This document shows positions 1 through 39,707 of a stretch of DNA of 39,707 nt, piece after piece. Each line of letters starts with the position of its first letter. Positions within the stretch are counted from its first letter, which is position 1. The position numbers and the translations under genes were made by a program. The notes under the pieces were generated by a model. That model ran no database searches. It was not told the DNA's origin and was given only the letters and a program-made list of their open reading frames with translations. Source of the DNA: Muribaculaceae bacterium Isolate-013 (NCI) (GTDB taxonomy: Bacteria > Bacteroidota > Bacteroidia > Bacteroidales > Muribaculaceae); the NCBI GenBank assembly GCA_004102785.1, contig SCEJ01000029.1, positions 1 to 39,707 on the forward strand, given 5' to 3'.

Positions 1-145
1 TTTCTGTGCGTGGAGCCAGACTTTTGTCCTTAGCTTCCTTTCGATTCTCCTCACGGTAGACACCGTTGCCTCGGACTATGTGCTTCCCGCTATCGGGGCG
101 CGCTCGGGACTTTCACCCGTTAGATTACGCCCATGTCGGGCGAAC
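1..145 (-). mobile_element. Group II intron, 5' end only (runs off the left edge)
   Basis: Read on the minus strand, the sequence begins GTTCGCCCGACATGGGCG. It continues with the domain I signature GGGTGAAAGTCCCG (about 118-105) and then a GTCCGAGGCAACGG-type segment. This is the usual start of a bacterial group II intron RNA, where the consensus 5' end is GUGYG followed by GCCC...GGGC. The exact 5' splice point near 145 is my estimate. The intron-encoded reverse transcriptase would lie to the left of the window and is not seen. The intron starts a few bases after the U-tract of the groEL terminator, which is the insertion habit known for class C introns. The structural class is inference. 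Confidence 0.75.
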
Positions 146-148
146 TAC

Positions 149-185
149 AAAAAACGCCTGCCGCAAAGTTGCGGCAGACGCTTTT
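149..185 (-). terminator. Intrinsic terminator of groES-groEL
   Basis: On the minus strand a 10-bp stem (CGTCTGCCGC / GCGGCAGGCG, one G-U pair, arms 155-164 and 171-180) closes a short AACTTT loop. It is followed by six T residues. It lies 25 nt past the groEL stop codon. Confidence 0.85.
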
Positions 186-209
186 GCATTTTATATGTCA
201 GAGGCCTGA

Positions 210-1853
<1,644 letters not shown>

Positions 1854-1867
1854 TTAAGTTTATCAAG

Positions 1868-2140
1868 TTAGTCCATGATGGCGAGAATGTCGCCCTGACG
1901 CATGATGAGATAGGTTTCGTCGTCGAGCTTCACCTCGGTGCCGGCATATTTGCCGTAGAGCACAGTGTCGCCCTCCTTTACTTCCATCTTTTCGTCCTTG
2001 GTGCCGGGACCGGCGGCAACCACAGTGCCTTTGAGGGGTTTCTCCTTGGCGGAATCGGGGATAATGATGCCGGAAACGGTTGTTTCCTCAGCCACACCGG
2101 GCTTGATAAGCACACGGTCGGCCAGCGGTTTGATGTTCAT
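1868..2140 (-). CDS. groES: Co-chaperonin GroES
   Basis: This is a 90-residue GroES, the heptameric lid of the GroEL chamber. It starts [15 protein letters not shown], with the mobile-loop region at about residues 17-33 and the closing motif [12 protein letters not shown] placed the start at 2140 because the reading frame also extends further upstream without family similarity, and 90 residues is the normal length. It is first in the groES-groEL operon. The roughly 250 nt upstream hold its regulatory region. I looked there for a CIRCE inverted repeat and found none. Confidence 0.98.
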
Positions 2141-2189
2141 AATCTTTATATTGTTTTTTCGTTTCAGTTTAATGTCTGCATGACAATGA

Positions 2190-2205
2190 TGCACATACTG
2201 TGCCA
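2190..2205 (-). promoter_or_regulatory. Candidate groES upstream element (near-palindrome)
   Basis: On the minus strand, 50-65 nt before the groES start, the sequence is TGGCACAGTATGTGCA. It is an imperfect inverted repeat (GCACA-GTA-TGTGC). It also resembles a sigma-54 -24/-12 element in having GG and GC at the right separation. Either reading would suit a stress-controlled chaperonin operon, but a chance match is quite possible. Confidence 0.25.
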
Positions 2206-2320
2206 AAACATTCGGGACTGACACAAAAGCACCCGGAGGTGACAATATGACACCCGCCGACTGCCATCGCCCTTTGGCGTCTGTCACCTTTTCCAACACC
2301 TCCGCCACGATAAAAGTTGA

Positions 2321-2356
2321 CCGCCGCCTGCTAATTATTGCAAAAGCAGGCGGCGG
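2321..2356 (-). terminator. Probable terminator after plsC
   Basis: This is a perfect 11-bp inverted repeat (CCGCCGCCTGC / GCAGGCGGCGG) with a 14-nt loop. It lies 42 nt beyond the plsC stop and before the groES upstream region. The following T-tract is weak (TCAACTTTT), so it may act inefficiently. It separates the pyrB-plsC run from groES. Confidence 0.55.
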
Positions 2357-2397
2357 CCATAATGTTTCAGTTGATGATTCAGACAGAACCGGAATGT

Positions 2398-3123
2398 TCA
2401 CTGGTGACGGGGAGGGAGAGCCGAATGCACGGCTTCATATGATGCATCGATTACCCGGCGGCGGTCAGCCTCGTCGACCGGCGGATCAACCGGCGGGTGT
2501 ATGGTAAGTTTTATCCTGCCGGGGCGCGGGAGCCAGCTACCGCGGGGAAGTACGTCGAAAGCGCCGTCGATGGTCACAGGCACAACCGGGAGGCCGAATT
2601 CCATCGAGAGCTGATATGCGCCCTTATGGAAAGGACGCATCCTGCCGGTGCGTGTACGGGAACCCTCCGGAAAGACTACCACCGACATCCCCCCCTGCAA
2701 AGTGCGCTCGGCCTTGGCCATGGTGCGACGTATGGCCGACGGTGAGGAATTGTCGACAAACACATGCCCGGCGGCGGCACAGGCCACACCTATCACCGGA
2801 AACTTTCGCAGACCGGCTTTCATCAGCCACTTGAAATTGTGGTTGAGAAATCCGTAGACAGCAAAAATGTCATATGCACCCTGGTGGTTGGCCACAAATA
2901 CATAGGAGGTGTGCGGGTCGATATTTCCGCGACCGCTGACAGTGACTCTTACCAGCGTAAGCCATGTGCAGAGCTTCGCCCACACATGCGCCGGCCAGTA
3001 GCCCCAGAAGCGTCCGCCTCCCAGCAGCGAGCCCACCACCGTGATCAGTCCCGTGACTATGGTGAGAGCCACAATCATCGGGATCATAATCACGAACTGG
3101 TATATACGATACAGAATCAACAT
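2398..3123 (-). CDS. plsC: 1-acyl-sn-glycerol-3-phosphate acyltransferase (PlsC family)
   Basis: This 241-residue membrane-associated enzyme most likely acylates lysophosphatidate to phosphatidate in phospholipid synthesis. An N-terminal hydrophobic segment spans residues about 5-35. The catalytic H-x4-D motif is NHQGAYDIF (His80, Asp85). The phosphate-binding motif [10 protein letters not shown] lies at 151-160. A third conserved block, [13 protein letters not shown], comes near residue 185. Its ATG at 3123 follows the glyA stop by one base, so it is the last gene of the pyrB-pyrI-reductase-glyA-plsC run. Substrate specificity within the PlsC family cannot be read from sequence alone. Confidence 0.93.
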
Positions 3124-3124
3124 C

Positions 3125-4405
3125 TTACCAGGCGAACATGGGGCGGTCGGCCATCATGGCGTTGACCTTGGCGCGCACGGCGGCGATGTTTTCGGCCGAT
3201 TCGGGGTTGGAAAGCACAGTGTCGATCATCTCCACGATAGTGCCCATCTCCTCCTCGCGCAGGCCGCGGGTGGTGATGGCGGGAGTGCCCAGGCGGATAC
3301 CCGAAGTCTGGAAGGGGGAGCGGGAATCGAACGGCACCATATTCTTGTTGGCGGTGATGTCGGCCTCTACAAGAACACGCTCGGCCACCTTGCCGGTGAG
3401 GTCGGGGAACTTGGTGCGGAGGTCAACCAGCATACAGTGGTTGTCGGTACCACCCGATATCACGTTGTAACCCTTGTCGATGAGAGCCTGCGCCATTGCA
3501 GCGGCATTCTTTTTGACCTGGGTCTGATACTCCTTGTATTCAGGCTGGAGTGCTTCGCCGAAAGCCACAGCCTTGGCGGCAATCACATGTTCCAGCGGCC
3601 CGCCCTGCACACCGGGGAATACGGCGGAGTCAAGCAGCGACGACATCTTGCGGATTTCACCCTTCTTGGTGGTCTTCCCGAAAGGATTGTCGAAATCCTT
3701 CCCTACGAGAATCACACCGCCACGGGGACCGCGGAGAGTCTTGTGGGTTGTGGATGTTACGATATGGGCGTGCTTCACAGGGTTATCGAGCAGGCCGGCG
3801 GCGATGAGGCCTGCGGGGTGAGCCATATCGACCATGAAAATCGCACCGATTTCGTCGGCAATCTTGCGCATACGCTCGTAGTCCCATTCGCGCGAATATG
3901 CGCTGGCGCCACCGATAATAAGGCGGGGACGCTCACGCAGAGCCATCTCTTCCATCTGCTCATAGTCAACACGGCCGGTAGCGGGGTCTACGTTGTATCC
4001 GAGAGCCTGGAACATAAGGCCGGAGAAGTTCACGGGGCTGCCGTGCGAGAGGTGGCCGCCGTGGTCGAGGTTCATACCCATGAATTTGTCGCCGGGGTTA
4101 AGCACCGACATGAACACAGCCATGTTGGCCTGCGCGCCCGAATGAGGCTGCACATTGGCATATTCAGCACCGAAAAGCTCCTTGAGGCGGTTCTGAGCGA
4201 GGGTCTCAGCCTCGTCAACCACCTGGCATCCGCCGTAGTAACGGTGGCCGGGGTATCCCTCGGCATACTTGTTTGTCAGGCAGGAGCCCATGGCCTCCAT
4301 CACCTGGTCGGAAACGAAGTTCTCCGAAGCAATCAGCTCGATGCCCTTTTTCTGTCGGGCGTGTTCACGGCTGATAATGTCGAAAATAGCGTCGTCACGT
4401 TTCAT
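3125..4405 (-). CDS. glyA: Serine hydroxymethyltransferase
   Basis: This is a complete 426-residue PLP enzyme that interconverts serine and glycine and charges tetrahydrofolate with a one-carbon unit for purine, thymidylate and methionine synthesis. The PLP-binding lysine is in [14 protein letters not shown] (Lys222). Other family blocks are ELIASENF (23-30), YPGHRYYGG (51-59) and VDMAHPAGL (192-200). Length and start are normal. The gene lies 30 nt behind the flavin reductase and one base ahead of plsC. Sharing a transcript with pyrimidine genes fits nucleotide-precursor supply. Confidence 0.98.
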
Positions 4406-4435
4406 AGGATGATATGATTTTTATGATGTTTGGGT

Positions 4436-5002
4436 TTATTTCTTTTTTACTGAGAATCCGAAGCGTCCCAGAAGCTCGCCCTGGCTGTAATAGTGGCCGT
4501 GGGTATAGTTCAGGAGGTTTGCGTCGCCGAGGCGGAAGGCATCGGTTTCGGGATCGAAATATTTCTCGTCGGCCAACACATTGACCACATCGGCAAGGAA
4601 CATGTCGTGACTCCCCAGCGGTATCACCGTCTTCACCCTGCACTCGATGCACAGGGGTGATTCCTCGATATAGGGACAATCTACGGCCTGCCCCGGATGC
4701 GGGGTAAGGCCAGTGGCCGCCCATTTGTCGTGGTCGGCGCCCGAACGCACGCCTGCCCAGTCGGTGGCGCGCGCCATTTCCGCGGTGGTGAGGTTGATGG
4801 TAAATTCGCCGGTCTCCTTTATTATCGGATACGAGTGGCGCGAAGGGCGCACCGAGATGTAGCACATCGGGGGATTGGTGCAGACCGTTCCGGTCCATGC
4901 CACAGTGAGCATGTTTGACTGCTCCACGGAGCTTCCGCAGGTCACTATTACCGCCGGCAGGGGGTAAATCATTGTGCCGGGAGGGAATGTGCGCTTCATC
5001 AC
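4436..5002 (-). CDS. Flavin reductase family protein (FMN-binding split barrel)
   Basis: This 188-residue protein resembles the DIM6/NTAB flavin reductase-like family, FMN-binding split-barrel proteins that bind or reduce flavin. Typical features are the opening MKRTFPPGTMIYPLPAVIVT, an Asn-Met-Leu-Thr-Val-Ala-Trp block (residues about 30-36), and a later TVIPLGSHDMFLADVV segment (about 124-139). The start at 5002 gives Met-Met, so translation from the second Met is equally possible. It begins 2 nt after the pyrI stop, indicating co-transcription. The physiological substrate is unknown, and I see no partner oxygenase nearby. Confidence 0.85.
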   Translation of the reverse strand: MMKRTFPPGTMIYPLPAVIVTCGSSVEQSNMLTVAWTGTVCTNPPMCYISVRPSRHSYPIIKETGEFTINLTTAEMARATDWAGVRSGADHDKWAATGLTPHPGQAVDCPYIEESPLCIECRVKTVIPLGSHDMFLADVVNVLADEKYFDPETDAFRLGDANLLNYTHGHYYSQGELLGRFGFSVKKK

Positions 5003-5004
5003 CG

Positions 5005-5466
5005 TCAGAGAATTGTGGCTTTATTGTTTGCCACGGAGTGGTTGCAATAATGGCAGCGGATGAAGCCGGGATTGTCATCGTCGGTAACGAAAAGTGTGGC
5101 CATCGGCTCGTTGTTGGTGATGCACTTGGGGTTATCGCACTTCGCTATGCCGCGAATCCGGGCGGGCAGCTCCACGGGGCGCTTCTCCACTACCTCGTAG
5201 TCGCGTATGGTGTTGACCACCGCCTGCGGTGCTATCAGAGCTATGCGGTTGAGCACCTGCTCGGGGAAGAACACATCGGCCACCTTGATTATACCTTTTG
5301 AGCCGCATCGCTTGGATGCGAGATTGTTGCCGATAGTGAGAGTGCAGTCAAGCGCCTCGAGGTTGAGAATCTTGACACATTTGAAGAGCGCTTCGGAGGG
5401 GATATGGTCGATGACAGTGCCGTTGCGCAGGGCGGCCACAGCCAGTTCTTTTTTGTCGGTTGTCAT
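5005..5466 (-). CDS. pyrI: Aspartate carbamoyltransferase regulatory chain
   Basis: This is a 153-residue regulatory subunit that binds nucleotide effectors and holds catalytic PyrB trimers together through a zinc site. The zinc cysteines are present as C-x4-C (Cys110, Cys115) and C-x2-C (Cys138, Cys141). The N-terminal allosteric domain contains the expected nucleotide-site stretch ([14 protein letters not shown], 16-29). Its ATG overlaps the pyrB stop codon by 3 nt (ATGA-type junction), so translation is probably coupled and subunit ratios balanced. This gives an allosterically regulated ATCase like the Escherichia coli type. Confidence 0.97.
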
Positions 5467-6401
5467 TTCCGGTTATTCTTTAAAGAGTTCACATCAATGC
5501 CGAGAGCACGGCAAATAATGGCCTGGCGGGCGAAGAGGCCGTTGCGGGCCTGCTCGAAATAGTATGCTTTGGGATTGTCGTCGACATCCTGCGATATTTC
5601 ATTTACGCGGGGTAGCGGATGAAGAATGCGCAGATTATCCTTTGAAGTGGCAAGCATATCGTTGCGCAGGGTGTAAAGGTCCTTCACGGCCTCATATTCC
5701 ATTATATCCTGGAAACGCTCGCGCTGCACGCGGGTCATGTAGATGATATCCGACGAATCGATGACCTCGCGCGAGAAGTCGGTGTGCTCCTCGAAGGGGA
5801 TACCCTCCTTGCGGCAGAATTCGATATATTCGCGAGGCATACGCAGCTCGTCGCAGGCCACGAAACGGAACCGCGGCTTGAAATATCGCATCGCCATCAG
5901 CAGGGAGTGCACCGTGCGGCCGTATTTGAGGTCGCCCACCATAGTGATGGTGAGGTTTTCAAGAGTACCCTGGGTCTTGAGGATGGAATAGAGGTCGAGC
6001 ATCGTCTGCGAAGGATGCTGGTTGGCACCGTCGCCGGCATTTACCACCGGCACGTCGGTGACCTCGGTGGCATATCTGGCGGCGCCCTCGAGGAAGTGGC
6101 GCATGATTATTATGTCCACATAGTTCGACACCATCTTGATGGTATCCTTAAGCGTCTCCCCCTTCGACGACGATGAGGTGGAGGCGTCGGAGAATCCTAT
6201 CACACGGCCACCGAGGCGGTTTACCGCCGTCTCGAAACTGAGGCGTGTGCGGGTTGAAGGCTCGAAGAAGAGCGTGGCGGCCACTTTGCCGTCGAGCACT
6301 TTGTGGTTGGGGTTTTCCTCAAAAAAACGGGCCGCCTCGAGCAGGGAGAGTATTTGCTCCTTGTCCAGGTCGGCCACTGATACCAGGCTGTTCTCGTTCA
6401 T
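5463..6401 (-). CDS. pyrB: Aspartate carbamoyltransferase catalytic chain
   Basis: This is a 312-residue catalytic subunit that condenses carbamoyl phosphate with aspartate, the committed step of pyrimidine synthesis. The carbamoyl-phosphate site STRTR (residues 49-53) is intact in [13 protein letters not shown]. The loop [12 protein letters not shown] (about 76-87) supplies the lysine from the adjacent subunit. HPLPRVNEI near residue 263 is the conserved C-terminal block. It is the first gene of a five-gene leftward run. A clear Bacteroidetes promoter lies immediately upstream. Confidence 0.98.
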
Positions 6402-6426
6402 TAGCGGGATTCTTTAAGTTATGAGG

Positions 6427-6458
6427 CAAAATTAACACATTTCCTTGAATCACGCAAA
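6427..6458 (-). promoter_or_regulatory. Bacteroidetes-type promoter for pyrB operon
   Basis: On the minus strand a -33 TTTG (6458-6455) is followed after 20 nt by TAATTTTG (6434-6427), an exact match to the Bacteroidetes -7 consensus TAnnTTTG. The box ends 25 nt before the pyrB ATG. Confidence 0.7.
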
Positions 6459-6514
6459 TTAATATTAACGTGTTGACAAAACAAAGGGGCACCCCATTCC
6501 GTTTTCCTTATATT

Positions 6515-7501
6515 ATGGAGAAAAGTTTCGACACCACGCATCAGGCAGCCACAGGCTGGACCGGTGATATTCTCGGCAAAGACTTCGAGCGGCGCACCAT
6601 CGTGCAGCCCTCCGACTATGACGGCCCCGTGTGTTGCACCGTAGTGCGGTTGCGCCCCCTTCCGGATGCCGCGCCTGCTTCGCGCGGCGTGCTCTACGTG
6701 CACGGTTTTTCCGACTATTTTTTCCAGGCTGAGATGGCCCGCAGGTTTCGCGATGAAGGATACGCTTTCTATGCCGTGGATCTGCGCAAATACGGCCGCT
6801 CGGTACTCGCCGGGCAAAAGCCATTCAGGGTGCGCGACCTCCGCGAATATTTTCCCGACATAGAAGCGGCTCTGCGGCAGATGGCCGACGACGGCATCAC
6901 CTCCGTAGTGCTCCTGGCCCACTCTACCGGCGGACTGATATGCTCGCTGATGATGATGGAATGCCCGCCGCCGCAGGTCGCAGCCATGATTCTCAACAGT
7001 CCGTTTCTGGCATGGAACCTCCCGGCATTCACGCGCAAAGTGGTTGTGCCGGCAGTGTCGTGGCTCGGGCGCTTCATGCCCGGACTCCCGGCAAGCCAGC
7101 CGGCCGATCCGCTCTATGCCCGATCGCTCCATAAAAAATATGACGGCGAATGGGACTACAACCGCCACTGGAAGCCCGACCGTCTCCCCCCTGTCGATGC
7201 CGGATGGATTCGGGCCATCGACACAGCCCAGCGCGCCCTTGGCCATCTGCCTCCGGTGGAAGTGCCCGTGCTACTGCTCCACAGCGACCGGTCGACCTCG
7301 CGCCGCGGCTCGCTTGAGGAGCACCGCCATGCCGACGCCATACTCGACGCCGACGCCATTTCGGGCGCCGGGCGCCGGCTCGGCCCTATGGTGACAGATG
7401 TGGCCATAGCCGGCGGCGTGCACGACCTTGCATTGTCGCTCCCCGATGTCCGCGCCATATTCTATGCCACTATATTCGGATGGCTTGCCGAGGCGCTCTG
7501 A
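6515..7501 (+). CDS. Alpha/beta hydrolase (serine aminopeptidase S33-like)
   Basis: This is a 328-residue cytoplasmic hydrolase of the S33/lysophospholipase (PldB-like) group. An oxyanion-type HGFSDYF block lies at 63-69, the nucleophile elbow is LLAHSTGGL (Ser137), and GGVHDLALS near the C-terminus supplies the likely catalytic His303. The elbow reads A-H-S-T-G, with Ala in place of the first Gly of G-x-S-x-G, as seen in this subgroup. The frame opens at 6470, but I prefer the ATG at 6515, where family similarity begins. It is divergent from pyrB and has no signal peptide. The substrate is unknown: a lysophospholipase, monoacylglycerol lipase or peptidase are all possible. Confidence 0.85.
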   Translation: MEKSFDTTHQAATGWTGDILGKDFERRTIVQPSDYDGPVCCTVVRLRPLPDAAPASRGVLYVHGFSDYFFQAEMARRFRDEGYAFYAVDLRKYGRSVLAGQKPFRVRDLREYFPDIEAALRQMADDGITSVVLLAHSTGGLICSLMMMECPPPQVAAMILNSPFLAWNLPAFTRKVVVPAVSWLGRFMPGLPASQPADPLYARSLHKKYDGEWDYNRHWKPDRLPPVDAGWIRAIDTAQRALGHLPPVEVPVLLLHSDRSTSRRGSLEEHRHADAILDADAISGAGRRLGPMVTDVAIAGGVHDLALSLPDVRAIFYATIFGWLAEAL

Positions 7502-7519
7502 AAAAGTTTTTACACGCTG

Positions 7520-7553
7520 TTGAAGCGTTTTTCGGAGAAAAAGTGTAAATTTG
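7520..7553 (+). promoter_or_regulatory. Promoter for the DUF1846 gene
   Basis: TAAATTTG (7546-7553) matches the TAnnTTTG -7 element. A TTG at 7520-7522 is a possible, rather distant, -33 element (23 nt spacing). The -7 box ends only 9 nt before the ATG at 7563, so the transcript would have a very short leader or none. Confidence 0.55.
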
Positions 7554-7562
7554 CAAACTGTT

Positions 7563-9023
7563 ATGAAGTACGGTTTCGACAACGACAAGTATCTCCGCAT
7601 ACAGTCAGAACACATCAAGGAGCGTATCGCTCAGTTTGGCAACAAGCTCTACCTCGAACTCGGGGGTAAACTCTTCGACGACTACCACGCCTCGCGCGTG
7701 CTCCCCGGATTCCAGCCCGACAGCAAGCTGAGGATGCTCAGCCAGCTCAGCGACCACGCCGAGATTGTGATAGTGATATCAGCCCGCGACATTGAGAAAA
7801 ACAAGGTGCGCAATGACCTTGGCATAACCTACGACGAGGATGTGCTGCGCCTGCGCCAGGAGTTCATAAAACGCGGCTTCATGGTAGGCTCGGTGGTCAT
7901 AACCCACTATAACGGCCAAAGTTCGGCCGACGCCTTCCGCCAGCGCCTTAGCCGCATGGATATCACCACCTACTGCCACTACACCATCGAGGGATACCCC
8001 ACCAACGTGGACCTTATCGACTCCGACGAAGGATTCGGCAAGAACGACTACATCGTCACTTCACGCCCGCTGGTGATTGTGACCGCACCCGGCCCGGGTT
8101 CGGGCAAGATGGCCGTATGCCTCAGCCAGCTCTACAACGAGCACAAACGCGGCGTGGAGGCCGGCTATGCCAAATTCGAGACCTTCCCTGTGTGGTCGCT
8201 GCCGCTGAAGCACCCTGTCAACATAGCCTACGAGGCCGCCACGGCCGACCTCAACGACGTGAACATGATCGACCCCTTCCACCTTGAGGCCTACGGCAAG
8301 ACCGCCATCAACTACAACCGCGACATAGAGATTTTCCCCGTGCTCAACGCCCTCTTCGAGGGAATCTACGGTGAAAACCCCTACAAATCGCCCACCGACA
8401 TGGGTGTGAACATGGTAGGCTTCTGCATCGACGACGACCAGGTATGCTGCGAGGCTTCCAAAAACGAGATTATCCTGCGCTACTTCCAGGCCCTCAACCG
8501 CATGGCACGCGGCGACGGCAATGAGAGCGAAGTGTCGAAAATCGCCCTTCTTTTCAAACAGGCGAAAATCGACACCTCCTACCGCAAGCCCGTGGTGGCC
8601 GCCCGCGAGCGCGCCGAGCAGACCGGCCGGCCGGCCTCGGCCATTGAGCTGGCCGACGGCACCATAATCACAGCCGGCTCGGGCGAGCTCCTGGGTCCGA
8701 GCGCCGCCCTGATACTCAACGCCATCAAGCACCTGGCCGGAATAGACCACAAGGTAAAGCTCATCCCCCAGGATATGATAGAGCCGATACAGCATACAAA
8801 AATCAACTACCTGCGCTCGCACAACCCCAGGCTTCACACCGACGAGGTGCTGGTGGCACTGTCAGTGCTCAGCACCCACGACGACAACTGCCGCCGCGCT
8901 CTGGAGCAGCTACCCCAGCTCACAGGCTGCCAGGTGCATTCCACCGTTATGCTCGGCGAGGTTGACCACAAAATATTCAAGAAACTCGGCGTGGGACTGA
9001 GCTGCGACCCACAGCGAAAGTAG
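7563..9023 (+). CDS. DUF1846 domain-containing protein
   Basis: This is a 486-residue soluble protein matching the DUF1846 family from end to end (MKYGFDNDKYLRIQSEHIKE start, GGKLFDDYHASRVLPGF block, and the glycine-rich TAPGPGSGKMAVCLSQLY at about residues 173-190). The GPGSGK stretch resembles a P-loop, and the family has known crystal structures, but its reaction is not established to my knowledge. I chose the ATG at 7563 over the upstream in-frame one because similarity starts there. Its stop overlaps the GTG at 9023 of the next frame, so it is probably co-transcribed with the dihydrouridine synthase. Confidence 0.9.
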   Translation: MKYGFDNDKYLRIQSEHIKERIAQFGNKLYLELGGKLFDDYHASRVLPGFQPDSKLRMLSQLSDHAEIVIVISARDIEKNKVRNDLGITYDEDVLRLRQEFIKRGFMVGSVVITHYNGQSSADAFRQRLSRMDITTYCHYTIEGYPTNVDLIDSDEGFGKNDYIVTSRPLVIVTAPGPGSGKMAVCLSQLYNEHKRGVEAGYAKFETFPVWSLPLKHPVNIAYEAATADLNDVNMIDPFHLEAYGKTAINYNRDIEIFPVLNALFEGIYGENPYKSPTDMGVNMVGFCIDDDQVCCEASKNEIILRYFQALNRMARGDGNESEVSKIALLFKQAKIDTSYRKPVVAARERAEQTGRPASAIELADGTIITAGSGELLGPSAALILNAIKHLAGIDHKVKLIPQDMIEPIQHTKINYLRSHNPRLHTDEVLVALSVLSTHDDNCRRALEQLPQLTGCQVHSTVMLGEVDHKIFKKLGVGLSCDPQRK

Positions 9024-9034
9024 TGACAACACCG

Positions 9035-9982
9035 ATGGAGATACTCTTCGCGCCCCTTCAAGGCTACACCGAAGCCGCTTACCGCACAGCCCACCACCGC
9101 CACATCGGCGGCATCGACAATTACTATATCCCCTTCGTACGCCTGGAACACGGCAAACTCCTGCGGCGCGACGTGCGTGTGCTCGACCGCGCCGCCGCTG
9201 ACCGCGGTGTGCTGCCGCAGACACCGCAGATCATTGCCTCAACCACCGCCGAGGCTGCCGCGGTGGTACTCGAAATCACCTCACGCGGCCTTGGCCACAT
9301 CAACATAAACATGGGATGCCCTTTCCCTCTGCTGGCCAACAAGGGGAAAGGCGCCGGCATACTCCCCCACCCCGACAAGGTGCATGCCCTACTTGACGAA
9401 GTGCTCGACCGCGCCACAGGAGCCGGCGCAACAGTGTCGGTGAAGATGCGTTCCGGCTGGGAAAAGATGCAGGAGAGCATGGCCCTGCTTGAAATCCTGA
9501 ACCCGCTGCCGCTTACACACATAATAATGCACCCGCGTCTGGGGCGACAGGGCTACAAAGGGGAGTGCGACATGGAGGCTTTCGCCCGGTTTGAAAACGA
9601 ATGCGAGCACCCGCTCTACTATAACGGCGACCTGACCACGGCTGCCGACATAACCCGCATAACCTCGGCATGGCCCCGTCTGCGTGGCGTGATGATAGGC
9701 CGCGGGCTTCTTGCCGACCCCGCTCTTGCTCTGGAATACAGCCAGGGCGCTCCCATGCCCCGGGTTGCACGCCTGGCTGCCATAGGAAAGATACACACCG
9801 ATGTCTATGCCGAATATGAGGCACGCATCGAAGGCGGACAATCCCAGCTTGTCAAAAAGATGCAGGCTTTCTGGGAGTATCTGCTCCCGGAGGGAGACCG
9901 CAAGGCCCACAAGGCGATACGCAAAGCCACCACTACCGACGCCTATCTTCGTGCTGTGAACACGCTTCTGGCCGGAGCATAA
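9035..9982 (+). CDS. tRNA-dihydrouridine synthase family protein
   Basis: This 315-residue FMN enzyme should reduce uridine to dihydrouridine in tRNA. It begins MEILFAPLQGYTEAAYR, the family's usual FMN-site opening. It carries the catalytic cysteine in NMGCPFP (Cys95), the lysine block VSVKMRSGW, and HPRLGRQGYKG for substrate and FMN phosphate contact, then YNGDL and MIGRGLLADP near the C-terminal end of the barrel. An upstream GTG at 9023 overlaps the previous stop, but ATG 9035 gives the standard N-terminus. Which uridine it modifies cannot be told from sequence. Confidence 0.93.
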   Translation: MEILFAPLQGYTEAAYRTAHHRHIGGIDNYYIPFVRLEHGKLLRRDVRVLDRAAADRGVLPQTPQIIASTTAEAAAVVLEITSRGLGHININMGCPFPLLANKGKGAGILPHPDKVHALLDEVLDRATGAGATVSVKMRSGWEKMQESMALLEILNPLPLTHIIMHPRLGRQGYKGECDMEAFARFENECEHPLYYNGDLTTAADITRITSAWPRLRGVMIGRGLLADPALALEYSQGAPMPRVARLAAIGKIHTDVYAEYEARIEGGQSQLVKKMQAFWEYLLPEGDRKAHKAIRKATTTDAYLRAVNTLLAGA

Positions 9983-9988
9983 CGGCCG

Positions 9989-10027
9989 CGCCCGGCCGCA
10001 TGATATCGGCCGTGCCGGAACCGGGCG
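9989..10027. terminator. Nested hairpin between convergent genes
   Basis: An outer stem CGCCCGG (9989-9995) / CCGGGCG (10021-10027) encloses an inner GGCCG / CGGCC stem (9994-9998 / 10007-10011) that competes for two bases. It sits exactly between the convergent dus and lptB-like stops. There is no clear T-tract, so termination is inferred mainly from position. Confidence 0.4.
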
Positions 10028-10031
10028 TCAA

Positions 10032-10943
10032 TCAGGCGTCGCCGAATTTCTTGCGGTTGAATATGAAATTACGGCCCAGGTACTTCTCGCGCACCACAGG
10101 ATTGGCAGCCAGTTCCTCGGAAGTGCCCTGAAACAGGATTTTCCCCTCGAAAAGGAGATACGCGCGGTCGGTGATGCGCAGCGTTTCCTGGGCGTTGTGG
10201 TCGGTGATAAGAATACCGATATTCTTTGATTTGAGTTTATAGACCACCTCCTGGATATCCTCCACGGCCACAGGGTCAACGCCGGCAAACGGCTCGTCGA
10301 GCATGATGAACTTGGGGTTGATGGCCAGGCAGCGTGCTATCTCCGTGCGTCGTCGCTCGCCGCCCGAAAGCTGGTCGCCAAGGTTGTTGCGCACCTTCTG
10401 AAGCGAGAACTCGGCGATAAGGCTCTCAAGTTTGTCGCGCTGTTCCTCCTGGGTCATCGAGGTCATCTCAAGGATGGAACGGATATTGTTTTCCACCGTC
10501 ATTTTTCGGAACACCGAAGCCTCCTGGGCAAGGTAGCCGATGCCCTGCTGTGCGCGTTTGTAGACGGGGAATTTCGTTATATTAAGGTCGTTGAGAAAAA
10601 TCTGCCCCTCGTTGGGGGTAATCAGACCGGTGGTCATGTAGAACGTGGTGGTCTTGCCGGCGCCGTTCGGGCCGAGGAGCCCCACAATCTCCCCCTGTGT
10701 CACATCGATGCTGACATGGTTCACCACCGTGCGGCGGCCGTACTTCTTCACAAGGTTCTCCGTACGCAACACTGTCTTCTCCTGCGGGGCTTGTGCCCGG
10801 GGGGACGCGGCACCGCCGTCACCGCCGGGCCATCCATCAGGCCCCGGCCCGGGCTGCTCTCCGCGCGGCAGTTCAAGAAAATCGGGAGCCGGAACCTTTT
10901 CCTGCTCCTGGTCGCGGTTATGCAAAGCGTAGTTGATTCCCAT
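10032..10943 (-). CDS. lptB: LPS export ABC transporter ATP-binding protein (LptB)
   Basis: This is the ATPase that powers LPS extraction from the inner membrane with LptFG. The Walker A GPNGAGKT lies at 91-98, with a Q-loop in YLAQEASVF, the signature LSGGERRR and Walker B FIMLDEP. The C-terminal REKYLGRNF block is typical of LptB. As drawn, the protein has 303 residues, with a Gly/Pro/Glu-rich N-terminal extension of 57 residues not usual for the family. A GTG at 10772, with AGGAG six bases upstream, would give a 246-residue protein starting V(M)[11 protein letters not shown], which is the standard LptB start. I regard the longer form as uncertain. udk lies 21 nt upstream on the same strand. 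Confidence 0.92.
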
Positions 10944-10964
10944 AGGTCAGCGGTTGGAGTGAAG

Positions 10965-11588
10965 TCAGTTGTTGGCGGCTCGTTTGAGTCGTGCGTCAAT
11001 ATAGTCGGTCAGCAGCCCTATGGCCACAGAGTTGGTGCCTCCCTGCGGAATGATAAGGTCAGCGAAGCGCTTTGAAGGCTCGATGTACTGGCAGTGCATC
11101 GGCTTTAGCACCCCCTCGTAGCGGTCGATCACCATCTGCGGGGTGCGTCCGCGTTCTATGCAGTCGCGGGCTATTACGCGTATGAGCCTGTCGTCGGCAT
11201 CAGCGTCAACAAAGCATTTCACATCCATCATGTCACGCACGGAGCTTTCGCACAGCACCAGAATACCCTCCACAATCACCACATCGCGTGGCTCAACGCG
11301 TACCGTCTCGGGCTGCCGTGTGCAGGTGAGATAGGAATATGTGGGCATCTCAATGGCCTTACCCTCTCTGAGGGTGCGAAGATGCTCCACCAGCAGAGGC
11401 CACTCGATTGCCGCCGGCTCGTCGAAGTTTATCTTGGAGCGCTCCTGCGGGGGGATGTGAGAGGAGTCCTTGTAATACGAGTCCTGCGGGAGCACTGCCA
11501 CCTCCCCTGCGGGGAAGCTCTTGATTATTTTATTGACGACGGTGGTCTTGCCAGAGCCGGTGCCGCCTGCGATTCCGATAATAAGCAT
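10965..11588 (-). CDS. udk: Uridine kinase
   Basis: This 207-residue enzyme phosphorylates uridine and cytidine in pyrimidine salvage. The P-loop GGTGSGKTT lies at residues 8-16. The PQDSYYKD block (about 35-42) and VIVEGILVL (about 89-97) are characteristic of uridine kinases, as is the RRIIRD-like RLIRVIARDCIERGR segment (about 114-128). Length is normal. It lies upstream of the lptB-like gene on the same strand and is probably co-transcribed with it. It is divergent from the mlaE-like gene. Confidence 0.97.
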   Translation of the reverse strand: MLIIGIAGGTGSGKTTVVNKIIKSFPAGEVAVLPQDSYYKDSSHIPPQERSKINFDEPAAIEWPLLVEHLRTLREGKAIEMPTYSYLTCTRQPETVRVEPRDVVIVEGILVLCESSVRDMMDVKCFVDADADDRLIRVIARDCIERGRTPQMVIDRYEGVLKPMHCQYIEPSKRFADLIIPQGGTNSVAIGLLTDYIDARLKRAANN

Positions 11589-11703
11589 CAGTAACTGTAC
11601 AAAATTGTTTTATATGGGAGGAAGAGAGTCGTTTTATGAGGGCGAATTTACTAATAATTTGGCATAGTTGGCATATTAATTCATGATTTTCTTGGATTTT
11701 TAG

Positions 11704-11711
11704 TACCTTTG
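11704..11711 (+). promoter_or_regulatory. -7 element for the mlaE-mlaF pair
   Basis: TACCTTTG fits the TAnnTTTG consensus and lies 65 nt before the ATG at 11777. A good -33 element at the right spacing is not obvious. Confidence 0.45.
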
Positions 11712-11776
11712 CCTTGATTTTGAACCGGGATACAGGCGCATCCGCACCAAAGGCGCCTCCCCCTGAACGAATAAAA

Positions 11777-12526
11777 ATGATAATTGACAAATCGCTCGAG
11801 CAATTCGGCAGATACTGCCTGTTCATACGCCGCGCTTTCGCCGTCCCCGACAAATGGGGGGTATTCGGGCGGCGCACCGTAACCGAGGTTTCCAAACTGG
11901 GTATCGACTCCATCCCGCTGGTAATCATCATCTCGCTGTTTATAGGCGCGGTGTGTACCATCCAGATGAAGCTCAACACCACCAATCCACTGATGCCGGC
12001 CTACTCCGTGGGTCTGGCCACACGCGACATCGTGCTCCTTGAGTTCTCGAACTCCATACTCTGCCTCATACTTGCCGGCAAGGTAGGCTCGAACATCGCC
12101 TCCGAAATCGGCACCATGAGGGTCACCGAGCAGATTGACGCCCTCGACATCATGGGTGTGAACTCAACCAACTTTCTCGTTCTCCCCAAAATCGTGGGCT
12201 TCGTGCTGTTCATGCCGGTGCTGGGTGTGTTCTGTATAGGCACATCGCTGCTTGGCGGATTCTGCGTGGCATTCTTCACCGACATCATTTCAGTGGCGCG
12301 CTACACCTACGGCATCCAGGCCTATTTCACCGAATGGTATGTGTGGTACGGTCTGATCAAGTCGCTGGTATTCGCGTTCATAATCTCCTCGGTGGCATCC
12401 TACTGGGGCTACTATGTGAAGGGGGGTGCCCTCCAGGTGGGCAAGGCCTCGACCAATGCCGTGGTGTCCAGCTCCATCCTCATCCTCCTCTTCGACGTTA
12501 TCCTCACCAAGCTCCTCCTGCAATGA
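11777..12526 (+). CDS. mlaE: ABC transporter permease, MlaE family
   Basis: This is a 249-residue integral membrane permease of the MlaE/Ttg2B family, the inner-membrane part of systems that move phospholipids between the membranes. It shows the family blocks ELSKLGIDSIPLV-like (here EVSKLGIDSIPLV, about 36-48), LAGKVGSNIASEIGTMRVTEQ (coupling helix region, about 99-119, quoted only in part here as GSNIASEIGTMRVTEQ) and IDALDIMGVN (about 120-129). About five hydrophobic spans follow from residue 45 to the end. The frame opens at 11714, but the ATG at 11777 fits the family. Its stop overlaps the start of the ATPase gene, so the two are translationally coupled. Confidence 0.93.
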   Translation: MIIDKSLEQFGRYCLFIRRAFAVPDKWGVFGRRTVTEVSKLGIDSIPLVIIISLFIGAVCTIQMKLNTTNPLMPAYSVGLATRDIVLLEFSNSILCLILAGKVGSNIASEIGTMRVTEQIDALDIMGVNSTNFLVLPKIVGFVLFMPVLGVFCIGTSLLGGFCVAFFTDIISVARYTYGIQAYFTEWYVWYGLIKSLVFAFIISSVASYWGYYVKGGALQVGKASTNAVVSSSILILLFDVILTKLLLQ

Positions 12527-13293
12527 TTGAAGTAAAGAACATAGTCAAATCGTTCGACGGCAAGACCATCCTCCACGACGTCTCAGCCACGTTCTATTCC
12601 GGAAAGACCAACCTCATCATAGGTCAGTCAGGGTCGGGCAAGACCGTGCTGATGAAATCAATCATCGGCCTGGTGCGCCCTGAGCAGGGTGAAATACTCT
12701 ACGACGGCCGCAATCTCCTCGACATGGGGGAGAAACAGGTAAAGGAGCTACGCAAAGAAATCGGGATGCTATTCCAGGGCTCGGCGCTGTTCGATTCCGA
12801 GACTGTGCTCGGCAATGTGATGTTTCCGCTGATGATGTTCACCGGCATGAGCCGGGGAGAGCAACTTGACCGCGCCCGCTTCTGCCTGGAGCGTGTCAAC
12901 CTCCAGGGAGCGGAGAAAAAATATCCTTCCGAAATCTCTGGCGGCATGCAGAAGCGAGTGGCCATAGCGCGCGCCATCGCACTCAATCCCCGCTATCTTT
13001 TCTGCGACGAACCCAACTCCGGACTCGATCCGAAGACCTCCATTCTCATTGACGAACTTCTCCACGACATCACCCACGAATACGACATCACCACCATAAT
13101 CAACACCCACGACATGAACTCGGTGCTCGGCATCGGCGAGAACATTGTGTTTCTCAACAAAGGCCACCGCGAATGGGTAGGCGACAAACACAAGATTTTC
13201 ACTACATCAAACGAAGCCTTGAACGAATTTGTGTTCGCCACCCGCCTCTTCCAGGAGGTGAAAGACTATATCGTGTCGCACGACCGCGGCTGA
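12523..13293 (+). CDS. mlaF: ABC transporter ATP-binding protein, MlaF-like
   Basis: This 256-residue ATPase partners the MlaE-type permease. Walker A is GQSGSGKT (about 34-41), the signature is ISGGMQKRVA, Walker B is YLFCDEPNSGLDP and the H-loop is NTHDMNSV. The Met/Gln-containing signature GGMQKR is characteristic of MlaF relatives. ATG 12523 overlaps the mlaE stop (ATGA). The substrate-binding MCE protein (MlaD) usually found next in the operon is not here, and the next gene is convergent. The complex is therefore either completed from elsewhere or rearranged. Confidence 0.92.
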   Translation: MIEVKNIVKSFDGKTILHDVSATFYSGKTNLIIGQSGSGKTVLMKSIIGLVRPEQGEILYDGRNLLDMGEKQVKELRKEIGMLFQGSALFDSETVLGNVMFPLMMFTGMSRGEQLDRARFCLERVNLQGAEKKYPSEISGGMQKRVAIARAIALNPRYLFCDEPNSGLDPKTSILIDELLHDITHEYDITTIINTHDMNSVLGIGENIVFLNKGHREWVGDKHKIFTTSNEALNEFVFATRLFQEVKDYIVSHDRG

Positions 13294-13317
13294 CACCATG
13301 GTCAGCCGTCAGTCACA

Positions 13318-13355
13318 ATGCATTGCAGGCGCCCCACGGGGCGCCTGCAATGCAT
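13318..13355. terminator. Perfect 18-nt inverted repeat between convergent genes
   Basis: Arms 13318-13335 (ATGCATTGCAGGCGCCCC) and 13338-13355 are exact reverse complements with only AC between them. They lie midway between the mlaF-like stop and the convergent small secreted-protein gene. As RNA either strand would form a very stable hairpin. Only short T-runs follow, so it is probably a bidirectional terminator. A smaller hairpin (GGCTGAC-ACCATG-GTCAGCC, 13288-13307) overlaps the mlaF stop. Confidence 0.6.
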
Positions 13356-13389
13356 TTGGTCAATCCGATGTCAGCGGACAGATACTGAA

Positions 13390-13857
13390 TTACCGTGCGG
13401 CCTGCTGAGCTGCACGCACACGGCTCATGCGCAGGGAGTCGATGCGCTGCGCCTTATCGGCACTGAGGCGTCCGCGGCGCACGGCTGCAACAGAATCGGC
13501 AGTGCCACGCTCGTGGCGGAACTTCCGTTCCAGCTTGCGGGCCTTCCCAGCCACGGAGCGGTCAAACCTCTTCACGCCGTCGGAAGCCTTCTGATACCCT
13601 TCTTTAACGCCGTCGCGGGTCCTGTTGTAACCCTCCTTGGCGCCGTCTTTAGATTTGTGGTAACCTTCCTTTACTTTGTCAAGACCCTTTCGGCCGAGTT
13701 CACCACTTTTGCCGGCAACTTTTTCGGCACCGTCAACAACCTCATTTTTTACCTGGGTGGCGGCATTGGAGAGATCCTCTTTCACTGTCTGCGCCATGCC
13801 GGCGGCAGGAAGCATCACAGCCATTGCCAAAACCACAATCATAAGTTTCTTTTTCAT
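13390..13857 (-). CDS. Secreted protein with 11-residue repeats
   Basis: This is a 155-residue protein of unknown function. A classic Sec signal peptide (MKKKLMIVVLAMAVMLPAAGMAQ) should place it in the periplasm or outside. Residues 62-94 are three tandem 11-mers: VKEGYHKSKDG, AKEGYNRTRDG and VKEGYQKASDG (DNA 13576-13674), and a degenerate fourth follows. Flanking stretches (NAATQVKNEVVDGAEKVAGK) have a similar alternating charged/Ala character. The 11-residue period and Lys/Glu/Gly/Asp content resemble group 3 LEA-type amphipathic repeats. The C-terminal third is strongly basic (many Arg and Lys). It is a monocistronic gene facing mlaF. A desiccation or osmotic role would be a guess. Confidence 0.85.
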   Translation of the reverse strand: MKKKLMIVVLAMAVMLPAAGMAQTVKEDLSNAATQVKNEVVDGAEKVAGKSGELGRKGLDKVKEGYHKSKDGAKEGYNRTRDGVKEGYQKASDGVKRFDRSVAGKARKLERKFRHERGTADSVAAVRRGRLSADKAQRIDSLRMSRVRAAQQAAR

Positions 13858-14025
13858 AACAGTATGCTTTATATTTCATTATCGCCTTATCATATTGACA
13901 ATAATCCGGCAAAATAGTTTAGATAAAAGCATTATTGTTCACCCGAAAATAACTGTTTTTAACAAACGGCATAGCTTTGGCACAATCCTACGCCCACCGG
14001 CAATCATGGCGACGCGGCAATGACG

Positions 14026-17000
14026 TCAACGGGCGAGGTTGAGGTTGAGCGACAGACCGTAGGACGAAGAAGAAGTCGGATAAGCGGCGTTCGACACCAG
14101 CGGTGTGTTGACCTGATGGTCGAAATATGCAGCCAGGGTAAGCCTGCGTGAAAGGATATAGGAGGCATTGAACTGAATGCTCAGCGTGCGGGTACCCGAT
14201 GTGGCCTGGGTGTAGTTCGACTCGATGCGGCGAATCAGTGCCTGGGTGTTCTGGAGCGAGAAGTCGGCATTGACCGTAAGGTCGTTGCTTACACCCGACT
14301 GCGAGCCTTTCATCTTAAGCACAGTATTGAATCCTACGATTTTATAGCCCACCCCCATTGTGAGACCACGGGTGGTGGCCTCCACGAGCTGCCCAGCCGA
14401 AGTGTTGAGGGTGAGAGTGCGCTGGTCGCGCCACTCTGCGTTGAACTGAAGCTCGTTCTTGAGTGTGGTCGACACACCGAAGAGCGGCGCGAAACGCTCG
14501 CTGATTGATACGGTGGAGATGTTGTAGGGCGACGATGGGATGGGCTGCCCCGAGAGTTCATCGAGAGTGAACCCGAGGTCGCCCGCCCCGGTGCCGAGCC
14601 AGTTGAGGTACGAGTTATAGCTGCCCACAGTGTAGGTGCACTGATATGCGTGGTTGATGGTAAACGACTTGAAGATGTTGCGCAGGTTGCCAAGGTTTAT
14701 CAGGCCGTCATAGGTCACGCGCCAGTTGGGGAGCACGGAGCGGAACGACGGGAACGGGTCGAGATACTGCCGGTTGACGTCGGTACCGGTGTAGGCCGCC
14801 AGGAATGCCGGAATCAGCACATCCGACGAAGTTTCAGATACTCCGCCAATCTGCGGGTTAAACGGCTGCCCCGACAGCGGATTGCCGTCCATGAAGCCGC
14901 CGGCCGGGTAAAGCACACCGTTGTAGAGGGCAGTGTAGCGGTCGGCTATCACGGGAATATAGTCGAGCATCTTCTGGAACGGCGCCGAGTAGTATCCCGA
15001 AGCGGCGTTCGACGACCCGAGAGCCGTAGCGATGGCACAGTGTGTCTTGGTGTAGGAACCGGAGCGGGTTATGGGCATGTCGGCATACATGAACTGCACC
15101 TGGTTGGTGCGGTTGTCCGTGCGGTTCATAGTGAGCTGCACCTTGAGCCCCTTGACCGGCTCGACGGTGAATTCCAGGTTCAGCTCGTTGGCACGCGACC
15201 ATAGAGCGGGCGAGGTCTGTCCATCGTCAGTTATGAGCCAGCCGCGGTCCTTTGCCTTGTAGATATAGTCCTCGTCGACGAAACCGAAGGCAAAATCAAG
15301 CCCAGGCGACATCGGCCCATATTGAGTGGACTGACCGAAAATATCGCCCACGCCATTACGGAACAGCGGTATGGTCATGGTGGATGTACGCTTCCAGCGT
15401 ATCGAAGCCTGACGCGGCGACATGGCCAGACGCAGGGCATACTCCCCTATCTCGCGCCATACCGACTTATCCTCCTTAAGCACCTCCTCGATAGTAAATT
15501 TTATATCCTTGTCAGAGGGGGTGAGAATCTCCACCGTATTCGCATCGACAACCTTGTGTTTGAACACGAAAGGCTTGGAATCATCGGCGGTAACGGCCGT
15601 AATCTTTACCTTCTTGTTGCGCAGATTGTGGCGGATGGTGAAGGTTGTGTCAGGACGCAGTTTGTAAGTGCGCTCGAACTTTTTCGGCTTCTTCGGAGGA
15701 GTAGTGGAGCGCCGCGAGTTTGCGAAACGCTTGTTTACATCCTTAACGAAAGGAATCTTGTTGTAGAGTGTCTCGAAATTGATGCGGCCGTCGGCAGAGA
15801 GTGATGACTGGCTGGCGATGGTGTTGCCCATGGATATGCCATCGACATCGGCGCCGCGGTCCCAGCGGTATGTGGCGTTGTAGCTCACCGAGCCGGTGAG
15901 GAAATCGAGCACGGGGATGCGCGAGAAGGGGGCGCGGTAGGTTGCCGTCACCGCCTGGTTATAGGCCCAGGGGGTGCCCAGCGAACGGATGGACTGCCAC
16001 ACAGTGTCTTTCCACTCCTTATAGCGGTCGGGGAAAAGCTTCTTGTTTACAGCGCCTATGGTCTCCTCGATTCGCGCCGAGGTGTTGGAGTTGAACGAGA
16101 GGTTTATGCTTTTTGTAAGGTTCCATGTAATCTGGAACTGACGGTCCCACAGGAAGTTCTTGCTCACCGACACCGGAAGCTGGAACATGGCGTCCATCTC
16201 CGAGCGTGTCTGCTGCTCGTAGTAGTAACGCGACATTGTAGTGAGGAACGAGATGGAGTTGGGCAGATAGTTCAGTTCCCACTCCTTGAAGAACTTGAGG
16301 TTGCGGTTCTTGGTGTTGAGCCATCCCAGCGGACGCAGCCCCTTTATCATCGGAGTGTAGTTGTAGGCGAAAGAGCCGCGGTAGTCGTTGGTATTCTCGT
16401 ATTCGGTGACGGGGTCGGATTTGGCCTGCTTGTTGAACGAGAAGTTTATGGTGAAGTTGGCGGGGTCCCACGGCATAGGCTTGGGCGAGCGCACATCGAA
16501 CTTGAGCCCCGAGATGGAGAAACTCTGTATGGTGGAGCGCTCCACAGCGTAGGCCATGATGGAGTCGCGCGAATGCTTGTCGGGAGCATCGTCGAGAGCA
16601 TCCTTCAGAAGCACATCCTGGTCGAGAGGATTATACTTGGGTGTGGTTTTCTCCTTCGACACGGAATAGTATATCGGAGCGCGCAGCTTGGCTTTCTCGG
16701 GGAGAAAACGGCCAAGATCGGCCTGCACGGCCACATTATACTGCTCGTAGTCGTCGAGTCGGCGGTCATTGAGACTCTGGTCCACGCCGCCGAATCCGGC
16801 TGTCTCCTTGTGAGCGCCGAAATTCACCTGGGCAATATCGCTCAGACCGAGATTCATGTTGGCCTTGGCCGCCCAACCGCCGGCCTCGTCAAACTCGGTG
16901 ACCTTAAGCTCGTTGACCCACACCGTACCGTCCTTGGTGGCGTTCGAGTTATTGCGTACGCCAACCAGAATCACACGCACATCGCTGAGCGACGGATTAC

Positions 17001-20000
17001 CCATCACAGCCATGCGGTTGCGTTCGTTCGACGGGTCGCGACCGGTGTAGAGCGTGGCGTACCCCACTCCGGAGCTCTGTGTGGCCTTTGCGCGGTTGCG
17101 CTCCTTCTTCAGCTCCACGAGGTTCTGGAGGTTGAGGTTCATGAAATTGTTTATCGGCCACACTTTCTCGCGGTCGGAGGGGAGATAGTTGTTGTAGCGG
17201 GCATGAGGTGTGAGTTCCAGCGGAATCTCGTACTCGTAGAAATTCTGCTTCACGTCGGTGCCAAGCCGCACGAACATAGAGAGTTCGCCCGAGCGCAAGT
17301 TTGTCACATCGTCAATCGGAGCTTCAGCGTGAACCCACATCTGCAGACGCTTGTAGTTGCGGAGATCCTGCTGTGTGTCGCGGTAGACACCGCGTGCGTC
17401 GCCGGCGTCGAGATTGCTGACTTTAAGCGACATCGACTGCTCGTTGAGCTGAACAATCTGCGACTGGCCGGGGTCGGATATACGTGTCACACCCGGCGGA
17501 AGCACGTAGTTTACCGGCTCGCGCGAGGCGTTCTCCTCAATGTTGACCACCGACACATCGAGATCACCCTCGGCAGGCGCGTCGCCGCGGGAATTGAGGT
17601 TGAAATCGTATGTGCGCCATTCTCCGCGCACCAGTTCAAGTGTGGCGAAACGCAGGTGTGTGGTGGCCTTGAAATTGGTGAGGAATATACGGGCGAAACG
17701 TATTGCCGAGAAGTCGTTGATGTTGCCCACCACCTTCTCGTAGGCGCTCAGAGGTATCTTGAACTGATACCACTCCACTTTCTCCTCCTTGCCGTTGCGT
17801 GTCAGCGGATATGACACCTGCTTGTCGGCGATGAAGTTTTTGCCCACAACAAGGTCCTCCGGGCGTATCGATATGCGGTACTGGAAGTAGCGCTCATATT
17901 CATTGAGGGTGTTGTCCTGGTTTATATCCTCCACGTCGGGCACCGCGCGCGAACTCTGGTAGAGGGGTTCGGGCACATCCTCGGGAGCCTGCGAGTTACC
18001 TTCCACTCCGTTGTAACGCTTGTATCGCTCAAGGATGGAAAGGCGCTGCTCATCGTAGTCGTAGCCGCGGAAAAAGTGATAGTTGTCGCCGGCAGGGTCG
18101 TTCAGAGGGGAGAACTGGTCGGCCTGCATCTGGTCGAGAGTCTGGGCGGGAAGCCTGGTGCGGAGCTCGTCAAGATAGCCGGAATATGTGGGGAAGGTAT
18201 ATTCGTCGTCGTTCTTCAGCCCGTCGAGACCGACATCCTGCACCACTCGCGAACCGGTATTGTTGTCGAATGCGTATGTAAGAGAGTTCTGGGTAGATAC
18301 GCGCCCCCATACGGTGTTCTGCAGATACTGGTCGTTGCCGTCGTAGGGGATGCCGTTCTCGTAGGACTTCATGCCGTCCTTGAGTATATCTTCCGAAATT
18401 TCGCCGAAGTTGAAATAGAGGTCGCCCCCTTCGAGGTTATCGTTCTCCGGGTCGAGAAACGGGTTCATGAGCCAGAACTGTATGTAGTCGACGTTGGCCT
18501 GCTCGAAGTTGGGGTTATCCATCTTGCGCATGATGCCGCCCCATCGGCGCTCCGGGTTGAGGAGACGCCCCTCCGGGGTGATGTTGGAAGCGTCGAGATT
18601 GTATGGGCCGCGCTCGTCGGGATAGAACGAGAGGTTGAGGGTCTGGATGGTGGCCGACTCGCCGTAGGTGAGCTCGCGGTCGGGGAATATCTCCTTTGAA
18701 GTGACCTCGCGCACATATGGGTTCGACTGCTGGTCGAGGTCGTTGCGCAGGTAGCCGGGACAGAGGGAGGAATTCTTGTCGGTAAACATCCTGTCGATAT
18801 AATACCAGTTCAGCAGAGCGCGGTTCTTGCCATAGTCCACGTTGTTGGAGAGCGCGGCCTCGGGGAAGAGGGCGCCCTGTCCGGAATCGTAGGGCGTTGA
18901 AGCCATCTGCCAAGCATAGGGGGAGCGCAGATCGATGCCCGACTGCGACGATTCGAAATCATCGATGTAGGAGCTTCCCTTGTTGGAGCCTGATTTCTGT
19001 TTGTGGGGCACAAGCTGGGCAAACTCGGCGTTGACATTGAACGTCGACGGCGCCACGGCGTTGACCGTGGGTATTTTGTTGAGAAGGTTCGTGAGCCACA
19101 TGAACTTTGTGTTGTAGCTCAGATTGAAGCCGAACATCGAGTTGTTGATTACCTCATCGCCGATGTTGACTTTCTCTGTAAGCGCTTTCTCCGAGAAATG
19201 AAGCAGAGTGGCTCCGATGTTGAAGTCCTTGTTGATCTGATATTGGAGGTCGAGGCCCAGGAGAGTCTTGCGCTGGGTTGAGAAGAGCGACTGGTTCTCG
19301 AGTGTCACACTGATGCTCTGGCCCGAGTCGATAATAGACTGGTTGGTGATGGTGACGATACCCATGGAGTAGTCCACGGTATAGTCTGTGTTCTCCGTAA
19401 GCTGCACGCCGCCGGCAGTGACGATGACCGAGCCGCGCGGCACATTCATGGCGTTGAGGCGTATCTGCGAGCCCGACGAAGCCTGGTATGAGCCGGCGAG
19501 AATAAACTTGTTTTTGTCGGAGAACTGCCGGGCCACCACCTGTGTGGAGTCGTAAAGTTCTTTATATACATATTTTTCAGCCAGGGCCGGATTGCCTATT
19601 TTCTGCTCGAGATAGGAGCCGAACGGCTCGGCCACCGGAAAGATAATCTTGCCTGAAGAGGCTATGACAGTGTAGCCCTCGATGAAGTCGAAGAATCCGT
19701 CGGGGTTCGACTGCTGGTTGGAGTCGATGCGGTCGAGATTGAGCACCTGCAGAAGGGGCTTGTCGCTGAGGCCGGGCACGGGCAGGTAATTGATTTGCGT
19801 GCCTGTGGTGTCGCTGAGATATTTGATCTGCATCCTGAAATTCTGCTGCTGCACCTGGTAGGCTCCCAGCGAGTAGACATTCTTCATCATCAGGCGCCAC
19901 AGCGGCATACGGGGGTCGACGGTTGTGGCTTTCAGCATTTTCAGATAAAGCGACTGTGTGGTGGTGGCGATGTCGCTCGAGAATTCGCCCACCTGGTAGA

Positions 20001-21504
20001 CCTGTCCGTTATACGTGTACTGATAGGCCACGGCGAGCACCTCGTCGGCATTGAGCTGTGTTTTCAGCGAGATATAGCCGAGGGTGGAGTTGAGGGTGTA
20101 CTCGGAAGCGCCCAGCAGGCGCGCGCTCTCCATCTTCTCATAGTCGTGCCCTCCTTCTATTCCATAGGCACGCAACGGCTCGAGCGCCTGCGTCACCTGA
20201 TTGATGTTGCGGGCGTCGGGATACTGCTCCTTTATCACCGAGAGGAGGTTGTTCGACTGGTTGGATGGCACGGGCACAGCCATGTCGGGCTGCCAGTATG
20301 TGTTGTTGAGGTTGTGGTTCTCACCGAGGTCGGCGAAGCCCACAAGGTTGCGCGACTGCTCATACTTCCCACCCTTGTTGGTGACCCACACCTCGATGCG
20401 CGTAATGTTGACACCGGAGGATACGAAGGGGAGCTTGGAAGCGAAGCGGTCGTAGTTGGAGTAGAAGTACTGCGAGAGGAAGAAGTGCCGGTTCTGGTCG
20501 TACTGGTCGGCGTTTACTGAAAAGTCGGTTGTCTGGGCGCCACCTTTTGTGTTGACCGTTTTCGACTCGGAGTTCTGCTGCGACAGAAGGGCGGTTGCTG
20601 TGAGCTTGCCGAACTGGAGTTTTGTCTTGACACCGAATAGGGCCGTGGAACCTCGTATGAGTGAGGATCCGGTGGTAAGCGACACATTGCCGGCTTCGAT
20701 TGACTTCACTATATCGTCCTCTTTCCCTTCATATCCGAGCTTGATGTTTTTTGAGTCGAAATCGAAGGTGGCATCGGTGTTGTAGGTCATGTTGAACTTG
20801 AGGCGGTCGCCTACCGACGCACCTATTGTGGCCTGTATTTTCTGGTCGAAGTCGAAGTAGGTCTTGCGTCGCGAATTCACCGAGAGCGAGGGGTTGTCGG
20901 TCTTGTTGGTCTTTATTCCGAGCTTGATCTGCACAGAGCCCTGCGTCTTGAGCTGCACGCCGCCGGGGCCGAAGATTTTCTCCAGCGGGCCATAGGCGAA
21001 ATTCATGTCGAAGATGTTGAACGGCTGTTTTTCGGTGTTCTGCACGAGCTGCTGGTTGCGGTCCTGATAGTACTCCTGGAGCTGGCGACGCAACTGCCAG
21101 TCGTTGTACTGCTTCTCGGAGAGCATCAGCGGGGTGGTGATTTCAGTGTCACCGACTTTTGTACGTATCACATAAAAACCGGTGGCGGGGTCGTACTCCA
21201 CTTCGGTTTTCACGTTGGAGGGGGTGGTGAGGTCGGCGGCAAACTGGTCGCGCATCAGTTCCTCGTAGGTCTGGGGCACGGTCTGCTGTACCCTAAACGG
21301 CATCATTATAGAGTCGGCGGCCACAGTGAGCGGGCCGGCCTGCGTCAGAAACGGCGGAGGTGGAGTGATGCCTGGCGAACTTCCAGGCAGCGACGACGAG
21401 GTCTGCCCCCAGGCAAACATAGCGGCAGCTCCCACGGCAACAATGCAGCCGAGGAGCTGGACCAGACGTCGGGATATAATATTTTTGCGGGCGTTTCGGG
21501 CCAA
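14026..21504 (-). CDS. sprA: Cell surface protein SprA (type IX secretion translocon)
   Basis: This is a 2492-residue outer-membrane protein, close in size to SprA of Flavobacterium and Sov of Porphyromonas. In the type IX system SprA forms the very large outer-membrane barrel through which substrate proteins leave. The N-terminus has a basic region and hydrophobic signal segment (about residues 14-33). Family blocks include GSVQIKLGIKTNKTDNPS (about 190), repeated FDQKIQATIGASVGDRL-type strands, DFESSQSGIDLRSPYAW and RWGGIMRKMDNPNFEQANVD, and the protein ends in alternating beta strands (SSYGLSLNLNLAR). It is intact, with no frameshift. It lies 58 nt behind ruvA on the same strand. T9SS substrates are not seen in this window. 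Confidence 0.96.
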   Translation of the reverse strand: MARNARKNIISRRLVQLLGCIVAVGAAAMFAWGQTSSSLPGSSPGITPPPPFLTQAGPLTVAADSIMMPFRVQQTVPQTYEELMRDQFAADLTTPSNVKTEVEYDPATGFYVIRTKVGDTEITTPLMLSEKQYNDWQLRRQLQEYYQDRNQQLVQNTEKQPFNIFDMNFAYGPLEKIFGPGGVQLKTQGSVQIKLGIKTNKTDNPSLSVNSRRKTYFDFDQKIQATIGASVGDRLKFNMTYNTDATFDFDSKNIKLGYEGKEDDIVKSIEAGNVSLTTGSSLIRGSTALFGVKTKLQFGKLTATALLSQQNSESKTVNTKGGAQTTDFSVNADQYDQNRHFFLSQYFYSNYDRFASKLPFVSSGVNITRIEVWVTNKGGKYEQSRNLVGFADLGENHNLNNTYWQPDMAVPVPSNQSNNLLSVIKEQYPDARNINQVTQALEPLRAYGIEGGHDYEKMESARLLGASEYTLNSTLGYISLKTQLNADEVLAVAYQYTYNGQVYQVGEFSSDIATTTQSLYLKMLKATTVDPRMPLWRLMMKNVYSLGAYQVQQQNFRMQIKYLSDTTGTQINYLPVPGLSDKPLLQVLNLDRIDSNQQSNPDGFFDFIEGYTVIASSGKIIFPVAEPFGSYLEQKIGNPALAEKYVYKELYDSTQVVARQFSDKNKFILAGSYQASSGSQIRLNAMNVPRGSVIVTAGGVQLTENTDYTVDYSMGIVTITNQSIIDSGQSISVTLENQSLFSTQRKTLLGLDLQYQINKDFNIGATLLHFSEKALTEKVNIGDEVINNSMFGFNLSYNTKFMWLTNLLNKIPTVNAVAPSTFNVNAEFAQLVPHKQKSGSNKGSSYIDDFESSQSGIDLRSPYAWQMASTPYDSGQGALFPEAALSNNVDYGKNRALLNWYYIDRMFTDKNSSLCPGYLRNDLDQQSNPYVREVTSKEIFPDRELTYGESATIQTLNLSFYPDERGPYNLDASNITPEGRLLNPERRWGGIMRKMDNPNFEQANVDYIQFWLMNPFLDPENDNLEGGDLYFNFGEISEDILKDGMKSYENGIPYDGNDQYLQNTVWGRVSTQNSLTYAFDNNTGSRVVQDVGLDGLKNDDEYTFPTYSGYLDELRTRLPAQTLDQMQADQFSPLNDPAGDNYHFFRGYDYDEQRLSILERYKRYNGVEGNSQAPEDVPEPLYQSSRAVPDVEDINQDNTLNEYERYFQYRISIRPEDLVVGKNFIADKQVSYPLTRNGKEEKVEWYQFKIPLSAYEKVVGNINDFSAIRFARIFLTNFKATTHLRFATLELVRGEWRTYDFNLNSRGDAPAEGDLDVSVVNIEENASREPVNYVLPPGVTRISDPGQSQIVQLNEQSMSLKVSNLDAGDARGVYRDTQQDLRNYKRLQMWVHAEAPIDDVTNLRSGELSMFVRLGTDVKQNFYEYEIPLELTPHARYNNYLPSDREKVWPINNFMNLNLQNLVELKKERNRAKATQSSGVGYATLYTGRDPSNERNRMAVMGNPSLSDVRVILVGVRNNSNATKDGTVWVNELKVTEFDEAGGWAAKANMNLGLSDIAQVNFGAHKETAGFGGVDQSLNDRRLDDYEQYNVAVQADLGRFLPEKAKLRAPIYYSVSKEKTTPKYNPLDQDVLLKDALDDAPDKHSRDSIMAYAVERSTIQSFSISGLKFDVRSPKPMPWDPANFTINFSFNKQAKSDPVTEYENTNDYRGSFAYNYTPMIKGLRPLGWLNTKNRNLKFFKEWELNYLPNSISFLTTMSRYYYEQQTRSEMDAMFQLPVSVSKNFLWDRQFQITWNLTKSINLSFNSNTSARIEETIGAVNKKLFPDRYKEWKDTVWQSIRSLGTPWAYNQAVTATYRAPFSRIPVLDFLTGSVSYNATYRWDRGADVDGISMGNTIASQSSLSADGRINFETLYNKIPFVKDVNKRFANSRRSTTPPKKPKKFERTYKLRPDTTFTIRHNLRNKKVKITAVTADDSKPFVFKHKVVDANTVEILTPSDKDIKFTIEEVLKEDKSVWREIGEYALRLAMSPRQASIRWKRTSTMTIPLFRNGVGDIFGQSTQYGPMSPGLDFAFGFVDEDYIYKAKDRGWLITDDGQTSPALWSRANELNLEFTVEPVKGLKVQLTMNRTDNRTNQVQFMYADMPITRSGSYTKTHCAIATALGSSNAASGYYSAPFQKMLDYIPVIADRYTALYNGVLYPAGGFMDGNPLSGQPFNPQIGGVSETSSDVLIPAFLAAYTGTDVNRQYLDPFPSFRSVLPNWRVTYDGLINLGNLRNIFKSFTINHAYQCTYTVGSYNSYLNWLGTGAGDLGFTLDELSGQPIPSSPYNISTVSISERFAPLFGVSTTLKNELQFNAEWRDQRTLTLNTSAGQLVEATTRGLTMGVGYKIVGFNTVLKMKGSQSGVSNDLTVNADFSLQNTQALIRRIESNYTQATSGTRTLSIQFNASYILSRRLTLAAYFDHQVNTPLVSNAAYPTSSSSYGLSLNLNLAR

Positions 21505-21562
21505 AATATCGTGATAATAAGAGTTTTGACGCCACGCCCCGGGGAGAGGAATCCAAAAGGAA

Positions 21563-22144
21563 TCAGAGCATGGTAAGAGCCTTCTTGATGGCGGCCTCCA
21601 CCTTCATGGCCGGGTCGCCTGAGAAAAGCTTGTCGAGCACTTTGAGTGTTGCCGGTTTCGGGAAACCGAGCATCACCAGAGCTGCCAGCGCCTCGTCGTA
21701 AGCCTCGGAGCGGGCAGCCGGTTGCTCTAATAACGTAGCTGATGTGGTTTTTATTTTATCACGAAGGTCCACAATTATTCTTTGTGCGGTTTTCGCCCCG
21801 ATGCCTTTCACACTTTTGAGACGTTTTTCGTCGCCAGAGGCTATCACCGCCTCCAGTTCGCCGGGAGGGATGGCCGACAGTATGAGGCGTGCCGAATTGG
21901 CCCCTACCCCGCTTACGGCTATCATCAACTGGAACAGCTCACGCTCGGCGACCGTGGCGAATCCGTAGAGTTCATGGGTGTCCTCCCGGATGATTTCATG
22001 CACGAAAAGGCGCGTTTCCCTCTTGCCCTGAAGAGCATCGAAAGTAACGAGCGATATGTTCATTCGATAACCTATGCCGTGGTTGTCGACCACGGCATAG
22101 GCAGGAGTGATTTCGGCCAAAGAGCCGGCAATGTATTCAATCAT
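21563..22144 (-). CDS. ruvA: Holliday junction branch migration protein RuvA
   Basis: This 193-residue protein binds four-way DNA junctions as a tetramer and loads RuvB. The start MIEYIAGSLAEITPAYAVVDN is the OB-fold domain I. The helix-hairpin-helix region includes LISAIPPGEL-like LILSAIPPGEL and SVKGIGAKTAQRIIVDLRDK (about 110-129). The small C-terminal domain III (ALAALVMLGFPKPATLKVLDK) contacts RuvB. ruvA precedes sprA with a 58-nt gap, so co-transcription is likely. RuvB is not adjacent. Confidence 0.97.
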   Translation of the reverse strand: MIEYIAGSLAEITPAYAVVDNHGIGYRMNISLVTFDALQGKRETRLFVHEIIREDTHELYGFATVAERELFQLMIAVSGVGANSARLILSAIPPGELEAVIASGDEKRLKSVKGIGAKTAQRIIVDLRDKIKTTSATLLEQPAARSEAYDEALAALVMLGFPKPATLKVLDKLFSGDPAMKVEAAIKKALTML

Positions 22145-22195
22145 ATATATAACTAAGGTGTATAAGCAACCGGAACAGACTCCGGCCCGCGGGGC

Positions 22196-23443
22196 TCAGT
22201 CAAGTTTATGGATAACCAGACCGGAACGGAGCTTAGGCTCGAACCAGGTGGTTTTTGGGGGCATGATATTGCCGGTATCGGCAATATCCATGAGCTGCTT
22301 CATCGACACGGGGTAGAGCGCCAGAGCCATGGCCATCTCTCCGGAATCGACGCGGCGCTTGAGCTCGCCCAGGCCGCGTATGCCGCCTACGAAGTCGATC
22401 CGCTTGTCAGAGCGCAGATCAGTGATACCAAGGATGTCGCGGAGTATAAGATCGGACGATATTGTGACGTCGAGCACACCGATGGGGTCGGCATCGTCAT
22501 AACGTCCTTCACGGGGCGTGAGCGAATACCAGTGGCCGTCAGCGAGATATAGCGCGAAGTTATGCAGGGCGGCGGGAGTGTAGATGTCTGTGCCCTTATC
22601 TTCCACGATGAAATCCTTTTCCAGACGGAAGAGGAACTCCTGGGGCGAGAGGCCGTTGAGGTCGCGTACCACGCGGTTATAGTCGATAATACGCAGGTGG
22701 GAGGCGGGAAATGCCACGGCAAGGAAGTAGTTGTATTCCTCGTCGCCGGTATGCGCTGGATTCTCCTGCGCCTTCTCCAGCCCCACGCGCGCAGCGGCAG
22801 CCGACCGGTGATGTCCGTCGGCTATATATAAATGAGGCATGGCCTCGAAATGGCGTGTAATGGCATCGGTCATTTCCGGGTCATCGATAACCCAGAATGT
22901 GTGGCCGAAGCCGTCGGGCGCCACAAAATCATATTCCGGCTCTGTGGCAGCCACCCGGCGGATTATATCCTCAAGCCCGTCATTGTCGGGGAAAGCGAAG
23001 AACACCGGCTCGATGTTGGCATTGTTGACCTTTACATGGCGCATACGGTCGTCCTCCTTGTCGCGGCGTGTGAGCTCATGTTTTTTTATCACACCGTTGA
23101 CATAATCGTGCACATTGGCAGCAATAACGAAGCCATACTGGGTGCGGCCGTCCATGGTCTGCGCATATATATAATAGTGCTCGGCGGCATCCTGCACAAG
23201 CCAGCCTTCCTTCTGGAAAGCGGCGAAATTCTCCACAGCCTTGGCATAGACCTTCTCATCATGCTCGTCGGTGCCGGGCTCGAAATCGATTTCCGGACGG
23301 ATAATGTGGTAGAGCGAGCGAGGATTCCCTTCCGATTCCTTGCGGGCTTCCTCGGAATTGAGCACATCGTAGGGGCGTGAGGCTACATCCTCGACCATGG
23401 TGCGGGGCGGACGAACTCCGCGGAACGGTTTTACTTTTGCCAT
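22196..23443 (-). CDS. DUF1015 domain-containing protein
   Basis: This is a 415-residue soluble protein of the DUF1015 family, which is widespread in anaerobes and often found near serine-biosynthesis genes. It starts MAKVKPFRGVRPP. Typical blocks are VASRPYDVLNSEEAR (25-39), YIYAQTMDGRTQYGFVIA, HELTRRDKEDDRMRHVK, and YIADGHHRSAAAARVGLE, the last conserved and resembling an active-site loop. No reaction is established to my knowledge. It is transcribed leftward, 51 nt upstream of ruvA, so it could head a DUF1015-ruvA-sprA transcript. Confidence 0.9.
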   Translation of the reverse strand: MAKVKPFRGVRPPRTMVEDVASRPYDVLNSEEARKESEGNPRSLYHIIRPEIDFEPGTDEHDEKVYAKAVENFAAFQKEGWLVQDAAEHYYIYAQTMDGRTQYGFVIAANVHDYVNGVIKKHELTRRDKEDDRMRHVKVNNANIEPVFFAFPDNDGLEDIIRRVAATEPEYDFVAPDGFGHTFWVIDDPEMTDAITRHFEAMPHLYIADGHHRSAAAARVGLEKAQENPAHTGDEEYNYFLAVAFPASHLRIIDYNRVVRDLNGLSPQEFLFRLEKDFIVEDKGTDIYTPAALHNFALYLADGHWYSLTPREGRYDDADPIGVLDVTISSDLILRDILGITDLRSDKRIDFVGGIRGLGELKRRVDSGEMAMALALYPVSMKQLMDIADTGNIMPPKTTWFEPKLRSGLVIHKLD

Positions 23444-23571
23444 ATCGGTAAACTGTTAAAAAGATTTCGCGGGCACCGGCGCCGGATGCATCTCCCCTGC
23501 CCTGTCGGACTCGGCGGCTTACATTCCGGCATGAGGCGCTCCGGTTTTTCAGGTAGAATTAAGTGTCGTGA

Positions 23572-23579
23572 CAAAGATA
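23572..23579 (-). promoter_or_regulatory. -7 element upstream of the DUF1015 gene
   Basis: On the minus strand TATCTTTG matches TAnnTTTG. It lies 128 nt before the DUF1015 start, implying a leader of roughly 120 nt. The -33 element is not clear. The rest of 23444-23757 is AT-rich and shows no gene. Confidence 0.45.
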
Positions 23580-23757
23580 TATAAAAGATTCGATTTTTCG
23601 GCATATGGCGCTAAAATTTATTTTACCGGCCGGGGAGGCAAAAATACGACAAAAAAGTGTAAATTTTTATTTTCTTCTTTTTATTTGAAAACCAATAATT
23701 TAGCACATCATTAAGCAATAAAGGCAAAAAAAGTTTGAAAAAAAATCGTCAAACCCC

Positions 23758-23787
23758 TTGCCAGTTCAAAAATTAGTCGTACCTTTG
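23758..23787 (+). promoter_or_regulatory. Promoter of the tRNA cluster
   Basis: TTGC (23758-23761) is followed after 18 nt by TACCTTTG (23780-23787), a good -33/-7 pair. It lies 54 nt before the first tRNA. Confidence 0.65.
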
Positions 23788-23841
23788 CAACGCAAAAGGG
23801 AAACAACCCCTCCCCAAAGCAAGAGAGAACCTCGAAATAAT

Positions 23842-23914
<73 letters not shown>

Positions 23915-23986
23915 CAACGAGTCGTTATCGGCTCACAAGAACATTAAAATACTGAATATCGTCAGGCGGCTGAATCGCTTTAAAAT

Positions 23987-24059
<73 letters not shown>

Positions 24060-24140
24060 CACTTCCAATCATTATCATTGAGAAGCAGTCAGCCTGGGAA
24101 AGCTCCCTCGGCTTCCCAAAGTCTGACAGATATTAAAAAT

Positions 24141-24224
24141 GTCCGGATGGCGGAATTGGTAGACGCGCTACTTTGAGGGGGTAGTGATCATTAGATCGTG
24201 TGAGTTCGAGTCTCATTTCGGACA
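24141..24224 (+). tRNA. tRNA-Leu (GAG)
   Basis: This is an 84-nt class II tRNA with a long variable arm. The acceptor GTCCGGA pairs with TTCGGAC (one G-T), discriminator A. The anticodon stem CTACT / GGTAG encloses loop TTGAGGG with GAG. The T-arm GTGAGTTCGAGTCTCAT is intact. It is the last gene before the accessory region, so its 3' end is a candidate integration site, though I see no second copy of that end in the window. Confidence 0.95.
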
Positions 24225-24229
24225 CCTTG

Positions 24230-24275
24230 AAAAATCCGCAAGTGATTGATATTCAATCCTTGCGGATTTTTCTTT
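24230..24275 (+). terminator. Terminator of the tRNA cluster
   Basis: Stem AAAAATCCGCAAG (24230-24242) pairs with CTTGCGGATTTTT (24259-24271) around a 16-nt loop and is followed by more T residues. It starts 5 nt after tRNA-Leu. Confidence 0.85.
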
Positions 24276-24493
24276 TATATTTCTGTCCCCATTTTGACCA
24301 CCAATTTTTTTCTACAAACTTTTGCCCCCTCCTCTTTTAGGGTTCATGCACCGTGCTTTCGGCTTGAACCTTAAATAAATTGAATGATTGTGATTTCAGG
24401 GTGTGTTTTACAGCATAATTTTCAAGGCAGACAACTTCGTCCTGCGTCAGTTGCTTCAATCAGATAAAGAACAACGACTTCGACTGAATAATA
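24276..24493. other. Non-coding stretch at the start of the accessory region
   Basis: No convincing gene is seen. There is an imperfect hairpin, AGGGTTCATGC...GCTTGAACCTT (about 24339-24372). Composition shifts here from the GC-rich core to AT-richer DNA, so the boundary of an inserted element probably lies between the tRNA terminator and about 24480. Confidence 0.5.
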
Positions 24494-24889
24494 ATGTCAC
24501 ATGACCAATTTGGCAAAATCCCGCAGTTGCGCGATTTGCAGGAGGAAATAATGCAGGCGGTACTTGAAACATTCGAGGACGCGCGCCGTTAAGGCGCGGA
24601 AGTGGAGGAGGCTATGGAGATGGCAATCCCGGAACTTTTCACCAATATAGGAGAGTCAGAGTATGACATCGTTTCCGGATTCATACTTGACAACTTCGGT
24701 GACACCATCGATCTTGACAGCGAGGTTGCGGTGGAATGCTGGACAACTCAGGTGATGACCGACATTCCCGACCTGTTTGACGGGTTCGACCGTCAAGCTA
24801 TAAGCGTGGACGCGCTCGAAATGGAGCGGAAGGAGACAGAAATTGTAGGCAAAATCGTGATAAATCTTACCGACAATGGCTTACAATAA
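24494..24889 (+). pseudogene. Small hypothetical gene split by an in-frame stop
   Basis: Frame 24494-24592 encodes 32 residues (MSHDQFGKIPQLRDLQEEIM...). It ends in TAA, and the same frame reopens at once to 24889 (from ATG 24614: MEMAIPELFTNIGESEYD...). The two pieces have similar acidic, helical character and no frameshift separates them, so I read them as one protein of about 130 residues broken by a stop codon. They could also be two separate small genes. I do not recognise a family. The end overlaps the start of the next, decayed, gene by 14 nt, an arrangement suggesting a former conjugative-element operon. Confidence 0.5.
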
Positions 24890-25289
24890 GTTGCAGACAA
24901 TGCGCGACAATATCAATGCCATACGCTGTGCGTTTCAGATAGGTGTTGAAAAGCGCGCTCCCGACCCCATAGAGGGCTTCGCGGAAATTGAGCGTGATTT
25001 CAACGGGTATTTCGATGTCGCCGCCTCAAATGTTCCTTTCGGAGATCTCGCTGTGGCGGATCCTGCATATGCCGTGAACAAGGAGATTGCATATCGTCAG
25101 GCTACCAAGTCGATACATAATTATTTCTTCCTCAAAACCCTTGACCAAGTGCGCGAGGGATTTGTGAGTCTAATATCCTGGTCCGGGTGTGACTTTAATA
25201 GGTACAGTGCTTTGGATATATTTGAAATGAAGGTATTCTTCATACCAAAAGTCGCTTATTATCAAAGTCAACATGGAAACAAAAAGTAA
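24876..25289 (+). pseudogene. Remnant of conjugative-element DNA methylase/helicase protein
   Basis: This is a 137-residue frame. Residues 1-30 (MAYNKLQTMRDNINAIRCAF...) look like the extreme N-terminus of the very large N-6 DNA methylase/SNF2 helicase proteins carried by Bacteroides conjugative elements. The frame then jumps to an internal methylase block: DFNGYFDVAASNVPFGDLAV, whose SNVPFGD replaces the methylase motif IV (NPPY type), followed by KSIHNYFFLKTLDQVREG. It ends in unrelated residues. I infer a large internal deletion plus loss of the C-terminal part, leaving a non-functional fusion. The family recognition is from memory and would need a database search. Confidence 0.6.
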
Positions 25290-25585
25290 TGCTTCAATAA
25301 TTATCAGCAATTAATTTGAAATTACTCTTCTTATAAGAATATGGTTTATAACTGTATACACAATAAAGTAAGTTAATGCGATGGCAATCATACATGCCCA
25401 GCCTAAAGGTTTATTCGCTATGCAAACATAATATGAAATAAAAAAAATATGGAAGGAGACAATGGTTGCGGAACCTGTTCATATATATGCCTCACGTCGT
25501 GCTTTCTCCGGATTACGATAGAGAAACTGAACCGGCAGCAGATGAAATAATCAAATGCTGTCGGTTTTGTTTTTGTGACATAAAA
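25290..25585. other. Spacer with no clear gene
   Basis: This is AT-rich DNA between the methylase remnant and the convergent porin gene. The only coding candidate is a 19-codon frame at 25462-25521 behind a good Shine-Dalgarno-like GGAAGGAG. It has no recognisable product and may be debris. Confidence 0.4.
25531..25575 (+). terminator. Terminator-like hairpin past the porin gene
   Basis: ACCGGCAGCA (25531-25540) pairs with TGCTGTCGGT (25556-25565, one G-T) and is followed by TTTGTTTTTG on the plus strand. On the minus strand it lies 20 nt beyond the porin stop but has a poorer T-tract. It may serve both directions. Confidence 0.5.
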
Positions 25586-26593
25586 TCAAAAATGGGCTAC
25601 AAATTCCATGACTATCTTATTCTGTTCTGAAATTGCCGGAGTTACTCCTTTGTTATAAAAATATTGTTCATAGTTGAGGCGAATATCTGCCTGTAATGAT
25701 TTCTTTCCCAGACTCAATGTAACACCTCCAGTCAGTCTATGCCTTTCAGGATCATCTACTTTGAGATTGCCGGACTCATCTTTCGTACCTTTGCTGTGAT
25801 CTGACATATAGTCATACCTTCCGAGGAATGATATGGAAGTCAGACCTTTTTTCATCGGAAGTCGATATGCGGCAAATGCGTCAACCGCATTTACAGGCGT
25901 GAAAGAGCCGTGGGCATAGTGCTTGCGGAGATATTCCGCCTCGATGTGCCATCTCCGGTTTTGCCAGTAGACCCCTGCATCGTACATCATCACGTTCACA
26001 TCCCCGGCATTTGCCTTCTGGCAACTGAATGTAATATTAAATTGCCGGGCAATCATTGTCTGCGCCTTGAACGAGAAATTATAGTTGTTGGTCCAGAAAT
26101 GTTTTTGATTTGTCAGTCCTGAGCCGTTGAATATACCTCCTTCAAGCGTAATGGGCATACGGTCGTTGAATGTCCACGATGCTGATGCTCCTACATCGCG
26201 CACATTGCCGACCTGCTTTGCTATGAAAGAACGATTGGCGAAATACTGTAGGTGAGGTGAACGATGGGCATCAATGGTAAACGGCACTCTCATCTGACCG
26301 AAGGTGAACTTTAACACGTCTTTAGGTTGCAGACGTATATATGCGTCAAGCATCTTTATAGTACCCTCGTCCGAAAGGTCTATCTCGGCCTTGTATCTTA
26401 CAATAGGAATCACCTTGCCTTCCACGCTCAGACGCGCATTGCGTATCTCAAAGCGTCCCTTATCTATTTGAGGCTCATATTCATATTTGGCCCGGATAGT
26501 CCCGTGTATTTCAGGGATGAATGGATTTTTATCCTGAGCCACGGCAGGCAATGCAAATACAGACAATGCCGTCATAATTAAAATTCGTCTCAT
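25586..26593 (-). CDS. Phosphate-selective porin O/P family outer-membrane protein
   Basis: This is a 335-residue outer-membrane barrel with signal peptide MRRILIMTALSVFALPAVAQ. It resembles the OprO/OprP porin family: HGTIRAKYEYEPQIDKGRFEIRN-type N-terminal strands, FGQMRVPFTIDAHRSPHLQY (about 96-115), and alternating strands through to a terminal Phe (MEFVAHF). Such porins pass phosphate or polyphosphate across the outer membrane. Its start overlaps the stop of the PhoU-like gene by 4 nt, so the two are co-translated. Ion selectivity is inferred from family and phosphate-gene context. Related Bacteroidetes proteins are annotated only as porins. Confidence 0.82.
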   Translation of the reverse strand: MRRILIMTALSVFALPAVAQDKNPFIPEIHGTIRAKYEYEPQIDKGRFEIRNARLSVEGKVIPIVRYKAEIDLSDEGTIKMLDAYIRLQPKDVLKFTFGQMRVPFTIDAHRSPHLQYFANRSFIAKQVGNVRDVGASASWTFNDRMPITLEGGIFNGSGLTNQKHFWTNNYNFSFKAQTMIARQFNITFSCQKANAGDVNVMMYDAGVYWQNRRWHIEAEYLRKHYAHGSFTPVNAVDAFAAYRLPMKKGLTSISFLGRYDYMSDHSKGTKDESGNLKVDDPERHRLTGGVTLSLGKKSLQADIRLNYEQYFYNKGVTPAISEQNKIVMEFVAHF

Positions 26594-27288
26594 GCTGTCA
26601 TTGGTTTATTGCTTGTTTCAATGTTTTTGAGTGCCTGTGAAAAGGAGCTGACAAAGGAATGAAGATAATACAGGAGCATAAGATAAGAATAAGCGGGAAC
26701 TCCTTCATCAAAATCTTCATGGGTCATCCCTTTGGAATGTATGGCGATGCTGTGTTCGATAAAATCTTTCTCCAAGCCCGCATCTCCATTAATCTTCACT
26801 GTATCAACATCTGAACTGAGTATGCTGTCAGCTAATTGAAACAGTCGGACAATCCCTCCATGAATTGTTTCGATCTCACATTTGTAATAGATAGGTATAT
26901 AGCCATCCGGGGACGTAACAAGATGACGTGTGGTTTCGGCAATCTTGTCCGTAGCCTCAAGCATATATTCACAATATAGCGCAGTCTTGCCGATAGTATC
27001 GTCAGTGTCTGCCGAACTATTCCGGACTTTATCGCTGATTATATCAATGGTCTGCGAACCGATTCGATGATTCTTGCATACCGCAATATTATCATTGTTT
27101 GAAAGACATTCCAACGCTTTGTCGATAATCGGACCGCAAGACTGCATCGTCATAGTCAAGCAAGACTTTTCAACAGGACGGGCGGGGATAAAACAATACA
27201 TTTCCTTGACCTTACGTCTGCGGATATGCCGTCGCAACATAACGATGATTCCGGCCAAAGCCATTATCAAGAGAACTGTAACGTACAT
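26590..27288 (-). CDS. Membrane-anchored PhoU-like protein
   Basis: This 232-residue protein has one N-terminal transmembrane helix (about residues 2-22) followed by RRHIRRRK, placing the rest in the cytoplasm. The soluble part is helical and follows the same order of features as the C-terminal tail of the Pit transporter encoded just upstream: LYCEYMLEATDKIAETTRHLV, then an acidic middle, then a YLMLLYYLHSFVSSFSQALKNI final helix (compare VLYVYVNLLQETQEMVSSIRKYL in Pit). I therefore call it PhoU/DUF47-like, with moderate confidence and no claim of significant sequence identity. It probably regulates phosphate transport or the kinase. It is translationally coupled to the porin gene. Confidence 0.6.
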   Translation of the reverse strand: MYVTVLLIMALAGIIVMLRRHIRRRKVKEMYCFIPARPVEKSCLTMTMQSCGPIIDKALECLSNNDNIAVCKNHRIGSQTIDIISDKVRNSSADTDDTIGKTALYCEYMLEATDKIAETTRHLVTSPDGYIPIYYKCEIETIHGGIVRLFQLADSILSSDVDTVKINGDAGLEKDFIEHSIAIHSKGMTHEDFDEGVPAYSYLMLLYYLHSFVSSFSQALKNIETSNKPMTA

Positions 27289-27310
27289 GATTTATAGTAT
27301 TTCTTTGATA

Positions 27311-27366
27311 CAAAGTAACCGCATTTTTATTTCACGTTTATATCGGTAATATTAGATAAATATTAA
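27311..27366 (-). promoter_or_regulatory. Putative Pho-type promoter of the phoU-like/porin unit
   Basis: On the minus strand, TTACTTTG (27318-27311) is a slightly degenerate -7 element, 22 nt before the start codon. There is no recognisable -33. Upstream lie 11-nt-spaced AT repeats: TTAA at 27363-27366 and TTAG at 27352-27355 as read on the plus strand. The spacing of 33 nt from the -7 box is the same as at pit. Confidence 0.45.
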
Positions 27367-27390
27367 ATCTATCAGTCAATTACGACATAA

Positions 27391-27419
27391 AAAAGATGGG
27401 AGATATGCACTCCCATCTC
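27391..27419 (-). terminator. Intrinsic terminator of pit
   Basis: On the minus strand AGATGGGAG (27419-27411) and CTCCCATCT pair perfectly around TGCATAT and are followed by TTTTTT. It lies about 30 nt past the pit stop and separates pit from the phoU-like/porin unit. Confidence 0.85.
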
Positions 27420-27450
27420 AACCTTTGGTACAATCCTTTTTACTTAGACT

Positions 27451-29733
27451 TTATACTGTGGGTACCATGATTTTGGCAGGGCGTGTGCGGAAATCCGAGT
27501 CGCGCAGCTTGGCAAACGCCCGCAGATATTTCCTTATTGACGATACCATTTCCTGCGTTTCCTGAAGCAGATTGACATAGACATACAGAACCGCCATTGC
27601 CGATGTGTCTCCGTCGCGGAGCTGGTCATGCACACGATGATATGTGTCGGAAACAGTATCCTTTATCTCGTCACAGTGTCGGCGAAGAGTGCTTATCATA
27701 TCTGTATCCCCGCTCCCCATAAGTTTGACGGTATCATTGAACAGTGTACTTATTTGTGTCCGTATCATCTCGTATTCAGTAGTATATTTGGGAGGCAGAG
27801 GAAGGAAATTGTTGTCGACATGCTCTTTGCAGACCTCGTTGATGCGGCGCAGGTTGTAAAGTATGCCCATACAGCAGTTGTTGCTGAGATAGAACCAAGT
27901 GCTTTTTTCTATCGCCATCTCGCGTGTCAAATGACGCAGACATAGAGTTTCCTTACGGCGAGCGTTTTTAAGCGTGGTTTTTTGGCGGGCGAGACTCGAT
28001 TCCGTCTTGCCGAGAATCCCGGCGCTTTCAGTTATGAAAGCCGATGTTATATCCCGGTATTTTTCCTCGGCATAGATCATGAACTTCTCTTGTTGTTCCG
28101 TGATATACATCATAAGCAACGGCCATGTCTGTGTTTTATCCTGAGTGGATATTATAGTCTGGAACAGTGCATCACCGTTATCTTCTTGTGTCTTCTTTCT
28201 GAACCTCCGGTTGCTGTTGATGATTATGAATATCGTCAAAGCCGCCAACAGAAGCATCACCCACTGACCACCATAGTGCATTGCTGCAACAATCAGTCCT
28301 GCGCCGATAAACGCCGCACCCGCAGTAAGAAACCAACCGCCGATTACGGAAATCACGCCGGTGATGCGGAACACAGCACTTTCACGCCCCCATGCCCTGT
28401 CGGCAAGAGAAGTACCCATAGCGACCATAAATGTTACGAAAGTGGTTGACAGGGGCAGTTTCAGCGAGGTGCCGAGGGCAATGAGTGCTCCGGCAAGCAC
28501 CAGATTGACAGAGCCGCGTATGAGGTCGAAAGCCGCACCTTGATCCATAATGGTCTCATCCACATTAAAACGACGGTTGAACCAACGGCGTACTTTCGCG
28601 GGTGTGACACGCCTTAACCAAGAAAGGAATGATAAGGTCCATCTTACCAGCCGCCGGGCAATGCGGGAAGAACCAAACATCTCATCGCCACCCTGCTGGC
28701 TTCCGAGACCGATTTCAGTCTTGGTCACATTCCGGGCTTTTTTTGACGTTGCAAGTGACACCACCATTATGACTCCGGCACCGATGAGGAAATATATCGG
28801 TGTATTTGCCGGGCCGTTAAGTGAATCCATAAGGAAACCTTTGGAGTCCCCTCCGCCGTTAGCCATAAAATCCTGATATGAAGCCAGACCGCTCAAGGGA
28901 ACACCTATGAAGTTCACAAGGTCATTACCTGCAAATGCCACAGCAAGCGAGAATGTACCCATCAGCACAATTACTTTCAGCACATTAACCTTGCAGACAT
29001 GGAGCAGTTGCATCAGCACTGTAAAAACTGCGAAACAAGACAGTATGATCAGCGCAGTATTGTTTTTTATCCACGCTTTCAGTTCAGGGGTCATGAAAGA
29101 AAGATCTTTAGCCCCTTTAATCAGAAGAAAGTAAACAATCGCAGTTGCACATATACCTCCGAATATTCCTATCTTCCATTTCAGGTTGCTCCAGTAATTG
29201 AACGAGAACACCATACGGGATATGAACTGCACCACCGTTCCGAAGAAAAAGGCTATCGCCACCGACAGGAATATTCCGAGAATCACCGACAGGGCTTTCT
29301 CCGTGTTAAGCAAGTCATCAAAACCGAGACCGATGCCGCCTGCCATTTTAATCAATGCAACGACAAAGGTGGCACCCAGCAGCTCAAAAACCATTGACAC
29401 GGTTGTAGAGGTAGGCATACCCAGCGAGTTGAACACGTCGAGAAGGATGATGTCCGTGACCATTACCGCCATGAAGATGCAGATAAGGTCATAGAACGAA
29501 AAATGCTCGGGACGGAAAATTCCGTGCCGGGCAATCTCCATCATTCCGTTACTCATTGCCGCACCGATGAAAACACCGATGGAAGCGACAATCAGGACTC
29601 TTTTGAATGATGCCGCCTTAGACCCGATAGCCGAGTTCAGGAAGTTGACAGCATCGTTACTCACACCCACCGACAAGTCGAACACAGCCAGCAGGAAAAG
29701 AAAAATTACTACGCAAAGAAACAGTATTTCCAT
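27451..29733 (-). CDS. pit: Pit-type inorganic phosphate transporter with PhoU-like tail
   Basis: This is a 760-residue inner-membrane protein of the PF01384 phosphate transporter family. The two family signatures are present: DLSVGVSNDAVNFLNSAIGS (about 19-38, the GANDV-type motif) and VAFAGNDLVNFIGVPLSG (about 267). About ten to twelve hydrophobic spans fill residues 1-500. From about residue 520 to the end is a soluble, all-helical domain of PhoU/DUF47 character (NCCMGILYNLRRINEVCKEH..., RTQISTLFNDTVKLM), which is absent from short Pit proteins and probably gates or reports transport. It stands alone between a promoter with TTAA repeats and a strong terminator. Confidence 0.92.
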   Translation of the reverse strand: MEILFLCVVIFLFLLAVFDLSVGVSNDAVNFLNSAIGSKAASFKRVLIVASIGVFIGAAMSNGMMEIARHGIFRPEHFSFYDLICIFMAVMVTDIILLDVFNSLGMPTSTTVSMVFELLGATFVVALIKMAGGIGLGFDDLLNTEKALSVILGIFLSVAIAFFFGTVVQFISRMVFSFNYWSNLKWKIGIFGGICATAIVYFLLIKGAKDLSFMTPELKAWIKNNTALIILSCFAVFTVLMQLLHVCKVNVLKVIVLMGTFSLAVAFAGNDLVNFIGVPLSGLASYQDFMANGGGDSKGFLMDSLNGPANTPIYFLIGAGVIMVVSLATSKKARNVTKTEIGLGSQQGGDEMFGSSRIARRLVRWTLSFLSWLRRVTPAKVRRWFNRRFNVDETIMDQGAAFDLIRGSVNLVLAGALIALGTSLKLPLSTTFVTFMVAMGTSLADRAWGRESAVFRITGVISVIGGWFLTAGAAFIGAGLIVAAMHYGGQWVMLLLAALTIFIIINSNRRFRKKTQEDNGDALFQTIISTQDKTQTWPLLMMYITEQQEKFMIYAEEKYRDITSAFITESAGILGKTESSLARQKTTLKNARRKETLCLRHLTREMAIEKSTWFYLSNNCCMGILYNLRRINEVCKEHVDNNFLPLPPKYTTEYEMIRTQISTLFNDTVKLMGSGDTDMISTLRRHCDEIKDTVSDTYHRVHDQLRDGDTSAMAVLYVYVNLLQETQEMVSSIRKYLRAFAKLRDSDFRTRPAKIMVPTV

Positions 29734-29759
29734 TGTTTTCTCAATTACTTATTCTGCCG

Positions 29760-29815
29760 CAAAGTAACTAAGAAAACATTTCATGATTATTTCAAAATCC
29801 TTAACCATTTATTAA
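29760..29815 (-). promoter_or_regulatory. Putative Pho-type promoter of pit
   Basis: On the minus strand TTACTTTG (29767-29760) lies 26 nt before the pit start, without a good -33. Upstream, TTAA occurs at 29801-29804 and 29812-29815, an exact 11-nt period. The gap between the -7 box and the nearer repeat is 33 nt. This fits the layout of an activator of the PhoB type bound beside a weak promoter. Confidence 0.5.
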
Positions 29816-29837
29816 AACTGCCGGACTGACAGAGAGT

Positions 29838-30284
29838 TTAATTGCGGTCAAACCTTATATAGCTCTGTTCGATGGGTTTATACGTCGGGTCATCCCACAG
29901 ACGGCTTGAAATCATCAGGTCCGCACTTATTCGGTTACAGGCAATCGGCACGTTGTGGAGACGACATTGACGCAAAAGCATCTGAATGTCCGCCTCGTGG
30001 GGCTGCGCATTGAGGTCGTCTATCAGGAATATGGCAAGATCAATTTCGTTTCTTACCACCATTGCCGCTATTTCGGCATCACCGCCCATCGGTCCGGAGT
30101 TCATACATTCGATTTGGGCATCTATTCCTGCTTCTGAGAAAGCATTTTTTATAAGCCCTCCAGTCGTGCCGGTACATACCAGCTCATGCTGTGAAAGGTA
30201 TTGGGCGTTGAATTTTACCCAATCGACCATATCGGCTTTGCGTTGGTCGTGAGCTACAAGCGCGATTTTTAGTTTTGTCTTCAT
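29838..30284 (-). CDS. mgsA: Methylglyoxal synthase
   Basis: This 148-residue enzyme converts dihydroxyacetone phosphate to methylglyoxal and inorganic phosphate, a glycolytic bypass that in characterised bacteria is inhibited by phosphate. Motifs are IALVAHDQRK (His/Asp near residue 12), CTGTTGGLI (phosphate site), MNSGPMGGDAEIAA (catalytic Asp) and IDDLNAQPHEADIQMLLR (His and Asp of the active site). The frame continues upstream, but ATG 30284 gives the normal length and overlaps the kinase stop as ATGA, so translation is coupled to the two-component system. Its position in a phosphate-scavenging island is unusual and informative. Confidence 0.95.
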   Translation of the reverse strand: MKTKLKIALVAHDQRKADMVDWVKFNAQYLSQHELVCTGTTGGLIKNAFSEAGIDAQIECMNSGPMGGDAEIAAMVVRNEIDLAIFLIDDLNAQPHEADIQMLLRQCRLHNVPIACNRISADLMISSRLWDDPTYKPIEQSYIRFDRN

Positions 30285-31729
30285 TTTGAGTTTCTTGAAA
30301 ATGTTATTTTGAACAATAATCCACCTGAGCATTGAGTTTCGGCGGAGATTTCACCGCCATGAAGAATCACGGCGTTTTTCACTATTGAAAGCCCGAGTCC
30401 GGTGCCGCCTGCCGCTCGTGACCGTCCCTTGTCAATGCGATAGAACCTTTCAAACAGTCTTGGCAGGTGTTCGGGAGGAACGCCGCATCCGTTGTCGGAC
30501 AATGCAATTACAACTTTATCGTTGTCGATACTGATTAATTCTATTTTTATTCTGGTTCCTCCACTATAAACAATCGCATTGTCTATAAGGTTGTTGAAAA
30601 CGGCCTCAAGCAGAGAAGCATTACCGGCCATGATTACGTTATGAGAAACAAAATTCTCAATCCTTATGCCCTTTGTGGCGGCGATTATCTGTCGGTCCTC
30701 AACCACGTCATTTATTATATCCGTGAGATTAACCTGTTCTTTCAATATAGAGGCGCTTCCGTCGTCCATGCGTGTCAGGATCGAGACATCGGTCAGAAGC
30801 CTTTGGAGCCTTTCTGTGTTTGTAAGACAACGTTGCAGGAACAATATCTGCTTTTCATCGCTCATATTCCTGTGTGCCAGCATCGTCTCCACACAGACCC
30901 TGATTGATGCGACAGGGGTTTTCAGTTCGTGGTTTATGTTATTCGTGAGTTGCTTTTTGATGCGTTCCTTTTCAAGCTGTTCATGGAGGGCTGCGCGATG
31001 TTCGCTGTCCCTGTCAGCGACAGCCTGTTGCAAACGGGCATAAAGGCGGACAATGTGGTTTGAAATCTCGCCAAGCTCGTCATGGGGGAACGGTTCTGTG
31101 TCGGAAATCTGGGCACCGTTTTCTACGTTTTCCGCAAATCTGTTCAGCCTGATTATGTGGAGGCCGACCCTTCGGGTTGCGAAATAGCCAAGTACGCACA
31201 TCACCATTGTGATAATCCCCATAATCCACAGAAAGCCATAATCGGCCTGCAACAGTCCTCTGAATGAAACCGAATATGGCACCGCTGTACGGACAATATA
31301 GCCGTCATCGCTCTTTTGCGCCGAATAAAAATAGTAGTTGCCCGTACTCTCGCTGTGCCGTCTTACAGCATAGCCCGCCCCATGCTGTAAGGCATCCCGT
31401 ATTTCCTGACGGTCAAGGTGGTTGGTTTTAGGCAGGGAATCAAGTGTATTGTCGTATATTATATGTCCCTTGTCGGAAATTACGCTTACACGAATATCGT
31501 TGAACGGTTTGAACTCGTCAAGTTTTATATCCTGGACATCATGCCCTTCGCTCAGTTCTGTAAGAATATATGTGTTGATGAGCTGGAGCTGCTTGTCAAT
31601 CTCTTCCACCTTGAATTCCTTTTCCCTGTGATACTGAAACACGACAAAGCAACCGACCATCAGCAAGGAATATCCAAGAAGCCACACGAACAGCCGCTGC
31701 GGATAGGAGAGCTTATTCAATAAACCCAT
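30281..31729 (-). CDS. Sensor histidine kinase (PhoR-like by context)
   Basis: This is a 482-residue inner-membrane kinase. Transmembrane helix 1 lies at about 13-32, a periplasmic sensor region at about 33-165, helix 2 at about 166-185, then a HAMP linker. The phosphoacceptor is INHELKTPVAS (His267). The ATPase domain has N-box FNNLIDNAIVYS, G1 SDNGCGVPP, F-box ERFYRID and G2 GGTGLGLSIV. All catalytic elements are present. Its start overlaps the response-regulator gene by 17 nt and its stop overlaps mgsA by 4 nt. The role in phosphate sensing is inferred from the neighbouring transport genes. The periplasmic domain itself is not a recognisable phosphate binder. Confidence 0.93.
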   Translation of the reverse strand: MGLLNKLSYPQRLFVWLLGYSLLMVGCFVVFQYHREKEFKVEEIDKQLQLINTYILTELSEGHDVQDIKLDEFKPFNDIRVSVISDKGHIIYDNTLDSLPKTNHLDRQEIRDALQHGAGYAVRRHSESTGNYYFYSAQKSDDGYIVRTAVPYSVSFRGLLQADYGFLWIMGIITMVMCVLGYFATRRVGLHIIRLNRFAENVENGAQISDTEPFPHDELGEISNHIVRLYARLQQAVADRDSEHRAALHEQLEKERIKKQLTNNINHELKTPVASIRVCVETMLAHRNMSDEKQILFLQRCLTNTERLQRLLTDVSILTRMDDGSASILKEQVNLTDIINDVVEDRQIIAATKGIRIENFVSHNVIMAGNASLLEAVFNNLIDNAIVYSGGTRIKIELISIDNDKVVIALSDNGCGVPPEHLPRLFERFYRIDKGRSRAAGGTGLGLSIVKNAVILHGGEISAETQCSGGLLFKITFSRNSK

Positions 31730-32408
31730 AACCGTAGCCCGATCGAGTTACAATATTCTTGCCGTAGCTGCCGATTTTCTGGCGTATACGGGTTATGTTC
31801 ACATCTACAACCCTGTCAAGCACCACAACCTCGTCGGGCCATATCTCGTTGAGCAAATCCGCGCGGGTGAAAACCTGCCCCCGGTTGGAGATTAGTTTGA
31901 GCAGTATCTCAAACTCCTTTTTGGGCATTTTCACCTCCGTCCCGTCAACCGTGCAGGTCCTGTTTTTTGCAGACAGGACCAGCCCCTTGTATGAAACAAG
32001 GTCAGAATCAGTCTTGGCAAGTGCGACAGAAGCCGCCGTACGGCGAAGCACAGTCCTTATTCGGGCAAGCACAGCATTAAGAGAATATGGCTTCATGATA
32101 TAGTCATCAGCCCCGAGATCGAGTCCCGAAATCATATCCTCCTCCGTGTCTTTTGCTGTGCAGAATATGATGGGAACGGAGGCCGTTGCCGGATTCGACT
32201 TCATTATGCGTGCCAGTTGAGTCCCGGATATTTCCCCCATCATAATATCGAGGAGTATCAGGTCATAGGCGGCAAGGTTGAGGGCAAGAGCCTCCTCCGC
32301 GCTATACGCCATGTCGACCTGATAGCCTTCCGCTTCAAGATTGAATCCAAGGCCGTCACACAGGGCTTCCTCATCATCGACAACAAGTATCTTCTTTTTT
32401 GTTTCCAT
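31713..32408 (-). CDS. OmpR/PhoB-type response regulator
   Basis: This 231-residue regulator has a receiver domain (residues 1-120) with acidic pocket DDEE (11-14), phosphoacceptor Asp54 in ILLDIMMGE, and the conserved Lys in IMKPYS (about 105). A winged-helix DNA-binding domain follows (about 135-231, with EFEILLKLISNRGQVFTRADLL and VVDVNITRIRQKI). Such regulators bind tandem sites with an 11-nt period, which is what I see upstream of this operon and of pit. It is first in the regulator-kinase-mgsA operon and divergent from the TonB-dependent receptor. The PhoB role is inference from context. Confidence 0.94.
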   Translation of the reverse strand: METKKKILVVDDEEALCDGLGFNLEAEGYQVDMAYSAEEALALNLAAYDLILLDIMMGEISGTQLARIMKSNPATASVPIIFCTAKDTEEDMISGLDLGADDYIMKPYSLNAVLARIRTVLRRTAASVALAKTDSDLVSYKGLVLSAKNRTCTVDGTEVKMPKKEFEILLKLISNRGQVFTRADLLNEIWPDEVVVLDRVVDVNITRIRQKIGSYGKNIVTRSGYGYGFIE

Positions 32409-32412
32409 GCCG

Positions 32413-32474
32413 CAAAATTACTAATAATCGGTTAAATACCATCCTAATACTCAAAAGTTTAATAAAAGTTTAAT
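32413..32474 (-). promoter_or_regulatory. Putative Pho operator and promoter of the regulator operon
   Basis: On the plus strand AGTTTAAT occurs at 32456-32463 and 32467-32474, an exact 8-bp direct repeat with an 11-nt period. On the minus strand TAATTTTG (32420-32413), an exact TAnnTTTG -7 element, ends 4 nt before the regulator ATG, and no -33 element is visible. The repeat lies in the divergent region shared with the TonB-dependent receptor, so it may control both directions and give autoregulation. Confidence 0.6.
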
Positions 32475-32574
32475 GACACAATCTATTTCATAAAATCTAA
32501 ACAAATCTGATAAACCCATGAAATATTAGTTGGCGAATTTTGCAGCGTGAATCAGAAACAAAACAACAATCACA

Positions 32575-35325
32575 ATGAAAAAAGTAATGTCAACTTTTTG
32601 GGTCGCACTTGCTTCAAGTCTGACCATTATGGCGGCTGACAGTCCGAAATACGGACAACTTAAAGGCCGCATCCTTGACAATGAGAAGAACCCGCTGCCG
32701 GGAGCGGTGGTTATCATTGACAGCAACAAGCTGTCGGCGGTTACAGATCTCGACGGCTTTTTCTCGTTTGCCAACCTTTCATCCGGGAATCATAATCTGA
32801 AAGTAACTTATATCGGTTTTCTTCCGGTCAGTAAAACAATCGTGGTTTCGGAAAAATCGACGGTTGACGACATTGTAATGTCGGATACATCACGGGAACT
32901 GAATGAAGTTGTAGTGACCGGCGTTTTCTCCGGGCAGCAGAGAGCCATAAATGCCCAGAAGAATAATGTCAATATAACCAATGTGGTGTCTGCCGACCAG
33001 ATTGGCAAATTCCCCGACTCGAATATCGGAGACGCTCTGAAACGGATAAGCGGTATCAATGTGCAGTATGATCAGGGCGAGGCCCGCTTCGGTCAGGTAC
33101 GCGGCACTCCGGCTGAGTTCAGTTCAGTGACAATCAACGGGTCAAGACTGCCATCGGCCGAGGGAGACATTCGCAATGTTCAGCTTGACCTTATACCGTC
33201 CGATATGATTCAGACAATAGAGGTCAGCAAGACACTTATGCCGGATCAGGACGGCGATGCTATCGGCGGTTCTATCAACCTCGTTACGAAAAATTCGCCA
33301 CACAGATTTACTGTCGGAGCCGTAGCGGGAACAGGCTACAACTGGATAAGCCGTAAGGCGCAGATGAATTTCGGACTCACTCTCGGTAACCGTTTCTTCA
33401 ATAACCGCTTCGGAGTGATGCTTGCGGCCTCCTATAATAATGCGCCAGCCGGATCATATAATACAGAATTTATATGGGAAAAGGATGACGACGGCAAAAT
33501 CTATGTCAACGACTATCAGATAAGGCAGTATTATGTCACACGAGAGCGACAGAGCTACTCATTGTCGCTCGATTGGAAGTTCAATGACTTCAACAAGGTC
33601 TGGTTCAAGGGTATTTTCAACAACCGCAATGATTGGGAAAACCGTTACAGGACAACACTCAAAGACATTACGTCCGAAGGGAAAGCCGATGTGCGTGTCC
33701 AGACAAAAGGAGGTTCGGGTGACGAACGAAACGCCCGTCTTGAACGCCAACGGACAATGGATTTCACTTTGGGAGGTGAAAACCGTTTAGGTATCCTTGG
33801 CATGGACTGGAAACTGGGATATGCACGGGCTACGGAGAAACGCCCGAATGAGAGATACATCGACTACCGTCTCAAATCGCAGAGGTTCAGTTTCGACCTG
33901 AGTAATCCGAGAGAGCCATTTGCCACTCCCGACGAAGGATATACAATGACCTTGAATGATGACTTTTCGCTCAAAGAGCTTACACAGCAGCAAGAGGATA
34001 TTGTGGAGCAGGACTTCAAGGCGGCACTGGATTTCAAGGCCCGACTTAGCGAACGCTCAAAAATCAAGTTTGGATGCAAGTTCGTGAACAAGACAAAAGA
34101 TAAGGAGATAGACTATTACGAATACACTCCGCTTGACAAAAAGGCATTTAACGCAGATGCGCTTGCACATACCACAGACCAAAGTACCGACAGATTCATG
34201 CCTTCCTCAAAATATCAGGCTGGCACATTCGTTGACAAGAAATTTCTTGGCTCCCTCAATCTTGACGATTCCAATTTGTTTGAGCGAGAGCAAATTGCAG
34301 AGGAACTTGCGGGCAATTTCCATGCGAGGGAGAATGTGGCATCAGGTTATGTGCGTATTGATTCCAGACTTTCCGACCACCTTAACTTTATGGGCGGTCT
34401 GCGTGTCGAGAACACATCACTGCGTTACATAGGCAGAAATTACGATGATGAATCCAACAGCGTCTCCAAGACCGAGCCTGAGACTTCAAATTATATAAAT
34501 TTCCTCCCCTCATTATTATTGAAATGGGACATCAATAAGGATTTCATGCTGCGTGCCGGTTATAACCAGTCCATATCCCGGCCAAAATATTCCGCACTCG
34601 TTCCCGGCATGAATATCAAACGTGGCGACAATGAGATAAGGATCGGGAATCCCGGTCTGAGAGCAACGACATCTCACAATATCGACCTCAACGCTGAATA
34701 TTATTGGAAATCAATCGGACTTGTGTCCGCCGGAATTTTCTATAAAAGAATAGAAGGCTTCATCGTGGACGAAGTGGCATACAACAAGGAGTATCAGGGT
34801 ACTGTCTGGACTAAGTTCACACAACCTAAAAACGGTGGAAACGCTAATCTTTTCGGAGTGGAAATGGCATGGCAGCGCGATTTCAGTTTCATCACACCGG
34901 CGATGAAGTGTCTCGGACTTTACGCTACATACACCTATACCCACTCACGCATTACCGACTTCAACTTCGAGGGCCGTGAAAACGAGAAAGGCCTTAGCTT
35001 GCCCGGTTCTCCCGAGCATACAGCCAATCTCTCGCTATATTTCGACAAGTGCGGTTTCTCCGCAAGAGCCTCATTCAACTATGCCTCGGCATTTATCGAC
35101 GAAATGGGCGCAAGTTCGTTCTACGACCGATACTATGATGCCGTGAAATATCTGGACCTGAACGTCAGCTACACATTCGGGCGCAAAACAAAAATAACCG
35201 TATATGCCGACTGCAATAACCTCCTCAACCAGCCTCTGCGCTATTATCAAGGTAGCAAGGACTACACGATGCAGCAGGAATATTACGGAGTGAAACTCAA
35301 CGGCGGTGTAAAAGTAACATTCTAA
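32575..35325 (+). CDS. TonB-dependent receptor
   Basis: This is a 916-residue outer-membrane receptor that imports a ligand using TonB energy. The signal peptide covers residues 1-20. A carboxypeptidase-regulatory-like beta-sandwich (about 27-105: GQLKGRILDNEKNPLPGAVV, VTDLDGFFSF) precedes the TonB-box-like ELNEVVVTGV (about 110-119). Next comes the plug (IGDALKRISGINVQYD, IGGSINLVTK), then a 22-strand type barrel ending GGVKVTF. There is no SusD partner. Instead, 12 nt downstream lies a secreted phosphatase, so the ligand is probably an organophosphate or its product. It is divergent from the response regulator and has a weak -7 (GAATTTTG, 32535-32542). Confidence 0.94.
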   Translation: MKKVMSTFWVALASSLTIMAADSPKYGQLKGRILDNEKNPLPGAVVIIDSNKLSAVTDLDGFFSFANLSSGNHNLKVTYIGFLPVSKTIVVSEKSTVDDIVMSDTSRELNEVVVTGVFSGQQRAINAQKNNVNITNVVSADQIGKFPDSNIGDALKRISGINVQYDQGEARFGQVRGTPAEFSSVTINGSRLPSAEGDIRNVQLDLIPSDMIQTIEVSKTLMPDQDGDAIGGSINLVTKNSPHRFTVGAVAGTGYNWISRKAQMNFGLTLGNRFFNNRFGVMLAASYNNAPAGSYNTEFIWEKDDDGKIYVNDYQIRQYYVTRERQSYSLSLDWKFNDFNKVWFKGIFNNRNDWENRYRTTLKDITSEGKADVRVQTKGGSGDERNARLERQRTMDFTLGGENRLGILGMDWKLGYARATEKRPNERYIDYRLKSQRFSFDLSNPREPFATPDEGYTMTLNDDFSLKELTQQQEDIVEQDFKAALDFKARLSERSKIKFGCKFVNKTKDKEIDYYEYTPLDKKAFNADALAHTTDQSTDRFMPSSKYQAGTFVDKKFLGSLNLDDSNLFEREQIAEELAGNFHARENVASGYVRIDSRLSDHLNFMGGLRVENTSLRYIGRNYDDESNSVSKTEPETSNYINFLPSLLLKWDINKDFMLRAGYNQSISRPKYSALVPGMNIKRGDNEIRIGNPGLRATTSHNIDLNAEYYWKSIGLVSAGIFYKRIEGFIVDEVAYNKEYQGTVWTKFTQPKNGGNANLFGVEMAWQRDFSFITPAMKCLGLYATYTYTHSRITDFNFEGRENEKGLSLPGSPEHTANLSLYFDKCGFSARASFNYASAFIDEMGASSFYDRYYDAVKYLDLNVSYTFGRKTKITVYADCNNLLNQPLRYYQGSKDYTMQQEYYGVKLNGGVKVTF

Positions 35326-35337
35326 AAATACAAAACA

Positions 35338-36261
35338 ATGATTCGTAAATTTCTTATCGCGGCTTTGGCTCTCATCACATCTTTTGGAGCCATTGCCCAG
35401 ACTGAAATCGCCAAAGGCGATGTGAACCTGATGGTAGTGTCAGACCTCGGACGTAATGGTCACTATGACCAGAAGCCTGTTGCCGCGACGATGGGTAGAA
35501 TTGCAGAACAAATAGGACCCGATGCTATTCTTGCTCTTGGGGACACACATCACTACGGCGGAGTGGAAAGTGTGACAGACCCGTTGTGGATGACCAACTA
35601 TGAGCTTATCTACGACCACCCGGAGCTTATGGTGAACTGGTATCCCGTCTGCGGCAACCATGAATATCGCGGCAACACTCAGGCGGTTATTGACTATTCC
35701 GGCATATCTCGCCGTTGGGAGATGCCGGCAAGATATTACACCAAGACCTTTGAAGATGACGGGACAACTGTCAAGGTGGTATTTCTCGACACTACTCCTT
35801 TGATTGACAAATACAGGAAAAAGACCGAAACATATCCCGATGCTGTGAATCAGGATACCGAAGCCCAGTTGCAATGGCTCGAAAAGACTTTGACAGAGGC
35901 GACGGAAGACTGGATCGTTGTGGTCGGTCATCATCCCATCTATGCCTATACTGACAAGTCGGAATCTGAGCGGGCAGACATGCAGAAGAAAGTTGACACA
36001 ATTCTGCGGAAGCACAATGTGGACATGTATATCTGCGGTCATATCCACAATTACCAGCACATCCGCCGCCCGGATTCAAAAATCGACTATGTGGTCAACA
36101 CATCCGGCTCCCTCACACGGACTCCGAAACAAATCGAGGGCACCGTATTTTGCAACAATTCTCCCGGATTCTCTGTCCTGACCGCCGACAAAGAGAATCT
36201 TAAACTGAATTTGCTCGATAAAGAAGGCAAAACCATACATGTGGTAAGCCGCACCAAATAA
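35338..36261 (+). CDS. Secreted metallophosphatase, purple acid phosphatase-like
   Basis: This is a 307-residue calcineurin-like phosphoesterase with signal peptide MIRKFLIAALALITSFGAIAQ. Dinuclear metal ligands appear in order: VSDLGRNG (Asp36), LGDTHHYGG (Asp69), CGNHEYRG (Asn107, His108), VVGHHPIYAY and CGHIHNYQH. Order and spacing follow the tartrate-resistant (ACP5-type) acid phosphatases. At the position of the family's metal-binding Tyr (D-x-x-Y) the ungapped alignment gives His72, with Tyr73 next to it, so the enzyme may not be 'purple'. It probably strips phosphate from organic esters outside the inner membrane. It is co-transcribed with the upstream receptor and ends before a strong hairpin. 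Confidence 0.9.
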   Translation: MIRKFLIAALALITSFGAIAQTEIAKGDVNLMVVSDLGRNGHYDQKPVAATMGRIAEQIGPDAILALGDTHHYGGVESVTDPLWMTNYELIYDHPELMVNWYPVCGNHEYRGNTQAVIDYSGISRRWEMPARYYTKTFEDDGTTVKVVFLDTTPLIDKYRKKTETYPDAVNQDTEAQLQWLEKTLTEATEDWIVVVGHHPIYAYTDKSESERADMQKKVDTILRKHNVDMYICGHIHNYQHIRRPDSKIDYVVNTSGSLTRTPKQIEGTVFCNNSPGFSVLTADKENLKLNLLDKEGKTIHVVSRTK

Positions 36262-36302
36262 TACATGGCTTATGTGATATTCTGACAAATAACTACAAAA
36301 CT

Positions 36303-36352
36303 CAGATACGTTTCATGCTCTTTCATGGAACGTATCTGACTGTGTATTTTAA
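36303..36352 (+). terminator. Terminator of the receptor/phosphatase operon
   Basis: CAGATACGTTTCATG (36303-36317) pairs with CATGGAACGTATCTG (36324-36338, one non-Watson-Crick pair) around CTCTTT. A T-rich stretch follows. It starts 41 nt after the phosphatase stop. Confidence 0.75.
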
Positions 36353-36372
36353 TAATCTAAATTTATCTAACA

Positions 36373-36654
36373 ATGAACAAAATCCTCATTGTAGATGCCT
36401 CCGACTCCGACCGTCGGCTCATGGTTGGCTTGCTTACGCGAGCCGGCTACGAGCCGATAGCAGTCGAGACGATGGAGGCTGCAAAAGACGAGGTGGCAAA
36501 ACTGCCATCCGGCGCAGTGATTGTCGCGGCGATGAAATTCGTCCGTGGCACAGCGCAGAAGTTAACCAACTGGTAGAGGACTAAGGGATACGGATTTACC
36601 GTAGCCGCCATAACACTCATTCAAAAAGGGATTATTTTGCAAACTCATATATAA
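36373..36654 (+). pseudogene. Broken pseudo-receiver gene, copy 1
   Basis: ATG 36373 opens a receiver-like N-terminus (MNKILIVDASDSDRRLMVGL...) that stops at TAG 36574-36576 after 67 codons. The same frame then continues with RTKGYGFTVAAITLIQ to a stop at 36654. This looks like the continuation of the same fold (expected pattern N-W-L-K-x-E-G-Y-x-F-P-V-I-A), so the TAG is probably a nonsense mutation. The usual phosphoacceptor Asp is replaced: the third strand reads GAVIVAAMKF where receivers have an Asp. A sister copy lies at 38870. The parent protein's function is unknown to me. It may belong to mobile-element regulators. Confidence 0.7.
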
Positions 36655-36903
36655 TGATTAACTTTGTGGAACAAATCGAAAATACAGCACAGTTCAACAA
36701 TATGAAATGGCAGTTGTGCATATAGCTACGCTCAACGAATAGCACTCTCAACTAATGCTATTCAGCAATAGGTAGGCTTATCGAAGCCTGCCCTTTATTG
36801 CTTTGCCATATATCCCCATTTAACAATTTCATTTTACATTAAGCAGCGTTACACCGCATTATGTGGTGTGGCTTACTGTATCTTATCATATTGATTTGAA
36901 CAA
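36655..36903 (+). other. Structured leader upstream of the MATE gene
   Basis: No gene is seen. Three hairpins follow one another: GAATAGCA / TGCTATTC (36737-36763), GGTAGGCTT-ATCG-AAGCCTGCC (36771-36792, followed by the T-rich CTTTATTGCTTT), and ACACCGC-ATTAT-GTGGTGT near 36850-36868. The middle one resembles a terminator. The layout could be an attenuator or ligand-controlled leader for the exporter operon, but I cannot match it to a named riboswitch. Confidence 0.4.
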
Positions 36904-38208
36904 GTGAATTATAGCTATAAACAAATATGGCTCATCGCATATCCTGTGATGATGAGCTTTCTTATTGAACAGCTGATAAATATAACCGATGCCTTGTTCT
37001 TGGGGCATGTCGGTGAAATCGAACTTGGCGCATCCGCACTTGCCGGAATATGGTTCTTGGCAATCTATATGCTTGGCTTAGGGTTCAGTGTAGGGTTGCA
37101 AGTTGTAATTGCACGACGCAACGGAGAACAAAAATACGAAGAAACTGGAAAAACGTTTTTTCAAGGCCTGTGTTTCTTACTGATACTTGCGTCATTACTT
37201 TGTCTGTTATCAAAGTTCTTTTCTCCACAACTATTAAAGTATCTGATTACCTCTCCCGAAGTCTATAATGCAGTTGTCAAGTATCTGGATTGGCGTATAA
37301 TAGGATTGTTCTTCTCTTTCCCGTTTCTTGCCATCCGCTCGTTTTTAGTCGGCATTACAGAAACAAGACCTCTGAATTTAGCTGCTTTAACTGCCGTATT
37401 GATGAACATTCCTCTCAACTGGCTTTTGATTTTCAGATATGATATGGGTATATCAGGAGCCGCTATCGGCTCTTCATTTGCAGAGTTGTGCTCATTGTTG
37501 ATATTGGTAGCTTGTATGTTTCTTTGCGTAAGAAAACACAAGTATGGTTTATCTTGGCGTATAGACATAAAAATACTAAAAGAGGTGTTTTCTGTCTCTG
37601 TCTGGAATATGCTCCAGTTTTTTACAAGCGTAGCCATCTGGTTCTTGTTTTTTATCGCTATTGAGAGATTGGGAGAAATCGAATTGGCGGTATCTAATAT
37701 TGTAAGAAGTGTTTCCGCTTTATTCTCTGTTATAGTAACTGCATTGGGGGCTGTCACAAGCTCTTTGGTAAACAATTCAATTGGCGCAGGTGAGAGAAAT
37801 GCTGTTTTTCCGCTTTGTCATAAGGTAATCCGATTGGGGCTTTATATCGGTACCCCATTGATTATTATTGCGTTGTCACTTCATCAATTAATTATCGGGG
37901 CATATACTGAAAATCCGGTTGTTAAGCAAATCGCATGGCAACCATATGTGGTTATGCTTCTGAATTACTTCTTCGCACTGCCGGGTTATATTTATCTTAA
38001 TGCGGTGACAGGTACCGGTGCGACAAAGACCGTATTCTTTTTTCAAGTAATCACTACTATCGCCTATTTATTCTGTTTATGGGGATTGAGTAATCTCAAT
38101 GTCCGATTGGCAACTTATTGGAGCGTAGAATATCTATATGTGATAATGCTCGGTATTCAATCTTTTATTTATCTGAAATTATACAATTCAAAAAACAACA
38201 GGATATGA
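36904..38208 (+). CDS. MATE family efflux transporter
   Basis: This is a 434-residue inner-membrane antiporter of the multidrug and toxic compound extrusion family, with about twelve hydrophobic spans. The opening [20 protein letters not shown] and [20 protein letters not shown] (about 33-52) are typical of the DinF/NorM-like group, and [18 protein letters not shown] follows. Translation appears to start at GTG 36904, since the next Met would cut the first helix. GC content is clearly lower than in the core genes, suggesting acquisition. Its stop overlaps the start of the acetyltransferase gene (ATGA), so export and modification are probably co-expressed. The substrate is unknown. Confidence 0.92.
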
Positions 38209-38828
38209 TGAATAAAATATATCCCCGTAAGGGTGACACACAAACCGTTTATCTGAACGCAGTGGTTAAAGACCCGTCGATTGAGGTAGGTGATTACACG
38301 ATTTACAATGATTTTATCTCAGACCCTCGTCAGTTCGAGCAGAATAATGTGCTGTATCATTACCCAATTAATCATGAGCGACTGATAATTGGCAAGTTTT
38401 GTTCCATTGCCTGTGGTGTAAAGTTTCTGTTTAACTGTGCCAACCATACACTAAAATCTTTGTCAACCTATACCTTCCCTCTGTTTTATGAAGATTGGGA
38501 ATTGGAGAAGTCAAATGTAGCCTCTGCTTGGGACAACAAAGGTGACATCGTGATAGGCAATGATGTATGTATTGGTTTTGAGGCAGTTATTCTTGCCGGT
38601 GTAAAAATCGGAGATGGTGCCATTATAGGAACAAGAGCAGTCGTAACCAAGGATGTTCCTCCTTACTCTATCGTTGGCGGTATACCGGCAAAAGTAATCC
38701 GCAAACGGTATAGCCCGGATATTATTGAGCAACTACTGTCGCTTCGGTGGTGGGATTGGACAAAGGATAGAATAAAAAGAAATCTCCCATTCATTATGGC
38801 TGGCAATATTGAAAACATGACAGAATAA
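38205..38828 (+). CDS. Vat/CatB-like O-acetyltransferase (hexapeptide repeat)
   Basis: This is a 207-residue xenobiotic acetyltransferase-type enzyme with a left-handed beta helix. The opening [20 protein letters not shown] and GDYTIYNDF match streptogramin A acetyltransferases. The catalytic His is in [18 protein letters not shown] (about residue 80). Hexapeptide coils follow ([30 protein letters not shown], in part), then [15 protein letters not shown] and LLSLRWWDW. It would inactivate a hydroxyl-bearing drug by acetyl transfer from acetyl-CoA. Whether the substrate is a streptogramin, chloramphenicol or something else cannot be decided here. It has two adjacent start codons (38205, 38208), the first overlapping the MATE stop. 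Confidence 0.85.
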
Positions 38829-38869
38829 TAAATATTACATATCTGTTTAACTTAATTATTTACTACACG

Positions 38870-39112
38870 ATGAAGACAATTCTAATTGTAGATGCCTCCG
38901 AATCAGACCGTCGGCTTATGGCGGGCTTGCTTGTCAAGTCCGGCTATGATCCGATTGCAGTCGAGGCTATGGAGGCGGCAAAGGACGAGGTGGCAAAACT
39001 GCCACCCGGAGCAGTGATTGTCGCGGCGATGAAATTCGTCCGTGGCACAGCGCAGGAGTTAATCAACTGCACGGCTCTTTCATTTAAAATTGGTGGAAGT
39101 TTACGAAAATAG
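38870..39112 (+). pseudogene. Broken pseudo-receiver gene, copy 2
   Basis: This copy repeats copy 1 (36373) over 67 codons. By hand alignment about 173 of 201 bases agree, with the last 45 or so before GCGCAG identical. It starts MKTILIVDASESDRRLMAGL. Similarity ends at ELIN|C near 39070, where the frame runs into CTALSFKIGGSLRK, which belongs to the insertion sequence. The gene was therefore cut by the insertion. As in copy 1, the position of the receiver phosphoacceptor Asp is Ala/Ala (IVAAMKF). Confidence 0.7.
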
Positions 39113-39135
39113 TGGTATTTTATAGCGAAAATGTC

Positions 39136-39258
39136 TACCTTTGCACATAGCGATGCCGAAGCACCGCCTTCGGTGTTTCTTTATCATAAGATTTTAATTT
39201 TAAAAGAGGCGGAGTGGCCGAGAAGGCTCTTCCGCCTCGATTTTCGCTACGCGAAAAT
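39136..39258 (+). promoter_or_regulatory. Promoter and hairpins in the IS leader
   Basis: TACCTTTG (39136-39143) fits the -7 element. It is followed by three hairpins: CCGAAG-CACCGC-CTTCGG (39156-39173) with TGTTTCTTT after it, GAGGCGGA...TCCGCCTC (39206-39213 / 39231-39238), and ATTTTCGC-TAC-GCGAAAAT (39240-39258). The first two resemble terminators placed ahead of the transposase, which could limit transposase expression. Confidence 0.4.
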
Positions 39259-39340
39259 ACGCATTATTTGCCTGATATGCAACATTTTCGACTTAATATA
39301 TATTAAAAAGGAACATCGTTTTTACCCTACGGGCAGCATC

Positions 39341-39707
39341 ATGGACAGACTGGTTGATTTTGCCTCGTCAGTGCCCGATTTCCGCAGAACAGGCAAAGGA
39401 AACCACCGTCACAGACTCCGTGATATCATAATGCTGATGGTACTTGGCCGTGCCTCTGGATTTGTCGGCCGTGCCGATATAATTGCTTTCGGCAAACACA
39501 ATATCAAAAGGTTCCGCAAAATGGGGATGATGAAAAATGGGGTGCCGTCCGAAGCGACCCTTTGCCGAGTGGATAACGGCATCAATGACTGCGCCATGGC
39601 CGACAGGATGCAGGAATTTGTCGAAGTGTTTCATGCCCAGTTGCGGAGCCGATCCTGGCGGGAGATAATCTGTGTTGACGGCAAGGCCGAGCGGGGCACA
39701 GTTCTGG
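39341..39707 (+). CDS. ISAs1-family transposase, N-terminal part (cut by window end)
   Basis: ATG 39341 opens a frame that is still open at the window end (122 codons seen of an expected 370 or so). It begins MDRLVDFASSVPDFRRTGKG and follows the H-repeat/ISAs1 pattern: an N-terminal DDE-associated domain (HRHRLRDIIMLMVLGRASGF, FRKMGMMKNGVPSEATLCRV), then the first catalytic Asp in IICVDGKAERGT. It inserts a copy of the element by a DDE mechanism. The upstream leader holds its likely promoter. Intactness cannot be judged here. Confidence 0.85.
   Translation, partial: MDRLVDFASSVPDFRRTGKGNHRHRLRDIIMLMVLGRASGFVGRADIIAFGKHNIKRFRKMGMMKNGVPSEATLCRVDNGINDCAMADRMQEFVEVFHAQLRSRSWREIICVDGKAERGTVL

Follow-up and report, generated by a model that had tools for sequence, protein, structure and literature searches.

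A methylglyoxal synthase gene recurs in putative phosphate-starvation operons of Bacteroidales

The purpose for which bacteria produce toxic methylglyoxal has been disputed for decades. The contig SCEJ01000029.1 of Muribaculaceae bacterium Isolate-013 (NCI), 39,707 nucleotides long and referred to here as the window, contains a methylglyoxal synthase gene (mgsA) directly behind the genes of a PhoBR-like two-component system. The first-pass annotation of this sequence proposed a phosphate-starvation bypass, in which MgsA releases internal phosphate while external uptake is switched on. Does mgsA function as part of a phosphate-starvation (Pho) operon, or does it stand there for another reason? 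We analyzed the gene set, its neighbors, its promoters and its occurrence in related genomes. The features are collected in Table 1.

Table 1. Coordinates of the genes and predicted promoter sites in the window.
Feature	Position	Strand	Evidence
PhoB-type response regulator, 231 aa	31713..32408	-	NF053854 (RespRegPhoBBctds) 331.1 bits, cut-off 270; Response_reg and Trans_reg_C
PhoR-like sensor histidine kinase, 482 aa	30281..31729	-	best match NF053855, 472.7 bits, below cut-off 500; HisKA and HATPase_c
mgsA, methylglyoxal synthase, 148 aa	29838..30284	-	NF003559 168.4 bits, cut-off 84
PiT (PHO4) phosphate permease, 760 aa	27451..29733	-	PF01384 79.4 bits, cut-off 33.7
PhoU-like helical protein, 232 aa	26590..27288	-	predicted fold; N-terminal hydrophobic helix by sight
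Phosphate-selective-type porin (Porin_O_P)	25586..26593	-	PF07396 45.7 bits, cut-off 20.9
TonB-dependent receptor, divergent from the operon	32575..35325	+	TIGR01782 486.8 bits, cut-off 310
Calcineurin-like metallophosphatase	35338..36261	+	PF00149 76.2 bits, cut-off 21.5
DUF1896 fragment	24602..24889
Pho-box-like 11-bp tandem repeat ATTAAACTTTTATTAAAC	32455..32476	-	22.1 bits, top motif score in the window
Pho-box-like tandem repeat TGAAATAATCATGAAAT, upstream of PiT	29776..29797	-	19.7 bits, second in the window

The regulator and kinase genes share 17 nt, and the kinase gene and mgsA share 4 nt (ATGA). The coordinates thus bore out the serial overlap described in the first-pass annotation, and the overlaps suggest that the three genes may be translationally coupled. 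The ATGA overlap is given by an mgsA start at the ATG at 30284, with a product of 148 aa. The start at 30332 in the list of open reading frames was rejected, as it is merely the first ATG following a stop. The assignment of the protein to the MgsA family was confirmed. Its NF003559 score is above the cut-off, and it aligned with 11 solved methylglyoxal synthase sequences (best E 3.2e-33). In the three alignments inspected, the signature AHD, TGTTG, SGPxGGD and HxxD was intact in the query and in all three solved enzymes; the functional residues of this signature are presumably those corresponding to Asp71, His98 and Asp101 of E. coli. The score with TIGR00160 was 141.4, slightly below the cut-off of 146.9.

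The assignment of the two-component system as PhoBR-like stood for the regulator, which exceeds the PhoB cut-off. The kinase missed the cut-off of the Bacteroidetes PhoR model and has 482 residues against 583 model positions; it is therefore named PhoR-like only. In a structure model of the kinase (pLDDT 77.7, pTM 0.39), two long N-terminal helices flank an alpha/beta domain. With the membrane topology judged by sight, this domain is probably extracytoplasmic.

The PiT, PhoU-like and Porin_O_P genes lie downstream of mgsA, and the TonB-dependent receptor and metallophosphatase genes lie on the divergent side. The claim that the surrounding genes all serve phosphate acquisition held for the nearest five genes and failed beyond them, where a DUF1896 fragment, a MatE transporter and a hexapeptide transferase are encoded. 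Family and context suggest that the receptor and the phosphatase take part in phosphate acquisition. Family profile searches with the 232-aa PhoU-like protein gave no match. Its AlphaFold model (pLDDT 70.6, from 8 sequences) had 3l39 and 1xwm (PhoU-like/PhoU) as top PDB matches, with E 0.02, probability 1.00, TM of about 0.4–0.5 and none below E 0.001. The first PhoU structure matched was Bacteroides thetaiotaomicron BT4638, with a modest score. Homology of this protein to the PiT C-terminus was also considered and rejected, as the match had just 20 bits (E 0.038). A profile of the protein found no match among the called frames of 20 loci that lack mgsA.

Compared with the classical pst operon, the window has PiT and the PhoU-like protein in place of Pst. 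A PstB search of the genome that contains the window gave nothing above the cut-off (best score 139.1, cut-off 343.2), which means that the kinase must receive its signal otherwise than in E. coli. Our guess is that it arrives via PiT together with the PhoU-like protein, or by way of the periplasm. PstB (E <= 1e-70) was detected in 19 of 149 Muribaculaceae genomes: none of the 21 with MgsA and 19 of the 128 others. An association of mgsA with missing PstB was not accepted, as the difference was not significant (Fisher p 0.076) and is confounded by kinship.

The lack of PstB above the cut-off and the low kinase score would also fit a two-component system that senses a cue other than phosphate, such as envelope or metal stress, next to which the phosphate genes are incidental. 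We regard this as very improbable. The regulator exceeds the PhoB cut-off, and PiT, PhoU-like, Porin_O_P and phosphatase genes all adjoin. In addition, a receptor and PhoB of a similar locus in Flavobacterium respond to phosphate. In the PhoBR operon of Flavobacterium johnsoniae (Fjoh_0541-0549), the receptor and PhoB are reported to be induced by phosphate depletion, whereas OprP and PhoR showed no significant induction (PMC8115612). PhoB, PhoR, OprP (PF07396) and a TonB receptor are common to this operon and the locus in the window; the F. johnsoniae receptor has PF13715/PF07715. The operon differs in that Table 1 of the report lists no mgsA, its main text does not contain the word methylglyoxal, and no PiT is listed there (PMC8115612).

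The promoters were scanned with a 22-bp motif trained on 25 regions that lie upstream in loci without mgsA; one of these regions is in the same genome as the window. The motif shows a unit repeated in tandem every 11 bp (majority TTTTGAAACATTTATGAAATAT). The two best sites in the window were both above the maximum of 40 shuffled windows (18.6 bits). The first lies in the region common to the operon and the divergent receptor gene. No site was detected at mgsA itself in the window scan. Against AT-rich intergenic shuffles, the operon and PiT sites gave p values of 0.002 and 0.008, and the region upstream of the PhoU-like gene gave 0.09. As the window promoters and the training regions are orthologous in part, the match is a form of footprinting and not independent proof. 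An IUPAC pattern derived from the motif had 12 matches in the same genome and 27 for the reversed control, indicating no genome-wide enrichment, and was rejected as a definition of the regulon. Its single perfect match in this genome was the operon site itself.

To see whether the gene order is conserved in Bacteroidales, as the first-pass annotation suggested, 149 Muribaculaceae genomes were searched with NF003559. MgsA was detected in 21 genomes (23 copies). Eleven copies, from eight genera, were linked to PhoBR (the window, L035-L039, L041, L043, L044, L048 and L052). In one of them (L052), further phosphate genes separate the kinase gene from mgsA. One more copy (L051) lies beside a PhoB-like regulator gene with no adjacent kinase gene, and the remaining 11 copies had no PhoBR link, so that 12 of 23 are outside PhoBR loci. 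The recurrence excluded the possibility that the order occurs by chance in one genome. The linkage exceeds chance, though many of the 11 copies stem from a single island that was transferred recently.

Among 80 named loci, 16 were PhoBR-linked (L089-L101, L103, L110 and L130), one had the regulator only (L102) and 63 had no link; several unlinked contigs end less than 1 kb from mgsA on one side, where a neighbor could escape notice. The named and family sets overlap, with identical MgsA in both. Two loci (L117, which is also L049, and L120) have kinase- or regulator-like genes on the opposite strand, at a distance of about 2-5 kb from mgsA, and were counted as unlinked. For L042, L046, L109, L112, L155 and L157, mgsA positions were taken from the MgsA searches, because other frames overlie the gene. 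None of the 29 loci from the search of the order (L060-L088, about 1.5 kb of flank) contained a regulator, kinase or PiT gene in these flanks. The carriers are some Bacteroidales, several of mouse-gut origin. The linked layouts varied: kinase-mgsA-PiT; that of L048 and L110; that of L103, with a divergent PiT; and that of L052 and L130, in which mgsA is flanked by the PhoU-like gene and the porin gene.

An approximately 11-kb block (25453-36533 at its greatest extent) was 87-98% identical in DNA across L089-L099, over the portion present on each contig. These loci come from Muribaculaceae records and from records named Palleniella muris (91%), Prevotella sp. MGM1 and MGM2 (96%) and Bacteroidaceae bacterium IMSAGC_004 (88%). 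Two further loci (L100 and L101) matched at 85% across 7 kb. On contigs that continue, the similar stretch reaches about 38.9 kb in L095, L096 and L098, and its ends lie near 25.5 and 36.4 kb in L090-L093. According to NCBI taxonomy, Palleniella muris belongs to Prevotellaceae and Duncaniella muris to Muribaculaceae. DNA identity of 91-96% in Palleniella- and Prevotella-named records indicated that the island is mobile. In L052, the island adjoins genes for a TraG-like coupling protein, DUF1896 and a giant MutS_I/helicase protein; a giant MutS_I/helicase protein is also a neighbor in L090, and a transposase in L093. A plasmid origin was considered and dropped, as megablast against a plasmid collection gave no match.

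Such an island may have taken up mgsA by chance and spread for its transporters, with mgsA co-expressed and without any role in the phosphate response. The closely similar block shared by different genera, and by records from a second family, would fit this explanation, as would the conjugation genes beside the block in L052, the DUF1896 fragment in the window and the existence of versions without mgsA. Relatives of the window PiT were present in 71 of the 149 Muribaculaceae genomes. Twenty further PiT loci were fetched; nine had regulator and kinase genes near PiT, and none had mgsA, indicating that mgsA is optional. The closest mgsA-less equivalent (L199) has nearly the layout of the window, with a more distant receptor.

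In a kinase and regulator tree of 16 loci, placing the six mgsA-bearing loci in one clade was rejected (AU p=1.2e-7). Four changes in mgsA presence were counted, three of them forced by well-supported branches. As the mgsA-bearing loci do not form one clade, more than one gain or loss of mgsA took place among the loci of this tree. The short MgsA tree of the family did not reject a single origin of PhoBR-linked MgsA (p 0.15 and 0.25). Several mgsA layouts that are not one clade on the regulator tree speak against an accidental passenger, and so does a second MgsA lineage inside the pst operons of other families. Chance insertion is not expected to place mgsA in pho operons repeatedly. We therefore consider the passenger explanation unlikely.

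The second lineage was found in more distant genomes of the order. Among 80 such mgsA-containing genomes, 16 had a window-type PhoB (E <= 1e-75), and it was near mgsA in one (G402). The order of this locus (L235) is porin-pstS-pstC-pstA-pstB-mgsA-phoU-phoB-phoR. PstS, PstC, PstA, PstB, MgsA, PhoU, PhoB and PhoR each scored above the curated cut-off, and the porin scored 25.7 against the Porin_O_P cut-off of 20.9. In the family of G402, MgsA was present in 11 of 104 genomes, and pstB-mgsA-phoU in four of these 11 (G402, G625, G621 and G577; three genera), one of which (G577) lacks adjacent phoBR. G258, from a different family, has a complete pst-mgsA-phoU-phoBR operon. Thus, five genomes from two other Bacteroidales families match the classical pstSCAB-phoU-phoBR arrangement with mgsA inserted between pstB and phoU, and phoB-phoR stands at the end in four of them.

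PstB was checked in 148 of at least 203 mgsA-containing genomes of the order, and 91 of them hold PstB (125 places). mgsA and pstB were within 1 kb of each other in three of the 91 genomes holding both (G402, G258 and G297), against 0.07 expected for 3.5-Mb genomes; the three comprise two operons and one convergent pair (G297, not counted as an operon), and G402 was known before the count. The pst-type MgsA proteins formed one clade (support 99/93), and a common clade of PiT-type and pst-type MgsA was rejected (p=0.00036). These results supported the view that a distant MgsA lineage was recruited independently into pst-phoU-phoBR operons. At the promoters of the pst-type operons, the Muribaculaceae motif gave no match (p 0.32-0.60 in five of five). 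Four of the five had a different 11-bp repeat (shuffle mean 0.004), a pattern picked by eye from the same sequences.

MgsA as an enzyme of phosphate limitation is an existing idea. The enzyme is regarded as important when phosphate is limiting, and phosphate inhibits it (PMC11850910); phosphate recovery is one theory for deliberate methylglyoxal production (PMC12291648). The methylglyoxal bypass of E. coli and others uses the same enzyme family for the same proposed purpose (PMC11850910, PMC12291648). It differs in its control, which is described as acting via phosphate, or via Crh in Bacillus subtilis (PMC12291648); placement in a pho operon is not among the controls described in these sources. 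PMC10665441 was also taken as evidence in favor of a Pho-operon role of mgsA. Among the matches listed in a search of the open-access literature, none placed mgsA within a pho or pst operon. Two statements count against the proposed role: the gut lumen is argued to be phosphate-rich and hence inhibitory to Salmonella MgsA (PMC11850910), and the methylglyoxal pathway is described as unaffected by phosphate in a Clostridium case (PMC12291648). In Clostridium beijerinckii, added mgsA and mgR lowered phoU mRNA (PMC11497831).

We propose that mgsA is a working member of a Pho operon and releases phosphate from dihydroxyacetone phosphate, with a probability of about 0.7. The PhoR-like kinase would be activated by low phosphate. 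The PhoB-type regulator would then bind the tandem 11-bp box that precedes its own operon and PiT. Regulator, kinase and mgsA would be transcribed together in this order. The MgsA level would rise when cytosolic phosphate is low, the state in which phosphate should inhibit the enzyme least. MgsA would convert dihydroxyacetone phosphate to methylglyoxal and phosphate, so that phosphate is regained and trapped triose phosphate is drained. Meanwhile, the porin, TonB receptor, phosphatase and PiT would raise uptake.

Low phosphate stalls glycolysis at glyceraldehyde-3-phosphate dehydrogenase. This stall would also suit a Pho-controlled mgsA that serves sugar-phosphate relief, growth slowing or stress protection by methylglyoxal and not phosphate supply. 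Sequence data cannot separate relief from supply; we judge this alternative improbable.

The genetic arrangement is real, recurrent and convergent. At the level of sequence, its control by a Pho system is well supported, and the physiological role that follows for mgsA is a strong inference that can be tested. The phosphate-starvation bypass of the first-pass annotation thus gained from the linkage, the neighbors, the motif, the repeated gain or loss and the independent recruitment into pst operons, and was weakened by the kinase score, the lack of a PstB above the cut-off and a motif not enriched genome-wide. We infer induction by low phosphate and a metabolic benefit from it. As mgsA recurs in different phosphate operons, internal phosphate release may form part of the starvation program. 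In a wider account, to which we give even odds, glycolytic phosphate release was wired into the Bacteroidales Pho regulon at least twice. MgsA would be double-gated, with PhoBR acting on transcription and phosphate on the enzyme. One version would cross families on a mobile phosphate island and, in the family searched, is found in genomes that have no recognizable PstB. With mgsA between pstB and phoU, or straight after PhoBR genes, the phosphate-recovery theory becomes testable in strains such as Duncaniella muris DSM 103720 and Palleniella muris NM73_A23, which both have the locus. If it is true, phosphate limitation would be tied to microbial methylglyoxal, which is of medical interest.

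At one edge of the phosphate-uptake island lies a DUF1896 protein fragment, which is likely the remnant of a conjugative element. On the other side, the MatE transporter and hexapeptide transferase genes were located inside the conserved block in three loci matching the island DNA (L095, L096, and L098) but were not part of it in L090–L093.

Features at the island edges
Feature	Position in window	Basis
DUF1896 protein fragment	24602-24889	family match
MatE transporter gene and hexapeptide transferase gene	36904-38828	

A DUF1896 gene adjoins a TraG-like conjugation gene in L052, a family mgsA locus with other phosphate genes between kinase and mgsA. Paramuribaculum intestinale has two mgsA copies, one in the island (L097) and another at L051 (8137-10462; the same locus as L102), where it follows a PhoB-like regulator with no kinase beside it and a hemerythrin/LuxR-type regulator. 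In the pst-type family, an acetate kinase gene directly precedes three unlinked mgsA genes (L242, L243, and L245).

The window's own genome contains two more PhoB-type regulators above the cut-off, on contigs C71 (22691-23359) and C342 (50988-51659). The C71 regulator has a partner kinase that shares 52% identity with the window's kinase, so this genome may owe a second PhoBR pair to the island.
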